Assembly (NCBI GenBank): GCA_030062745.1
Contig: CP099841.1
Coordinates: forward strand, 29,825,398-29,889,397
DNA from: Capitulum mitella
Taxonomy: Eukaryota > Arthropoda > Thecostraca > Pollicipedomorpha > Pollicipedidae
Reading direction: 5' to 3'
DNA length: 64,000 nt
This document shows positions 1 through 64,000 of this stretch, in pieces. A program made the translations under genes and the position numbers. Numbering within the stretch: the stretch's first letter is position 1; each line of letters starts with the position of its first letter. The notes under the pieces were generated by a model. It ran no database searches and was not told the DNA's origin. It saw nothing but the letters and a program-made list of their open reading frames with translations.

Positions 1-344
1 TGCCTGACCAGTGTATGCCGGCGGGCCGCTGGCCGGTGTCCGCTGCCTGACCGGTGTATGCCGGCGGGCCGCTGGCCGATGTCCGCTGCCTGGCCGGTGT
101 AGGCCGGCGGGCCGCTGGCCGGTGTCCGCTGCCTGACCAGTGTATGCCGGCTGGCCGCTGGCCGATGTCCGCTGCCTGACCGGTGTAGGCCGGCGGGCCG
201 CTGGCCGGTGTCCGCTGCCTGACCAGTGTATGCCGGCGGGCCGCTGGCCGGTGTCCGCTGCCTGACCGGTGTATGCCGGCTGGCCGCTGGCCGATGTCCG
301 CTGCCTGACCGGTGTAGGTCGGCGGGCCGCTGGCCGGTGTCCGC
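1..344. repeat. 43-bp minisatellite, 8 units
   Basis: Eight head-to-tail 43-bp units, each starting TGCCTGACC and ending GTGTCCGC, fill the first 344 bases. Units differ at a few recurring sites (ACCAGT/ACCGGT, TATG/TAGG, GCGGG/GCTGG, GGTGT/GATGT), so variants are shuffled among units as expected from unequal exchange. The array may continue left of the window. ORFs through it are repeat shadows. Confidence 0.95.
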
Positions 345-982
345 TGCGCAGACACTCGGCGGGCTGTGGTGGGATTACCTGCGGAGTGGCTCCGCGCTGG
401 TCTGGCCGTCCCCCATGACCACAGCCGCAGCGCGCCAAATCTGCTCGCCGCGCCTGGCACGAACATCCCGATACGGCGGTCGGTCACTGGCACCGTCCGC
501 CGCCTTATGGGGCGCCTGCGCATGTGCAGCACTGTGAAGGGGACTTCGCGTACGGAGCGCTGTGTAGGGACGAGGTGTGCGTACGACTTTGGGGAAGGGA
601 CAGAAAGCATTTTGATTAAGTCATGTATTGCAACACTGGGACGTCCTGAAAGCTTTGATAACGAGAAATGCGCATCGTGAGATGAAACGTTTAGTCTTTG
701 CGCATAGGTCTGTTTGTCATCTTTTCTGTAACGATGTTAACAATTTATATCACTCCCACAAATCCTTCCAGAAGAAAAATATCCAGCGGTATGAACCCAC
801 GGGAGATTTTGCAGGTACCTAAATCATGTTTGAGAAAACGAAAGGCTTAGCCATTTTCCCTAACTCAGGTGCCATTCGCTGCTCGCGACCACGTCATCGC
901 CCTAGGAAGCAAGGAACACTATTTTTTGGTACGTGGAATTTCTGCAGCTGGTTAATTGGTAAACGGTCTGTTTTTCCCACAG
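345..982. other. unassigned stretch before first recognised exon
   Basis: GC-rich to about 560, then AT-richer. No homologous coding exon was recognised. The preceding exon of the SEA/EGF gene must end in phase 1, and no convincing candidate was found here, so the first exons and any signal peptide probably lie to the left of the window. Confidence 0.5.
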
Positions 983-1120
983 CCGGCGTGTTCTCTGGCA
1001 GTGATGACACGAGCAGTGAGGCGGCCGTCAAAGGACAGACCCAAACTGTGGCGAACGTACAACCCTCGACCGAGTGGAGCCAATCCCCAACTACGCCAGC
1101 GCCGCCCGAAATACCGATAG
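983..1120 (+). CDS. exon: Ser/Thr-rich linker before SEA1
   Basis: The acceptor follows TTTTTCCCACAG and the donor is GTATGT at 1121. The 138-nt exon is symmetric (phase 1 in and out) and encodes a polar Ser/Thr/Gln/Pro-rich segment ending PPEIPI. It probably ends an earlier repeat block, which would mean at least one more module lies upstream. Confidence 0.7.
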   Translation, partial: PACSLAVMTRAVRRPSKDRPKLWRTYNPRPSGANPQLRQRRPKYR

Positions 1121-4100
1121 GTATGTTCCGTGCTACCTGAGAGGTAAGTAGCCATGTTTTGTCATCTTTTTGCATTGAAAGAAACAAAGCCGTGCTGACT
1201 GTGTGTCAATGTACGCATGCAGTAAACCTTTCGGACAACGTCAGCAGTATGTATGTAACAGAACACGTATGATAACTAATTGGATTTCGTCAGTTTTCAG
1301 CACCTACTCTAATTTAAGTGTCTGACTGGTTCGGCTATGTAACTATGCATCATATGCATAGTTACATATGCATCATATGCATCATATGCATCCCACATAG
1401 AAAATGAGTACCGTTTCAGCCCTCCTGATGGCGTTCAGCTAACGTTGTTTTTGTTGTTTCAGTGGACTCAGTATTTTCTGGGCGCTTACGACTTGATGAA
1501 GAGTTCAATGACGCCTTATCTGACAAGAATTCCGCAGAATATATACGTCTGAAGACCAGAGTTGAGCGAGAGGTAATGAAGCTGTGATTAATGTTGTCTC
1601 CATTTTGTACTTGCACCCATTGCTTTGCTGTGAAAAATACGCAAACTGATGTTTCTGAGACGACGCGTTTGGGCAGGTCACGGCGTGGCAAACCACATAA
1701 AGCTTCTTGTTCATTTAAACTGTGTCGATTAGTAAGTGATCCTAAGCGTTCCAACCAAAACATGAACCAATTTAGGATCCATGGGCCTTACGAAAGTTGG
1801 CTTTTTCAAAACTGATAACGTGAAGTATGTTGCTGAGATATATTCAGAAGCCGTAACTGGTAATTTGCCAAACTCCTCGTGCATTTCTGAACATTCCGTT
1901 TTTGCGTTATAATGCTGGATTCTCCTCGTTGAGCCAGCCTGGCAGCGACGAGTATGCGGTCACAGCACAGTGGACCGTTGCTTATTAAGGCACAGCATGA
2001 TGGCAGAAGCCAGTGTCCACTGCGGCGATTGACCACCGTGTGACGTGCTGTGTTTCTGACTGCAGATGGACGAGGCGTTCGCGCCGTACAACTGGCCGGA
2101 GGGCTCGGAATTCGGCACTGTCCGCACTCAAGTCACTGGCTTCAAGTAAGTGTATGGTGTGCTTACTCGGAAACGGTTTCAACAGACTGCTCTGCCCTGG
2201 TCATCACTGGCTTTCATTAGATTTAGATTTTCATTAAATACGCGGACTTCAGTTGGCTGCGCGCATTCGTGAGACCAATCCAGGTATTTTCTTCAGGTTC
2301 CCACAAAAAGAAGAGACCGCTCATCTGTTATGTGGTCTTCGCCGATCATGGCTGCCCCCGGATGACTGACCAATTTCTTTTGTCTTGCACGACTTTGTGC
2401 CGTCGTCTGTCTAGACCTTTGCCGACTTGCTCCGACACTTTCCGCAGACCGGGCAGCGTCGTGGTCGACTACACCATTTTGGCCGACCACCGGTCGTCGA
2501 TGGCGTCGGCGGAAGCCAGCCAGATGCTGCAGCGCAGGCTGCAGGAGTACATGGTCGACGGCGTCGGCGGCCAGCCGCCCTCGACCCTCCTCCCGGCGTC
2601 CGACGTCACGGTCGAACGTGAGCAGACAGCCGCCCTGGGATCGGCATCTCCGGCCGGCCAGGCACTCGAGACGGGCTGCCGTGGTCCTCGCCGTTTTAAC
2701 GCGTGCCTTGAAAAGCGGTTGTAAAAGTGGCAGACGCTGAACGCTGTGACGTAAAAGACGAACGCACTCTGACCAAATCCGGCGACGGCTGGAGCCGGCT
2801 AAAGTTTGTCGAGCCAAAAGCGAACCGCTTCGGCAGCAGACGCTATCGTCTCTCGTCATTCCGACTCACTGGCACGGCTCAGGAACAGCATATTACGCAA
2901 CTGACTTCGGCAGGACGCAGACAGCTTTTCCGGATCGGTCTTCTCTTCAGCTAGGCGTGAGGTTTATTTTGGCCCAGCCACTTCCTGTAATCGAAATGAA
3001 GCGGGACTTTGCTACTGTGTAGTTCTATGGACGGGTGCTGACCAAATTGTGGACCTTTTACAGCGATGGAGGACCTGTGCGCCATGGGCCAGTGGGGCTG
3101 TTCACACACCTGCAACTTCTCGTACACTGCCCTGGAGTTCCAGTGCCAGTGCTCACCCGGCATGGTGGTCGGTGTTAACGGCAAGGAATGCGAGTTCGCA
3201 GGTCAGTAGAATAATAATGGTAACTTCGTCAGGATTTTAGTCGTGCAAATGCTAACAGCAAATATTTTCACCGTTTATCGCCATTTTATTATTATTATTA
3301 TTGTTATCATTACTTCCATTCACGGCAAATTATTTTCTGGCTGAAAAATTGGGCGAGGTTGAAGCAAGGCCTTTGGTAATGCAGAATGACAGTGGTCCCT
3401 GTTACTCGGTGCACATCTTGACAGCATTTGGGAAAAGTGGCAGAATGGTCATCTCCGTACTGAATGTGGTGACCAGGTTCTTTGTGCTCTTCTTTTCAGC
3501 AACTGAGGAGGACCACATTGACCACGTCGAGGCCCCAGTATTGCAGCCAGCGCTGCATCCTGATTCCGCCTACCCGGTGGACCATGAGTGGAGGCACGAG
3601 GACGGCGAGACCACAGCCGAGCCGGAGCCAGAGACCACCCACATGGACCACTGGATGTTCGGAGACCATAGGGACCACGAGACCACACCGGAGCCGGAGC
3701 CCACCACCACAGAGACCTCTATTTTCGACCATACTTCGCTGTTCGGAGACCATCTGGACCACGAGACCACGCCGGAGCCGGAGCCGGAGACCACGCCGGA
3801 GCCGGAGCCGACGACGGAGCCCTCCCACACGGACCACTTCGGACTGTTCGGAGACCACACTCACCACGAGACCACGCCGGAGCCGGAGCCGGAGACCACC
3901 CCGGAGCCGGACAGCGGCCACGATGGTCACCACCACGTGCTGTTCGGCGAGGCTGAAGCGGAGACGACGCCGGAGCCGGAACCGGAGACAACTCAGAACA
4001 CGGATACCTTCACCCTGTTCGGAGATCTGGACGAAAACACAACGCCGGAGCCGGAGCCAGAGACTACAGCGCCTCCGACCGAGGACAAGGCGATCGTGGA

Positions 4101-7100
4101 CGTCGCGCTGGGCCTGGACGCCGCATCGCCACCCACGTACAGTAAGCAGCTCCAGTAGAGCCGTGACGTGCCGTTTACTCGTGCAGTGCACAATTGCGGG
4201 GCTTCTGGTACAGAATGACAGTGAGGGACACAAATATTGCGGGGCATTTTTGTCACCGTTTTCACTACAAGTTTCGTGTTCTGTTGCGACGGACTTGCTG
4301 CCACGCAATGATGTCGTAAGCGGGACGAGAGGAGCTGGTTTAGTCTTGTTTTGCTCATGGTAATGTGCAACTGATGTTCTCAAGATCACGCGGCCGCCTA
4401 AGAGTGTCCGTGCGTATACATATCCGCCCTCCGAAGCTGAAACGTAAAAGGGCAGACTTTTCCAGGGGTCTTCTTCCTACAAAGGCAAATGAAGACCAGT
4501 AGCGGAACAAAACAAAAGAGACAATGACCTGGGATTGTGTGCACCAGCACTTTGTGCGTAAAAAGACACGCAGAGAGCAGTATTTCAGAGCTTCAAACTG
4601 CAGTCGCTCGATAGGAGAATATGCAACAAAATTTTCTACGCGATAAGTTCATTGTATCGAAACGACATAACATAGTGGCAATAGAGTAGATCCATTTTTT
4701 TTTTAGCTTACGGATGCTCTTTTGCAGTTCGGTCCATGTTCAATGCCTCGATGCGTCTGGATGAAGAGTTCCCGGAAAGCTTGCATGACAACACGTCGTC
4801 CGACTACCTCAAGATGATCGTCAGGGTCAAGAAGGAGGTACGGCTGCCCATGTTATCACATCTGCAAAACCGATTCTCGGGGGCAACTTGCACAAACCCT
4901 TAATCCTAGCAATAGACAGAACTGTACAACAATTCGTTTTGAAGCGGTCGATATTGACAGAATTGCCACAGCTCCCTGACTACGAAATACGAACCTCATT
5001 CTCGTACCCACAAAGCATTGGTCGACGACTGTATTACCGTTCGCTCTTATTCATTCCCGGATGAATCGCTCTATTGCAGATGGCTGAGGCGTTCTCGAGA
5101 TTTAACTGGCCAGAGGGTGATGACCTGGGGCAGATCGGCATCAAGATCCGCAAATTCGAGTGAGTACTTCGCGCTAACGCATGTGTAGCAGGACCATTTT
5201 GACCCATCCATTTGCATTAGATGTTACACTGACAGAGGGAGATCATGCTAAAATGACGGGATATGCAAGCGCAAACCTTGGTGCTCCAGTGGGATTTATC
5301 AACTCAACACGATTTGAACCCAGTCAGACCCATCTCTATTACACCAGTTTTCAGTTCTTGTTGATTTGCAGTCTTTCGCGGAAGAAGGATGACAAATGAA
5401 ACATGTTCCAAGAAGTGTAGCGGGTTGACACTAGTGATCCAGAACATGTGTTCTGACACTCCGCAGCTCAATGTGAGGCCACGACTCACGCTGGCTGGCT
5501 GGGCTTTCAGGCCGGGCAGCATCATGGTTTACTACCACATCACCACGGGCGACGTGACGGCCTACAGCGCCGAGGACGTGGCCCGGCGCCTGCGGCGGCG
5601 TCTGCAGGAGTACTTCACCAGCCCGGACGGCCTGCTCTATCACGGCGCCCGCTTCCCCGTCTCGGAGATCACGGTCGAACGTGAGTCAGCCGCGCCGACG
5701 GCGAGAGCGCTCGACACGCAGCACGGCGGCGTGTCGCACAGCTCACAAGCAAGCTTCAGCCGGCGGTAGGGACGGGCTCGCAGGTTTGAACGTTGACAAC
5801 AATCGCGAGCACCAAGGTCTGTCTTCGAATGTGTGCGTTCATTCTTCTGTCATCAGCTAGCGCTCTCGTCTGAAGCGTTTGTTTGCCGGTGCCCGACCTG
5901 AATCTGCACGGGAAAGAGGTCAGAGATGAACTGTTCTCGCCTGACACCGAAGCCGTGCGGTCCGCTGGTCTAACGCTGCCGACTGTCACCACGCGCAGCG
6001 CTGCGAGACCTCTGCGCCACTGGGGAGGCTGGCTGCTCGCACAAGTGCCGTTACTCCTCGGTCGAGGACACGTTCGTCTGCCACTGCCCCGAGGCCATGG
6101 AGCTCGGCTTTGACGGCAAAACGTGCCAGCACCTGCACGGAGGTCAGCAAAAGCGTGGTTGCCTTCATAACAATGTTTACGTGTTGTAAATACTTTTGAA
6201 TACTTCGGAGATTAAATGTCTCGCTTGTTGAAGGTCTACTTGTTTTGTTAGCAGTGGTCCTGGTGAGGGCAGGCTTACCACAGCTTAAAGGTCAGGTACA
6301 TGCGACTGGCGTTTGTTCGTCACCTGTGCATGTAACCGAGTAAAACTTGCCTCGAAACATGAAATGGACCTAGTTTGGTTCGCAGCATTTCTGATGTATG
6401 ACTCCATTTTTTGTCGGCAGTGCCACCGACGGTGACGATCTGGAACGGTCAGCAATGGGTCCATCAGGACGAGACGACACCGGAGCCAGAGCCGGCCACC
6501 ACGGAGAGCACCCACACGGAACACGCCTGGATGTTCGGAGACCATCTGGACCACGAGACCACGCCGGAGCCGGAGCCGGAGACCACGCCGGAGCCAGAGT
6601 CGACGACAGAGCCCTCCCACACGGACCACTTAGGACTGTTCGGAGACCACACTCACCACGAGACCACGCCGGAGCCGGAGCCGAAGACCACCCCGGAGCC
6701 GGAGCCGACGACAGAGTCCTCCCGAACGGACCACTTCGGACTGTTCGGAGACCACAGCAGCCACGAGACGACGCCGGAGCCGGAGCCGGAGACCACCCCA
6801 GAGCCGGACAGCGGCCACGATGGCCACCACCACGTGCTGTTCGGCGAGGCTGAGGCGGAGACGACGCCAGAGCCGGAGCCGGAGAGCACGCCGTCTCCGA
6901 CGGAGCAGGGCGCGCTGCCGGGCGGCGCGGACCACGAGCACGGCGAGACGACCACGCCGGAGCCGCAGCCCGGCGCGGTCCCGACCGACCTGGCCGCGCT
7001 GCTGGCCGGCAAGCTGTCCGGCATCACGGCGCAGCCGGAGCCGGCGGCCACCACCGAGTCGGCGCCGGCGAGCACGACGGAGGCCGCGGAGACGACCACG

Positions 7101-8641
7101 GCCGCCACCGACGGCGGCGAGAGCCGGTCCGTTCTGGAGGGAGAGCCGACCACCACGCCGGAGCCGGAGCCGGAGACGACGCCGGAGCCGCAGGCGGGAG
7201 CCGCGCCCGAGAAGGACGCAAGCCAGCTCAGCCTGCACGAGAACCTCTCGCTGATGAACGCCATGGGCATCGCGCCGGAGTGGGAGAGTGGCGGTGCCAG
7301 TGAGCACCACGGCCGAGCCAGAACCTGAGACAACCACCGAGCCGGCTCCGGACGCCGCGGCCACCGAGCGGGGCGCCACCGAGCCTCCCGCCGCTGCCGT
7401 GAACGGCATCGCCGCCGTGCTGGCCCAGGCCCAGTCTGGCGCCGAGGACAACAGCACCGAGGTGTTGCCGCCGGCCGCTGGCCCGGCCGACACCAATGAG
7501 GTGCCCAGCGACGCCGTGAACCCGCCGAGTCTGGCCGACGACGAGCTGCACCACGGCACGCGGCACGCCGACGCCGAGCTGCTGCCCGTCGACAACAGCC
7601 TCGACGAGATGCGCCAGGCCAAGCTTCTGGAGGAGACGGCTGCCGAGAACGCCACCGAGGCCGGGCAGCAGTCGACCACAGCGTCGCCGGCCGAGGCCGC
7701 GGGCGGCGCGACGACGCCGCAGCCCGGCTCCGGAGAGGCGCCGGCCACCGCGGAGCCGGCGGCCGCCGAGACGACCACTGCTGAGCCCACGCCGGAGCCC
7801 GAGCCGACCGCCGCGGAGGGAACCGAACCCACGGCCGACGGCGTGACGTCAGCCGCCGGCGCTGCTGAAGCCACGACGCCTGCCCCGGAGTCGGCGGCCG
7901 CTGAGGCAGGCGGCGTCACCACGGCGGCGCCGGACGCAGCGGACGGTGGTGCCGCCGACAGCACGACTACTGAGCCGCCGCAGTCGGCTGGCGCCGAAAC
8001 CGAGCCGAGCGGGGCCGGGCAGCGGGAGGGCGAGACCACGCCGAGACCGGAGACGATCGGAGCCACCACGGAGGCCGGCGAGCCGGGCGTCTCCATCACG
8101 CCGGAGCCGGCGGCGACCACCGACGGCGCAGAGGCCGCGACCACGGAGGAGGCGCCTGCGGAGGGCGCCGGTCCCACTGCCGTCCCGACAGCAGAGCAGA
8201 CCACCCCTGGCGCTGAACAGGTGACGACTGCTGCCTCTGAGCAGGGCTCGACACCAGCCTCTGAACAGGCCCCCACGACGCCGGCCTCCGAGCAGGAGAC
8301 AACGCCGACCTCTGAACAGGAGACAACACCGGCCTCTGTCCAGGAGACGACCCCTGCTTCTGGAGAGGCGACAACGTCGGCATCCGAGCAGGTGTCGACT
8401 CCCGCTGACGGACAGGCGACAACCCCGACCTCCGAGCAAGGAGACAACGCCAGCTCCTGACCAGTCGACGACCCCTGCTGCTGAACAGGGCACGACGCCA
8501 GCCTCCGAGCCGACCACGGAGGGCGGGCCGGCCGTGGCCCCGACGGAGCCGACGTCGCCGCCGCTGCCGGCCGGCAGGGACGTGCTGGACGAGGCGCTCA
8601 AGGCCGCCGCCGAGCAGAGTAACGACCTGAGGCGGCGCTGA
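983..8641 (+). CDS. SEA-EGF-PEPT modular mucin-like gene (3' part)
   Basis: Eleven exons: 983-1120, 1463-1572, 2066-2145, 2448-2617, 3064-3201, 3500-4141, 4728-4837, 5080-5159, 5511-5680, 5999-6142 and 6421-8641. Consensus GT/AG borders and codon phases agree at each of the ten introns. The predicted chain of about 1,330 residues runs: Ser/Thr-rich linker, SEA1, EGF1, Pro-Glu-Thr repeat block, SEA2, EGF2, longer Pro-Glu-Thr block, then an Ala/Thr/Glu/Pro-rich tail. No transmembrane helix is seen after SEA2, so a secreted or matrix product is inferred, though an unseen 5' end could change that. SEA domains occur in cell-surface and matrix glycoproteins and often self-cleave; EGF folds mediate extracellular contacts. 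I know no named orthologue. The terminal exon needs two frame changes to reach the stop at 8639-8641, so it is either mis-assembled or damaged. A possible poly(A) signal is at 9154. Confidence 0.85.
1463..1572 (+). CDS. exon A of SEA domain 1
   Basis: 110 nt, phase 1 in and phase 0 out. It encodes DSVFSGRLRLDEEFNDAL followed by the S-x-E-Y-x-x-L-K pattern, the usual first strand and helix of a SEA domain. The acceptor follows TTGTTGTTTCAG and the donor is GTAATG. The paralogous exon 4728-4837 has the same length and phases. Confidence 0.85.
2066..2145 (+). CDS. exon B of SEA domain 1
   Basis: 80 nt, phase 0 in and phase 2 out. It encodes MDEAFAPYNWPEGSEF and ends VTGFK, which leads into the SEA cleavage strand in the next exon. 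The acceptor is TGACTGCAG and the donor GTAAGT. It pairs with 5080-5159, also 80 nt. Confidence 0.85.
2448..2617 (+). CDS. exon C of SEA domain 1 (GSVVV cleavage strand)
   Basis: 170 nt, phase 2 in and phase 1 out. Joined to exon B it reads GFKPGSVVVDYTI. G-S-V-V-V is the autoproteolysis motif known from MUC1-type SEA domains, which cleave between Gly and Ser. The rest (LQRRLQEYMV, then SDVTVE) gives the final helix and strand. The donor is GTGAGC. It pairs with 5511-5680, also 170 nt. Confidence 0.88.
3064..3201 (+). CDS. EGF-like exon 1
   Basis: 138 nt, phase 1 at both ends, one complete EGF-like domain. Cysteine spacing is C-x6-C-x3-C-x10-C-x1-C-x12-C, with the common GCSHTC core. The acceptor follows CCTTTTACAG and the donor is GTCAGT. 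Confidence 0.88.
3500..4141 (+). CDS. Pro-Glu-Thr repeat exon 1
   Basis: 642 nt, phase 1 at both ends. After an acidic His-rich lead (TEEDHIDHVE) it has about five imperfect units of roughly 33-36 residues. Each has a [LM]FGD[HL] or LFGE core between His/Asp clusters, followed by ETTPEPEPETTPEPEP-type runs. Thr density suggests O-glycosylation and the charge pattern suggests an extended acidic stalk; both are inference. The donor is GTAAGC at 4142. GC-rich repeats produce long antisense ORFs here that are shadows. Confidence 0.88.
4728..4837 (+). CDS. exon A of SEA domain 2
   Basis: 110 nt, phase 1 in and phase 0 out, with acceptor TTTTGCAG and donor GTACGG. It encodes RSMFNASMRLDEEFPESL and then SSDYLKMIVRVKKE. 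Two N-glycosylation sequons (NAS, NTS) are visible. It keeps the LDEEF core of SEA1 exon A but is otherwise well diverged. Confidence 0.85.
5080..5159 (+). CDS. exon B of SEA domain 2
   Basis: 80 nt, phase 0 in and phase 2 out, acceptor CTCTATTGCAG, donor GTGAGT. It encodes MAEAFSRFNWPEGDDL and ends IKIRKFE. The NWPEG core is shared with SEA1 exon B. Confidence 0.85.
5511..5680 (+). CDS. exon C of SEA domain 2 (GSIMV strand)
   Basis: 170 nt, phase 2 in and phase 1 out, acceptor GGGCTTTCAG, donor GTGAGT. The exon B/C junction reads FEPGSIMVYYHI. Gly-Ser is kept but the following VVV of SEA1 is IMV, so self-cleavage is plausible but less certain. The LRRRLQEYF helix and the SEITVE end match SEA1. 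Confidence 0.86.
5999..6142 (+). CDS. EGF-like exon 2
   Basis: 144 nt, phase 1 at both ends, donor GTCAGC. The six cysteines have the same C-x6-C-x3-C-x10-C-x1-C-x12-C spacing as EGF1, with GCSHKC in place of GCSHTC. The acceptor is a less pyrimidine-rich CACCACGCGCAG, chosen because phase and homology require it. Confidence 0.83.
6421..8641 (+). CDS. Pro-Glu-Thr repeat terminal exon, two frame breaks
   Basis: Starts after TTTGTCGGCAG in phase 1. Frame one runs to about 7,260-7,325 with four more FGD/FGE-PEPEP units. A second frame then continues the same composition (AEPEPETTTEPAP onward, Ala/Thr/Glu-rich). From about 8,220 it has 8-9-residue SEQ-x-TTPA repeats. Near 8,440 one extra A (GAGCAAGGAGACA here, GAGCAGGAGACA in neighbouring units) shifts the frame. 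The third frame ends PLPAGRDVLDEALKAAAEQ and then stops at 8639-8641. Because coding character persists across both shifts, read or assembly indels in GC-rich repeats seem likelier than true decay. No membrane anchor follows. Confidence 0.8.
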
Positions 8642-9153
8642 GCGCCGGCGCGCCGCCGCGGACGCGGCGCTATGCAATTGTGACGAGAACAAGTGCCGTA
8701 CGCCCTCGCGCCGTCGGGCAGACTCATGTGATACAGATGGGCGTGTGAGTGCGAGCGTGCCTGGGAGGTGTTGCTGGGGGCGGCAGGGACGCGTCGGCCG
8801 CCGGCCACTAATGAGCAGTGAGGAGACGGGTGAAGTGAAGCCGTTCGCGCCACGACGGCCGGCCGGACTCAGTCGGGTCAGCGAGAGGAGCCAGGCGGCT
8901 CCACGTGGCGCGACCCAGCGTAGCTTACTTGCGTGCCGCGTCGGTGGGTGCTCGGAGTCATGTGCGTGGGATTCGGCCAAGCCGGATTCGCCCCCGAGGC
9001 CGTGTGTATTCTGTACCATACGTCTGCGGCGGCAGAAAGCAGCATTCCTTCCCGTGACGAATGGTTCGTATTGCGCAGTTGCGGAGACTGCGTTTCTGCC
9101 ACTGTGCGCTATCCACTGCGTGACTTGCTGATACAAGAGTGTAGCGAGAGCGG

Positions 9154-9159
9154 AATAAA
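9154..9159 (+). terminator. possible poly(A) signal AATAAA
   Basis: First AATAAA on the + strand after the stop at 8641, giving a 3' UTR of about 0.5 kb. The intervening sequence 8642-9153 has no recognisable gene. The hexamer is common by chance, so this is tentative. Confidence 0.4.
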
Positions 9160-10136
9160 CATAGGTACTTTCGTAAACCTCGGTCCACTGCGTTACCCCA
9201 GGTGGCGCCACCGCGAGGGCGGCATGCACCTGTTTGATGTCATCTTCTCAGCGAGAAGAACGTATGCAGGGCCTTGATGTTTTGAACAATACATCCACAC
9301 AATGAAACCTTCGGCCATTCATGACCGTTGATGACGAAGTTCAAGGGTGAAAAATGGAATTCAGTGGTTGAGCCAAGAAACAAAGGGAATATCCAATGAC
9401 AAAGAATCACCATGAACTAAATTCGTAACGTGATCGTACGGATGACCCAGATAAGTATGACACAGAGTGGCCCAGGTGCGGGTTGCCCTCAGGTACCTGT
9501 GGTGCAGATCCGCCTGTTGCAGAATATTTCTACCACTAATGCATTCTCGTGAATATGTTCCCCTTCGCGCTGAGCCACATCCAACTTTTCAGTGACCATG
9601 CATCGAAACGTGATTCGGTTTACACAGCCTAGAAATGGGTCGAAGAAAAACTGAAGTCGAACCGAAAAGAGTCGTCTTGGGAGTTCACGCTTTACGACGT
9701 GCCTTGTATTCACCAGCAATGCACTAGTTGACAGTTAACACGGGACAGTCACACCGACGACGACGGCAAGTCGTCCTGTTCATCACCATCGGCTTCCTGC
9801 GGCCGCCGGGACGGAGCACCTGCCGCCCCCTGGACAGGTGTCCGCTGGACCACAGACAGCTGGCGGAACACCGCACCAGCGTCCCCCATCGCCAGCAGGC
9901 CGCCAGCCACCGGTACCGCCAAAAACAAGCCGTCACCGAACCAGTCACGAATGCCACCAGCGTCACAGGCAACAAGGGTGTCGGGCGCCCAAGATCGTGA
10001 CCGGGTCACCGTTGTCCAACTGACCACAGGTCCGTTCAGGAGAGGGTCCCGGCTGGTTGGTTGGTTTTTGGGGCTTAGGGGCGCACCGACTACAGGGCCA
10101 TTCGGCGCCCAAGGGTCCCGACTGGACGACAGTACC
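9160..10136. other. spacer between convergent genes
   Basis: Separates the 3' ends of the SEA/EGF gene (+) and CSTF2 (-). No gene is recognised. It should hold the CSTF2 3' UTR, but no AATAAA or ATTAAA was seen on the - strand below 10,284. Confidence 0.5.
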
Positions 10137-10240
10137 GGTACCAACAGGAGTCAGCGGTACTCTCGGTACCAGCAGGAGTCCGCAGTACTCCCGGTACCGG
10201 CAGGAGTCAGCGGTACTCTCGGTACCGGCAGGAATCGGCG
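10137..10240. repeat. 28-bp tandem repeat, about 3.7 units
   Basis: Units begin GGTACC at 10137, 10165, 10193 and 10221 and carry CAGGAGTC(A/C)GC. The array lies just past the CSTF2 stop codon, so it would be in the 3' UTR. Confidence 0.85.
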
Positions 10241-10283
10241 TACGGTAGCCGTACGGCCGAGCGCGCCAAATCACATCAACTCT

Positions 10284-10400
10284 CTACCGGGCCGACTTCG
10301 AGATCTGCTCCTTCAGCACCATTATGCTCTGGCGCTGCTCCGGCGGCAGCATGGCGATCTGCTCGTCAGATAACTGCAGCACTTGCATGATCAGCGCCGC
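10284..10400 (-). CDS. CSTF2: CSTF2 exon 11 (C-terminal domain and stop)
   Basis: 117 nt including TAG at 10286-10284. It encodes [20 protein letters not shown] and [18 protein letters not shown], nearly invariant across animals. This domain contacts Pcf11 in the 3'-processing machinery (family knowledge). Confidence 0.97.
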   Translation of the reverse strand, partial: AALIMQVLQLSDEQIAMLPPEQRQSIMVLKEQISKSAR

Positions 10401-13400
10401 CTGTCGACATCCAAACAACGGATTAGTCACCAAATGCGACACCATGGATACAACCTCTAGTCAGCGTAGTTCATAACGCTGACAACCATGTTCCAATCGC
10501 GGCATACTGTTAATTCCTTACTTCTTTTCGTAACAGAGAAGTCAAAGGTTTGGCGATCGAGGGGGAAGAATATGTGGAAAACAAGTTCAAATTCACTTGA
10601 ATTTCGTAAATTTCCCGTCCTGGTCCGCAAGGTGCCGTGACAGTATAAGTAACTGCATATGCAAAATAAAAGTTCAGAAAACTGCAAACACACTACACAC
10701 CAACCATCAAACCACGTTCGAATTCCTTCTCGTTACCAGCCAGCCTGATACAGTGGTCCCAGCCGGCCTGCTACAGTGGTCCCGACCCCTGGTGAGCCTT
10801 CAGTCGGCCTGTTACAGTGGTCCCGACCCCTGGTGAGCCTTCAGTCGGCCTGTTACAGTGGTCCCGACCCCTGGTGAGCCTTCAGTCGGCCTGTTACAGT
10901 GGTCCCGACTCCTGGTGAGCCTTCAGTCGGCCTGTTACAGTGGTCCCGACCCCTGGTGAGCCTTCAGCTGGCGGCCAACCCACCTTCTCCTGATCTCCCC
11001 CTGCCAGGTTCGCCGGCAGGTTAATGTTGCCCAGGTCTGGTCCGCTGCGGCCGGCGGCACCGGCTGGTGGTGGACCTGCAGCAAACACGGACCGGACAGC
11101 GTGAGGGGGAGGGGGATAGTTCATCAGCAGGGCCTGGGACGGATCTGCAACAGACACGAGGCCGGACAGTGTGAGGGAGAAGTTCGCCAGGAGGGGCTGA
11201 GGCGGACCTGCAGCGGACAAGGGCCGGACAGTGTGAAGGGACAGTTCGACAGGAGGGGCTGGGGATGCACCAGATGGACCGAAGGGCGCAGGACACACGA
11301 CGAAGCCTATGGTTGAAGACCATAACGTGATGACAACACATATCCACATCATCACAGAGAGTTAATATTCACGCCGATTCACACTGTTCAACGGCAATCA
11401 CGCCAGACGATGACAGGCCCAGAGTACATAAAGCTGACGCTCGCTGCTTACAGGTACATGCAACTGCACTGGCTGGGGGAAAACGCCGCTTCCCGGAACG
11501 GCAGCCTTTGCACGGCAGCACGGTGTCACCCGGCGGACACCCCGGCGAAGAACACTAGCCGACACCCAGTGCCGCTACTAAAGGAGTGCTCACCTTCCAT
11601 GAGAGACTGACCTCGCATGTCCCTGTCAGCGCTGGACGCCTGGGGGACGGCCCGCGGGTCGCGCGGGTCCCGGGCCTCGCGCGGGTCCCGGCTGGCCGGC
11701 GGCGCTGGGCCGGACGCCTCCTGGAAGCCGCGGCCGAACGGGGGCCCGCCGGCGGCGCCGCGCGGGTCACGGCCAAACGACCTGCCGCCCAGGTCAGCTC
11801 AGGTCAGCCCATGGCAGCCCAGCTCGGCCCAGCCCAACCCAGTCTGCTCAGGTCAGTTCAGGTCAGCCCGGATAATCTCCGATCAGTTCAGATCATCCGA
11901 GGCCAGCTCAGGTCAGCTCAGGTCCGGACAGCTGAGTTAGAGATCAGTCAGTTACGGTCCGCCGCTGACCTCACCATCAGATCACACGTCTCCCGCTGAC
12001 AAATACGATGCTCAGCAGGGGCCACGAAGACTTTTAACACATAATTCGTAACATACGTAAATAAAGCGGCCACCTTCATGGCGCACAAGAATTACTTACC
12101 ATAGTAACAACACTGGAGATCACAGGAACAACTCCATAACTGAATCATCTGACATGTGCGCAAGACCCCTATGTGTCACGCACACATCTTTCGGTAGATA
12201 TTGACAAGCTGGCTCGCACACGTGTGCTTTTTACGAACACAGTCCATGAACGTCGCTTCCGCGATTACAATGGGCAACACCACCTTCCTCCATCGTCTAC
12301 CCGCTGTTCCCCAGCATACCAATTCACAACGAATGAACAACCCGAAAAAGTTCTCTCGCACAGACCGAGGTCACGCCAAAGACAGTGTATCGTGGTCGCG
12401 CTGCCCTGGTCGGCGGCGTCGGCCGGCGGCTCGTCACTGACCTGGCGTCAAAGTCCTGCGGCGGCAGGCCACGCATGTCCCGGTCTCCAGAGCGCAGGTC
12501 CATGTCGGCCCGGTGGCCGGCCGGCGGGCCGCCGCCTGTTCCAACACACCAGCACAGACACGGCTCAGAGGCGGCTCACACACGGCGGCGCACGCGGCGG
12601 CACACAGCGACACAGACCGGCACAGAGCCGCACACAGCAGCACACAGCGGTGCAGAGCGGCACACAGCGGCGCAGAGCGGCACAGAACGGCACAGCCGCA
12701 AACCGCGGCACACAGCGGCACACAGCGACATACAGACATATTGTGGCAAAGAGCGGCACTCAGAGGCACAGAGCGGCACAGAGCCGCACACAGCGACACA
12801 GAGTCACAAAGAGCCGCACACAGCGGCACAGAACGACACACAGCGACACACAGAGGCATAAAGTGTCACAGAACGGCACAGAGTGGCACTCAGCGGCACA
12901 GAGCGGCAGAGACACAGAGCGGTTCGAAAATGCGGCTCGCAACCAACATCCGACAATTCGTCCTCTTGCAGCAGAAAAAAGCAAGCAAGAACACAGCCTG
13001 ACACTCCAACCACATGAAAGTCATTTCAAGTGCCAGTTGGAACTGGTCTGCAATCCCCTCTATTAATAGGCAAAAGATTCCAGACGTTGCAAAAACTAAG
13101 TTGTCCAACACCGTATTACTTGCCAAATGCGATCGGAACACCTCAAAACAGCAGAACACTACACGACATCACACGTATCACCTGCGTCTGGCATGGACTG
13201 TTCACACAGCTGCGGCAGTGCGTTCAGCACATTCAGCAGTGCTTTTGCGGCCATCCCCTGCTATCCCGACTGAAATCGTCCCCAGTAACTAGCCCTGCGG
13301 CCGGCGGCCGGAAGCACCTCGCGGCGGCAGGCGCAGGTCCTGGTCGCCGTGACGACCGCCAGCGCGCGGGTCCAGCTGGCGCATGTCCAGGTCGCCGCTG

Positions 13401-16400
13401 GGAGGCGCTGCTGGACCTCCCACACCGGCTGGGGACTGCCGGAAGTCCACGTCCTGGCCTGCAGGCGGCGGCCCCAGTCGTCGGCCGCAGTGTAGGCGGC
13501 GGGTGTGTACAGGCACTCGGCGGCATGCTGCTCATCTGAGGCACTTCATGGATCGTGAAATACAAGAATGCTGCTGCTTCTTGGTGTTGTGGTACAAGAA
13601 ATGCATGGCCCAAAAAAAAACTTGAATATCCATGTTCACCCTTCACGTTCCTCACTAGCAGTAACACGACTGCACTGCCTGCATAGCTGAAATTTGAGGC
13701 GAAATTTGACTGTCTATAACTATGACTTAACTACGAAGGTAAAAAAAAAACAAGCTTTCCATTAACAAGGTACGATGAGAGCAACGTGGCAGAAACTAGT
13801 TCCGCAGCATTTCGTGTACCGCATGTTTCACATGTGATATAGCTATGAAGCACACTGGGCAGAGCACCACGAGCCAATTCGGACAATTTCAGCGGTGTTA
13901 ACGTGCCTCCCTGGGCCCAGTCTGAGTTCGGATACGGCGGCACGGATGGTACGGAGCTCGGGACGCCTCACCTCCACCCAGCGGTCCAAACGGCCCCTCC
14001 TTAGCCGCCTGCTGGGCCACTGGCGCCGGCGGCACGGGCTCCGGCCGGGGCACGGCGATGGCCGGCACGGCGGCCGGGGCGGCGGCCGCGGGGGCCGCGG
14101 CAGCGCCAGCAGCGGCCACCGGCTCGGCTGGCTTCAGCACTGTCGGCGCTGGCTGGGACTTGTGCAGCATCGTCTGTGGGCAACATGGAGAGCATCATGG
14201 CGGACAGCACAGCCTGCACGTTCAGTGCTGAGGGACCGTTCAGGTGACGATACAATCAGAGTGCAAAGTGCATGTCCAGATAGGTAGAGAGGCAACGTAA
14301 GTGCACGATGTACATAAGAGAGGCCTAGAGCATATGCCGTAAAACAAAACAGCACTGTGGAGGACTTATACAAACGTGGAGTTGCGCCACAGGGTGCCCA
14401 TACAGATAACATCTTAAGAAGAGCCATGGATTAGTAAAACACTGCACTGCACAGCAGTACAGATATGCAGCCACAATACACGGACACACAGCAGTCCATA
14501 CCCGGACACGTAGCAGTCCATGTCCGGACACCCAACAGTCCATACTCGGACACAGCAGTCCAGACCTGGACATACAACTCATGTATGTCCAGGTATGGTA
14601 TGGAATGTAGTGTCCAGGTATGGACACGACAGTCCAAACCAGGGCACACGGGCAGTCCATACCCGGACTTACAAGTCCATACCAAGACATACAACAGCCC
14701 ATACCGAGACATGCAACAGTCAATACCCAGACACACAGCAGTCCATACCCAGACATACAACAATCCAAATCCGGAAAGACTGCAATCCCTAGTCCCGACT
14801 CACGGCAGCAGTCTGTGGGTCCACGATGCGCATGACGACCTGGGCCTGCAGCAGGGCGTACGCCAGCTGCGGGTTCTGCAGCAGCATGGTGCGCGCTTCG
14901 GTCGGGTTATTCTGCGAAAGAACGTCCCATCACTCGGACCGGTCACACAGCAACACAGCACGCCACCGAAACGTTCCCCCACCACGGCCCACCGCTAACA
15001 GTCCAGATGGACCAGTCATAGAGCAGCGCAGCACGCCAGCAAAACTTTCTCCACCACGGCCCACCGCCAACAGCTCAGCTGGAAGGTCACACAGCAGCGC
15101 AGCACGCCAGCAAAACTTTCTCCACCACGGCCCACCGCCAACAGCCCAGCGGGTTCGGTCACAGCGCAGCGCAGCACAGCACAACAGACCCCCCTCCACG
15201 GCCCACCGCTAACAGTCCAGCTGGACCGGTCATAGTGCAGCGCAGCACGCCAGCAAAACGTTCCCCACCACGGCCCACCGCCAACAGCCCAGCGGGTTCG
15301 GTCACAGCGCAGCGCAGCACAGCACAGCAATGCCCCCCTCCACGGCCCACCGCCAACAGCCCAGCGGATTCGGTCACAGCGCAGCGCAGCACAGCACAGC
15401 AATGCCCCCCTCCACGGCCCACCGCCAGCAGCCCCCAGCAGCCCAGCTGGACCGGTTTCAGCGCCACACAGAACGCCAATGAAATCCCCCCCCACCACCA
15501 CCACCACACGTGCCGTCGACCACACTGGAAACACGGCCGCCACACGCCGGACAGGAGCAAGCTCCGACAGCGACCACCCACCTGGATGCAGAGCTTCATC
15601 TGCTTCATCAGCTCGAACATCTGCTCGGGCGGCAGCGAGGCCACGGCCTTGCTGATGGCCTCGGGCGCCTGTGGCGGGTCCACCTCGTCACCGTATGGGC
15701 TCTCGCTGGCCGGTCCCTGCATCAGAGCTGGCCGAGCACACGCATATAAATGACTACGGATGCAAATGGAGTAGCCTAAAGAACTTCCGCAGCGACCGGC
15801 TGATTTTCGAGCAAGACATATGCCACGTTATGTCTTCTGAGACCCATTTAGTATTGACATGATTGCTGTTAATAGCTGAACTAACGACTACTTTTACAAT
15901 GGTTGGAAACACATTACATTTAGGTTCAAACCAAAGCAAATAACATCATTATCTACTGTTATATACCACTCCAAGCATACAACAATCACATTTCACATTT
16001 AGCCACACAACACGAGTTCCGCCCGGTCGGGGTCGCCAGCCGCCTGGCCGACCGCACCGCACCCACTCTGCATTTCCATGCGGCTCTTCTCCGTGCAGGC
16101 GTTGTCGACCCGCAGCTGCCGCCCGGAGAGTTCGACGCCGTTCAGGTTGCGCATGGCGCTGAGCGCCGTCTCCGGGTCGCGGTACTCGCAGAAGCCGTAC
16201 CCCTTCGGCTTGCCGGTCGCCCTGTCGTTCATCATGCTAGAGGGGGAGGTAGAAAAGACACAGTTAGCAAAGGTCAAGACATGGGTCCTGGGCTATGGGT
16301 GGGTTGCACAAGCTTCATGGGAGTCTGGGATTATACAGATGAGAGGGAACGTGCGAAACAGATCCAGGGGTCGCACGTCATCCCGCACGAGCAGAGGACT

Positions 16401-19400
16401 GCTATCCAGACCTTCGAGTGCGTCATCTAGTGGACGGAAAGCAGAAAGACATGAAGACCCATGCTGGAGGGGGAAGGGGGGTGAATGGGAAGTGACAGGC
16501 AATTAAAGATGATGACATGCAAGTACGACCAGACTGAAACATATGCCGGCCCGACCGCGTGCTAAGCAGGTACTGGAGCAGGGGTGTCATGTAGTAGTCA
16601 AACGCACAAATTTGAGCCACATCAAGGTGGATTCATGCTTCAGCAATGCAGTTTACGAGCGGCACGACATGCAGTTACGAGCTCTAAAAATTAGGATTAT
16701 GTGTAGAGATGACTGTTCTTCCAGAAACATGGTGCTGTTGACAGGAAACAACGATAGAACTTCTAACGTTACATGCCGTCACTATACTGAACAGACAAAT
16801 CGAACAAACAACCGTGGCCACACGTCACACTGGCCAGGACAGGATTGGCAGAACAATACTTCCAGAGATGCAACAGGTAGTGACGTAAGCATCGATATAC
16901 GCGAGTTCAATTCCTGAAACATACACCACTTTTGTCCAGTCTGCAAGGCATGACAATCTCGATAAGATCTTGTGCGCTTGGGTCTAAAAAATACACTGAT
17001 TTGTGCGAATACAAACGATTCTGGTGCACACGGAGCGAACGCCAGTGCGGACGATATGATCGTTTTGCGGACCCAAGGCCGTGGAGCAGACTGTGCGGTT
17101 CACCCCCTTCTGAGGCTTTTCCATTACTGCGAGAAAACGAACGAACGCAGCGCGACAAAACTGTGCACCTTTTGCTTCATCATTTCTACATCATGTGGTA
17201 AAATTTTAACCTCAGGTCGAATCAGGTGTATGACCTGGGCCAAGTCAAGTGGACTTGTATCCAAAAAACGTGAAGCCCTGAAACCCTGTAACATTTTCGG
17301 AAAACAAGTTATCGCAATAAAACTTTCCAAGATTAGAAATCTTACTACACGCAAGAGATCCGCTATCCCAGATTTGTCGGAGACTTCCGGGTCATTGACC
17401 AACGGTGAAGACCATTTCCAAGACGCCATCGTTTTTCCGACTTTGAGGATTTTCTAAATCATCTTGAGCGTGAAGTTTCACACACAAATGACCGTCATTT
17501 TGAAAAGTGTCCTTGACCTTCAACCACTGACCTGAGGTCAACCGTCAAAATGGGTGATCGATGACTTGGAACAGACAGAAAATAATCCCCACTTGCGAGC
17601 AATGTCAGGAAGCTCAAAAAGTTAAAAGAAAATCCACAATTTCGAAGTAAACAGGCCTTTGCGAATAAAGCCCCACTAGCTGTGTTAATTGATTCAGTGA
17701 TTTTTTTTGGAAAATTCCGAGCACAAAACCACCACAAGAACCACTAGGATCAAGACACCTTACTTGGCAAAGCATATGTTGTCAAAATAAAGAAACACTA
17801 CACTTTGCTCCCGTTAATTCCATCCTACGTTTAGCACCGGCGCCCGCGGTTCAGTGGCACGAATATCGTTGTCTTTCACTCGTTTCCGTGTATATATTAA
17901 ACAAATAAAAGCAATCAGACGTGTATCGGCATCTGCAGACTTTTACCCATTTGCTGGTGCATTCACATAGACTCTACTGATCACAACCCTTGACATCCAG
18001 GTCATTTCTCAGTTTCATGTAGCTGGCTATGAAAAAACATATATGGGAGTATAAATGGCTTACATATAACCCAAACACCAAAATGAGGCCAGTTTTGACC
18101 TCTAATCATCACTAACTTCCCAACAGTATCCTTATTTTTATCACATGTACAACCATTCATTTGTTGGAAGGGACAGTCAACCACACTCCCAGTCACGCGT
18201 GCATGACCCCGACCGCCAGTCGGGCACAGGTTCAGATGTGACACTTATCTGCTGGCTTCCAAGGCATGCCCTTGGCTATCTAGGGCATAGCATGTATCTT
18301 ATCATGGATGGTAGCTGTTTGGCAATGTCGAGACCAGCTGCAGTCATGCTTTCTAAATTCAAAACATGATGCTTACATAATCTGGGCCATCACAACTTTA
18401 TTCTTCATTTGGAGAAATAATAAAGCATGTCATTCACACTCCTGCACAGTACTGTCATCACTATGTTATTTACTTCTGAGGACACTGCAATAACTTGGCT
18501 GAGCCCATGATGGAGGATGTTGAACAAAGGTTCCTCTGATCTTGGGCATTGTGTGGCCAGTTGTACACATCCAGCTCTTGTTAGTGCTCAATGTTAGGAG
18601 CTCTGCCATACTGCTCATACTGCACTGCTGTCATATTAAAAAAAAGCCTAATAGTTCAAGGCTGGGTCTGTGGTGCTTGTCTCTTACTGAGAATGCTTAC
18701 CGGAATGACAGGACTGGCCCCACTTGGCTGAAAATCTCCTTCAGCTTCTTTTCACTTACTTCATAAGGTATGTTTCCAACTGTGAACAAATGCTGCTTGT
18801 CAGCCCAGTATACTGTATGTACACATAACAATGTATGAAAAATTAAAATAGTAAAACAAAGCACAAAAACCCTAAGGTGATCTAGCATGCTCCCATGTGC
18901 CACTTCACTTCAGGACTGTATCAGCATCATTAGTTTACTCTTGCCAAAATTCACATCCTTACTGAGACCTATGATGCCACATTTCAACCATGTTTTACAG
19001 TTTGCAGAGAGCCTACTGGAAATAGTACAGCAGCTGGGTTGATTTGGCATTTCCATGTCCTGTCCAGTGTACCTCTGAACCCTGAATGGAGACTGGATTT
19101 AAAACATTTAATTTATGTAGAGAGATTGATACAGATATTCATACACAGGGATAGATTTAGGAGAACAGACCATGGAAACACCAAATGAAGTATTTTCTTC
19201 AAAAGTATGAACATGTGCACTACAACAGTATACAATACAATATCAAGTACACCAAATGAAGTATTTTCTTCAAAAGTATGAACAGGTAATCCTTACCGAT
19301 CGCACACCATGCGCAGAGTCGAGGGTAAGGTTAACGCCTGAGTGTAGTTTCCGATTTCGCCACCAAGGTGATATTCATTCTTTTTCTCGCCACTAGGAAG

Positions 19401-20067
19401 AGTACGTAAAAATACTGACATTCGCTAGGATGGTTCCGCTCAAGATCGCGCGAGTGTAGTTCCTGATTTTGCCACCAGGGTAATATTCATTAGGTTAGGT
19501 TAGGTTAGGTTAGGTTAGGTCTGAACGAATTCATCTGCTTCCATCGAGGTCCAGCAATTCTGGAGAAAGTGGTCCTTTTTTCATGATTGACCTCACCTGT
19601 GACGTCATCAGCAGGTCAAAAGTAAAAGTGTGTAAGTCACAGAAACAAAACATTCAGCGCTATCAACTGGCATTCCAATCAGCCGAATCAAACTATTGGT
19701 TATCATACCATTGGTTCTTGAGCAGAACCATCCTAGCAAATGTCAGTATTTTTACGTACTCTTCCTGGCGGCGAGAAAAAGAACGAATATCACCCTGGTG
19801 GCGAAGTCGGAAACTACACTCACGCATTAACCTTGCTCTCGACTCTGCACATGGTGTGGATCGGTAAGGATTACCAACATGTGCACTACAACAGTATACA
19901 ATACAATATCAAGTATACATCTTGGCATCGGCAGAATACATTTTTCAGAAGACTTATTGCAATATGATGAAACACACAGAACACAATGTTTACAGACTAT
20001 TGCAAAAACAAAACTCACCAAACACCGATCGCATGGACTTCTCCACCAAAGAGTTGTCAACAGCCAT
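10284..20067 (-). CDS. CSTF2: cleavage stimulation factor subunit 2 (CstF-64), complete
   Basis: Eleven exons in transcript order: 20067-20019, 18779-18701, 16236-16067, 15727-15582, 14911-14804, 14173-13972, 13458-13318, 12535-12442, 11781-11612, 11075-10984 and 10400-10284. The exons sum to 1,368 nt, or 455 aa plus stop, and phases agree at every junction. Domains: RRM about residues 14-93 (RNP2 VFVGNI 15-20, RNP1 KGYGFCEY 54-61); hinge about 110-190 ([15 protein letters not shown], then [19 protein letters not shown]), which binds CstF-77 and symplekin; a Pro/Ala/Gly/Arg-rich middle; and the conserved C-terminal helix bundle ([17 protein letters not shown]). CstF-64 binds U/GU-rich sequence downstream of the poly(A) site during nuclear pre-mRNA 3' processing. 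[15 protein letters not shown] matches insect CstF64 closely. Length lies between the fly (about 420) and human (577) proteins. The human MEARA-type pentapeptides are absent. Exons 7 and 8 are the least certain borders. Confidence 0.95.
10765..10969. repeat. 41-bp minisatellite x5 in CSTF2 intron 10
   Basis: Five 41-bp units begin GGCCTG(C/T)TACAGTGG at 10765, 10806, 10847, 10888 and 10929 and carry CCTGGTGAGCCTTCAG. Near-identical units imply recent expansion. The array ends 15 bp from the exon 10 donor. Confidence 0.95.
10984..11075 (-). CDS. CSTF2: CSTF2 exon 10 (minimal form)
   Basis: 92 nt, phase 1 in and 0 out, acceptor TTTGCTGCAG, donor GTGGGT. It encodes [20 protein letters not shown] and ends GGDQEK, directly before the C-terminal domain. 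Two more in-frame acceptors lie 69 and 132 nt upstream (exon starts 11144 and 11207), so longer forms are possible. Confidence 0.85.
11071..11280 (-). repeat. 63-69-bp repeat triplicating the exon 10 acceptor
   Basis: Three diverged copies each contain, on the - strand, a CACnCTGTCCGG...GTTGCAG-like acceptor followed by (G/A)TCC(A/G)CC. Acceptor positions are 11207, 11144 and 11075, spaced 63 and 69 nt. The frame is open through all three. Confidence 0.8.
11612..11781 (-). CDS. CSTF2: CSTF2 exon 9 (DPR-rich linker)
   Basis: 170 nt, phase 2 in and 1 out, acceptor CTGGGCGGCAG, donor GTCAGT. It encodes [20 protein letters not shown] and [12 protein letters not shown], ending ADRDMR. Repeated DPR is typical of the CstF-64 middle region. 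Confidence 0.85.
11790..11945. repeat. degenerate CAGGTCAGCT repeat in CSTF2 intron 8
   Basis: Imperfect short units of CAGGTCAG(C/T)(T/C) type, broken by CAGCCC and GATCAGTT variants, directly upstream (in transcript sense) of exon 9. Confidence 0.7.
12442..12535 (-). CDS. CSTF2: CSTF2 exon 8 (Asp/Arg linker)
   Basis: 94 nt, phase 1 in and 2 out, acceptor TGTTGGAACAG, donor GTCAGT. It encodes [20 protein letters not shown] and DFDAR, continuing the D-M-D-L-R / D-R-D-M-R pattern of exons 7 and 9. Confidence 0.78.
12548..12925. repeat. decamer array CACAG(C/A)GGCA in CSTF2 intron 7
   Basis: About 38 imperfect 10-bp units of CACAGCGGCA / CAGAGCGGCA type. Because units are not multiples of three, all frames are open over stretches, giving several spurious ORFs on both strands. 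Confidence 0.92.
13318..13458 (-). CDS. CSTF2: CSTF2 exon 7 (Asp/Arg/Gly linker)
   Basis: 141 nt, phase 1 at both ends. It encodes GQDVDFRQ, then [17 protein letters not shown] and [10 protein letters not shown], the D-x-R style linker of the family. The acceptor CGCCTGCAG has a weak pyrimidine tract and the donor GTGCTT is non-ideal. Both were selected by phase and reading continuity. Confidence 0.68.
13972..14173 (-). CDS. CSTF2: CSTF2 exon 6 (Ala/Pro-rich linker)
   Basis: 202 nt, phase 0 in and 1 out, acceptor TTGCCCACAG, donor GTGAGG. It starts [13 protein letters not shown], the counterpart of ILHRQTNIPTL in vertebrates, then is low-complexity Ala/Pro/Val and ends GPFGPLGGG. Confidence 0.85.
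14465..14775. repeat. about 20-bp array CAGTCCATACCCGGACA in CSTF2 intron 5
   Basis: Roughly 14 imperfect units of (A)CAGTCCATACCC(G/A)GACATA(CAA), with length variants and a short inverted section near 14,575-14,620. Confidence 0.85.
14804..14911 (-). CDS. CSTF2: CSTF2 exon 5 (hinge, second half)
   Basis: 108 nt, phase 0 at both ends, acceptor TTCTTTCGCAG, donor GTGAGT. It encodes [20 protein letters not shown] and [12 protein letters not shown]. Confidence 0.94.
14939..15465. repeat. 68-80-bp minisatellite, about 7.5 units, CSTF2 intron 4
   Basis: Units begin (C)CGGTCA(C/T)A and contain CCACGGCCCACCG(C/T)(C/T)AACAG. Two sub-types alternate: one ends CAGCTGGA, the other CAGCGGGTT. The array fills most of the intron between exons 4 and 5. 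Confidence 0.92.
15582..15727 (-). CDS. CSTF2: CSTF2 exon 4 (hinge, first half)
   Basis: 146 nt, phase 1 in and 0 out, acceptor GCTCGGCCAG, donor GTGGGT. It encodes [20 protein letters not shown] and [19 protein letters not shown], the most conserved part of the hinge. Confidence 0.94.
16067..16236 (-). CDS. CSTF2: CSTF2 exon 3 (RNP1 half of RRM)
   Basis: 170 nt, phase 2 in and 1 out, acceptor CCTCTAG. It encodes [20 protein letters not shown] and then [10 protein letters not shown], ending in the [10 protein letters not shown] motif. The donor GTGGGT is chosen because joining to 15727 gives MEMQTLMQGP, parallel to the fly protein. Confidence 0.95.
17175..18250. repeat. dispersed repeat copy 1 (TGACCT-rich family)
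   Basis: Matches 28975-30000 over about 1 kb. Shared landmarks include CAAGTGGAC(T/C)TG, GCACCGG(C/T)GCCCGC and AACATATATGGG. It lies in CSTF2 intron 2. No coding capacity was recognised, so the class is unknown. Confidence 0.8.
18701..18779 (-). CDS. CSTF2: CSTF2 exon 2 (RNP2 half of RRM)
   Basis: 79 nt, phase 1 in and 2 out, acceptor TTGTTCACAG, donor GTAAGC. It encodes [17 protein letters not shown] and SQVGPVLSF, the first strand and helix of the RRM. Confidence 0.95.
19285..19875. mobile_element. foldback DNA transposon with about 150-bp inverted ends
   Basis: 591 bp bounded by GGTAATCCTTACCGAT on the left and its inverse on the right. Inverted arms are about 19285-19442 and 19727-19875 and look roughly 90% alike. 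Flanking AACA (19281-19284 and 19876-19879) is a 4-bp target duplication, confirmed by the intact site GAACATGTGC at about 19209. The interior holds a second partial arm copy (about 19447-19490) and a TTAGG tract. No transposase is present, so it is non-autonomous. Superfamily is undetermined. It sits in CSTF2 intron 1. Confidence 0.9.
19490..19520 (+). repeat. internal (TTAGG)6 tract
   Basis: Six perfect TTAGG units inside the foldback element. TTAGG is the ancestral arthropod telomere repeat. The internal position and short length make it an interstitial tract, not a chromosome end. Confidence 0.95.
20019..20067 (-). CDS. CSTF2: CSTF2 exon 1 (start codon)
   Basis: ATG at 20067-20065 has A at -3 and G at +4. 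It encodes [16 protein letters not shown] and splits codon 17 (phase 1) at a GTGAGT donor. The start is chosen because the RRM follows about 14 residues later, as in known CstF-64. The frame is open further upstream, so a longer N-terminus is not formally excluded. Confidence 0.85.
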
Positions 20068-20584
20068 CTTTCTATTTATTGCTGAGTCCCGGTAGCTATC
20101 TGGGAAAAGACAATACACCGGTATTCTGAACTTACCCAGAAACACACATCGTTTTTTCAAAGTTAACCACATTATGGCACCTGAGTTCCCATAAACTTTG
20201 TGTAACATTACCACATCAACAATATTTATAAAAGAACCCAAACCAGAGTCACACAAACATTTGCTATTCAATTCCTTTTTCAAGACGCCGGTTGCATTGG
20301 TCAGGCTTCTTTTCGTAAGTCACAGCAAAACAAATAAATACAAGGGATTTTCGCTTATGCATGGGTTCCCCAAACCACCACCCAGAAAAGCATCATTACT
20401 TACATTAACTCTAACTCACACTCAATGGTAACACGGTCTTGGTCATAAGCACACCACGTTTCTCACGACGGTTGACACGAACGTACGGCGCGTCCGAGAG
20501 CAGTGGTGCGGCGTGCAATGACGCATAGATACTCAAATACCACAGCGTCGAGGAGTGAAGTTTTTTTGGAACAATTCTTCAGTT
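20068..20584 (-). promoter_or_regulatory. CSTF2 upstream region
   Basis: Lies 5' of the CSTF2 start codon. A CpG-rich patch at 20,455-20,520 stands out from AT-rich surroundings and an ATTGG (inverted CCAAT) is at about 20,294. No TATA box was chosen. The promoter role is inferred from position only. Confidence 0.35.
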
Positions 20585-20766
20585 CATTGGCGCAGCCAGG
20601 ATTTTCTTACGGGGGGGAGGGGGGTGAAGTTCAGTGTGAGCTGAAATCATACGCGAAAACCGCTTGACGGGAACACGATGTGCAATAGTTTTCACAAAAA
20701 TGCGGGCCGAGGGTGGGGGGGGGGGGGGGGTGGCGGCCTAAGCCTTCCCCCTTGACTGCGCGTATT
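20585..20766 (+). mobile_element. hAT-like MITE, family A
   Basis: Starts CATTGGCGCAGCCAGGATTT and ends near CTTGACTGCGCG, matching the 62570 copy through GAAAACCGCTTG and TTTTCACAAAAA. A long G-tract (about 20,717-20,731) lengthens it. Flanks CTTCAGTT/CTTCCGCT may be a decayed 8-bp target duplication. Confidence 0.8.
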
Positions 20767-20824
20767 CTTCCGCTCACCGGCTTTTGCTCAAACCTCACCG
20801 ATTTCATTACCAGGTTTACCGAAA

Positions 20825-20985
20825 CAGGTGCAGCTAAGTAGGTGGAAGGGGCGGGAAGCCCGACCCCCCTTAGGCCCGATTTTTTTCTCGTGAAAACCGT
20901 TACGCATTGTCTTTCTAGCAGGCGGCTTTCGTGTGGTTTCAGTTAACAATGAACTCCCCCTAAGACAATCCTTGCTGCGCCCTTG
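20825..20985 (-). mobile_element. hAT-like MITE, family A
   Basis: Reverse-oriented copy. It contains CCCCCCTTAGGCCCGATTTT, GTGAAAACCGT and GCAGGCGGCTTTCGTGTG and ends CTTGCTGCGCCCTTG. The left end is decayed (CAGGTGCAGC). Confidence 0.8.
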
Positions 20986-21600
20986 CTAACTGAAACCATC
21001 CATCGCCGCTTTTACTCACCGCAGTCGGCCCCACAACCGTAATGGGTGCGGGATAAAACTATATTTTTTTTTGCATCTCGTGCAGCAGTTCTAGGGGCCT
21101 CGCAAGAAATTGATAAAAACATCGGATGAAAAAGGCACAAGCTAACAAATGGCAATGAGTAGAACGAAATGAAAACCACAACGCAGACACGGAAATAACC
21201 GAATGGAGAACGAGTCCTTTCAGGCCGAACTCTGTTTGGAGGCCTAAGTTATGTCCCAAGAGATGGCCTCGAACAGATTACATCCAGACATCAGTTACAT
21301 CCAATGGCATCGAAATAATATTTCGAAGGGCAACAGGAAATGGACCCATGGACGCAATTATCGGGGAAACGGGGAGACATGCCCCCCCACTTTTTGGCCC
21401 GTGACGTGGGCGCCCCTTTACGCCACAGCAAAAAAAAATCAAAAGGAAAATTAAAGAAAGAAAAAAAAATTAAACACGATTCCAATAAATACCGAATTTG
21501 GGAAGTTCTTCTCCTTCTCTTTTTGCCGAGGGAAGAAAAGGGTCTTTCTAGATCTCAAGTAGCTATCGGCTTCCAGACGTCCCCTTCCCCCTAAACACTG
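20986..21600. other. no gene seen
   Basis: AT-leaning sequence with an A-rich low-complexity run at about 21,430-21,475. No coding region or repeat family was recognised. Confidence 0.5.
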
Positions 21601-22330
21601 ATCAACCACTCCTCGTGGACACGGCGCCCTTACAGGTAAGCACTTTCGTACAGGCCAGGTAACTCTGAAATGCCCGGTGTCCCATGCAGACCAGGCACCC
21701 CCCCCGCACACAGATTAGGCGTCTCCTGGGGGCTCGGCGTCCTTGGCGAACGAGGCGCCCCTTTCACCTCAGGCGCCCCTCGCAGGCTCGGTGCTCTTGA
21801 CGTGCGAGGCACCCCTTACACATCAGGAAACCTTCATATATGGCGCTGCCTCTACAGATCAGGCGTCCTTACTACGGGACACCTCAAAGACCAGACACGT
21901 CAGCGATACAACCATTCCTTACAGGCCAAACATCCCTCGTGCAGATCAGGCTCCCTTCGGGGGCTTGCGCCATTGGCGAGCGAGGCGCCCCGCACACATC
22001 AAGCGCTTCTCATATATTTGGCGCCCTCTCTACAGACAAGGCGCCCGTGCGGGACACCTTACAGACCAGACACGTCTGCGATGCAGGCGCCCATTACAGG
22101 TCAGGCGCCCCCCCCCCCCCGTACATATCAGGCGCTCCGTACAGATCAGGCGGCCCTCACATATTTAGTAGCCCCTCCATAGACCAGGCGTTCGTGCGGG
22201 ACACCTTACAGACCAGACTAGTCTGCGATGTAGGCGCCCATTTCTGACCAGATGGCCACCCTCCTGCAGATCACGCGCCCCTCACATATTTCGCGCCTCA
22301 TCTGCAGACCAGGCGCTTGTACGGGATTCG
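21601..22330. repeat. degenerate AGATCAGGCGCCC array with higher-order units
   Basis: Many imperfect copies of a 17-30-bp motif around (C)AGA(C/T)CAGGCG(C/T)CC. A longer block starting GCGGGACACCTTACAGACCA recurs at about 21,876, 22,048 and 22,194, showing a higher-order period of about 145-170 bp. The C-run at 22,107 is part of it. ORFs here are shadows. Confidence 0.8.
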
Positions 22331-23632
22331 TATATGCATCTTAATAAAGAACGCATTTATATGTGTCTTTAAATTCGTAAATATGTCAGGAAACTACCAA
22401 TTTTATTCCCAATAGATGGCGCCCCAGGACGAATGGCTACCCCACTTTTCGTCGCGCTCGTACACCCGTGAATGGATCTGCACTCAGGGACTCGTCTAAC
22501 ATGTCTACTGGGGGAGGTAGAGGGGGTGGAGCAAGAACTACAATCACGGCTCCCCTCAGTCAAGGCAAAAATCTGGCTACTGCGGGGGGGGGCAAACATA
22601 ACCGGGCGGCAATGCGGACTTTAGCAAAGATAGACTTTAGCACGATAGCAAATATTATGCCAAAGAGCCTTTTATCAAGTAAACGTACGTCTTCTTTACC
22701 TTCAGTGCGTATCAGATGAGATGAAGTCACCTTTCCAAAATAGTAGATTAACAAAAAGTAAGTCCTCTTTTTCTTGTTACTGCTGAGTACATTTTTACGG
22801 CTAATTTACGTTTGAGATGGTGGCGATGAAATACCCAAGCACACTATAGAAACCCAAGCAAGATTTCAGGTTGAACCAAACGTCAAGTCAACAAAAATTA
22901 GATTTTGAAATAATCGGAATCTAAAAATTCAAAGTTTTGACGTGGTCCACGATGCAAATGAGTTTCAAGGCTCAGGAAGGGTCGACTGAGGCCAAGAAAA
23001 GTCATATGGCGTCGCCAGACGACGGTCTCCGATGCAACTTGATGTGCCTACAGTGGGGAGGAATACGTAAGGTGCATATTGTACGAATTTTCTTTTTATG
23101 GTACTTTGTCCTCGCAATTTATCTCTTGCATTGTTGCAACACATTGCAGTGACACATTTAAAGCTACAACAAACTCTTTAGTGCATTACTCAGTTCGAAA
23201 AGGATCACTAATCTCGGATCATTTCTAGTGACCTAATTTTTCCCAATCGTGTGATATAAGATTATTTTGGGCTACAAATTCGAACTCATCACCTGTTTTA
23301 ATTCTATAGAGCTGCACATTACTAATTCTGGGCAAAACGTTTGCGTTCACAACATGTTCTCATATTGGTGGTCATAAGCCGAACCAAGGTCACAAGTACT
23401 CCGGTGGCATGATGATGGTACATTTGAGGGGTCATGTTGCTGGCAATACCTAAGCATCATAGTCTCATAAATATCCGTTCAAATTAAGACAAAACCTCAA
23501 AAAAGGCTAAAATTGACCTGACTTCAGGTCACTAACCCGGAGTTTCCCAGATAATTTGAAACATACAAATTGTGTCTTCTATCATATGCCTTAGCTCTTG
23601 CAAGTTTTAACAAATTCGGTTCAGTCCCGAAA
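22331..23632. other. no gene seen
   Basis: No coding exon was recognised. From about 23,400 on, TGACCT/AGGTCA motifs become frequent, as in the dispersed families elsewhere in the window. Confidence 0.5.
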
Positions 23633-24442
23633 AGTCATACGGGGTCAAAATGTTTTGGAGGTTGACCTCTTTGACCTAACCTAGGTCAGTGACCTGATCT
23701 GACCCGAGGCTGAAATTTTGACAGGATATGTGCATTGAATGATAAAAAATACTGAAAATTTGACGCTTCTGTGTTTTTCCGCTTTCTACTATTGGGAAAA
23801 ATCTAGAGATGTTCCAACATCCCCATGGTAAGGGCCAAGTTAATCATGGTGCTGTGCAGGGACACGGGAACTCCACGGTTTTAATTGGAGGAGGAGGAGG
23901 GGGCAATGAAGCATTTTTGGGTGAATTCTTTCCAGGCAAAGCCCACATTAAATTTCAAACAAGTGGGGGACAGCTGCCCCCTCCTCTTGCTATCTCCCCT
24001 TCCCCAGTTTCCCGCGCCCTTGGTGCCATATTATTTGAAGATGTATCCCGGCGACAAAAGCATCTAGATGTTGTTGTATATCAGTATACAGACATCTACT
24101 GCGTCACCAATCGTCAGGTTGTCAGCGTTTTTCTCGGCAACCATTCAACGAGGCTCCGCTAACAAGTTGATCTGGTTCTAAAACATTTCCGAACAAATGC
24201 ATTCTGTAACCAATATAGGGCGAGGTAAATCGGCAACTACGTCGCCGTTTTCGGGCCGCAATCCGCCAGCACTGGAAAATCTCCCAAGCACATCGTGCAG
24301 TTTTCCTCCGGGGCTCTTCCGCCAACAGAGACGTCTTGAATCTTGAGTCTTGAGTCTCATCTCTGATGTCTCAGAGAGGTCACTGACCTAGGTTAAGTCA
24401 AAGAGGTCAACCTCCAAAACATTTTGACCCCGTATAACTTTT
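23633..24442. mobile_element. element or segment with 66-bp inverted repeats
   Basis: 23633-23698 and 24377-24442 are near-perfect inverted copies (core GTCAAAATGTTTTGGAGGTT), differing at about two to three sites. The 680-bp interior is not symmetric and has no transposase. This could be a non-autonomous DNA transposon, or two opposed copies of a TGACCT-rich repeat. Confidence 0.65.
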
Positions 24443-25389
24443 GTCCGTTACGCTGTTGTTGCAGCATATGAGGGAGGGACTCATACACATTTTCAGTTTT
24501 TTGCCTCATTGTAACGTGGTTAAGACGGTTCTTTTAAAAACTATCAAACCCTGAGTAACGTGTTTTATATCACTTGCGCAACATGTGTCTTACGAATGGT
24601 ATAAAGCAAAACAGCGGTAAAAGATGGAGAACATAGCAAATATTGGGCAATAAAAGAGAGGGCATGGTGGAGAAGATGCGACCAAGAACAGCTTCAAGCA
24701 TTCATAACAGAAAGGAAGCAGTGTCCGTAAATCAAGGAATCGTTCAAAAGTTTGTCAAAATTTAGGACGAGGAGAGGCAATGGCACTGACAAGAAACATG
24801 AGGCCTAAAACGAGCAAGAAAAGAGACACAGCATTGAGATGTCATCAATTGCATACGTACAGAACAAAAATGACAATCTGTAACGGCGAAACTACGTTAA
24901 ATGCTGCTGAGAAGCTGTGAAGAAAGATCACTGAATCTCATCATCATACGGAACGGCAAGATCGCTACCGTTTTCATCCCAAAGTGGTCAGATCGGATGT
25001 CGTGAAGGTAGCAACGAAAACGAAAACGAAACGAAATCATCAACAATAATATATTTCCACGAAAACACGTTTCAAGGTCATATAGCATCCAGGGATTACG
25101 AATTTGCGGTCCGTTTTCACCTAAGGTCAAAAGGACAAAGGCCAAGGTGAAATGAAGCATCCTAAAAGTATGTACTCAGGTAAAATTTACGTACCTTTTC
25201 ACGAGCAAGTCGTGCCACCTCTCACTAAGCGATGAATAGCAAAAGATAGAGCACATAACAGTCTAGGTTGGTCATCCGCCTAAATTGACCTCAAGATCAA
25301 AGGCCAAGGTCAAAATGAGTGTTAAAAATTTGCGTATCTTATTGCCAGAAGGGGGTGTCAACTACCACAACGTGATAGAGACTAATAGA

Positions 25390-25546
25390 CAGAGGCGCAG
25401 CCAAAGGGTTCCGGGGCCTGAGCCCCCTTATATCTACATTTTTCTGAAAATCATTGTACATCGTCTTCCCGGCACGCGGTTTTCGTATGATTTCACTTCA
25501 CTCTGAGCTCCGCTCCCTCCTCAAGAAAATCCTGGCTACGACCCTG
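25390..25546 (-). mobile_element. hAT-like MITE, family A, inside another element
   Basis: 157 bp from CAGAGGCGCAGCC to GGCTACGACCCTG. Flanking CTAATAGA and CTGATAGA are an 8-bp target duplication with one mismatch, as in hAT transposition. It is nested in the 24990-26630 element and so is younger than it. Confidence 0.85.
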
Positions 25547-25974
25547 CTGATAGATGAAACGCATAAAAATCTACGTGGGTCATCCGCCGAATTTGACCCT
25601 AAGATCAAAGGTCAAAGTAAAATAAGCGGATGATCCACCTAGACCTTTGTGAGCTTTATCTATTTGTGCACATCACTTAGTGATAGGCAGCGCCACCTGC
25701 GGGCAAAAAGATACGTAACTTTAACAACTACATAACTTTTCACGAGGATGTCAGGGTACATGCAGTTATGTCAGGGTACAAATGAATATTGAGAATTTAC
25801 GGATATTTGCGAATAGATGGCGCCACCTATCACTAACTGATAGACGCCAATGGACAGAGAACACGAAAATCTAAGTGGGTCATCCCCCGAAATTGAACTC
25901 AAGGTGTGAAATCACGGTCAAAGGTAACCTTGGTAACCTTGTTAAGGTACGTTGACTTTTGACCTGGACCTGTA

Positions 25975-26480
25975 CCGATTGGGGTTCATCACGTGGTGGT
26001 AGGTGGCACCCCCTTCTGGCAAAAAGAAACTTAATTCTTCAGCACTTGTTTTGACCCTGACCTTTGATCTAAAAGTCAATTTCGGCGGGTGACCCACTTA
26101 GACTTTTATATGCTCTATCTATTGGTGCGCGTCGCTTAGTGATAGGTGGCGCCACTTACTCGTAAAAAAGTACGTAAGTGTTACCTAACTACATACCTTT
26201 AGGATGCTTCAGTTTTGACTTGACCCACCTAGTTTTTGTTTACCGATTGGTGTTCATCACGTGGTGGTGGTGGCACCCCTTTTGGCAAAAAGAAACTTAA
26301 AACTTTTTTGACCCTGACCTTTGATCTAAAAGTCAATTTCGGCGGGTGTCCCACTTAGACTTTCATATGCTCTATCTATTGGTGCGCGTCGCTTAGTGAT
26401 AGGTGGCGCCACTTACTCGTAAAAAAGTACGTAAGTTTTACCTAACTACATACCTTTAGGATGCTTCATTTGACCTTGAC
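25975..26480. repeat. tandem duplication of a 250-270-bp unit
   Basis: 25977-26220 and 26245-26470 are near-identical head-to-tail copies. Both start CGATTGG(G/T)GTTCATCACG and end CATACCTTTAGGATGCTTCA. It lies within the right half of the large inverted-repeat element. Confidence 0.85.
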
Positions 26481-27384
26481 CTTTGGCCTTTTGACCTCAG
26501 GTGAAAACGGACCTCGGATTCGTAATCCCTGGATGGTATGTAACTTTGGAACATGTTTTGGTCGAAATATCTTATCGTTGCTGAAATCATTTTCGTTTTC
26601 GTTGCTAACTTCACGGACATTGTTAAAGACCACTGAACAATAAGCGGGTTTAACAGTTGAACCTTTGTTGGAAATTGTCGGGAAACGTCCGTTCAAATCG
26701 CTGAAAAGACTTTAAAGGTGTGACACAACCTGAAATAGGGACTCAACAAGGCGAATCGTATACAGCTCCAAGTGTGATCTAGGTACTCAAGAAAATACTC
26801 AAGCGGGAAAGCAAGAATAAGGTGTCCTGAAAGAAAGTTTGAGCCGCTTTTGAAAAACACGTGTACAGGGCTTTCGGGTTGGGTCTGGACTGAAGGGAAG
26901 CGGGAGAAGAAGAGTGGCCAAAGGAGAAGGACAGCGAGAGGGTTCGCTTCGAATTGAAACGTGGTTTACACCGTATGTCACGCACCCTCACTGTGATTGC
27001 CAAGCGCCGGTGCAATAACCCCAAGAGTAACATCAGTAACGAATAACGAGTAACAACAGTAACATCAGTAACGAGAGATCGAAGAGCTCGCGGTCGAACG
27101 GAAGCCATCCGGCCGATCGCGTATTTCCGAATGAACAGAATGAGTGATCCGCGAAGCGGGTCGCGGTTCAGAACGCAAAGACCGAGCATTTCACGGAGAA
27201 AGCGGTCAAAGGCCGGCTGTTGTCGTGAGTGATATATAAACATGAAAACAAATCTCAGTTTTCAGTCATATAACATGCATTATAAACATATGTTATATAG
27301 TGCATATACCCGCATGGTGTAATGGTATAACATACATTATACGACGAACCATTTCCATGGTGTATGTTACCGTGAGAATGGGGA

Positions 27385-27925
27385 CAGAGCGGGGATATCT
27401 ATAAACAAATTTCTGTGCACACTGAGATTATGACACTCTTAGGCTTGATCTGCACGTTTCTGAACACTGTACCAATACCGAGTGCGTTCTTTCTAAAACA
27501 TTCATGCTTCCATGGTGAAATAAGGCACTTTGTTATGTTCTCCCTGTTAGGTATATTTTTTTTCTTACAACTAAAAAAAAACAAGGCGATACCTACGAAC
27601 AGTTGCCATATCTTTCAGCCAGGCTTTGAATGAACAGGTAAAAAAGCCATCTTTGACAGGTGGGAAGGGTCGGGGATACCTACTCGAACATACCTGTCCC
27701 TGTACAGACTAAGATTATGACACTTCCTACGTTTCATCTGCACCTTTCTGAACGTTTTTCACCAATGCCCTCTTCGTTCTTGCAGAAACATCCATACTTT
27801 CGGGGCGGAACATTTCATGTTGCTGGTTGTTAGTGAAACTCATGTTGACATGCACTTATTAAACTACCATGTTCGTCAGTCAGGCTTTGACTGAACAGCT
27901 AGCTCACCCGTCTTTGATCTGCTAC
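27385..27925. repeat. old tandem duplication, about 283-bp period
   Basis: 27385-27660 and 27668-27925 share GAGCGGGGATA/GGTCGGGGATA, AGATTATGACACT, ATCTGCAC(G/C)TTTCTGAAC and CAGGCTTTGA(A/C)TGAACAG. Divergence is substantial, so the duplication is old. Confidence 0.75.
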
Positions 27926-28227
27926 CGACAAACGTGGTCGTCACGTGGCCGGCGACCGTTGGACTGGGGCGCTGTCCGGCGGTCGATGACGTCAGCCGCT
28001 GTAGGAGCGCCGGTGGCGGCCGGCGGTCCTAATTGTGTTGACGGGGAGCGGCCGGCAGCGCCAGTCACGGCTTGTTTCATCAGCGCTTTATTAAATCCCG
28101 GCCTGTTTGCTCGCCTCCTTCGCCGCCATTATTGCCGTATTGGCTGCGGCGGCACGCTGCACTGGTCGTTCAGCGCTCGTCGCGGCCGCACCCGATTGAT
28201 TTATCTCCGATTTGGCTTCCCGAGAGC
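27926..28227. promoter_or_regulatory. GC-rich non-coding island, possible regulatory element
   Basis: A 300-bp GC-rich, non-repetitive block abruptly bounded by AT-rich sequence. It includes GACGTCAGCC (CRE-like), TCCTAATTGTG and TTTATTAAATCC. Frames are short and unlike neighbouring exons. The regulatory role is inference from composition only. Confidence 0.35.
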
Positions 28228-28497
28228 CAGGGGCGTATACACGATTTCGCATCGGGGGGGAGGCACAACTCAGAATTTTGCGCCGAAAACTTGGTTTAGC
28301 GCGCTGTAGTCGCGCGATTTACTCTTTTTTTGCATGGCGTACAGCAACATCGGATGTTTCCGACCTACTTTTTTTACCTGCTTACCTCGAATTTTTAATT
28401 GTAGGCATTTATCCGCATGCATATTTATACATGCAAGACTTGATAAGCGGGACACGAGCTCCCTGTACCCCCTTGAATACATCACTGCCCAAAGCGG
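28228..28497 (+). mobile_element. hAT-like MITE, family B
   Basis: 270 bp from CAGGGGCGTATAC to TTGAATACATCACTG, homologous throughout to the reverse-oriented copy at 38962-39223 (shared TTTAGCGCGCTG, AATTTTTAAT, CATGCATATT). Flanks CCGAGAGC/CCCAAAGC fit a decayed 8-bp target duplication. ORFs across it are not genes. Confidence 0.85.
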
Positions 28498-28974
28498 CGC
28501 AGCCGAGGATTCGTTTGACACCGATATACCCTCCGACCAGTGCTCCGTGTGTAAGACAGTGCATCAAAATGGTGAAAATACGGGGTACAAAATGATTAAT
28601 TATTCGGTAATGACAGCGAAGGCTGTTGGAGTAGTTTACTGCAGGAAGCTCAAAGGATGATGATAAGTAGAAAATAGGACTTTATACTGGACATAAACAC
28701 CGAAGTGAGAACCAACCAATATCAGCATGCTGGGCAACTGCGGTGTACTACGCCCTCCCGCAAAACTCTGGCGAGGGAGTGCAGTTGGGAAATGGCGATA
28801 TGTTCTATATCTCTCTCCCTATGGTCCAGGCGCACCGCTCTAACTCTCTCACCGTGGCTCCGATGGGGGAGGGGAGGTTGACTCCTGAAGTTTTTCAAAG
28901 ACTGACAAAGAACAAACTACCGCAACGCCACAAAAATTCCCTTACCTTACCTGTTCCCGTACCTGTTACCTGTT

Positions 28975-30000
28975 GCTGGATCATTTTTACATCCTATGTC
29001 AAAAGTATGACCTCAGGCCAAGCCAGACATCTGACCTAGGTAAGGTCAAGTGGACCTGCGACCAAAAAAGTTTAGCGTTCTATAACTTTTTCTGATAACA
29101 TGATGTCACAATAAAACTTGAGGGATTAGAGATAACAGATGAAACAAATCTACCATCTCAAATGTTTTTCGGAAACTTCGAGGTCATTGACGTAAGGTCA
29201 TGTCCATTTTCAAAACACGCCGTTTTTTTCGAAACTGACAAATTTTTTTCACATTTCAGTGTGAGGTGGTGCAGACATCCAGTAGCCGTCATTGGAAAAA
29301 GTATCAATGACCTCCAGCCACCGACCTGAGGTCAGGCCACCAATAACTGTTATAAGCCAAAAATCACCGTCAGAATCAGCGATGAATGACTTAAAACGGA
29401 TCGCAATTGGCATAACCGTTTCTCGCTGGTGCAAATGATACGAAGACGCTCAAAACGTCCGAAAAATTGCGTATTTTGGAAATAAACCTGATTTTGCGAA
29501 TAAAGCCTCGTCAATTATGGACATTGACAATAACTGAATTGTTTCAAAATTAAGCATGGAAAACAAAACAAGAGCCCCTAACATCAAGAAACACCATTTG
29601 GCAAGGTTTATGTCACCAAATTAAAGAGACGCTGACACTAGTTTCTGTTAATTTCTTCCTGCGTTCGGCACCGGTGCCCGCAGTGCTGTAGCGGGAAAAC
29701 CGCTGGCCTTAACTCAAAGTTTCCGTGTATGTATTGAACAAATCTGAGAAACTGGACATGTATCAGAATCTGCGGACTTTTGCCTATTCTTTGGTGCCTT
29801 TACCTAAACTTTAACATCACGGCCCTTGAGATTTAGGCCGTTTCTCGGTTCCATGTAGTCGGCTATGAGGAAACATATATGGGTCTAAATGGCGTGCATA
29901 TTGTCCAAAAATAGAAATGAGGCCAATTTCGAGCTCTGCCTGCTACGGTATTTTCAACTGTGCGCTTGTTTCTATCATGCGCTCAATTGTTCGCGAGTTG
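28975..30000. repeat. dispersed repeat copy 2 (TGACCT-rich family)
   Basis: Same orientation and order of landmarks as 17175-18250, moderately diverged. With two copies about 12 kb apart and no ORF, it is likely a non-autonomous mobile element of unknown class. Confidence 0.8.
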
Positions 30001-30102
30001 GAGGGAGAGGGCGGTCAACCACCCCCTAGTCGGGCGGGCCCTAGTCGCCGACTGCTGTAGTCGGACGCAGGTTAAGTCTACTCCTACCGCCATCGGCATG
30101 AG

Positions 30103-30516
30103 CAGGGGTGTCCATCTGTATTCTTTTGCGAGGGCCGTGGCCCCACAATGTTTATGTGGGCCCACAATGATGGTTTAGCCCCCTCCAATATTTTCTACCG
30201 GTTTCAGAGGAAAATGTGCAATAATAGCGAAAAGAACGGCCGCAATAGGTAAGAGATAGGCAGAAAGTATAGAATGAAGCACAGAATGATCTATTCCATC
30301 TACCTTTCCACCTTTTCTCTACGTATACACCTACATAAACGGGGATATATGCAAATCCTTGTTTGATAAATAGTAACAAGAAACTTGTGCATTGCCGTTC
30401 TTCAAAATATAGTGGACTAAATCCACTGGAAAACCCACATCTGGTGGAAGGTTAGGTTGTCGGACCCTCGGTTTGGTACCTTCTGCCAATCGTTTACAAA
30501 AAAATCGACGCCCCTG
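30103..30516. mobile_element. hAT-like MITE, family C
   Basis: 414 bp from CAGGGGTGTCCAT to ATCGACGCCCCTG. Flanks GGCATGAG and GGAATGAG form an 8-bp target duplication with one mismatch. No transposase. Confidence 0.8.
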
Positions 30517-31170
30517 GGAATGAGGAAGGTCAGCAGTGCTCTTTTGGTGTAGGCGATAGGAAACAGAAAAGCTGTTTAGCTGAAATGTCGTGCTTTTTTG
30601 GTGTGCGTTTTCGCTACAGAAACAACGTTGTCCATATTTATTCTCATGCGCTGCTTTTCAGTGTCAAGAAATATATCGAACAAAAACCTTCGTTCCGTTT
30701 TTCCCTATTCTTACTCCGCAGGATAGAAAAACAACTAGGCTACCGGTTTGTCCATTGTGTAATGCCGTGAGAAGATACAGCCGGATGGCGCTTGGCGTCA
30801 GTCAAACCTTTAAGGCGCAAAAGTTTCAAATGAGGCGCCCTTACCAAGCATATGCATAACATGGATTGCGGATACATTCATGACTAGAATACGACTGATA
30901 TCCGGCGAGTATATTTCATTTTTATCAAGTCTATCGCCAATTGCACAAGATTTCCATAGTCGCGGTACGTTACGGGTACTTGAACGCCATGAGCTGGCCA
31001 AAATTGGCGCCGATAAGTACACCGGAACAGGCATGTTGAAAAACTGAAGTTTGTTTGAAAAGAGCCTAGCAGTGACATGTTCCACCAGTTGATCGTCCTT
31101 ACCCAGCATTTGCCTTGCATTTACCCCAAACGTGCGTGTAATAGCGGTGTGTTTTGCAGAGATATACAAG

Positions 31171-31437
31171 CAGGGGTGTAATTTTCCCAGACCTTTTGTG
31201 AGCGCATTCGTTAACCAGAATTCTTGTACGAAAGGGGCCCTAGCAAACTTAACCCCCTGGAAGGCAAAATCTCCTCGGATTTTGCCACTTTATTGCCATG
31301 TATTGAAAAAAATCGAGGTTTTTATTTTTTTGGTAAGAAAACACAAAATTTGACAACATAAAGGCGGTTGGTACCCCTGGGTGCGCATGGGTGCATTTCT
31401 GTGCCGAGTTTTTCTAGTAATGAAAAATTGATGCCCG
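31171..31437. mobile_element. probable hAT-like MITE, family C relative
   Basis: Ends CAGGGGTGTAATTTT and AAAATTGATGCCCGC resemble those of 30103-30516. No clear target duplication is visible, so boundaries are approximate. Confidence 0.5.
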
Positions 31438-31439
31438 CG

Positions 31440-32090
31440 AACATATGCATACCTGTCTTCTTTGCATATACAAATAGGCACAGATCCTTTTCGTATTGTG
31501 AAAGTGTCCAAGTTTTGCTTTTGGGCTATTGACTGTTTTTTTGTCTTGTGGATGCACGGGACGTGTTTTTGGGTGCTTGTGCACCCATAAGGAGATATGA
31601 AGGAACACCTCTGTATGCAAGAATATTACAGACTAAGGAAGGAAATTAGAAACTGAATAAAGTTATAAAACTGAACAGATAAGCAACATAAACGTGACAC
31701 TTTGAGGCTTTGGCACGCAAAGCACTCTGATGGCCGGAGTATTGTTTGAACGTGTCCAGGGGCCACCGACAAAAATACGGCGCCGCAGAACTATGACGTA
31801 ATCACGGCGTGCTTTGGGCACTCCTTCATGCTAAGTAAATGGTGTAAAGGTCTGTTACACACGGTTCTTGAGGCCACTTACTCTGTTGTTAAATGGCACA
31901 TCAAACAGTCCGATTTTGGATAATTTTTCACTTTTTCCAACGACACTTCTACGATGGTAGCAACACGTAGGAAAAAGAGTGAAGACAATAGCATGGTTTT
32001 CCATCAGATTTGGAGTATGATCTGAAATAACGACTCACATTTCCGCTGGTATCCTGATATGACAGGTATTAGCTTCAGTGACGGTGTCAA
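31440..32090. other. no gene seen
   Basis: AT-rich, no recognised coding exon, RNA gene or repeat family. Confidence 0.5.
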
Positions 32091-32094
32091 ACAA

Positions 32095-32270
32095 CTACCA
32101 TGATTTAACCTGCCATTAACGAGGGGGAGACGTTTATCCCCCCTGGCGCATTTCTTCTATATCTTCCAAACGAACAAACTCAGCATCCTGAAACTTTCAG
32201 CACCTCGTTACATCAGTTGTGCACTCACCGCGAAAAATAGAAACGAGGCCACCATAGTTCAAATCTAAAT
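32095..32270. repeat. dispersed repeat pair, copy 1
   Basis: Matches 40925-41100: CGCATTTCTT/TGCATTTCTT, CTGAAACTTTCAG, TTGTGCACTCACCG/TTGTGCACATACTG and GAAAAAT. Too short to classify. Confidence 0.6.
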
Positions 32271-33210
32271 GTCATAAAGACGACGATATTTTGCGATTCG
32301 ACGTTGAGTCTTACTTCACGCCCGTACTGTCGGTGCCTTTACAATGTACGGTGACTGTTGCTTGCCTTGCATATCAGGATGACCTGAGAGCTCAATATGG
32401 ATCTCCTCTGACTTCATGCTAGGTCATCGTAGGTCGGATATGTATTTTTCTTTTTCTGGAGCCGGTGAGAACACATTTTGGAAAGAAACTCTAAAGAAAT
32501 TAGGTTTTGGATACGGCTAGACAGATTCTCGAATTTTCTTACAACACACTGCACCTGCAACTTACAAAGCAAATTTTTGCAACATTGCAATATTTTTCGT
32601 AGTTTGACCTCTGGTATTTTTATGCAGATTCCAGCTTATCGAATAAGCTGGTGGCGTCTGTTTGACATTCTGGATGACCAGTGTTAGGACACCGGCTTTT
32701 GCAATGTTGTGAAACATTCTGTGGACACGTGCAACATGGGGCAAACTGGCATGAAGAATCACTCAGAGATGTCGGATGGAAATCACTAACGTGCTCGTGA
32801 TAGTCCGAGTTTTCAACTACAAAATTTTGCAATGATGCATGTGCACGATAATTGGATCCATTTCAAGATTTTTGAGCCCAAAGCCCTTTGACAGCGTCTT
32901 TTTTAAAATCTGCGTGTCCAATGGGTTAAAAAAACATGTGCTGCATGGCACGTAATAACGGAGGTCAAATTTTACCAAGTCTATGACCTTTACCTTTCTG
33001 ACTATGGGTCAAGTGGCACTCAGAGAATGAAACCAGACTGACAGGAACATATTGCTAGGCAAACTTCAGTCTCGGTCTGCTTTTCACAGTGATCAGGCGA
33101 CTGGAGAAAACAGTCATTTTTCGTGTTTAATCTGATCTCTGACGTCGTCAGTAACCCAAAAGCTAAAAGTGTTATGTCACAGGACTGCACGATTTGGTGC
33201 TTTCCGCCGA
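32271..33210. other. no gene seen
   Basis: No recognised gene; a few TGACCT-type motifs at about 32,960-33,010. Confidence 0.5.
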
Positions 33211-33370
33211 CACAGTCAAAGGGAGGAACCCGGGGCCCGCCCCCCCTTGCGCCCGCATTTTTTGTGAAAGCCTTTGCATATCGTGTTCCCAGCAGGCGGT
33301 TTTCGTATAATTTCTGTCCACACTGAGCTGTGTCTCCCTCCCGCTCAAGAAAATCCTGACTGCGCCCCTG
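33211..33370 (-). mobile_element. hAT-like MITE, family A
   Basis: Reverse-oriented copy with GCGCCCGCATTTTTTGTGAA, CAGGCGGTTTTCGTAT and the end AAGAAAATCCTGACTGCGCC followed by CCTG. The left terminus is decayed. Confidence 0.82.
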
Positions 33371-33664
33371 GCACTATGGATTGACGTTTGAATCAGGGTT
33401 CTCGAGACAGAAGGGGGTGCGTTAAACGTTCCCCGCCCCCAGTCAATGGAAAGTAGCGAAATAACCCAGTCAATGCCTGTTTAAACGCTACAAGTAGGAT
33501 TCTTCTGTAATCATGACAACTGCACTTTTCCTCGGAAACCAAACGGTAACAATCAAGGCTGCTCATTTGTTCACGTCAGCAAAGTGTCAGTTTTACCGTT
33601 TGTGATAACAAATCTGGAAGAATATGTAACATGTAGTATGTATGTATGTAAATAAGCAAGCATG

Positions 33665-33694
33665 CACTACATACTACGTACGTAGTATGTAGTG
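33665..33694. repeat. perfect 30-bp palindrome
   Basis: CACTACATACTACGT followed immediately by its exact inverse, with no spacer. Preceded by a short (TATG)n tract at 33,635-33,651 and a related CATGTAGTATGTATG. Confidence 0.95.
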
Positions 33695-33699
33695 TATTC

Positions 33700-35830
33700 C
33701 GTAAACGTCAAACAAAAATGAGTAACAAAACTTCTCTCATAATACGAAAGAGTAAAAAGATTATGTGTAAAGTTGTTTCCAAGACCTTTCAAATTTTTTC
33801 CTGGTTTATTAATTTTTACAAGAACTCAATGTATCTAAGTACAGTTTGGCGTATATGGAAGCTAGTCCAACAGTTATCCCTTGGCGACGCCTGGTCTAAC
33901 ATAACACAAACAAAGTAATACAGTTTACACTTCTTAACAATGAAATGACTATTCGGACCCAAAAATGTTTTTGGTCTTTAAGTTAATTTGATTTTTTAAC
34001 CATCATACTTAGTAGAGTATAGTTATTCTGGGTTTGATGGGTCCCGAACCATGAATGGGGAGTTAGCACACTTCTTCGCCTTTGCAATATTTATTCCAAG
34101 CATTTTACGTAATATGTTGCCCAAAAGCCTTGATTATCGACGTCAGTTCTCTACCAGATACTTCCTCCACAAAGCTGTTTTTGATTAGTTGGCAGACCCT
34201 ATCCATTCCGATCCGAGAAGTGCCCTCCAGAAACAATCCTGACTGATCACTTTCCTGACCGACACTCGACAAAAAAGCAAAACTGATGACGTTTGCACTA
34301 GGATTTCTGGACGATATGCGTGAGTGGCAACGAATCCGCGTTCTAAGTTAACTGCAAGCTGAGAACGCCAACTGCCTTCAATTTTCAGAGAGAAAACTTC
34401 CAGCAGAAAATGACAATGTTTCCGTGCTGACGGCTTTTCATGATTGTCTTGTCATTTATTGTGACTGACAATATCATTCAGTAACGTTGAGATCATTTGA
34501 AAGATGATGCAAGGTTTGGGGATTCAGTGCAAACAGGGGATCTTAGAACGTTGTCTGTTATAAACTCATCCTACTGCTGGTTGTTGTGTGGCGAGATCAG
34601 TGGGCATTACCCAATGGTCATTAGTGGATGACCAGCGTTTCGTGATGTCGGCGTGTGGCTTCAGAACATCGTTGTTTTTAGCCAATCATTCTTTCATACT
34701 TCTAGTTGAATTATGGTAGTCCTCATTTGTGTACAAAAAACCGAACTTCATTTTTTCAGGCTCGGATGCACAATTATGAAGAAAAGAAAAACATGTTGTC
34801 GCTGGCTTAACTTTCATTCGCACGCAATTCTGATTTCTCTCCGGATTTCACGCATCTCATACGATATTTAGGAATAGATAACGCAACATCAAAGACGCGT
34901 GTTTCTTCTCTTGTGTGTAATGTGCATTGCCACGCACACACATAGCAAACAATTTGTAATGTAATCTCAAATAATGGCACCAAAAATGCACCACAAGCAG
35001 TAGTATGGTACATCGGGGCAACATGCTCTCTTGAGTTAATGCGCCTCCACCCATTATTTTCAATATTTAGAATTCCAGGCTAAAAGTAAGAAAGCGCGCT
35101 TTGCAAAACAGTTCTCTTTCTGCGCGTACAGATAGGAGTCTCTTTGTGAGTCCCCGTGATACGAGATGGATCCGCTAAAGAGCCAGTGAGTTTTTGACAC
35201 CTTTGTGTTGTTCTGCATGCTAACAAATCTGGTCCACAAGTGGAGTTTTATTTCTCAGATGGTGCTCATGCATCACTTAAACAAAATTTGCACCGCCTAG
35301 AATAAAACACCTAAAAATAGCACGAACAAAAAACAGTACCACCTTGAAATAACCACCTGGAAAATAACAGTGGGTGCGGCACAGACCGGACTTTTTAGTG
35401 CGGCCTGGAAACATCGTTTACTTTTCATAATGATTAAGATTTATTTCAAACGCATGTTATGACGTACACTACAAAGAAAATGTTGTACATTCAGGCACCC
35501 AAGTGCCTCCATCATATCACTAGGCAAACAAGTACATAACCTGCCGCAATAGGTACACATGTGGAGGCCATTCCTGGAACCACAGCACATTTCATTACAT
35601 CTTGTTGGGCTGACAGCACAGAGTAGCGGCATCTGAAATTCGAGTTAGTATTGTACATTTAAGGGTGCCCCTAGGAACTTTAAGGCAGATTCTGGAACCT
35701 TATGAAAGTTATGTGACAATAAGGGTCCTGAGACTGCAAATCGGCCGGAACTGGTGCCAGAGTTAGATCTGCCCTCCCCTTAGATATTTCATTCCAGTTC
35801 CAATGTTTGCAGACTGGGATTTAGGTAAAT
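33700..35830. other. no gene seen
   Basis: AT-rich, about 2 kb without a recognisable gene, RNA or repeat family. Short ORFs have no family features. Confidence 0.5.
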
Positions 35831-35835
35831 TGCCA

Positions 35836-35995
35836 CAAGGGCAGTCAAGGGAGGACCCGGGAGGCCCGCCCCCCTTAGGCCCGCATTTTTTTGTGAAAAC
35901 CGTCCACATTGTCTTCCCGGCAGGCGGTTTTCGTATGACTGCAATGCACAATGAGCTTCCTCTCGTTCCTTAAGAAAATCCTGGCTGCGCCCCTG
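35836..35995 (-). mobile_element. hAT-like MITE, family A
   Basis: 160 bp ending AATCCTGGCTGCGCCCCTG, with CCCCCCTTAGGCCCGCATTT and GGCAGGCGGTTTTCGTATG. Flanks TAAATTGCCA/TAAGTTGCTA may be a decayed target duplication. Confidence 0.85.
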
Positions 35996-36690
35996 TAAGT
36001 TGCTATCTGGCAATATATATTGGCATATTGGCTATCTCTATGTAGATAATGCAGCAATAGCTGCATCACATTAACATTCTGTGCAACGATCTCTGTGTTC
36101 AAAGAAAAAAAACAGGAGGGAATCAGCAACAACAAAACAACACACGTGTCGCACGGAATTCAAGCTTTTCTCTTTTGTGCACTCAAGCACCATTCAGTTT
36201 AACATAGTTTAAACCACTGCGTCACCATATTACGGCTGCTAAATTCAAGCACATTATATTTTGTTCTCAGAGACGTTTGACTTCAAGCTTCTAATGATCT
36301 TGTTGGAAAGTTAGAAGCCGCAAATAATAGATCCATGCACACACCCTAATTTTCCTTGTCCTTTCTACCACGCGCACTGGAAGGGGATCTTTTTGTGCCC
36401 TGAACCTGCTTTTCTTTAATGTCTCGAGAACGGATCGAAGTTGGCTTCTGCTACTTTGTGACATTAAAGGTATTTAAACATCTCGTCGACTGACGCGGAA
36501 AAATCGAAAATCGGACGAAAACATCTGAAATTTCAAGCATTTGAAATCAAACAAACATAACGACAATGACGTCTGTTGCTGACTAATGGAAACCTTGTGA
36601 AAGGACTGGCGTTCTACCTAAGATTACCGCTTGAACATCATCAGGCGACGTCATTCGGGCATAAGTGATGGATGTACCAAAACCAAAGCC

Positions 36691-37150
36691 AGGGTCAATA
36701 AGGGTCAAGGTCATCAAAGGTCAAGGTCAACCAGCTTGTGACCTGATCCAGATATGCCTTCAAACATGTCGGCTTGTATGAAATATGTATTCAGGGAACC
36801 TAATAAAAACACACGTGCGCATACTGATACCCTTCCATATACCAGGGCCAATAAAGGTCAAGGTCATCAAAGGTCAAGGTCAAATATTTTGTGACCAGGT
36901 CCAAATTTGTTATTCGACATGTCGATTTGTATGAAACATGCATTCAAATACCCTAATAAAAACGCGTGAGCGCACATGGATGCACATATATATACCAGGA
37001 TCATTGCAGGTCAAGGTAATCAAAAGCCAAAGTAACTATTTTGTGATCTGGCCCAGATCTGCTTTGCAGTATGTCGATTTGTATGAAATATGCATTCAAA
37101 GACCCTACTAAAAACACTTTTGGTACGTTAGTATGTATATACATATACAT
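36691..37150. repeat. 153-bp tandem repeat x3, AGGTCA-rich
   Basis: Units start at 36691, 36844 and 36997. The first two carry AAGGTCAAGGTCATCAAAGG followed by TCAAGGTCAA, and all carry TTTGTGA(C/T)C, TGTCG(G/A)(C/T)TTGTATGAAA and CCTA(A/C)TAAAAAC. The third is more diverged. Direct AGGTCA repeats resemble nuclear-receptor half-sites, but function is unknown. Confidence 0.85.
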
Positions 37151-38030
37151 ATACATAGATTCATAAATATAAACGCTGGAAGTGATCAAATGTACCGATG
37201 TTGGTCACCTTCAATGAAAATACGCCAAAAGATGCGTGTAGCGCTCTCATTTGCACTCAAGCTATTCCGTGTTGCTCGAAATTTGACCTGCAAAAGGTGA
37301 AAAATGACGCCATAGGTCAATGACCTGACATGAACTCGGTCCAAAACCCCCAGTCAAGACGTCAAATGAATGGAAATTGTCGTTTTCCACGTTTTAACGT
37401 TCAAACAAACATCCTTTTCCCGTTCCGTTCGAAAAGGTGTACGAGATGGCCTGTGCGGGCGGAGAGAGCTTCCAAAGTTGACCTTTTCAACCCTATTTGA
37501 CCTTGAAATATCAACCTGGGATCATGAAAATTGCACACAATGTAAATTGTTAAAGCCCTACCCTATCCACAAAATTCCATGTGTCTAGCTCTTTTCGTCT
37601 CCGAGATTGGAGGGGGTCCTTTTGGATCCTCTTCCAGTGCGCGTTAGCGCAAAACCCTCTTCCACTGCGCTGGTTACGTTTTTTATTGCAACTGATTTTA
37701 CGTACCAGAAAGTTAGATTAAGTACCAGACGGCAGAACCATACAACTGCTGGCATAACTAAATTTCATTAACGCAGGGAAGAATCACCAGAATTTTCTTC
37801 AGAGAAAACGCCAATTTTTCGTAGGCCACGCTATTCCGCATTCTTCGCAGATAGCCAGATATGTAGTGAAGGCTAGGGGCGTCAATCTTGGAGAATTTTC
37901 GGGACCAGTGAAGACCGGGGACCAACCATCCACGATGACGCTCAGCCTAGGCTAATTTTTTGACGAGCGCCAACGGGAATACAAAGGAATATTCGCAAAT
38001 TTTCACAAACGGCACGGTTTGAGCCCAGCT
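37151..38030. other. no gene seen
   Basis: No recognised gene. GGGGCGTCAATCTTGG at about 37,877 looks like one hAT-type MITE end, but no partner end was identified. Confidence 0.45.
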
Positions 38031-38032
38031 GG

Positions 38033-38288
38033 GACCAAACCAGGCTTTTGGCTGGGCCTACCAGGCCCTGGTTTTGACACGACTAGCGTAGACCGTAGGG
38101 GAGTGGTTACAGGGGAGTGGCTACGTTTCTTCCCGAGTCCTATGTGAGGGTGGGAGGTCAAAACCAGGGCCCGGCAGGCCCAGCCAAAAGCACGGTTTGG
38201 GTTTGGCCGACCGTGCATTTTGGTGTTGTTTGTCTTTTCCGACCATATTTCCCACAACCGGTCCGAAATCGGGCCAATTGTGGGAAAT
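38033..38288. repeat. nested inverted repeats
   Basis: 38033-38082 and 38156-38207 are inverted copies of about 50 bp (core CAAAACCAGGGCC and GGCCCAGCCAAAAGC). A second hairpin with a perfect 10-bp stem ATTTCCCACA/TGTGGGAAAT lies at 38247-38288. Probably a decayed foldback element. Confidence 0.7.
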
Positions 38289-38627
38289 GTGCCTGCAACG
38301 CTTCATTTTTCCGTTGATACCTGCATTCGAGTCAAATTCGTTGAATCGGATTCGTTGGATTCGAAGTCGAAAATCCAGTGGGCGGCAGTTCATTGTAAAG
38401 GGTGACCGCCCGGCAGCAGGACCACCTCTTACCCATCTCCGTTCGAGACCGCTGAATTCGAAGTTGAAAATCCTGTCGAGTGTGCCTGTCGCGCGTCTCG
38501 GCCAAGGTCGTAAATGCCGATACCAGCTCCTCGGGTTCGCCAGAAGGCGTGTTTTGTGTGTGAGACTGAGAGTATGGTAAATTTCGAAGTTTTCCGCCTC
38601 GTTCAAGCAGCTATATCGTTCCCTCCG

Positions 38628-38961
38628 CTGCCCCCTAATCCAAACCTCGGCACCGCTCCTGTGGCTGCCTCTTGATCCAGGCATTGGCACTGTCCTTGTG
38701 GCTGCCGCCTGATCTAGACTTCGGCACCGCTCCTGTTGTTGCCAGTCCCGCCTGATCCCGACCTCGGCACCGCGCCTGTTGTTGCCAGTCCCGCCTGATC
38801 CCGACCTCGGCACCGCGCCTGTTGTTGCCAGTCCCGCCTGATCCCGACCTCGGCACCGCGCCTGTTGTTGCCAGTCCCGCCTGGTCCCGACCTCGGCACC
38901 GCTCCTGTTGTTGCCAGTCCCGCCTGATCCCGACCTCGGCACCGCGCCTGTTGCTGCTGCC
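38628..38961. repeat. 43-bp minisatellite, left part
   Basis: About eight units of TGATCCCGACCTCGGCACCG followed by CGCCTGTTGTTGCCAGTCCC and GCC. The last five are near-identical; the first two or three are diverged and shorter. The array resumes at 39224 after a MITE. Confidence 0.93.
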
Positions 38962-39223
38962 CAGTGGCGTATTCAAGGGATGTGGGGTGCACAAGGGGAA
39001 CGTGTCATCTTATTAGTTTTTTACATGTATTAATATGCATGTGAATAAATGCGACTATTAAAAATTTGAGAAAGCCATGTGCAGATAAGTAGATCGAAAA
39101 CACACGATGTTGCTGATGTTGCATCTTAGGAATTTCGTACGTCTGCAGCGCGCTAAATAAAGTTTTCAGTGAAAAACTGTGAGTTGTGTTCCCTCCCATT
39201 GCGAAGTCCTGTACACGCCTCTG
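38962..39223 (-). mobile_element. hAT-like MITE, family B, splitting a minisatellite
   Basis: 262 bp from CAGTGGCGTATTCAAG to GTACACGCCTCTG, reverse-oriented relative to 28228-28497. Flanks share CTGCC (up to eight similar bases), but the array itself is CTG-rich, so the target duplication is uncertain. Confidence 0.85.
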
Positions 39224-39375
39224 CTGCCGTCTGATCTAGACTTCGGCATCGCTCCTGTGGCTGCCGCCTGACCTGGACCTTGGCATCGCTCCTGTGACTG
39301 CCGCCTGATCTGGACCTTGGCATCGCTCCTGTGGCTGCCAGTGCCGCCTGATCCAGAGCTCTGCTCCGATCCTGT
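39224..39375. repeat. 43-bp minisatellite, right part
   Basis: Diverged continuation of the 38628-38961 array (TGATCTAGACTTCGGCATCG, TGACCTGGACCTTGGCATCG and similar) beyond the inserted MITE. Confidence 0.85.
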
Positions 39376-40129
39376 GATGTTCTTGATACCCCAGTGGCCT
39401 AGTCGCCGAATCTGTCCCGGTTTGATGACCGATGGTCCGATGGAACAGCGTAAGATAGAAGAAGTCTTAGACTAAGCCCTTGCGGGCCATTAGTGCCGCT
39501 GACCTGGAGCTGCATGTTGAACTGTACGAGTAATCTGTCAAAACAGTGCGTCCAAGTCCAGGGGCTAGGCACCCCCAAAACCACTGCCATGGCACAGAGT
39601 TTGCGCGAATTTTAGCGGTCAGGAGTTGATTTGAGCTAATACCCATCATCGCAGATCTAATGTTAAATCCGAAAGGGATTAAGAGGATGCGGCCCTCAGA
39701 AACATACCACGATGCACGCATGTAAAAATCGAGTATTGAAATCGAAATACTAAAATCCAAATTGTTCCAATTTGTGACTCAATATTCTTCTTCAGCACTC
39801 TCTGATGTCTTTCATTAATTCTAAACTTTGGGCTGGTTAACCGTGACTTGGCAGATGCATCGAGCCACTGTGCCCAGAGTTGAGTCTTGCATTAAATGCA
39901 ACAGAAATGCTCATTTTCCCACGCTGTCTACGGCTTATACCGGGCCCAACGCTGGGCACCCGACGTCGGCCTGCGAACCGGGCTCAACGTGTACCAGCAC
40001 TGACACTCTGAGGTTTTTCGCACCCTTTAATGCTAGGTCTTCGTGCCGTACATGTATTATTAGATCCAGAACATTAGTGTCGAAGCCAGTCGAACATGAC
40101 TGTCCTGTTTCGTAACTGACAGGATGTGA

Positions 40130-40290
40130 TGGTTGACGTCGATTATGATTATTCAACCCGTTGAAGAGGACAAGGGGATTATTAGATAGGCCAAACGGCA
40201 TCACGTAAAATTTAGTGTATGACACAAAAATTAAACTCTTGGGTGTTGGAAACTGAAGTTGCCTAAATCCTGTGAGTTTTATTTTTTTAT
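40130..40290 (-). mobile_element. Ty3/gypsy LTR retrotransposon fossil (RT fragment)
   Basis: The conceptual - strand peptide contains KFYVMPFGLSN, the hallmark of Ty3/gypsy reverse transcriptase, with matching upstream context. Only a short broken piece remains. No LTRs, integrase or other parts were recognised. Old, clearly inactive. Confidence 0.7.
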
Positions 40291-40924
40291 TTTTTTTTTA
40301 AGGGGGAGAAGGTAAGTCTGGAAATAGCACCGCTTGACATTTTCAAATACTCCATCCATGGTCTTGACTGCACAGTGAGCTCTGGCGCTACTGGGGTGAT
40401 ATGCAAAGGAGTCAATTCAGAAATGTAGCAGCCAACCTTAGACAAAGAGAAAATGCGAAAAATGACATCTAAGTCTCGAAAAAACGTTCGTTTACGTGGA
40501 TGTATGCTGGAGATAATGCGCCCCTCAGACACAGGGAGAAGCGGCCGGGAGAGTGCCCGGTCCCGTGAATAGACATATGAATAAGTACGTCTCAAAGATT
40601 GAAAGATAAGTGCATAACGAGCTTTTGTTTCGTGCACTGCCGCTCGCATCATCGAGCATGTGCGCATTTCTACTTTTTATTCCAATTTCCAGAAAAAAAG
40701 GCTTAGCGATCAATGGATCTTGTAAAATTTGTCACACATTTTACACTCTTTATAACTTCCTCTATCGTTTTTTAACACCATTATTATCTTTGTTTGTCTA
40801 ACGCGGCGTGCCATCACCGGTTCCCTCCTCCCCATGAAATATTTCATGGGCGATTCCCAAATAACTATGGTTCAGCAGTGACACGCAAATGAACGGGAAA
40901 CTCAAGCTCTTGTGGAAGTCTCAA

Positions 40925-41100
40925 GTTACCTTCCTCGACCCACCACTGACTTGGGAGGGGGCGTTTAACCCCCCGTGCATTTCTTAGATTTACCTCAAAA
41001 GAATAAATGCAGCGTGCTGAAACTTTCAGTATCTTTTCGCACATTAATTGTGCACATACTGAGAAAAATCTGGAAACGATGACATATTTGGCCACGTTAA
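40925..41100. repeat. dispersed repeat pair, copy 2
   Basis: Same sequence family as 32095-32270. Confidence 0.6.
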
Positions 41101-41149
41101 GCCGTAAAACAATATTTAAACAATGAAAAACACGTAAATACATTTGCTA

Positions 41150-41450
41150 TCAACGTGGCCTGATGGATAAGAAGCCGGACAACAGAGTCCGGTGCGTGGC
41201 AGGCACTGGGTTCGAGTCCCAGAACGGGCACCTGTATTTGACCAGAGACCAAAAGGGTCAACCAGGCACTAGGCGGTCGTGTCATGAAATTGTATACACG
41301 TTAAAGATCCTCCGGCACCACCTGGCTCAGCGCCTGAGGCAAAATTACTCCATGTTTGGGAACATTTCGGTAACGGGGTCAGGGTCGAGCAACAAGCTCG
41401 ACTTAGCTTCGCTGTGATCCCAGTGCCACCCGCTTCAACACGCTAGGGCT
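41150..41450 (+). mobile_element. tRNA-derived SINE
   Basis: The head 41,150-41,232 has a pol III A box TGGCCTGATGG (41156) and B box GGTTCGAGTCC (41209) at normal spacing, resembling tRNA-Arg. The body contains ACACGTTAAAGATCC, a central-domain motif seen in many invertebrate SINEs (from memory). Acceptor-stem pairing is poor and the homology runs past the tRNA, so this is a SINE and not a tRNA gene. The 3' end is approximate. Confidence 0.7.
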
Positions 41451-41459
41451 AAATTTATA

Positions 41460-43600
41460 AAAAAGGGAGAATTGACAGATGAACGCGGCTGTATGACAAC
41501 GCAACAGACGATGTGATGCTGCTTTCGAGTCGAATTATGACACACTGATGCCCTGAAATGAGCAGTGAATAGGATGCCATCCATGCGAACTCAGGCTTCT
41601 TGCAGTTAGCCCGCAAACGGAGTGTCAAGAAGCGCCGGTTTTTGAAGTATATACTTGGAAATAAATACCTAGTCCGTTGTTATAAAACGTAAAGAAAAAT
41701 AGAATCGGTGGAACGTCTCAGATCCAACTGGCATTTTAATTGTGCGTACAATGGACACATATCGTCATCTGGCACTCGGCGCAGCAGAACTGGGCAATAA
41801 TTTCGCAACAGCAATTTTATTGCGTTCGTAGATTGATGGAATTCCAGCCATGCGAGCTCACGTGAAAATTGCCATTGGCAATGCATGGTCGTTGGCTAAC
41901 GAATGTCACGGCAGGTCACAGTTATAATGAAGGTTTTTGCTGTCCGCCAGGCGCTTAGTATTCTAGTCAGTAGCTGAAATGGTTATTATCCATACTGAGT
42001 CTTTGTTGTGCGAGCTTCTGTGACCTGTCAGAATCTTAGGCTGTCTTATGAACTAACTCCCATCCCTTTGAGGTGTTTACCAGACAAGAAATTGAGAATC
42101 AATTGCAAAACCAAGTCGCAACCAGTAACCACGTTAACGGAGAGACCCAGCATGGCCATTGATATAACTTAGCTCGTACGTCCTTTTTATCATTGTTAGC
42201 CATGCACGAGCATCATAATTTTTTTCTCAATGTTCTCGAAGTTGCGATTCCGGGACCATTACATCAAAATGACCGATTTCGGAAGTATGAACGACTTTGG
42301 CCTAAAGGTACTGACATGGCCAAACTCCAAAATCCCACGCAACGTAGTTAATTATAGGTACTACTGACGCCGAAACTTTATCTTTTATAGCGACCGAGGT
42401 TTCTGAGATCTTAGAAGAGATAGATGATTCCGGCTCCCCACAGCGCATGATTTTTAGAGACCATTTACCCCGAAACATGGCGATGGCGATGACTGTTTCT
42501 GTGCGCGTTAAAACTGTAGCCGAGAACCATTTCTGTTGTTTCATCTGTTCATCGCTTCAGGGCCCATAGATTACTAAGCTGTATATCCTCACAAAATTGT
42601 CCTCACGGCCAGGGTTCGAAATCTGATTTTTGTTCTTGGTGTCGGAGTATACTTTCTGTTTTGGAGCAGAAAAATTTGCGAAGAATAATGTTGGTATAAG
42701 TTGGTATTCCTGGTGCAATTCCGGTATGTCATCACGTCTTCTTACGGAATGGAGACAGTCATTTGCCTGCAGAGTTGGAATTGGTGGAGGCACAGGATCA
42801 AGCTTTTGGAGTATAAAATGCTTTTAGGGGACAGATCTTTTGGTGTTCTTCAACGCCAGAAAACAGCGCCTTTTCCAACCCTGTTCACAGCAGAGCCAAA
42901 CCAACTTTGGCTTTGTCCAGTTAGTTCAGATCAGGCCTGTTATTGGTTAGTGCCGACTAAAGGCATGCATGCTGCTGGGGGAGGAAAAACTTGCCGCCAA
43001 CTCTTTTATGTCGACAGTGGTGTAAACAAAGTACTTGTACCTATCAACCAAAGCCAGTGAGTTCAGTCGGCATTGGCCAGTGGTGCTGCGTAACCAGGCT
43101 TTCAGGTGCCTCAGGGCACTAAACTTTTTCAGAGCTGGTCGTGCTGCTAGGCATTGCCAACAGAGATCGAAGGAGTTGCGTCGCCTGGGTAGCAGGTCCT
43201 GAACCTTCTCACTCATGCCTTGAAAAATCCTTACAGACCCATCCAAGCAGGTGAAGGTCGCCTGAGAACGACCCTAAAACAAAGTAATGGGTAGACTGCT
43301 CTGAAACGGTTTGAAGTAGTGATTTGAATAATCTGAGGCCGAGGCAGGCTAAAACACAACACACAAAGCCCAGAGGTGGGGAAGGGGGACCGTCCCCCTC
43401 CTCGTCCCAAGTTGGTGGGATACATTCCCCCTCCTTGCACCCCTCTGCTCCGGAGGCGATGAATAAATTAGACACATAGACTTATGTACTCTTACGCCAT
43501 GATTTACAGCAACGCGGAAGTCGCAGATCGCATCATGTAATTGCCTAGTTCGGGGATCATAAAAGGATAATGTCATCGCACGTTGACGACTTGGTCAATG
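41460..43600. other. no gene seen
   Basis: AT-rich spacer upstream of the homeobox gene. Nothing was assigned with confidence. Confidence 0.5.
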
Positions 43601-43639
43601 CCCACGAGCGTTTACTCTGGGGATGATCGCGCCCGACGC

Positions 43640-43940
43640 ATGATGAGGTTGCTGCCCCACGCCCCGCCCACCGCCACGTAAAACTTCCTGCTATTGGTCG
43701 TCGGATATGAAATCAGTCCGCCGATAGGCGAGCGCCCATGAAAAGACGCGGCCAGTGAGCAGATATTGACAAATTACATCAAGATTCTATTCATTGGCAG
43801 TTAATTGCCGGCGGTATTGGATAGCGATCAAACAAGACGCGGCCGTCGGCCGGAAAGAGCTGTTCGCCGGCGGCCGGTGGGGACAACCGGCCACAGGGGT
43901 CGGGCGGTGGCCGGGAGCGGAGCGACGCGTCCCTGTCGAC
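43640..43940 (+). promoter_or_regulatory. GC-rich 5' region of the homeobox gene
   Basis: Directly upstream of the ATG at 43941. Carries GCTATTGGTCG and TTCATTGGCAG (inverted CCAAT) and a CpG-rich run from about 43,835. It probably contains the 5' UTR and promoter; no TATA box was assigned. Confidence 0.5.
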
Positions 43941-44040
43941 ATGGCACAGGCTCCGCAGCGGCACGGCATCTACAGCATCGACAGCATCCTCGGCCGGCCC
44001 AGCTCGCCGCTGCCGCAGCCCCGGCGGACGCAGCAGACCG
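43941..44040 (+). CDS. hbn: hbn exon 1 (start, eh1/octapeptide)
   Basis: ATG in good context (GTCGACATGG). It encodes [18 protein letters not shown] and then a Pro/Ser/Arg linker, ending phase 1 at GTGAGC. Confidence 0.9.
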
Positions 44041-47000
44041 GTGAGCCGATCCAGTCTGCACGAGCGCCGCGTCTTTTCACGTTCTGCGGGCGAGGACCGA
44101 TTCAGGGATACTGGCGAAGACGCTGGGCGGAAGGCCAAAATATGGGCATACAACAGTTCTAAGGTTGGCTTATGTCTTCAAGTGGTTACGTTTTTTTTTT
44201 TTGCTTCTAACATATGCAGTAATTCTTTTTTCAGGGATGGGATATAACGTAGTTGTTTACCCGTCGTGTTTGCGAGGGATAAAAAGGTACTGCCGCTTCC
44301 GGTAAACTGGTGAAATGTTTTTTTTTTCTATTTTCCCGTACACCGTTAACAATTGCACAGATGGAACGGCTTGATTGAAAACGACTCATAGCTATGGTAA
44401 AGGAGGTGTTCTCGAGTAACTTTACAGCACCATTGCTGGCTTATTCAGAGACTTTGTTTTGCACCTGATGACCTTACATTTTCATGATCGACTGATGTGG
44501 ACAAACAGAAATCGATAAACGAGTTGTTATGTCTTCCACTGCGATGAAAAGGAAAATAATGTATGCGTAACTTTACGAACGTACGCTCTTCCTTGTCATT
44601 CGTCAGTGTGGTTTACACCTTCCATCTTCTAGGCCATTTTCAAAGGGGATAAACAGTATGCGCTTTACTCTTGGCAAGTTGCTATGGTAAACGAATCGCT
44701 TGCATCAGCGTCTGAATATCCGTGTCCTAACTGCCACTGTTGTGAGGCAAGGACGTAGGATTTTACCAAGCAGGGGCTAGGACAAACCTAAGCCCCTCCC
44801 TCCCGAAATCTGAAACATCCCGGATTTCGGACACTTTAACGGTTTTTGAGCTCCAAAAATTTTACTCATGCCCACTTTTTGTGCTATAAAAAGTAAAGTT
44901 TTCAACCTGAGGGGAGCTATGATCCCATGGCCTTCCCTTGGCTACGCTACCTTAGTGGGGGGACTTGCGATAGTGTTCCAGCAAATCGTTTGCGGGAGTT
45001 TGCATAGCGCTTATTAAAATGTCTGCAACGCCATTTTCAAGAAAGATGTCACGGGAACGTCAAAGAAATGTCATCCTATGTCAGAGACGTATGAGATTCA
45101 TAACTCTGCCAGTCTTGGCCTTGTGCCGCTTTTCCCACCATCCACCCAGTACATAAGCACTTGCTTGTTGACTGCCCTTCTACGTTTCTCGTCATTTGCG
45201 CGACTTGAACAGCAACATGTTTGCCCGGTGGGAACCTGGCCTGATATCGCTTGGCATTACTTTTGTCTGACGTAACGCTTCATCAGTTCCTGTCCGACCT
45301 TCTCAGTCAAATCCCACCCATATTATGTCAACGACCATGCGATTTTAGTATGATGCGGTACTACAACGTATCATTTTAATCCTAACGGAGTTGTGCGGGC
45401 AGTTACCAGTTTAACGGAGCATCTTTGCAAGCCCAATTTTCCTCCGATACGTTGTCTAAGTAGAACTTACAGGCAAATATTTTACCTTGATTTTTACGGT
45501 ACGGAATAGGGTTTCTTTGAAATATGCAAAACGCCGAGATAAATAACAAATGCTATTCAGAATATTCTGTCCAGTAATTACCTCCACGCTCTATGTCTGA
45601 GTTACATCACCACCCGAAACCCATCTTCCCTATGAATGGCGTCATCAGGAACCTCACGGCTTTCCATGGTCTAGACCTCTCCGCCAGGCCCATCAATCGT
45701 GCGAATACAGGGACTGGAACGGCACCCTCTGACCTACGACCATGCGGCCGCCAGTCGTCCGAGTACAGGGACAGGAACGGCACCCTCTGACCTACGACCA
45801 TGCGGCCGCCAGTCGTCCGAGTACAGGGACAGGAACGGCACCCCCTGCCCCACCACACTGCGGCCATCACGTGTCCGTGTACAGTGACAAGAGCGGCACC
45901 CTCTGGCCTACGACCATGCGGCCATCAGGTGTCCGAGTACAGGGACAGGAACGGCACCCTCTGACCTACGACACTGCGGCCATCAGGTGTCCGAGTACAG
46001 GGACTGGAACGGCACCCTCTGACCTACGACCATGCGGCCGCCAGTCCTCCGAGTACAGGGACAGGAACGGCACCCTCTGACCTACGACCATGCGGCCGCC
46101 AGTCGTCCGAGTACAGGGACAGGAACGGCACCCTCTGACCTACGACCATGCGGCCGCCAGTCGTCCGAGTACAGGGACAGGAACGGCACCCTCTGACCTA
46201 CGACACGGCGGCCATCAGGTGTCCGTGTACAGGGACAAGAGCGGCACCCCCTGCCCCACCACACTGCGGCCATCAGGTGTCCGTGTACAGGGACAAGAGC
46301 GGCACCCTCTGACCTACGACACTGCGGCCATCAGGTGTCCGAGTACAGGGACTGAAACGGCACCCTCTGACCCACCACACTGCGGCCATCAGGTGTCCGA
46401 GTACAGGGACAGGAACGGCACCTATGGCTCTGTGTCGATCGTTCGAGTGTCCCAATCGGCATCCAATTATAGGTGTATCTATAATCCAAATAGGTGCACC
46501 GTCGAAGGTGCAGCCTCCGAAAGCAGTTTTGGTGGTCTGCTTTATTCAGTGATGAGTGAGACACGCCCAAAATCGTCTGACGTTTCAAAGGTTCATGCGT
46601 TTGCTTTAGATAGGGTTCGATCGATTCCGCTTTTCATTCGACATCTCACAATACTGGACCTGTTATGAACATAGTACGCAACGATGACCGTAATGAGGGC
46701 ACTTAAATGGAAACTTTGTTACTGCATACATAGGAAACGTTAATGTCTCAGGCCTTTTTAATGTTACAGCTAAAGGTGCGTTTTCCATTTTATTTATTTT
46801 TTTACATTTCGTTATGTTCATTTTGGATTGGCGTGCTGCAGTCAAGCAATTTACTTACATCATAAAGATAAGCAGCTGTGTTTAGGTGCGTCATCAGTGC
46901 TCTTTACGATGAATTCGTTACCATCCCACGTTTCCTCAAACAAGGCCATAGTTTATCTCTTGGCCCCTTGACGCATTCTTCATCGGGTTGGCACCATTGA

Positions 47001-50000
47001 ATGCCCATTTATTTTCAATGCTGGTGAAACAGTTTAATGCAAAGTGGTGTGGAATTCGAACACCGTTCAGAGAAAGATCAAAGCTTGTACCCAACACGAT
47101 CAGCGATTATCATGATCTCTTGCGACCTCTCGAAGGTTAGGTAAGGTCAATGGCTGGTTCCACTTTTTGGAAACTGCAAGCATTTCAGATACTATTGAAA
47201 CGATACAAACGGTGGAAGCCTACTGCTCGGTCTTTAGGGCCACAGAAAGGTCACATCAGGCCAGGTCACAACAGTTCGAAAGGAAATACTGTGTTTCATT
47301 CATGGCTTTCCTCAGCAATGTGTTCAAAGTCTGCCATCTGGGCATTGCCAAAAAGGGACCTTATTTTTTCTCCTTTTTATTTGTAGAGACCAACCTCATT
47401 GTTTCTGGTCAGGCTGTGGTCTAAATTTGGCTATGACGAACCGGATTATGATCGCAGACGTATACGACCTCCTGACATTAAGCGAGTTAAATGATGCAAC
47501 TTTTCAGTTGCTGGTTTTCCTTTTTTGCACGGCGTACAACAAAAAGAACGCAGTGAAACCTATCTGTTTTTAAAAAAATGCGTGGCCTAAACTATTTATT
47601 TGTGGGTATGCCATGTTATTTAGGCTAGCATTAATATTTTTAGTAAGTTTAAGATACCGCTTGTAAGTTTACTGCAAAGTTACGTGAAATGTGTCTCGAG
47701 TCATATCGTCCATTTTTTCTAATTTTTTTTCTTTTTTTGAGAGATAGTTCAGTTACACAGAGGGACGTGGGCCACCATAATACAAAAGAAGCATGCAATT
47801 AGCAATATTTTTCCGAGGAACATATGAAGCCCAAACATGAGCCAAATTTCTGTTAACTCATTATGCTAACTCATTTTGCGGCTGAAGAAAATAGAGATTT
47901 CCCCAAAAAGGCATTTCGGAGAACGTCAAGAACTCAGCGGTTTCCACCTGTAAATTGTAAATTCGCTAAGCTAACGGATGAGCACAAATTAATGTAATCG
48001 AAGACGAACGTACATGCATTCCACTGTCCTGCCTTCTAATGTCGCGTGCCAGTTGCACTGTCACAAGTTATAATCACCGTTTCTCGCACATCATCAGTGC
48101 GCTATGACGAGCTGACTGTCCTCCTTCATCATTCTTCGCGAGACCTCCTCGCTCAAGAATCTTGTGCTCCCCCTTATCCTATGTTTAGACCTACATCAGA
48201 CGTAATCTTTCGGCCAGCCCAGAATATGACGTCCTTTACCGTCTCTCAGCCGTCCTCAGCGCACGGCAAGTGGGGACGACAACGTCGGATTATTGCTTGT
48301 GGAATGCACTAGATGTCTTCGTTTCGAAACAGCTGGTCTTTTGTGGGGTACTGGCATGAGGCCAGGTCCGGCCGGCAAATATTAACTTTTGTGGTAATGG
48401 CTGTTGAAGGGAAGCATGAAGCACTTGCTTTTATTCCTCTCTTGGTAGCCATTTCCGCTCATAAAAGCATGCCAAGGAAAGCATTACACACCTTCCTTGG
48501 TTCGCTGGCAACCGTGCTATCATCATCCGAAAAATCTTGATTTGCGGCGACACGTGAGATGAATTCATGCTTTCAGCGGTGCATTAGCTGACATTTCCCA
48601 GTATCGTGTTTTTAATCCTCTCGAAGTATGCTTCATCGTTCGTTAACACGTCAAGAGCATTCGTGTCCTATGAAAACATCGTGCTTTACCGAGGAAACTT
48701 GTCTCCTGGTTAACTTTCTGACTCAGCGTCACAGAAGGTTTTCTGCACCTTTTTGTGTGCTTTGCGCAAACCTGTTCGAGAAATGCTGCACGCACGACTA
48801 ACCCGGGACTGGCTGAGGTATTTCACCACTTTCCATTTTCTGGAAGGGGGATTTTTCAAGTCCTGTCTATCCCGAGAGCCAATGGTCCGATTCTGATGAC
48901 TGAAATGGCAACGGTAGCCTGTCGCTCTGAGGCACCAGATATTTTCTACTTGTTGATCTAAAGGTCACCTATGACGTCACAGGGCAGGTAAAATCCCGAA
49001 CTTTGGAGACTGCTTGCCGACCGATGAAGGAGCGGATTTATGGGGAAGGACTGGACTAAATGTCCGTATGAAGCACAAAATAAACGAATTTTGTATGCCA
49101 AGCAGTTTCTGCAAAACGTGACCAGCGGCTTACGCAGATGCCAGATTAGACAATAACTTGACCCTAGACCTTTTATCTGCTTCTGTGCACTTTTACTACA
49201 AGCTCAAAACTGGTCATTGGTTCTCCGAATTTACAAGACTTTGATTGTTAAAGCTAGATTTGTCTCAGAAAGAGGCTAAATGTACACCGTCCAAAGTTGG
49301 CCACTGGTCGTCCTTGACCTCGCTTCAAGTCACTTAAGACTTGCGTGACCCGATACCTGGTTTTTGTGTCAACCCTTGTTGAACATTTGCTTGCCACGTT
49401 TAAAGAAAAGATGCCGAACATAGAAAAGAACACCGGAATCCTAACAGTGTTTGAAAACCGCGTCTGCGGTTCTGCTTATGACGTCATATAACGTGGCCTG
49501 TGGTGATCTGCTCAACTATTTTTCGAAAAAGATGGCTGTGTTGTTCCAGGTAGGGTAGTGAAAATTTTGGGTCCCTCATTTCCGTTCAGCTTCGAAGATG
49601 CGTCAAAAAACGGGGGGGGGGGAATTTCCCAGTAACTTCTGATTTAAAGCGTTTATTTCCTGTAGACCATCGGGTCGATATCCGTTTTCCTTCGACAATT
49701 CGACGTTTAAGAATTAGTTTCTAAAAGTCCATACTAGTGGTGATACGCCCCACTCCATCTATTCTTTGGTGATCGGGGAATCGCCTGTTTGTGGAATTAA
49801 GTATGCGTATGATGTTAATATTTCACGTCACTGTGAACAGGCAAGCGATATCTGCTGGTACCACTCTCAGCTTTGTGGGCGGCCAGGCCATGTGTGGGGC
49901 TCTGCATATCTTTGCGAAGGTGCTGACACCGGGATATCTAGTATACCCATAAAGACTGATGAACTTTTTACCTACATCGCACGTAAATACATGGTCGATG

Positions 50001-53000
50001 TCATTTTTAAAGCGAGGATAATATGCCGTTTTTTGAGAAAAGAACATTCTATTTTGCATGACTTATAATCATCTTTGTTCTAAAGGCCATCTATTTTTTA
50101 TTGATTTTAGTGTAAAGCAGTGGTGAAAACTGGTGACTGAGATCGAATGATTGTTTCGTGCTGGTTGTCCCAGCCGGAAAAGTGACATAGCCAGGCAGAT
50201 GTTGCAGCCGGGCGTGTGACACAGTCAGGCGGGTGACATAGCCGGGCGGGTGACACACTCGGGCGGGTGACACAGCCGGGCGGGTGGTACAGCCGGGCAG
50301 GTGTGACGGGCGGGTTTCACAGCCGGCACCGGGCATCGTTTTTACCTGTCTGGGCCCTCCTCCCGCTTGTAATCCAATTGAGCACGGCTGCCTGCACGCC
50401 AATAGAGCCGTCAGCGTGTGGTGCGTGGCCCGTGTACTGTTGGGGCGTCACTTCTGCCGCCGGCTCGCCATTACAGCGCACCTGTATGCAGATGACGAGC
50501 AGTCAGACACACCGCAAGCCAGCACTGCTAGGTCATCTAAGCCCAAAAGAACGCATCTTAAACACAGTGTAATGCTGTGGAGGAGGTGAGAAATAATAGA
50601 ACTCTGAGAATTTTAATTTCTGCAATGTTAATTGCTCCGTAGCAGCGGAATTTTGGCCATTCATCATTAGCGGCCAGTGAGTCTTTAGTCGACCACAGAA
50701 AAACATGCTACAGCATGTTTTTAGACACCTTTTAGATGTATGAGTAATACGAATACCACCAGATCGCACCCTAAAATCTGTAGTAAGAATCTGTTATATT
50801 ACATGGAAATGGTTTCATAATGATATTTAAGAAATTCAGGCGGTACCTAAGGGTCAAAGAGAGTAACGTGCACGTCATTTAGCACGGGATATTCGCAAAA
50901 AAACGAACCAGGCACATCCAAGGCCATCCCCGACCAACGATTTTGGTGATTCCAGTAGCACGCACATCAAAATGTGCGTTGATGCATTTTCATTGTAACT
51001 TAACCACGGTCATAAATATATCAAGAAACTTCGGGAGGTACCACCACCGTAGAAGCACATGTTCGTTTTGCACCCGTTGACCGTGGGTCGTATTGTATTG
51101 TACTGGCGTCAGTTGACACTCCACATACAAGAGGCCGTTTAGTGTTATTAGTCAAGTACATGAAACGATAGGACAAAAACGACGGAAATGCCTTAAAACG
51201 ACAAAAAGCACACAAACACACACAGACGCATACAACACCAAACACGCCTATTGCACAAAGAAAGACTTGGCCGCGCGCTTAATGCTTGCCGGATCCAACC
51301 TGATTTCCACAGGCAAATGGTAAATAGGCCGCGCAGTACGCGGAGGAGCGCTGACTTGTAGCCGTGCGCATAGCAGGGGACGGAGACACCGGTCTCAACG
51401 GGTGACACGCTAAAAGTTCCTTGCTGCGGCATAAGAAATAATGAGGCGATACCTGCCGGTTCGCCAAGCGCACGGGCTTTGTGCGCCACGGTCACAGTTT
51501 GAGAATCGCATATTTGGCGGGGTGTGTGTGTGGGGGGGGGGGGTGCAACTCATCCCGCGCGCGAGACACAAAGTCGCTTCTTCTGAGACCAGCGACTACT
51601 CTGGTAGCGAAATTGACTACTTTCAGCAGTTTGGTGTTCAAAGCTGATCCTTGGCCATTTACTAAAATGACACTACTACTCGCGCGCGAAATGACCAGGC
51701 CGCGCACGACAGGCAGCAGCACCCGCTCTGAGAGGAAGTGTCTCGGCTCAGGTCGCGGCCAAAAAGTACGTCTTTTTGGTACAAAAAGTACCGAAAAGTA
51801 CGTTTTTCACCGACTTGCTCCCCCGACCTGTAGCCGTGGTTAACAGGTGTCAAACATTGACAGGTGAAAAGCCATGGGTCTGGCCGATGTCTGGAAAATG
51901 TCCCGTGCCGAAGAAGAGTTCGGTTTTGGATACTCTCTTGTATTCGTATTTGTATTTGTAGTGGCGTAGGGCATTCCGCACATACACGTGGCTATTACCT
52001 TCCAGTCATGGAAAATCATACATGCACTCGTCCAAGCAAATCAAACTCCTCGTACACTAGATATTAGGCGAATCCTACGACACACCGTCACGAACGATTA
52101 GCAGCCAGCTGCTGCCGCATCACGATACGGTGATCTTGAGTCCGTGTGCATGGAACTAGCATGTTAAGAAGGAAAGGATAGCTTCCATGCGTTGCATGAG
52201 AGAAGAGAGATTGCGTTTGACGTCGGATATGAGGATCTGAGTGCCTTCAGTATACTGGGCTACATGATCGTTCGGCGCATGCAAGCTGGGGCCGTTGACA
52301 AACATCGTGAATATACGAGGACCCAGGGTTGATCCCCGGAAGACTTTCATCGTGTCAGGAAGCGGCCTGCTAGTCACTCTGTCACGAGGACGAAAAGAGA
52401 TACAGACCGACTGGGAATGTCCGAAAAGATAGGATGTGCAAGGCGGCGGATTCGAGCATCAGTAGTGGCACGTTTACCAGCCGTTTACAGCATTATTTGA
52501 TGTTATGGCCCGTGATGGAAAATATATACAGCATATGATGCGCCAGATTTGTTGTGATATTATTCTATGTTATAAGAACAGAACCTTTGAAAGATTTGCA
52601 TGATTCAGGTAGCGCATCATCGCAGAAGCAACAAAGGTGCCCCAATTTAATGACTTCATTATAAGTCATGTCCGTTTTTAGCGCTCCGTCAATGATTCAG
52701 CCTTTCGTTTGTTTTGAAATGGTTTAGAAAAATACGTATATTGAATTGCACAAGCAGAATCGGCTATGAGAGTGTAAGAATATTCCTATGTTCGTTAGTT
52801 TCGCAACCCTCCATAACGGAATCGCACGTAGTGTGACGTTCTTGGCAAAGTAAACTGTGGCCGTCTGGCGCATGCTCAGCCTGCTTGGCCAAAGTCTGGC
52901 CGCTGCGCAGTAATTACTCTAAAATCTTAGGAGAAAGTTTACAGATCTTCAAATGTAATGCTGAGCTCACGCCTCCAGCGATTTGTAAGGGGATATATTA

Positions 53001-56000
53001 GAACAAATGGTGGTCAGCATGAATGGGGGTGTATTAAAAACGCCCAGGACGTTGGAAGGTACTGCTTTGTTTTTATCGGTTATTTTCATAGCAACATAGG
53101 ATAATCTCCATTTCAGTTCAAGCATGCAAAAACTCTCGGACTTTGATAACAGAAACACCCAAAAGTGGTTTTAGGGGGCAAGGATTTCAAATGTGTAAAA
53201 AGAACGAAATCGAAAAGCAAAGCTCTAATGAAGAGCAGAAATGACCTCTCTTACGAAAATATTAATGGGTAATGCTAGGGATTCCCATTTGCTTAGGAAA
53301 CCATGAAAATCATTACAGTTGGTAAAGAAGTTATCATTCCGCAGTTCAAATTAGGATGTAACTTGTACGAGTATTTTATAAATATCTTGTAACTGTTTTA
53401 AAAATACGTTTTCACGTGGCATTCAACAAACCTAAAAAAAAACATGTGGTTAGTATAATTGCAGCTCCGCGGCACTATTCTCTGTTTTTTACTTGTACTT
53501 CCCTTTCGGACACCATGTTTCATTGACGGTCAAATTATTACGGATGGATAAATTTTGTCCGACTATCGTCCTAGTCTTGTGTGTTATTATTTACACACAA
53601 GACATGGACGTTAGTCACAGAATTTCTCAATCCGTAATACCAACGCCTTGTCTCAATCAGCCCGCAAAACTCTCACGGGCAAAGTTCCCAAAAACCCATT
53701 GGTAACGTGTATGTATAGATACAATAAATTCACAGTCGCACGCCGTTTCCAGCTGTGTTTATTATAATGTTACACCTTTAATCGAAAGTTTTAATTATCC
53801 AGCGTCCAATGTCATGTAAGCCTCAAGTTTGATGCGCTAGTCTCCGATCAAATCATCATTAGCCAGTTCTCTTAATGGAATCCTGTCCCTCCCCTCCATC
53901 ATTTCATTGGCGCCGCTCGCCCTCCGAAATTCCACGCCATCTGCCTCGGTGAGTCCGTTCATGGGAAGCACCCACCCCAAAAATGCCAAGCTGTCTCGCC
54001 AATTGGCCCATTTAAGGTGCGATTTGGGCGAAGCGCGACGCAATTAGACGGGATTAGGGCGGCGGGCCTCACCGCCGAGGTCTCTCGGGCGACGGCACGG
54101 GGTTCGGCCAGTCGGTCCCCGCGCGGCTGCAATAAGACAGGATCAGCCGGCGCGCCATTGTGCTCGGGTCGCACTGTTGAGTGCTGTCAGCTATATGTGG
54201 GTGTGCCGGGGCGGTGTGCTGGCAGGGGGAGGAGGAGAGGTCCGCCAACGGTGTGCTGCTAGGGCGCTGCAGAACGGATGCGCGGAGTCTGAGCAGCTAC
54301 TAACAGATCAGGGTAACATCTGACGTCGTGGCATATGCATTATCGCTCCAGCTTCATCAACCGACAGAGCGTCTTTTAAATAACACTTTCCGTGGTTTCA
54401 AGAAAACTTCAGCTGTCGGATCTGCGACCAAACTATGTAATGAAGGAAACAAGAAATCAGAATGAATGTGCTTGGCATATTTCATAAGAGGTATTCACTG
54501 AAAAATGACACCAGAAAATTAATCGTGTTTTTCATGTTTGCATTCATTGAAGCCCTGAAGTTACGATGCGTCTGTTTGTGTTCCAGGAGCTCTGTTCGAG
54601 GTGGGGACAGCTGACACGGACCCTCTACAGGAGTCCGGGAAACTGCAATCAGACTGCTCACATGAAGCGTCTCACAAACCTGAGTAAGGCAGCTACGGCC
54701 AATTTCAGAGCATCTTTATCTGTTCAGAATATCCGCATGCTGAAAAACGGTGTAAGAGACTTGTTCAGTGAAAGACCTCACGTGTTTTATTTACGAATGG
54801 AATAGTGAAAACAAAAAGAGGCACGACACTGTATGATACCATGAAATTGTTCGCCTCTCTTGCTTCCATGTCATGTCAGTCATGTCAGTGACATGACTGA
54901 CACGCCGCCCCGGTGTGCTGTGTGATAGCACGTGTGAGATGCAGGCTTTGACAGTGACATAATTCGGTCCCGCAGTCGAAAAATTCGGCGGTCTCGCACG
55001 ACGTTCACGACCTATCAGCTGCACGCCCTGGAGCGGGCGTTCGAAAACTCTCAATATCCAGACGTTTTCACTCGCGAGGAGCTGGCCACCCAGCTCCAGC
55101 TGACCGAGGCCAGAGTTCAGGTGAGCTGCAGCGGCCAAAGATGGCCCCGCACAGAGCACAGATGACAGACAGCAGTGGAAGAAGATGCAGAGCACGATAC
55201 AATTGCGGTGTGACAGTCGGACTGACGAAGCCAAACTTCATGTGAATTTAGAATGGTCGGAATGGAACGAGAAAACTGGCTCTGATGTTTTGATTAGTTT
55301 GCTTGCAAAAGCTTTGTTAAAACTCTGTGGTGAGCTGATTTCACGGCTGGCGCAAAGCCCTTCACCCTATCACATCCTATGGGCAACAGCTTTCGCAGCC
55401 GGTGCCGCCGCGAGCTACCCACTCGTCTCGGTCCCCTCGCCCTTCACCGAGCGGCCGCCATGTAGAACATCTCGCCGCTGAGGTAATCCGCGAGACGCAG
55501 GAGGTGGTCCCGGTAAGCCCCGCCAGCCAAAACCATTAGCGCCGTCTTTGTGGCCTCATCTGTGAGCGCTTGGCGCACGGCCCAGCGCAGGCCGGCCCGG
55601 CGGCCGCCTATCGTTTACCTATTTAACGTGCGGATACAGTATTACTTATTCGAGTGCGACAATGGGGGCACCGCGCTGGGCCGGGGCGTCAAAGGCGGTG
55701 ATAGTATCGTCTCGGCGGTCTGAATGGGAGGCTGGGAGCAGCAGCTGGTCGAGCCGCGCCGTCGGTAATCCATCGGCGATGGTGGCGCCGTGCGGCGGCG
55801 GTAAGACGCACTAGGCCCGATGCAGCGACGGAAGACGCTGCCTGGACGATCAACGGTCCTTCCGCCTTGTCGCCCACTTGATGCCCGATCTCGCACTCTT
55901 CCCGTGATCCATCTGCGGTTAGACGCCGGTAGAAAGTTTTCATCGTCGGGATATCGACATCAGCTGACGGTCTGTGGCATCAGGTGGCCATGCTGCAGGA

Positions 56001-59000
56001 AGAGAACATGAATACAAACTGTGACATGGTTTCGACTAGATTCACCTTGGTGGCCAGGAAGTTTTTCCTACCGTCGGTTCTTAATCCTCGCCGAAGGTAA
56101 GGATTTTTGCCTGGGACCGGAACGAGGGGTTTCTTCACACCCTGCGTCTCATTTTTCCAAAACAGAGTGGTAAAACAAAAACGAACATGAAGCTCGTTCT
56201 GTCTCATGCTAATGGTACCTTATTTAGCCCCTTCAGGTTACATAATGACTTTTCAGGTCTCAGGGAAGGCAAAATGCCTCATATTTTGCATCTCCACTAT
56301 CATCGCTGTAGTTTTACAACATTTCGGCCGACAAACCCTGCTTTTGTAGTGGTCTGGTTTTAAAACTGTTCATCTTAGCAAAAAAGCACACCAAAAACGC
56401 ACACACACATTAACCCGATACCATCTGGGGTCTTCAGCTACCCACAACGGCTCGGGGAAGAAGTAAAATCGAGTCTAGTTTACATGTTTCTGACGGAAAT
56501 CGATAAGGTGTGTCTTGTTCATCTCAGAGTGTGAAATGTGATCTCTTGGGGTGGCCTGTGACGTCACGTGTCATGAAAATGTCGGATTTGACGGCCAACG
56601 ACCGAAAAATGTGCGATGCTTTTAGCAGGCTCTAGCAACTGTAACGGTCCAGCGAAAACTTCAAAACTGATGTCAAACGAAAGACCACAGTTTCTTGGAC
56701 CTGGTGGAGACGCAATATATGCAGTAAATTCAATATATGCATCGTACCCTGGAGAAGTCTGGAAGAGTTTTGAAATTTCTGCTTGTAAAGTTATGGCCAA
56801 ATGTGTGGTAGTGACGGCCAGGTGCTTTGAATGCTATCGTACTCCTGACCGTTCTTTCCTACTCAGATTCGGCCCCTCCTGCTTCTTCTCGTGCTGTTTC
56901 AGTCTACGGTCACACGCACATTGCGCGATCATCACGCCTCGTTTGCACTGCTAATAGTTTGGCGAACAGTAGCAGGGTTTGGCCGGCGTCGCCCGCCAGC
57001 GCCCGGCGGCAGCCGACCCAGCCGACCATGCCCGGCGGGCCGGTCCGTCTGACTTATATCGCGTCATGTACAGTGCAGCTTGTGTCGGACTGATAACATT
57101 TTGGTACCGCTAGATGCAGAATTGACCAATCATGTTATGTTCCGAAAATAACTAAGATCTGTGGATCATTGGATCTCCGCTGTCATCTTAACATCTTTGG
57201 ACCATCAACTTATCGGCCTTGTATTGCAACGTCCGACCATAGAAAAAACAAAATACTGATAGTGTTCGATTATCTGTCTAGTTCCCTACAGGATGATATG
57301 CATTTTGTGATGTTATCGGCGACATGGCTATACTGCCGAAGGAAAGCTCACCGCGCGCCGGCCGAAGCGCAATGCCGCAAATCGACCGTAATCACGTTAC
57401 TGCATTTTGCTCCTAATTTCCGTAAAATGCAGCCCATGTCAACATTTACAAGTTACAAGTAAGCATACGTCGAATTGATAAAATAGTTGGTGCACGAAGT
57501 AAAATGGTCTCATCGTTTACGGTTCGGACGCAACCGGTGGAAAACGGAGGGACCGGGGTGGAAATTTTAACTCCCCTACGTGGTCGCAGGTTAACGTTGT
57601 GGTCATACAAAAAAATGCCAACGTTACCCTGGTCTGTTCAAAACTACTTTAAATTCGTACCAGATCAGTGACCCAGGCACCGTTAGGAAGGTTTACCGGC
57701 CATTCAGATCCCGGTTTGTTGTCAACCATATGTCCGCAGAGTCCTATGTCGACAAATGATTCCATATTTCGTCAAAATCCTGATGAAAGATGAAGCTAGA
57801 ATGCGGTTCATGTTTAAAAAAAAAACGGTTTGTAGATCCTCAATAATGTTGTAATTTGAATATGACCTGACGTGGCCTGGTTCTTTGTTTTTTTCTTGTA
57901 AAAATACGGGAGTAAAAATGCCGAAAAGGCACAAGCTCAGCTGTTGCAAATTGTAGGCTCAAGGCTGTTCACGGGCAGTACAAGAAAAGCCTGATGGTAG
58001 ACGTGGCACCACCCCTTCGTCCAGCGAGGGTTAACACTCCAGCTCCGAGGGGTAGGGTGGAGTGGATGGAGTGGAGTCATCATTTTTGCGTCGAAAACCA
58101 CGCTGTGAACGTACATGAGTGCAGCTGTGGGCTGATCAAGAGTAATGCTGTGTTTGAGTCTATGTTTCGGTTATGAAATAAGAAAGAAAAAGAGGCGCGT
58201 GTAAGACAAAATGGTGCATATGTATCTTAGTGTCTTATCGTTAAAATGCAACAGCGGCTGCATTTTAACATTTGCACAGATTAAAAATGACAACAGCTCG
58301 AAGGTGATCTGAACATGTGAAAATATCTATACCAAACCAGTCAGCAATACAGGCTCGAAATGCCATAATTATAAATAACTTCGCAGGTCCGAACACCTTG
58401 CGTGGTTCAGCTCGCAGCCTTTACTCTTTAAATCATCTGAGCAGCCTTCGGGAGCCTCTTCTCAATCTAGCCATCAGTGCAATGTTAGGCACAACCATCC
58501 AGTCTGACCCACTCAACGGAGCATGGCCATTTGACTAGCTGGTCACACTGGTTGACCCAGGGAGGAGCCTTCAGGGCCATGGACGCCCTTTGTCGGAAAA
58601 CCTGAGGTCAACATGTATTTTGCCTCTGATTTTCCGAGGGAGCTTCCAAAGATTTCATTCTCAAACTGGAAGTGTATTTATATAAATGAAATAACAAAGT
58701 GGCCGCAATCCGAAGGAATCGACGTTGAAGAAAGGTTGCACAGATAGAGACTCAACCTTCTGTTAGCGCATGGGCTAGATTCGCCAGTAGCTGGTCAGGA
58801 TCCCCTGTTACGAAGATTTCAAGACAAAGCGGTCGATAAAGCTTCGTAAACGAGTACGTATGCTTTTCGCATTTCTTTAATGAATGTATCACTACGTAAC
58901 CAGTTTACTGAATTAGCACTGTCGTCAAACAAATGCCTAGGAATTTCGTTACTCCTTTTTACGGATAAAGGATCAGCCAATTTCTTGGACTCGTTATGTG

Positions 59001-61993
59001 ACGCTTTTGGATCGGGAGAGGGCGCCAAATCAGCTTTGATCTCCGCTGACCGGTTTCTGCTGCAATCCCCTCTCGGTGCAGATCGATCAGGCCACTTCCG
59101 ACTGGTAATGGATCAGAATTGAGGCAATCATTGGCGGCACACTGGCGTCGAGTGAGCGCCGATTGGAGCCTTTTCATCCATGGATGTACACTGAATCGTC
59201 TAATGTGCCGAGCACCGTGGACGGCAATGGCAGGCAATTTGCCGGCCGTGATTGACCGCTGAACGGGGCGAACCACTTCTTACGGGGGGGGGGGTAGGGG
59301 GAGGGGGACATACGCAAAACGCTATCTAAATATCGAGCCATTTCTTGGAGCCCTACGCTGCCGTAAGATTTATTCAAATGCCGGATGGTCAAGCAAGGTC
59401 AAAAACCTTCAGCAAATCAAAGAGCGTTCTATATCCCACGTGTCGTCTGCTCTAGGTCTGGTTCCAAAATAGAAGAGCAAAATGGAGGAAAAGAGAGAAG
59501 ATCGCAGGAGACGAAGGCCCTTCAGCTCTTCTGATGAATCGATTCATATCAGGTAACGAAGCAAAGTTCCAGCTGTCTCTTTGTACAAGGACTTCTAGGC
59601 ATAAAATAGTCCATTGAAATCGCGTTTAGAGGAAAGCAGTACAGGTGTCCTGCAAACATTCGTGAACAATAAAGAACTCTACAAAAGAGTTAATTTATGG
59701 ACAGATCATTGTGCAGCGCCACGCTCACTCGACTTTTGGATTATTGGATTATTGGATTGAACTGGACTAAAAACCATTTGGATTTCTATTCGTACATGCG
59801 CAGCGTACCACGCCGAACAGCAGAGCAGGAGCGTCACACAGCGTGCCTGTTGCGCACAAGCCAGGTGATGGAGTTCTTGACCCTCGGCTTTGCTTGTCTG
59901 CTCTGACTGGCAGCCAATTCCGTCGGCAGGCTGGCTGCGGTCCGCTGCAGGAATGTGTGGAGGTCTTGACTAGTCCTGGAAATCTCGTGTTGAGTTCATT
60001 TTGCATTGTTGCCGTCATGGGCCGCTAAGGAGCGATGCGTAGATGGACCAAACCAGGGGCGGAATTTCATAAACTTTTGATGGGGCTTAACCTAAAACCT
60101 TAAATTTAAAGGGCTTCATAAACTTTTGAGCCCCACAAAGCTTGGTTTTGATCCCAACAACATGGATTTTGGCCCCTCCAACTTTCCTAGGCTTGTTGGC
60201 AAGTTGGCCTCCGTAGACTAGTGAGCATCAAAGTGCTTCTCTTTTTTCTCCTTTTTGACCAACACATGCACATATGCGTAGGTGTCATAATCGATGGAGA
60301 TGGAGAAACCATAAACTGGTGGTTGGGGCCCATCATAATAATGAGACCAATGATGTGACTGCGATTTTGCCTTCAACGAAAATCCTGCTTTGGCCCCACC
60401 AGCATTTCTGAAGAAGCTCCACCCATCGGCCAAACAAAGCTAAAGGAGATTTAGTTTCTCAAATTCAAAGATTGTGTTTTTACTTGTGGACTTTAGTGAC
60501 TTGAAACCATTCTGTTATAAGTTGTTTTTTATGCTTCCCGAAACTGCTGAAAATGGAGAGGGCGATAAAATTTCACCCAGTTGACCAGGTCAGCAGATCA
60601 GCGATACCCTTCAGAAACCAACGCCTCTGCGGGCTAGCCCACCCTTCGCACTCGATCTATGAACGGTTCAATGGAAAATGGGCCCAACGCGGACTCAGAA
60701 CACAGGTGTGATCTTGACCAGGGCTAGAGTGTCTGACTCGTGGCCCTGACCGCTGACCCCGAACGGCCAGCCTGCCTGCAGGCTCGCTCCCGCCCGTGAC
60801 CCTGAGCGGCGAGCTTGTCCGCAGGTTCACTGCTGCTGCCGTGACCCTGAGCGGCCAGCCTGTCCGCAGGTTCACTGCTGCTGCCGTGACCCTGAGCGGC
60901 CAGCCTGTCCGCAGGTTCACTGCTGCTGCCGTGACCCTGAGTGGCCAGCCTGTCCGCAGGTTCACTGCTGCTGCCGTGACCCTGAGTGGCCAGCCTGTCC
61001 GCAGGTTCACTGCTGCTGCCGTGACCCTGAGTGGCCAGCCTGTCCGCAGGTTCACTGCTGCTGCCGTGACCCTGAGCGGCCAGCCTGTCCGCAGGTTCAC
61101 TGCTGCTGCCGTGACCCTGAGCGGCCAGCCTGTCCGCAGGTTCACTGCTGCTGCCGTGACCCTGAGCGGCCAGCCTGTCCGCAGGTTCCGTGCTGCTGCC
61201 GTGACCCTGAGTGGCCAGCCTGTCCGCAGGTTCACTGCTGCTGCCGTGACCCTGAGTGGCCAGCCTGTCCGCAGGTTCACTGCTGCTGCCGTGACCCTGA
61301 GCGGCCAGCCTGTCCGCAGGTTCACTGCTGCTGCCGTGACCCTGAGTGGCCAGCCTGTCCGCAGGTTCACTGCTGCTGCCGTGACCCTGAGCGGCCAGCC
61401 TGTCCGCAGGTTCACTGCTGCTGCCGTGACCCTGAGTGGCCAGCCTGTCCGCAGGTTCACTGCTGCTGCCGTGACCCTGAGCGGCGAGCTTGTCCGCAGG
61501 TTCACTGCTGCTGCCGTGACCCTGAGTGGCCAGCCTGTCCGCAGGTTCACTGCTGCTGCCGTGACCCTGAGCGGCCAGCCTGTCCGCAGGTTCACTGCTG
61601 CTGCCGTGACCCTGAGTGGCCAGCCTGTCCGCAGGTTCACTGCTGCTGCCGTGACCCTGAGCGGCCAGCCTGTCCGCAGGTTCACTGCTGCTGCCGTGAC
61701 CCTGAGCGGCCAGCCTGTCCGCAGGTTCCGTGCTGCCGCTGGACCGGTACGGTCCGCTGCCAGCCGGAGCGGAGTCGCTGTGTCGGCCGGTGCCGCTGCT
61801 GCTGCCCTCGCTCTTCATGAGCTCGCTGCAGCTGCCCAGACTGGGGCTCGGCCTGGTGGCGCGCTCGGCCGCGGAGCCGGCCACGGCCCGGCCGGGCGCC
61901 GACACCCCGCCGCCGCTCCTGAAGTCGGCCGGCCGGCGGCGGACGCAGGAGCAGGAGGCGGCCGGTCAGCGCGGCCGGGCCCGGCTGGAGTGA
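43941..61993 (+). CDS. hbn: paired-class homeobox gene, homeobrain-like, complete
   Basis: Five exons: 43941-44040, 54587-54683, 54976-55120, 59456-59552 and 61725-61993 (708 nt, 235 aa plus stop). Borders follow GT/AG, and phases 1, 2, 0 and 1 agree. Residues about 10-18 hold an octapeptide/eh1 repressor motif, YSIDSILG, which in this class recruits Groucho. The homeodomain (about 70-128) reads [38 protein letters not shown], then [16 protein letters not shown]16, F20, W48, F49, N51 and R53 are all present. The intron after residue 46 is typical of the PRD class. Residue 50 is Q, as in paired-like factors. The sequence is nearest to homeobrain; Rx is the main alternative but has PEVRVQ. The tail is Leu/Pro-rich ([16 protein letters not shown]) and then basic, with no clear OAR motif. 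Homeobrain is a nuclear regulator of anterior brain patterning in insects. Intron 1 is 10.5 kb. Confidence 0.92.
44748..44952 (-). mobile_element. hAT-like MITE
   Basis: 205 bp from CAAGGACGTAGGATTTTACC to TTGGCTACGCTACCT, a decayed CAGGGGCG/CGCCCCTG pair. Flanks TTGTGAGG and TAGTGGGG match at six of eight positions. In hbn intron 1. Confidence 0.65.
45701..46424. repeat. 58-bp minisatellite, about 12.5 units, hbn intron 1
   Basis: Units of GTCCGAGTACAGGGACAGGA followed by ACGGCACCCTCTGACCTACG and a GCGGCC core. Two sub-types differ at the end (CGCCAGTC and ATCAGGT) and are intermingled. ORFs here are shadows. Confidence 0.94.
46430..50150. other. hbn intron 1, nothing recognised
   Basis: AT-rich intron sequence without identified exons, RNA genes or well-defined repeats. 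TGACCT motifs occur at 47,130-47,270 and 49,300-49,350. Confidence 0.5.
50190..50325. repeat. short-unit array (A)GCCGGGCGGGTGACAC
   Basis: About eight imperfect units of 15-18 bp (CAGCCGGGCGGGTGACA, CACTCGGGCGGGTGACA and similar) in hbn intron 1, next to a GC-rich island. Confidence 0.85.
50336..50500. promoter_or_regulatory. GC-rich island, candidate enhancer in hbn intron 1
   Basis: Non-repetitive GC-rich block with TAATCC at 50370-50375 (Otx/Bicoid-class site), CAATTGAGCAC and GCCATTACAGCG. No open frame resembling an exon. The role is inferred only from composition, motifs and location in a homeobox gene intron. Confidence 0.35.
52150..52440 (-). mobile_element. LINE reverse-transcriptase fragment, decayed
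   Basis: The - strand peptide [19 protein letters not shown] corresponds to the V-P-Q-G-S-I-L-G-P block of non-LTR reverse transcriptases, followed by [19 protein letters not shown] where the active YADD box is expected. YTEG in place of YADD shows it is dead. Clade (Jockey/CR1-like) is not resolved. It sits antisense in hbn intron 1. Confidence 0.8.
53985..54260. promoter_or_regulatory. GC-rich island, candidate enhancer upstream of hbn exon 2
   Basis: Contains GCCAATTGG, CAATTAG and GGATTA (54051-54056) in a CpG-rich, non-repetitive block about 0.4 kb before exon 2. Homeodomain-type sites are visible. The enhancer role is inference. Confidence 0.38.
54587..54683 (+). CDS. hbn: hbn exon 2 (acidic linker)
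   Basis: 97 nt, phase 1 in and 2 out, acceptor GTGTTCCAG, donor GTAAGG. It encodes [14 protein letters not shown] and ends SHEASHKP. It has no domain of its own and is included because it is the only nearby exon whose phases join exon 1 to the homeobox exon, giving [14 protein letters not shown]. Confidence 0.78.
54976..55120 (+). CDS. hbn: hbn exon 3 (homeodomain residues 1-46)
   Basis: 145 nt, phase 2 in and 0 out, acceptor GTCCCGCAG, donor GTGAGC. It encodes the N-terminal arm, helix 1, helix 2 and the start of helix 3 (LTEARVQ). Confidence 0.97.
55360..55900. promoter_or_regulatory. GC-rich island(s), candidate enhancer in hbn intron 3
   Basis: Starts about 240 bp after the homeobox exon. 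GC-rich, non-repetitive, with TAATCC at 55484-55489 and 55766-55771 and TTTACCTATTTAACG at about 55,614. No exon-like frame. Confidence 0.38.
55901..59455. other. rest of hbn intron 3
   Basis: Mostly AT-rich with no recognised gene. A further GC-rich patch lies at about 56,930-57,060 and a G-tract at about 59,284-59,309. Confidence 0.5.
59456..59552 (+). CDS. hbn: hbn exon 4 (recognition helix)
   Basis: 97 nt, phase 0 in and 1 out, acceptor CTGCTCTAG, donor GTAACG. It encodes [15 protein letters not shown] and ends ALLMNRFIS. It completes the homeodomain 4.3 kb downstream of exon 3. Confidence 0.97.
60054..60140. repeat. partial MITE-like sequence with internal duplication
   Basis: Begins CAGGGGCGGAATTTC, like a hAT-type end, and repeats CTTCATAAACTTTTGA with GGGGCTT nearby. 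No opposite end was identified. Confidence 0.45.
60740..61742. repeat. 45-bp array, about 21 units, each with a 3' splice site
   Basis: Units of GTGACCCTGAG(C/T)GGCCAG followed by CCTGTCCGCAGGTTCACTGC and TGCTGCC. Some degenerate copies lie before 60,797. The main variants are GCGGC/GTGGC, CAGCC/GAGCT and TTCACT/TTCCGT. Because 45 is a multiple of three, three frames stay open for about 1 kb and produce large spurious ORFs. The last unit supplies the acceptor of hbn exon 5. Confidence 0.95.
61725..61993 (+). CDS. hbn: hbn exon 5 (C-terminus and stop)
   Basis: 269 nt, phase 1 in, TGA at 61991-61993. It encodes [34 protein letters not shown] and a basic Arg/Gln-rich end. The acceptor CCTGTCCGCAG is the last of about 21 identical acceptors in the 45-bp array. 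Only this one opens the long frame. The overlapping + and - strand ORFs of 112-430 aa are repeat shadows. Confidence 0.82.
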
Positions 61994-62550
61994 GAGGACG
62001 CCCGGCGGCAGACTTCCCACCGGCTGCTGGTCATCACTGGACGCCAGCAGCAGACGAAGCGTACTCTGCTGAGGCGCTGGAACACTGAAGTGAAGATTTT
62101 GTGCTAGGTGTTGCGCTTGAACAGTGTGTGAAGGCTCCTTAGCATAAACCCAGTGTGGCGGTCATCTGCAGATAACTTTGTATTTCACGTCGCGTGAGGC
62201 CAAGTCAAACTAATTCTTCTCCGTGTCCTAGTCAAGGAGTAACCTGCCGACAATGAAGCGTCATTGTCTCACTGAGTCACTGGTTTGCAGGTTTCGTCGA
62301 TGTTGGACGAATGTTTACTGGAATAAGGGTCAAAGAAAACCTGATCTGTTGCCACGTATTGAGTTATGAAGCAGACACGTGCTGCCATGATATTGGAAAA
62401 TGATGCTCAGTCCTGATGAAGGGGACTGCGCTTATCATGTGAAGGCGGTATGAGGCATGATGACAGTCGGAAGTGACTGAAAAGAACAATGTATGTGGGT
62501 GTTAGCTGTGCCAGGATTTGTTGCCATGACATAATAAGCCTTGGCAGATG

Positions 62551-62556
62551 AATAAA
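62551..62556 (+). terminator. possible poly(A) signal of hbn
   Basis: AATAAA about 560 nt after the hbn stop codon and just before a MITE. Tentative. Confidence 0.4.
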
Positions 62557-62569
62557 AAGTGGTGATACG

Positions 62570-62725
62570 CAGGGGCGCAGCCAGCATTTTCTTAAGGGAT
62601 GAGAGGCCGGAGCTTAGTGTGAACTGAAATCGCACGAAAACCGCTTGCCGGGAAGACGATGTGCAATGGTTTTCACAAAAAAATGCAGACCTAAGGGGGG
62701 TCTCGGCACCACTTGGCTGCGCCTG
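62570..62725 (+). mobile_element. hAT-like MITE, family A, best-preserved ends
   Basis: 156 bp from CAGGGGCGCAGCCAGC to TTGGCTGCGCCTG, i.e. matching terminal inverted repeats. Flanks GTGATACG and, two bases off, GTAATACG may be the 8-bp target duplication. Confidence 0.88.
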
Positions 62726-62729
62726 TCGT

Positions 62730-64000
62730 AATACGTGCTGGGATGAAGTAGACACCAACACGCGCCCCGGTTGGGGGTTAATTTGACTCCTTAAGATTTC
62801 TCCGGAATAGGTCCTAAACAATGCGCCCAGCCACAGTAAATGTGGCACAGCTGCACAAAATTAAATAGCGGATCTTTTCGTATTAAAAGAGGTCAAGGCC
62901 TTTCAGGATCACCAAGTTAGAGCGAAGTCAAAGTCAGGTCATGGTTTTCAGAAATGGCCATTTTTAAGGTAAACGTCATACTGCTGCCACGAATATAGTT
63001 TTAAGGACAGGCCTTTAAAACAGTTTGACTGATCTGAGGTCAGATCACGAGGTCGGATCACGGTCAAAGATCAGGAATTGTTTCCAGACATAAGATTTCT
63101 GTTCTAATAATCTTAGTCATAATATCGGAAAATATGTAAAAGGCAACTTCATCCTCTACCCATGTATCAAGTTTCAGGCCGATACCAGGTCCGTTTATGA
63201 CGTGATACGACCTGAGAGATGACCAACAACGTGTCCACGTGTGCCCGTTTTCTATAGAGGTCAAACAATGAAGTTCCACAGATTTTTTGTTCGACGCCTA
63301 ATTCAAGGCTAAACTAGTACAAAATAGTGTCAGAGAAGATTTAAAACACATTTCTATGGTTCTGATCTCTTCTGGGTTATTTGAGGTCACCGATCTAAGA
63401 TGAACTTTATTGACCTTGGTACCTGCAACAGTTTGCTTTCTAGGGTGTTTTTTTTTTGGCAGTGATTTCGAATTCAGCGCCAGAAATTCCTCAGGTATGA
63501 TGCACGCTGAGGTAAACAGATGTCAAAATGAAATGGATCAGATAGGTTTTACTTTCGGTTTAGCATTTTGTGCCTGCCGTTATTATATATTATTATTATT
63601 ATAGATTCTGTTATTATATATTCTGTGAAGCCGGAGGAGGCAATGCAGTTTTTACTCACCGTTTTCACGAGTTTCATTTTTTTTAAGTCACCTTAGGTCA
63701 GTAACCTAGGTTGACCACAGATGATCTTGGGTGGTACTGATGGCAGAAATGGGAAGTACGAAATATTCTTGGGTGCCAAATTCAAATTCAGAGCTCGAAT
63801 TTACCCAGAGATGCCACAAAACAAGAATATGACACTTCGTGCAATTATAGTCATAGCAATAGTCGTATACTAGGATTCATCCACACAGTAGTTAATACGA
63901 ATCTGGTCAATGGTGCATACAGTCAATGGGCTAACAATGAACTACATGTTCAGGGCACCAATAAAATCAAGAAATGTTTTCCAGAGGCAAAATGGTGGTA
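62730..64000. other. no gene seen at right end
   Basis: AT-rich sequence with several TGACCT/AGGTCA motifs (62,890-63,070 and 63,690-63,720). No coding exon recognised. Confidence 0.5.

Follow-up and report, generated by a model that had tools for sequence, protein, structure and literature searches.

Minisatellites that duplicate an intron–exon boundary, termed mirages, have been reported in amphioxus, according to the available text of two papers (PMC3087553, PMC3902484). RT-PCR in amphioxus suggests that mirages leave regular splicing undisturbed, as far as the available sections of the first of these papers go (PMC3087553). In the accessible part of a study of competing 3′ splice sites, the classical result cited is that the upstream site is favoured, and this preference is reported as reduced in long introns, not as reversed (PMC9225289). 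A splice-site minisatellite in a crustacean was looked for among the literature matches listed, in which subscription papers lay mostly outside the coverage, and none was found.

Here, a 45-bp tandem array at the 3′ end of intron 4 of a homeobrain (hbn) gene was analysed in a stretch of 64 000 nucleotides from Capitulum mitella (the window; all positions refer to it and all features lie on the + strand). If the acceptor at 61725 (first exon base) is used, the end of the array falls within exon 5 and the repeat overlaps the intron–exon boundary. Its units carry splice signals, with an AG intact in 21/21 core units. The hbn array thus fits the mirage kind known from amphioxus.

The gene and its homeodomain

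Two further homeodomains on the contig read like rx and otp, hbn, rx and otp having been told apart by homeodomain sequences that we take to be theirs. The name hbn, first given from the sequence alone, fits: the homeodomain is of the PRD class, is interrupted by an intron at 46/47 and is linked to the rx-like and otp-like homeodomains. A cluster of hbn, rx and otp has been published, with the hbn homeodomain intron at this same position in the available text (PMC2938728). The homeodomain exon (54986–55120) encodes homeodomain residues ~1–45 and is followed by a donor at 55121 (GTGAGC). The Pfam PF00046 match at C3:29880383-29880520 corresponds to window positions 54986–55123, and its last codon belongs to the donor.

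Anatomy of the array and strength of the copies

Using TRF, a single tandem array was detected at 60754–61736, with a period of 45, 21.9 copies and 96% matches. The sequence GTCCGCAGGTTC is present 21 times in it, and 21 acceptor-like sites were located with first exon bases from 60825 to 61725, in both cases at a spacing of exactly 45 bp. The array of about 21 copies described in the sequence-only reading was thus borne out. Its statement that every unit carries CCTGTCCGCAGGTTC holds for 19/21 units; the two others, starting at 60815 and 61490, differ by one base and carry TTGTCCGCAGGTTC instead. The first TRF unit (60754–60798) is diverged, differing at 12/45 positions, and carries CCTGCCTGCAG|GCTC. 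A 15-mer of the array has 19 occurrences at the hbn locus and a single one in the rest of the 477-Mb genome, and its reversed control has none, so the array is not due to chance. The array of copies of the hbn exon-5 acceptor is real.

Assembling near-identical units is difficult, and a shorter repeat could have been mis-assembled with an inflated copy number. The 21 units diverge from one another by 3.0% on average. They fall into five types; the last unit is a type of its own, and variant types also occur internally (61185, 61500). These five types, the order of which has no simple period, argue against mis-assembly, as do similar but shorter arrays that the assembly has in other genes, and an artefact is extremely improbable.

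Acceptor scores were judged by 24 real acceptors of the same genome (leave-one-out), with 19 935 AGs as background. Five representative array sites scored 9.7–10.4 bits, above 14/24 real acceptors, and array copies ranked in the top 0.6–1.0% of the background AGs; all 21 sites score alike. The claim that each copy holds the same acceptor therefore stands, in that all of them reach scores typical of genuine acceptors in this genome. Compared with GC-matched segments, the hbn 45-mer does not stand out as a repeat unit in acceptor score (p = 0.10), and 39 arrays set against GC-matched single-copy segments did not show that acceptor motifs are enriched in tandem repeats (combined p = 0.17). Read as a donor (CAG|GTTCAC), the unit scores 2.6 vs 5.8 for the exon-4 donor, with a donor matrix from two sites only. 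RNA structure that might hide the upstream sites was looked for in four stretches, and the z values (−1.53, −0.17, −0.76 and −1.64) showed nothing striking.

Reading frames of exon 5 and the paralogue

Exon 4 (59456–59552, 97 nt) ends ...RFIS in phase 1 and has the donor CAG|GTAACG. Intron 4 measures 2172 nt to the last acceptor (59553–61724) and 1272 nt to the first core copy. When exon 4 was joined to 61725, the frame was open to a stop ending at 61993, giving 89 residues past the last whole codon of exon 4 (coding part of exon 5, stop included, 61725–61993). The first AATAAA beyond this stop lies at 62551–62556. When exon 4 was joined in phase to the 20 upstream copies (first exon base 60825, then each 45 bp to 61680), a TGA was met after six codons from all of them. 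The peptide GSLLLP-stop previously given for these copies is read from 19/20, and GSVLLP-stop from the other one (61185).

A paralogue in the same genome, on contig C2, was matched by the 89-aa exon-5 peptide at E = 1.1e-6. Its homeodomain exon, which shares 89% identity across 47 residues, lies ahead of the exon-4/exon-5 match, and its exon 4 is also 97 nt long and in the same phase. The exon-5 alignment of hbn and the paralogue scored 131 (maximum 75 in 2000 shuffles). In a conserved C-terminal block (61778–61843), 19/22 codons encode the same residue in the paralogue, with 3, 2 and 7 differences at codon positions 1, 2 and 3, and a 13-residue C-terminal block is common to both genes. Since the paralogue keeps the exon structure, the phase and the C-terminal block, the predicted exon 5 and C-terminal frame of the earlier reading are confirmed at the level of sequence conservation; the exact acceptor is not thereby fixed. 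When the DNA of the two genes was compared for N-terminal exons, the only matches were the homeodomain exon, exon 4 and exon 5. Protein comparison gave at least one further weak match (E = 1.5e-4, 53901–54026). As N-terminal exons were not recognized in this way, the earlier figure of about 152 aa for the truncated protein was not borne out and is provisional.

It had also been claimed that only the last copy gives the C-terminus. This is true among the 21 copies, but two more in-phase acceptor-like AGs lie 3′ of the array (first exon base 61764 or 61770; 6.9 and 5.0 bits), and entry at either one likewise leads into the conserved frame, with the block preserved. If one of these were the real acceptor, the array would be wholly intronic and the protein untouched. 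The site at 61764 scores above 6/24 real sites; however, 61725 is stronger (10.4 bits) and the paralogue alignment takes in GPL upstream of 61764, a weak match, so that a downstream acceptor is distinctly unlikely. The last copy, 61725, is the best entry, other entries being possible.

The array itself might instead be coding. The acceptor-like AG before 60782, in the diverged first unit, enters another frame, absent from the sequence-only reading, that is open across the whole array to 62088, and the units would then be read as a 15-residue repeat (435 aa). This site scores 7.9 bits, above 8/24 real sites, and exon 5 of the paralogue starts with an in-frame 27-bp coding repeat. However, the frame from 60782 loses the conserved block, and its openness means little because 4/6 frames are open through the unit. 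Pfam matches were obtained to two repeat frames, with 0 stretches passing alone. Homology of the array unit to the 27-bp repeat was rejected, the two being not detectably alike (152/1000 dinucleotide shuffles score as high). A coding array is thus very improbable. Against the whole intron 4 and exon 5 of the paralogue, the unit reached a score of 28 (maximum 26 in 300 shuffles), and this match falls in the CTG-rich conserved coding block.

An array at the acceptor of the paralogue intron 4 was looked for and was absent. The position and phase of this intron are shared by the two genes although one lacks the array, so the intron is independent of the array; a duplication that created hbn intron 4 was rejected as a candidate on these grounds.

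Origin, splice choice and comparison with known repeats

The array is probably a minisatellite that expanded from the boundary at the 3′ end of hbn intron 4, neutral and tolerated, with the exon-adjacent copy in use. A 45-bp piece across this boundary would have been repeatedly duplicated in tandem, carrying a TGAC that resembles a branch point, a short run rich in pyrimidines, the AG and roughly the first twelve bases of the exon, and the extra copies would have come to lie on the intron side. Full-length protein would be made via the copy touching exon 5, because exon definition involving the poly(A) end should draw acceptor choice in a long intron towards the exon. Choice of the exon-adjacent copy would explain why the array is tolerated. 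Some leakage to the upstream copies is plausible and would give a protein that has the homeodomain but lacks the conserved C-terminus. Such arrays would arise in the non-coding sequence of the genome generally, splice boundaries included, and be tolerated, not selected.

The reduced upstream preference reported for long introns and the regular splicing suggested for amphioxus mirages speak for this reading. The classical preference for the upstream site counts against this neutral origin with use of the last copy, since it predicts mostly truncated protein. So does the branch-point motif of the unit: the strict motif YTNAY is not matched at −26 (GTGAC) and is matched only at −41, and YTNAY at 21–29 nt occurs in 13/24 real introns of the genome.

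Local copies (22/30 or better, ungapped only) were counted at other splice boundaries of the genome. They were found at 5/102 homeobox splice boundaries, 36 of which are putative acceptors of homeodomain exons, picked as the best-scoring sites, vs 34/720 random nearby positions and 0/126 homeodomain-interior windows; these rates are rough, since the 34 control matches cluster in 18/60 sequences and the boundary and control sets differ. The boundaries came from 45 genes identified by position, 42 of them with a donor, and the controls from 60 sequences. Gene L073, with an unclear homeodomain, was dropped, donor copies with indels at L024 were missed by the ungapped rule, and hbn exon 5 and L019 were left out of the 102 boundaries as they had been found by other routes. 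There was no enrichment of copies at the homeobox splice boundaries over nearby positions (Fisher p = 1.0), and hence no sign that splice sites favour such arrays. In two arrays whose units have diverged, the neutral reading is supported in that, among copies keeping the AG, the exon-adjacent one is best: at L019 (14.3 vs 2.7–13.4; exon judged by open frame only) and at L020 (9.7 vs 3.1–7.5; site itself picked by score), and the next copy upstream at L020 reads into a stop. At L021, the stronger of two copies is the upstream one (11.9 vs 5.1 bits), a case that counts against the neutral reading, although both read the same open frame.

The array could alternatively be functional, its copy number setting the ratio of full-length to short Hbn or its units acting as a sink for splicing factors, much as the sequence-only reading had it. 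All 21 core copies keep an intact, nearly equal acceptor, whereas copies without AG occur in other arrays (1/4 at L091, −114 to 0; 1/2 at L097; 1/6 at L019; 1/10 at L020). Moreover, the short form would have a last-exon stop and should therefore escape ordinary junction-dependent decay. Nevertheless, at the divergence observed a young array should still have its copies intact, boundary copies are not in excess, the paralogue lacks the array and amphioxus mirages, in the text available, are reported not to disturb splicing; a functional array is rather unlikely. The broader proposal, that boundary-spanning minisatellites are common enough in this lineage to be a standing source of splice variation, with the hbn array as a polymorphic rheostat whose copy number determines the amount of homeodomain protein lacking the conserved C-terminus, is also unlikely.

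The hbn array amounts to a natural duplicated-acceptor experiment, with 21 nearly equal 3′ sites of which the exon-adjacent copy alone keeps the conserved frame. Transcripts from hbn would reveal how the spliceosome chooses among equal acceptors in a long intron, whether it takes the first one, the last one or several. Automatic gene models in such genomes may choose the wrong acceptor copy.

In IFI6-type minisatellites, the units reportedly offer splice-donor sites. Both are minisatellites with splice sites in their units, acceptors in hbn and donors in IFI6. The hbn unit contains AGGT, which recalls intron gain by tandem duplication of an AG/GT segment, as described in the available part of that literature. 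Its units span the boundary as those of amphioxus mirages do, many of which carry AG/GT splice signals in the available text, and as in amphioxus BflGb6 the repeat comprises the 3′ end of the intron and the start of the next exon (PMC3087553, PMC3902484). In the same text, BflGb6 has 6 and 3 units in two haplotypes, whereas hbn has 21 complete, nearly equal acceptors. Splicing was examined in the amphioxus mirages; the hbn array was analysed at the level of genome sequence. Unlike the mirages described there, the array lies in a homeobox gene of a crustacean, and all its upstream copies run straight into a stop. Together with it, comparable arrays at further homeobox splice sites in the genome suggest that mirages are not a peculiarity of amphioxus.

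Extent of the array and acceptor strength of its copies

The array was reported by Tandem Repeats Finder (TRF) as a single repeat at 60754-61736 (period 45, 21.9 copies, 96% matches), in which GTCCGCAGGTTC occurs 21 times at an exact 45-bp spacing. The sequence-only reading had placed CCTGTCCGCAG in every unit; it is present in 19 of the 21, and the other two differ by one base. Exon 4 of hbn (59456-59552) ends with one extra base beyond its last whole codon. Joined to the last copy (61725), it read on for 89 residues up to a stop that ends at 61993. Joined to the 20 upstream copies, it read GSLLLP-stop in 19 cases and GSVLLP-stop in one. Both the early stop and the 89-codon C-terminus claimed from the sequence are upheld, as is the observation as a whole: 21 copies at 45-bp spacing, of which the upstream ones lead to a stop and the last is open. 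Entry at the diverged first copy (60782) gave a reading of 435 aa in a different frame, which stays open across the array as far as 62088.

Barnacles generally have 16 chromosomes. The genome assembly searched contained 16 contigs (477 Mb). A doubled array unit gave at least 11 matches, all within the array, and a 15-mer of the unit gave one stray match on another contig. For Capitulum mitella, an assembled genome of 512 Mb has been published (PMC11331182).

A pattern for the exon following the homeodomain intron gave 28 matches. From the 25 distinct sequences with enough upstream letters, one intronless sequence was removed, leaving 24 real acceptors, among them those of exon 4 in hbn and in the paralogue. 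The acceptor matrix covered the last 20 intron bases and real sites were scored leave-one-out. Five array sites, one set covering the unit types, scored 9.7-10.4 bits, above 14 of the 24 real sites and in the top 0.6-1.0% among 19,935 AGs. All 21 copies were scored with another matrix including two exon bases and came out alike. The diverged first copy (60782) scored 7.9 bits, the two AGs that lie in phase beyond the array, at 61764 and 61770, scored 6.9 and 5.0 bits, and the exon-5 acceptor of the paralogue 5.5 bits. Every unit carries TGAC with its A at -26. A strict YTNAY motif was found at 21-29 nt in 13/24 real introns, and in the array unit only at -41.

The hbn gene and its paralogue

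The hbn homeodomain (54986-55123) was located by its match to the Pfam homeodomain model. The contig also carries, at 29.95 and 30.02 Mb, two homeobox exons that are presumably rx and otp, judging by their sequences. This fits the hbn-rx-otp cluster described in PMC2938728.

Outside this locus, the 89-aa exon-5 peptide matched well only once, on contig C2 (E=1.1e-6; next best 0.045). The homeodomain exon of this paralogue is 89% identical to that of hbn, and its exon 4 is identical to hbn exon 4 in length (97 nt) and phase. A 22-residue block of exon 5 aligns between the two genes (exon-5 alignment score 131; 2000 shuffles reached 75 at most), with 3, 2 and 7 differences at codon positions 1, 2 and 3. 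Taken together, the peptide match, exon-4 length and phase, exon-5 alignment and codon-position pattern indicate that hbn exon 5, its frame and the position of intron 4 are sound, as judged by sequence comparison. A whole-genome duplication of barnacles has been published (PMC11331182); together with the second hbn gene, it would fit a barnacle as the source of this DNA.

No array was found at the exon-5 acceptor of the paralogue. Its exon 5 (L013:2281-2687, C2, minus strand) opens with an in-frame 27-bp coding repeat, LTSAAGLSS-like, with no detectable relation to the hbn array. AGGTCA-rich tandem repeats of 153-154 bp lie near both paralogues (window 36689-37117 and L013:649-1081); from their two TRF consensus units, they look like one family in opposite orientation. 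An interstitial run of 6.2 copies of TTAGG, the arthropod telomere repeat, lies at 19490-19520.

Boundary-spanning copies elsewhere in the genome

TRF was run on 241,718 bases (the window and 20 loci, mostly surrounding homeobox genes), of which 53 arrays (period at least 9, at least 3 copies) occupied 4.7%. Only the hbn array and a 58-bp minisatellite at 45690-46422 (12.6 copies) reached 700 bp. A 30-base piece at each homeobox splice boundary was compared with its 300-base surroundings, a copy being a match of 22/30 or better. The 102 boundaries (42 donors, 36 inferred homeodomain-exon acceptors and 24 next-exon acceptors) came from 45 genes distinguished by position. Local copies were found at five: L017 (otp donor), L020, L021, L091 and L097. 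This compares with 34/720 random nearby positions (Fisher p=1.0) and 0/126 homeodomain-interior windows (p=0.017). Windows within one gene are not independent. Intron windows 60-220 nt past the donor had copies in 15/210 cases, from 6/42 genes. By these numbers, the frequency of arrays at splice boundaries is about that in the sequence nearby, and none was seen inside homeodomain exons.

Two further boundary arrays are L019, whose six units were detected by TRF, and L024, where the donor units contain indels. In L017, an otp-like gene at C3:30022429, and in L024, at C11:9243234 on the minus strand, the donor boundary occurs three times in units of about 30 bp on the intron side of the homeodomain exon; both include broken copies, and the third L017 unit lacks GT. 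L091 (G000:C3:12443603-12444683, minus strand) has 38-bp units containing the acceptor and first exon bases. Of the four units between -114 and 0, one has lost its AG, and two upstream copies are intact, with the same score as the authentic site (10.7 bits). L019:2600-3100 (C12, 70-bp units) and L020:180-500 (C6, units of about 30 bp) are diverged acceptor arrays in what are presumably paired-type homeobox genes. In both, the exon-adjacent copy scored best and others have decayed. In L020 the frame favours the last copy as well, since the one 30 bases upstream runs into a stop. In L021 the upstream copy is stronger, and both read the same open frame.

Proposed origin and choice of copy

Because its units span the boundary, the array probably grew from there by tandem duplication of a boundary-spanning piece. 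The anatomy, the acceptor scores and the paralogue comparison are direct results; use of the exon-adjacent copy as the acceptor is inferred. This is favoured by the L019 and L020 scores, the L020 frame, the lesser leaning towards the upstream of two competing 3' sites in long introns (PMC9225289) and RT-PCR suggesting regular splicing of amphioxus mirages (PMC3087553). Against it stand the stronger upstream copy of L021, the fact that in PMC9225289 the upstream preference in long introns is only reduced, and a classical result, cited in that paper, favouring the upstream site. Partial use of upstream hbn copies would yield a homeodomain protein that lacks the conserved C-terminus and whose stop codon lies in the last exon. 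A regulatory role of the array is possible but less likely, its support being confined to the anatomy.

The literature searched held no earlier report of such a structure in this gene, and probably none in this animal group. The array is best called a mirage, the term used in amphioxus for a minisatellite overlapping an intron-exon boundary: a known kind, whose number of intact acceptors is unusual here.
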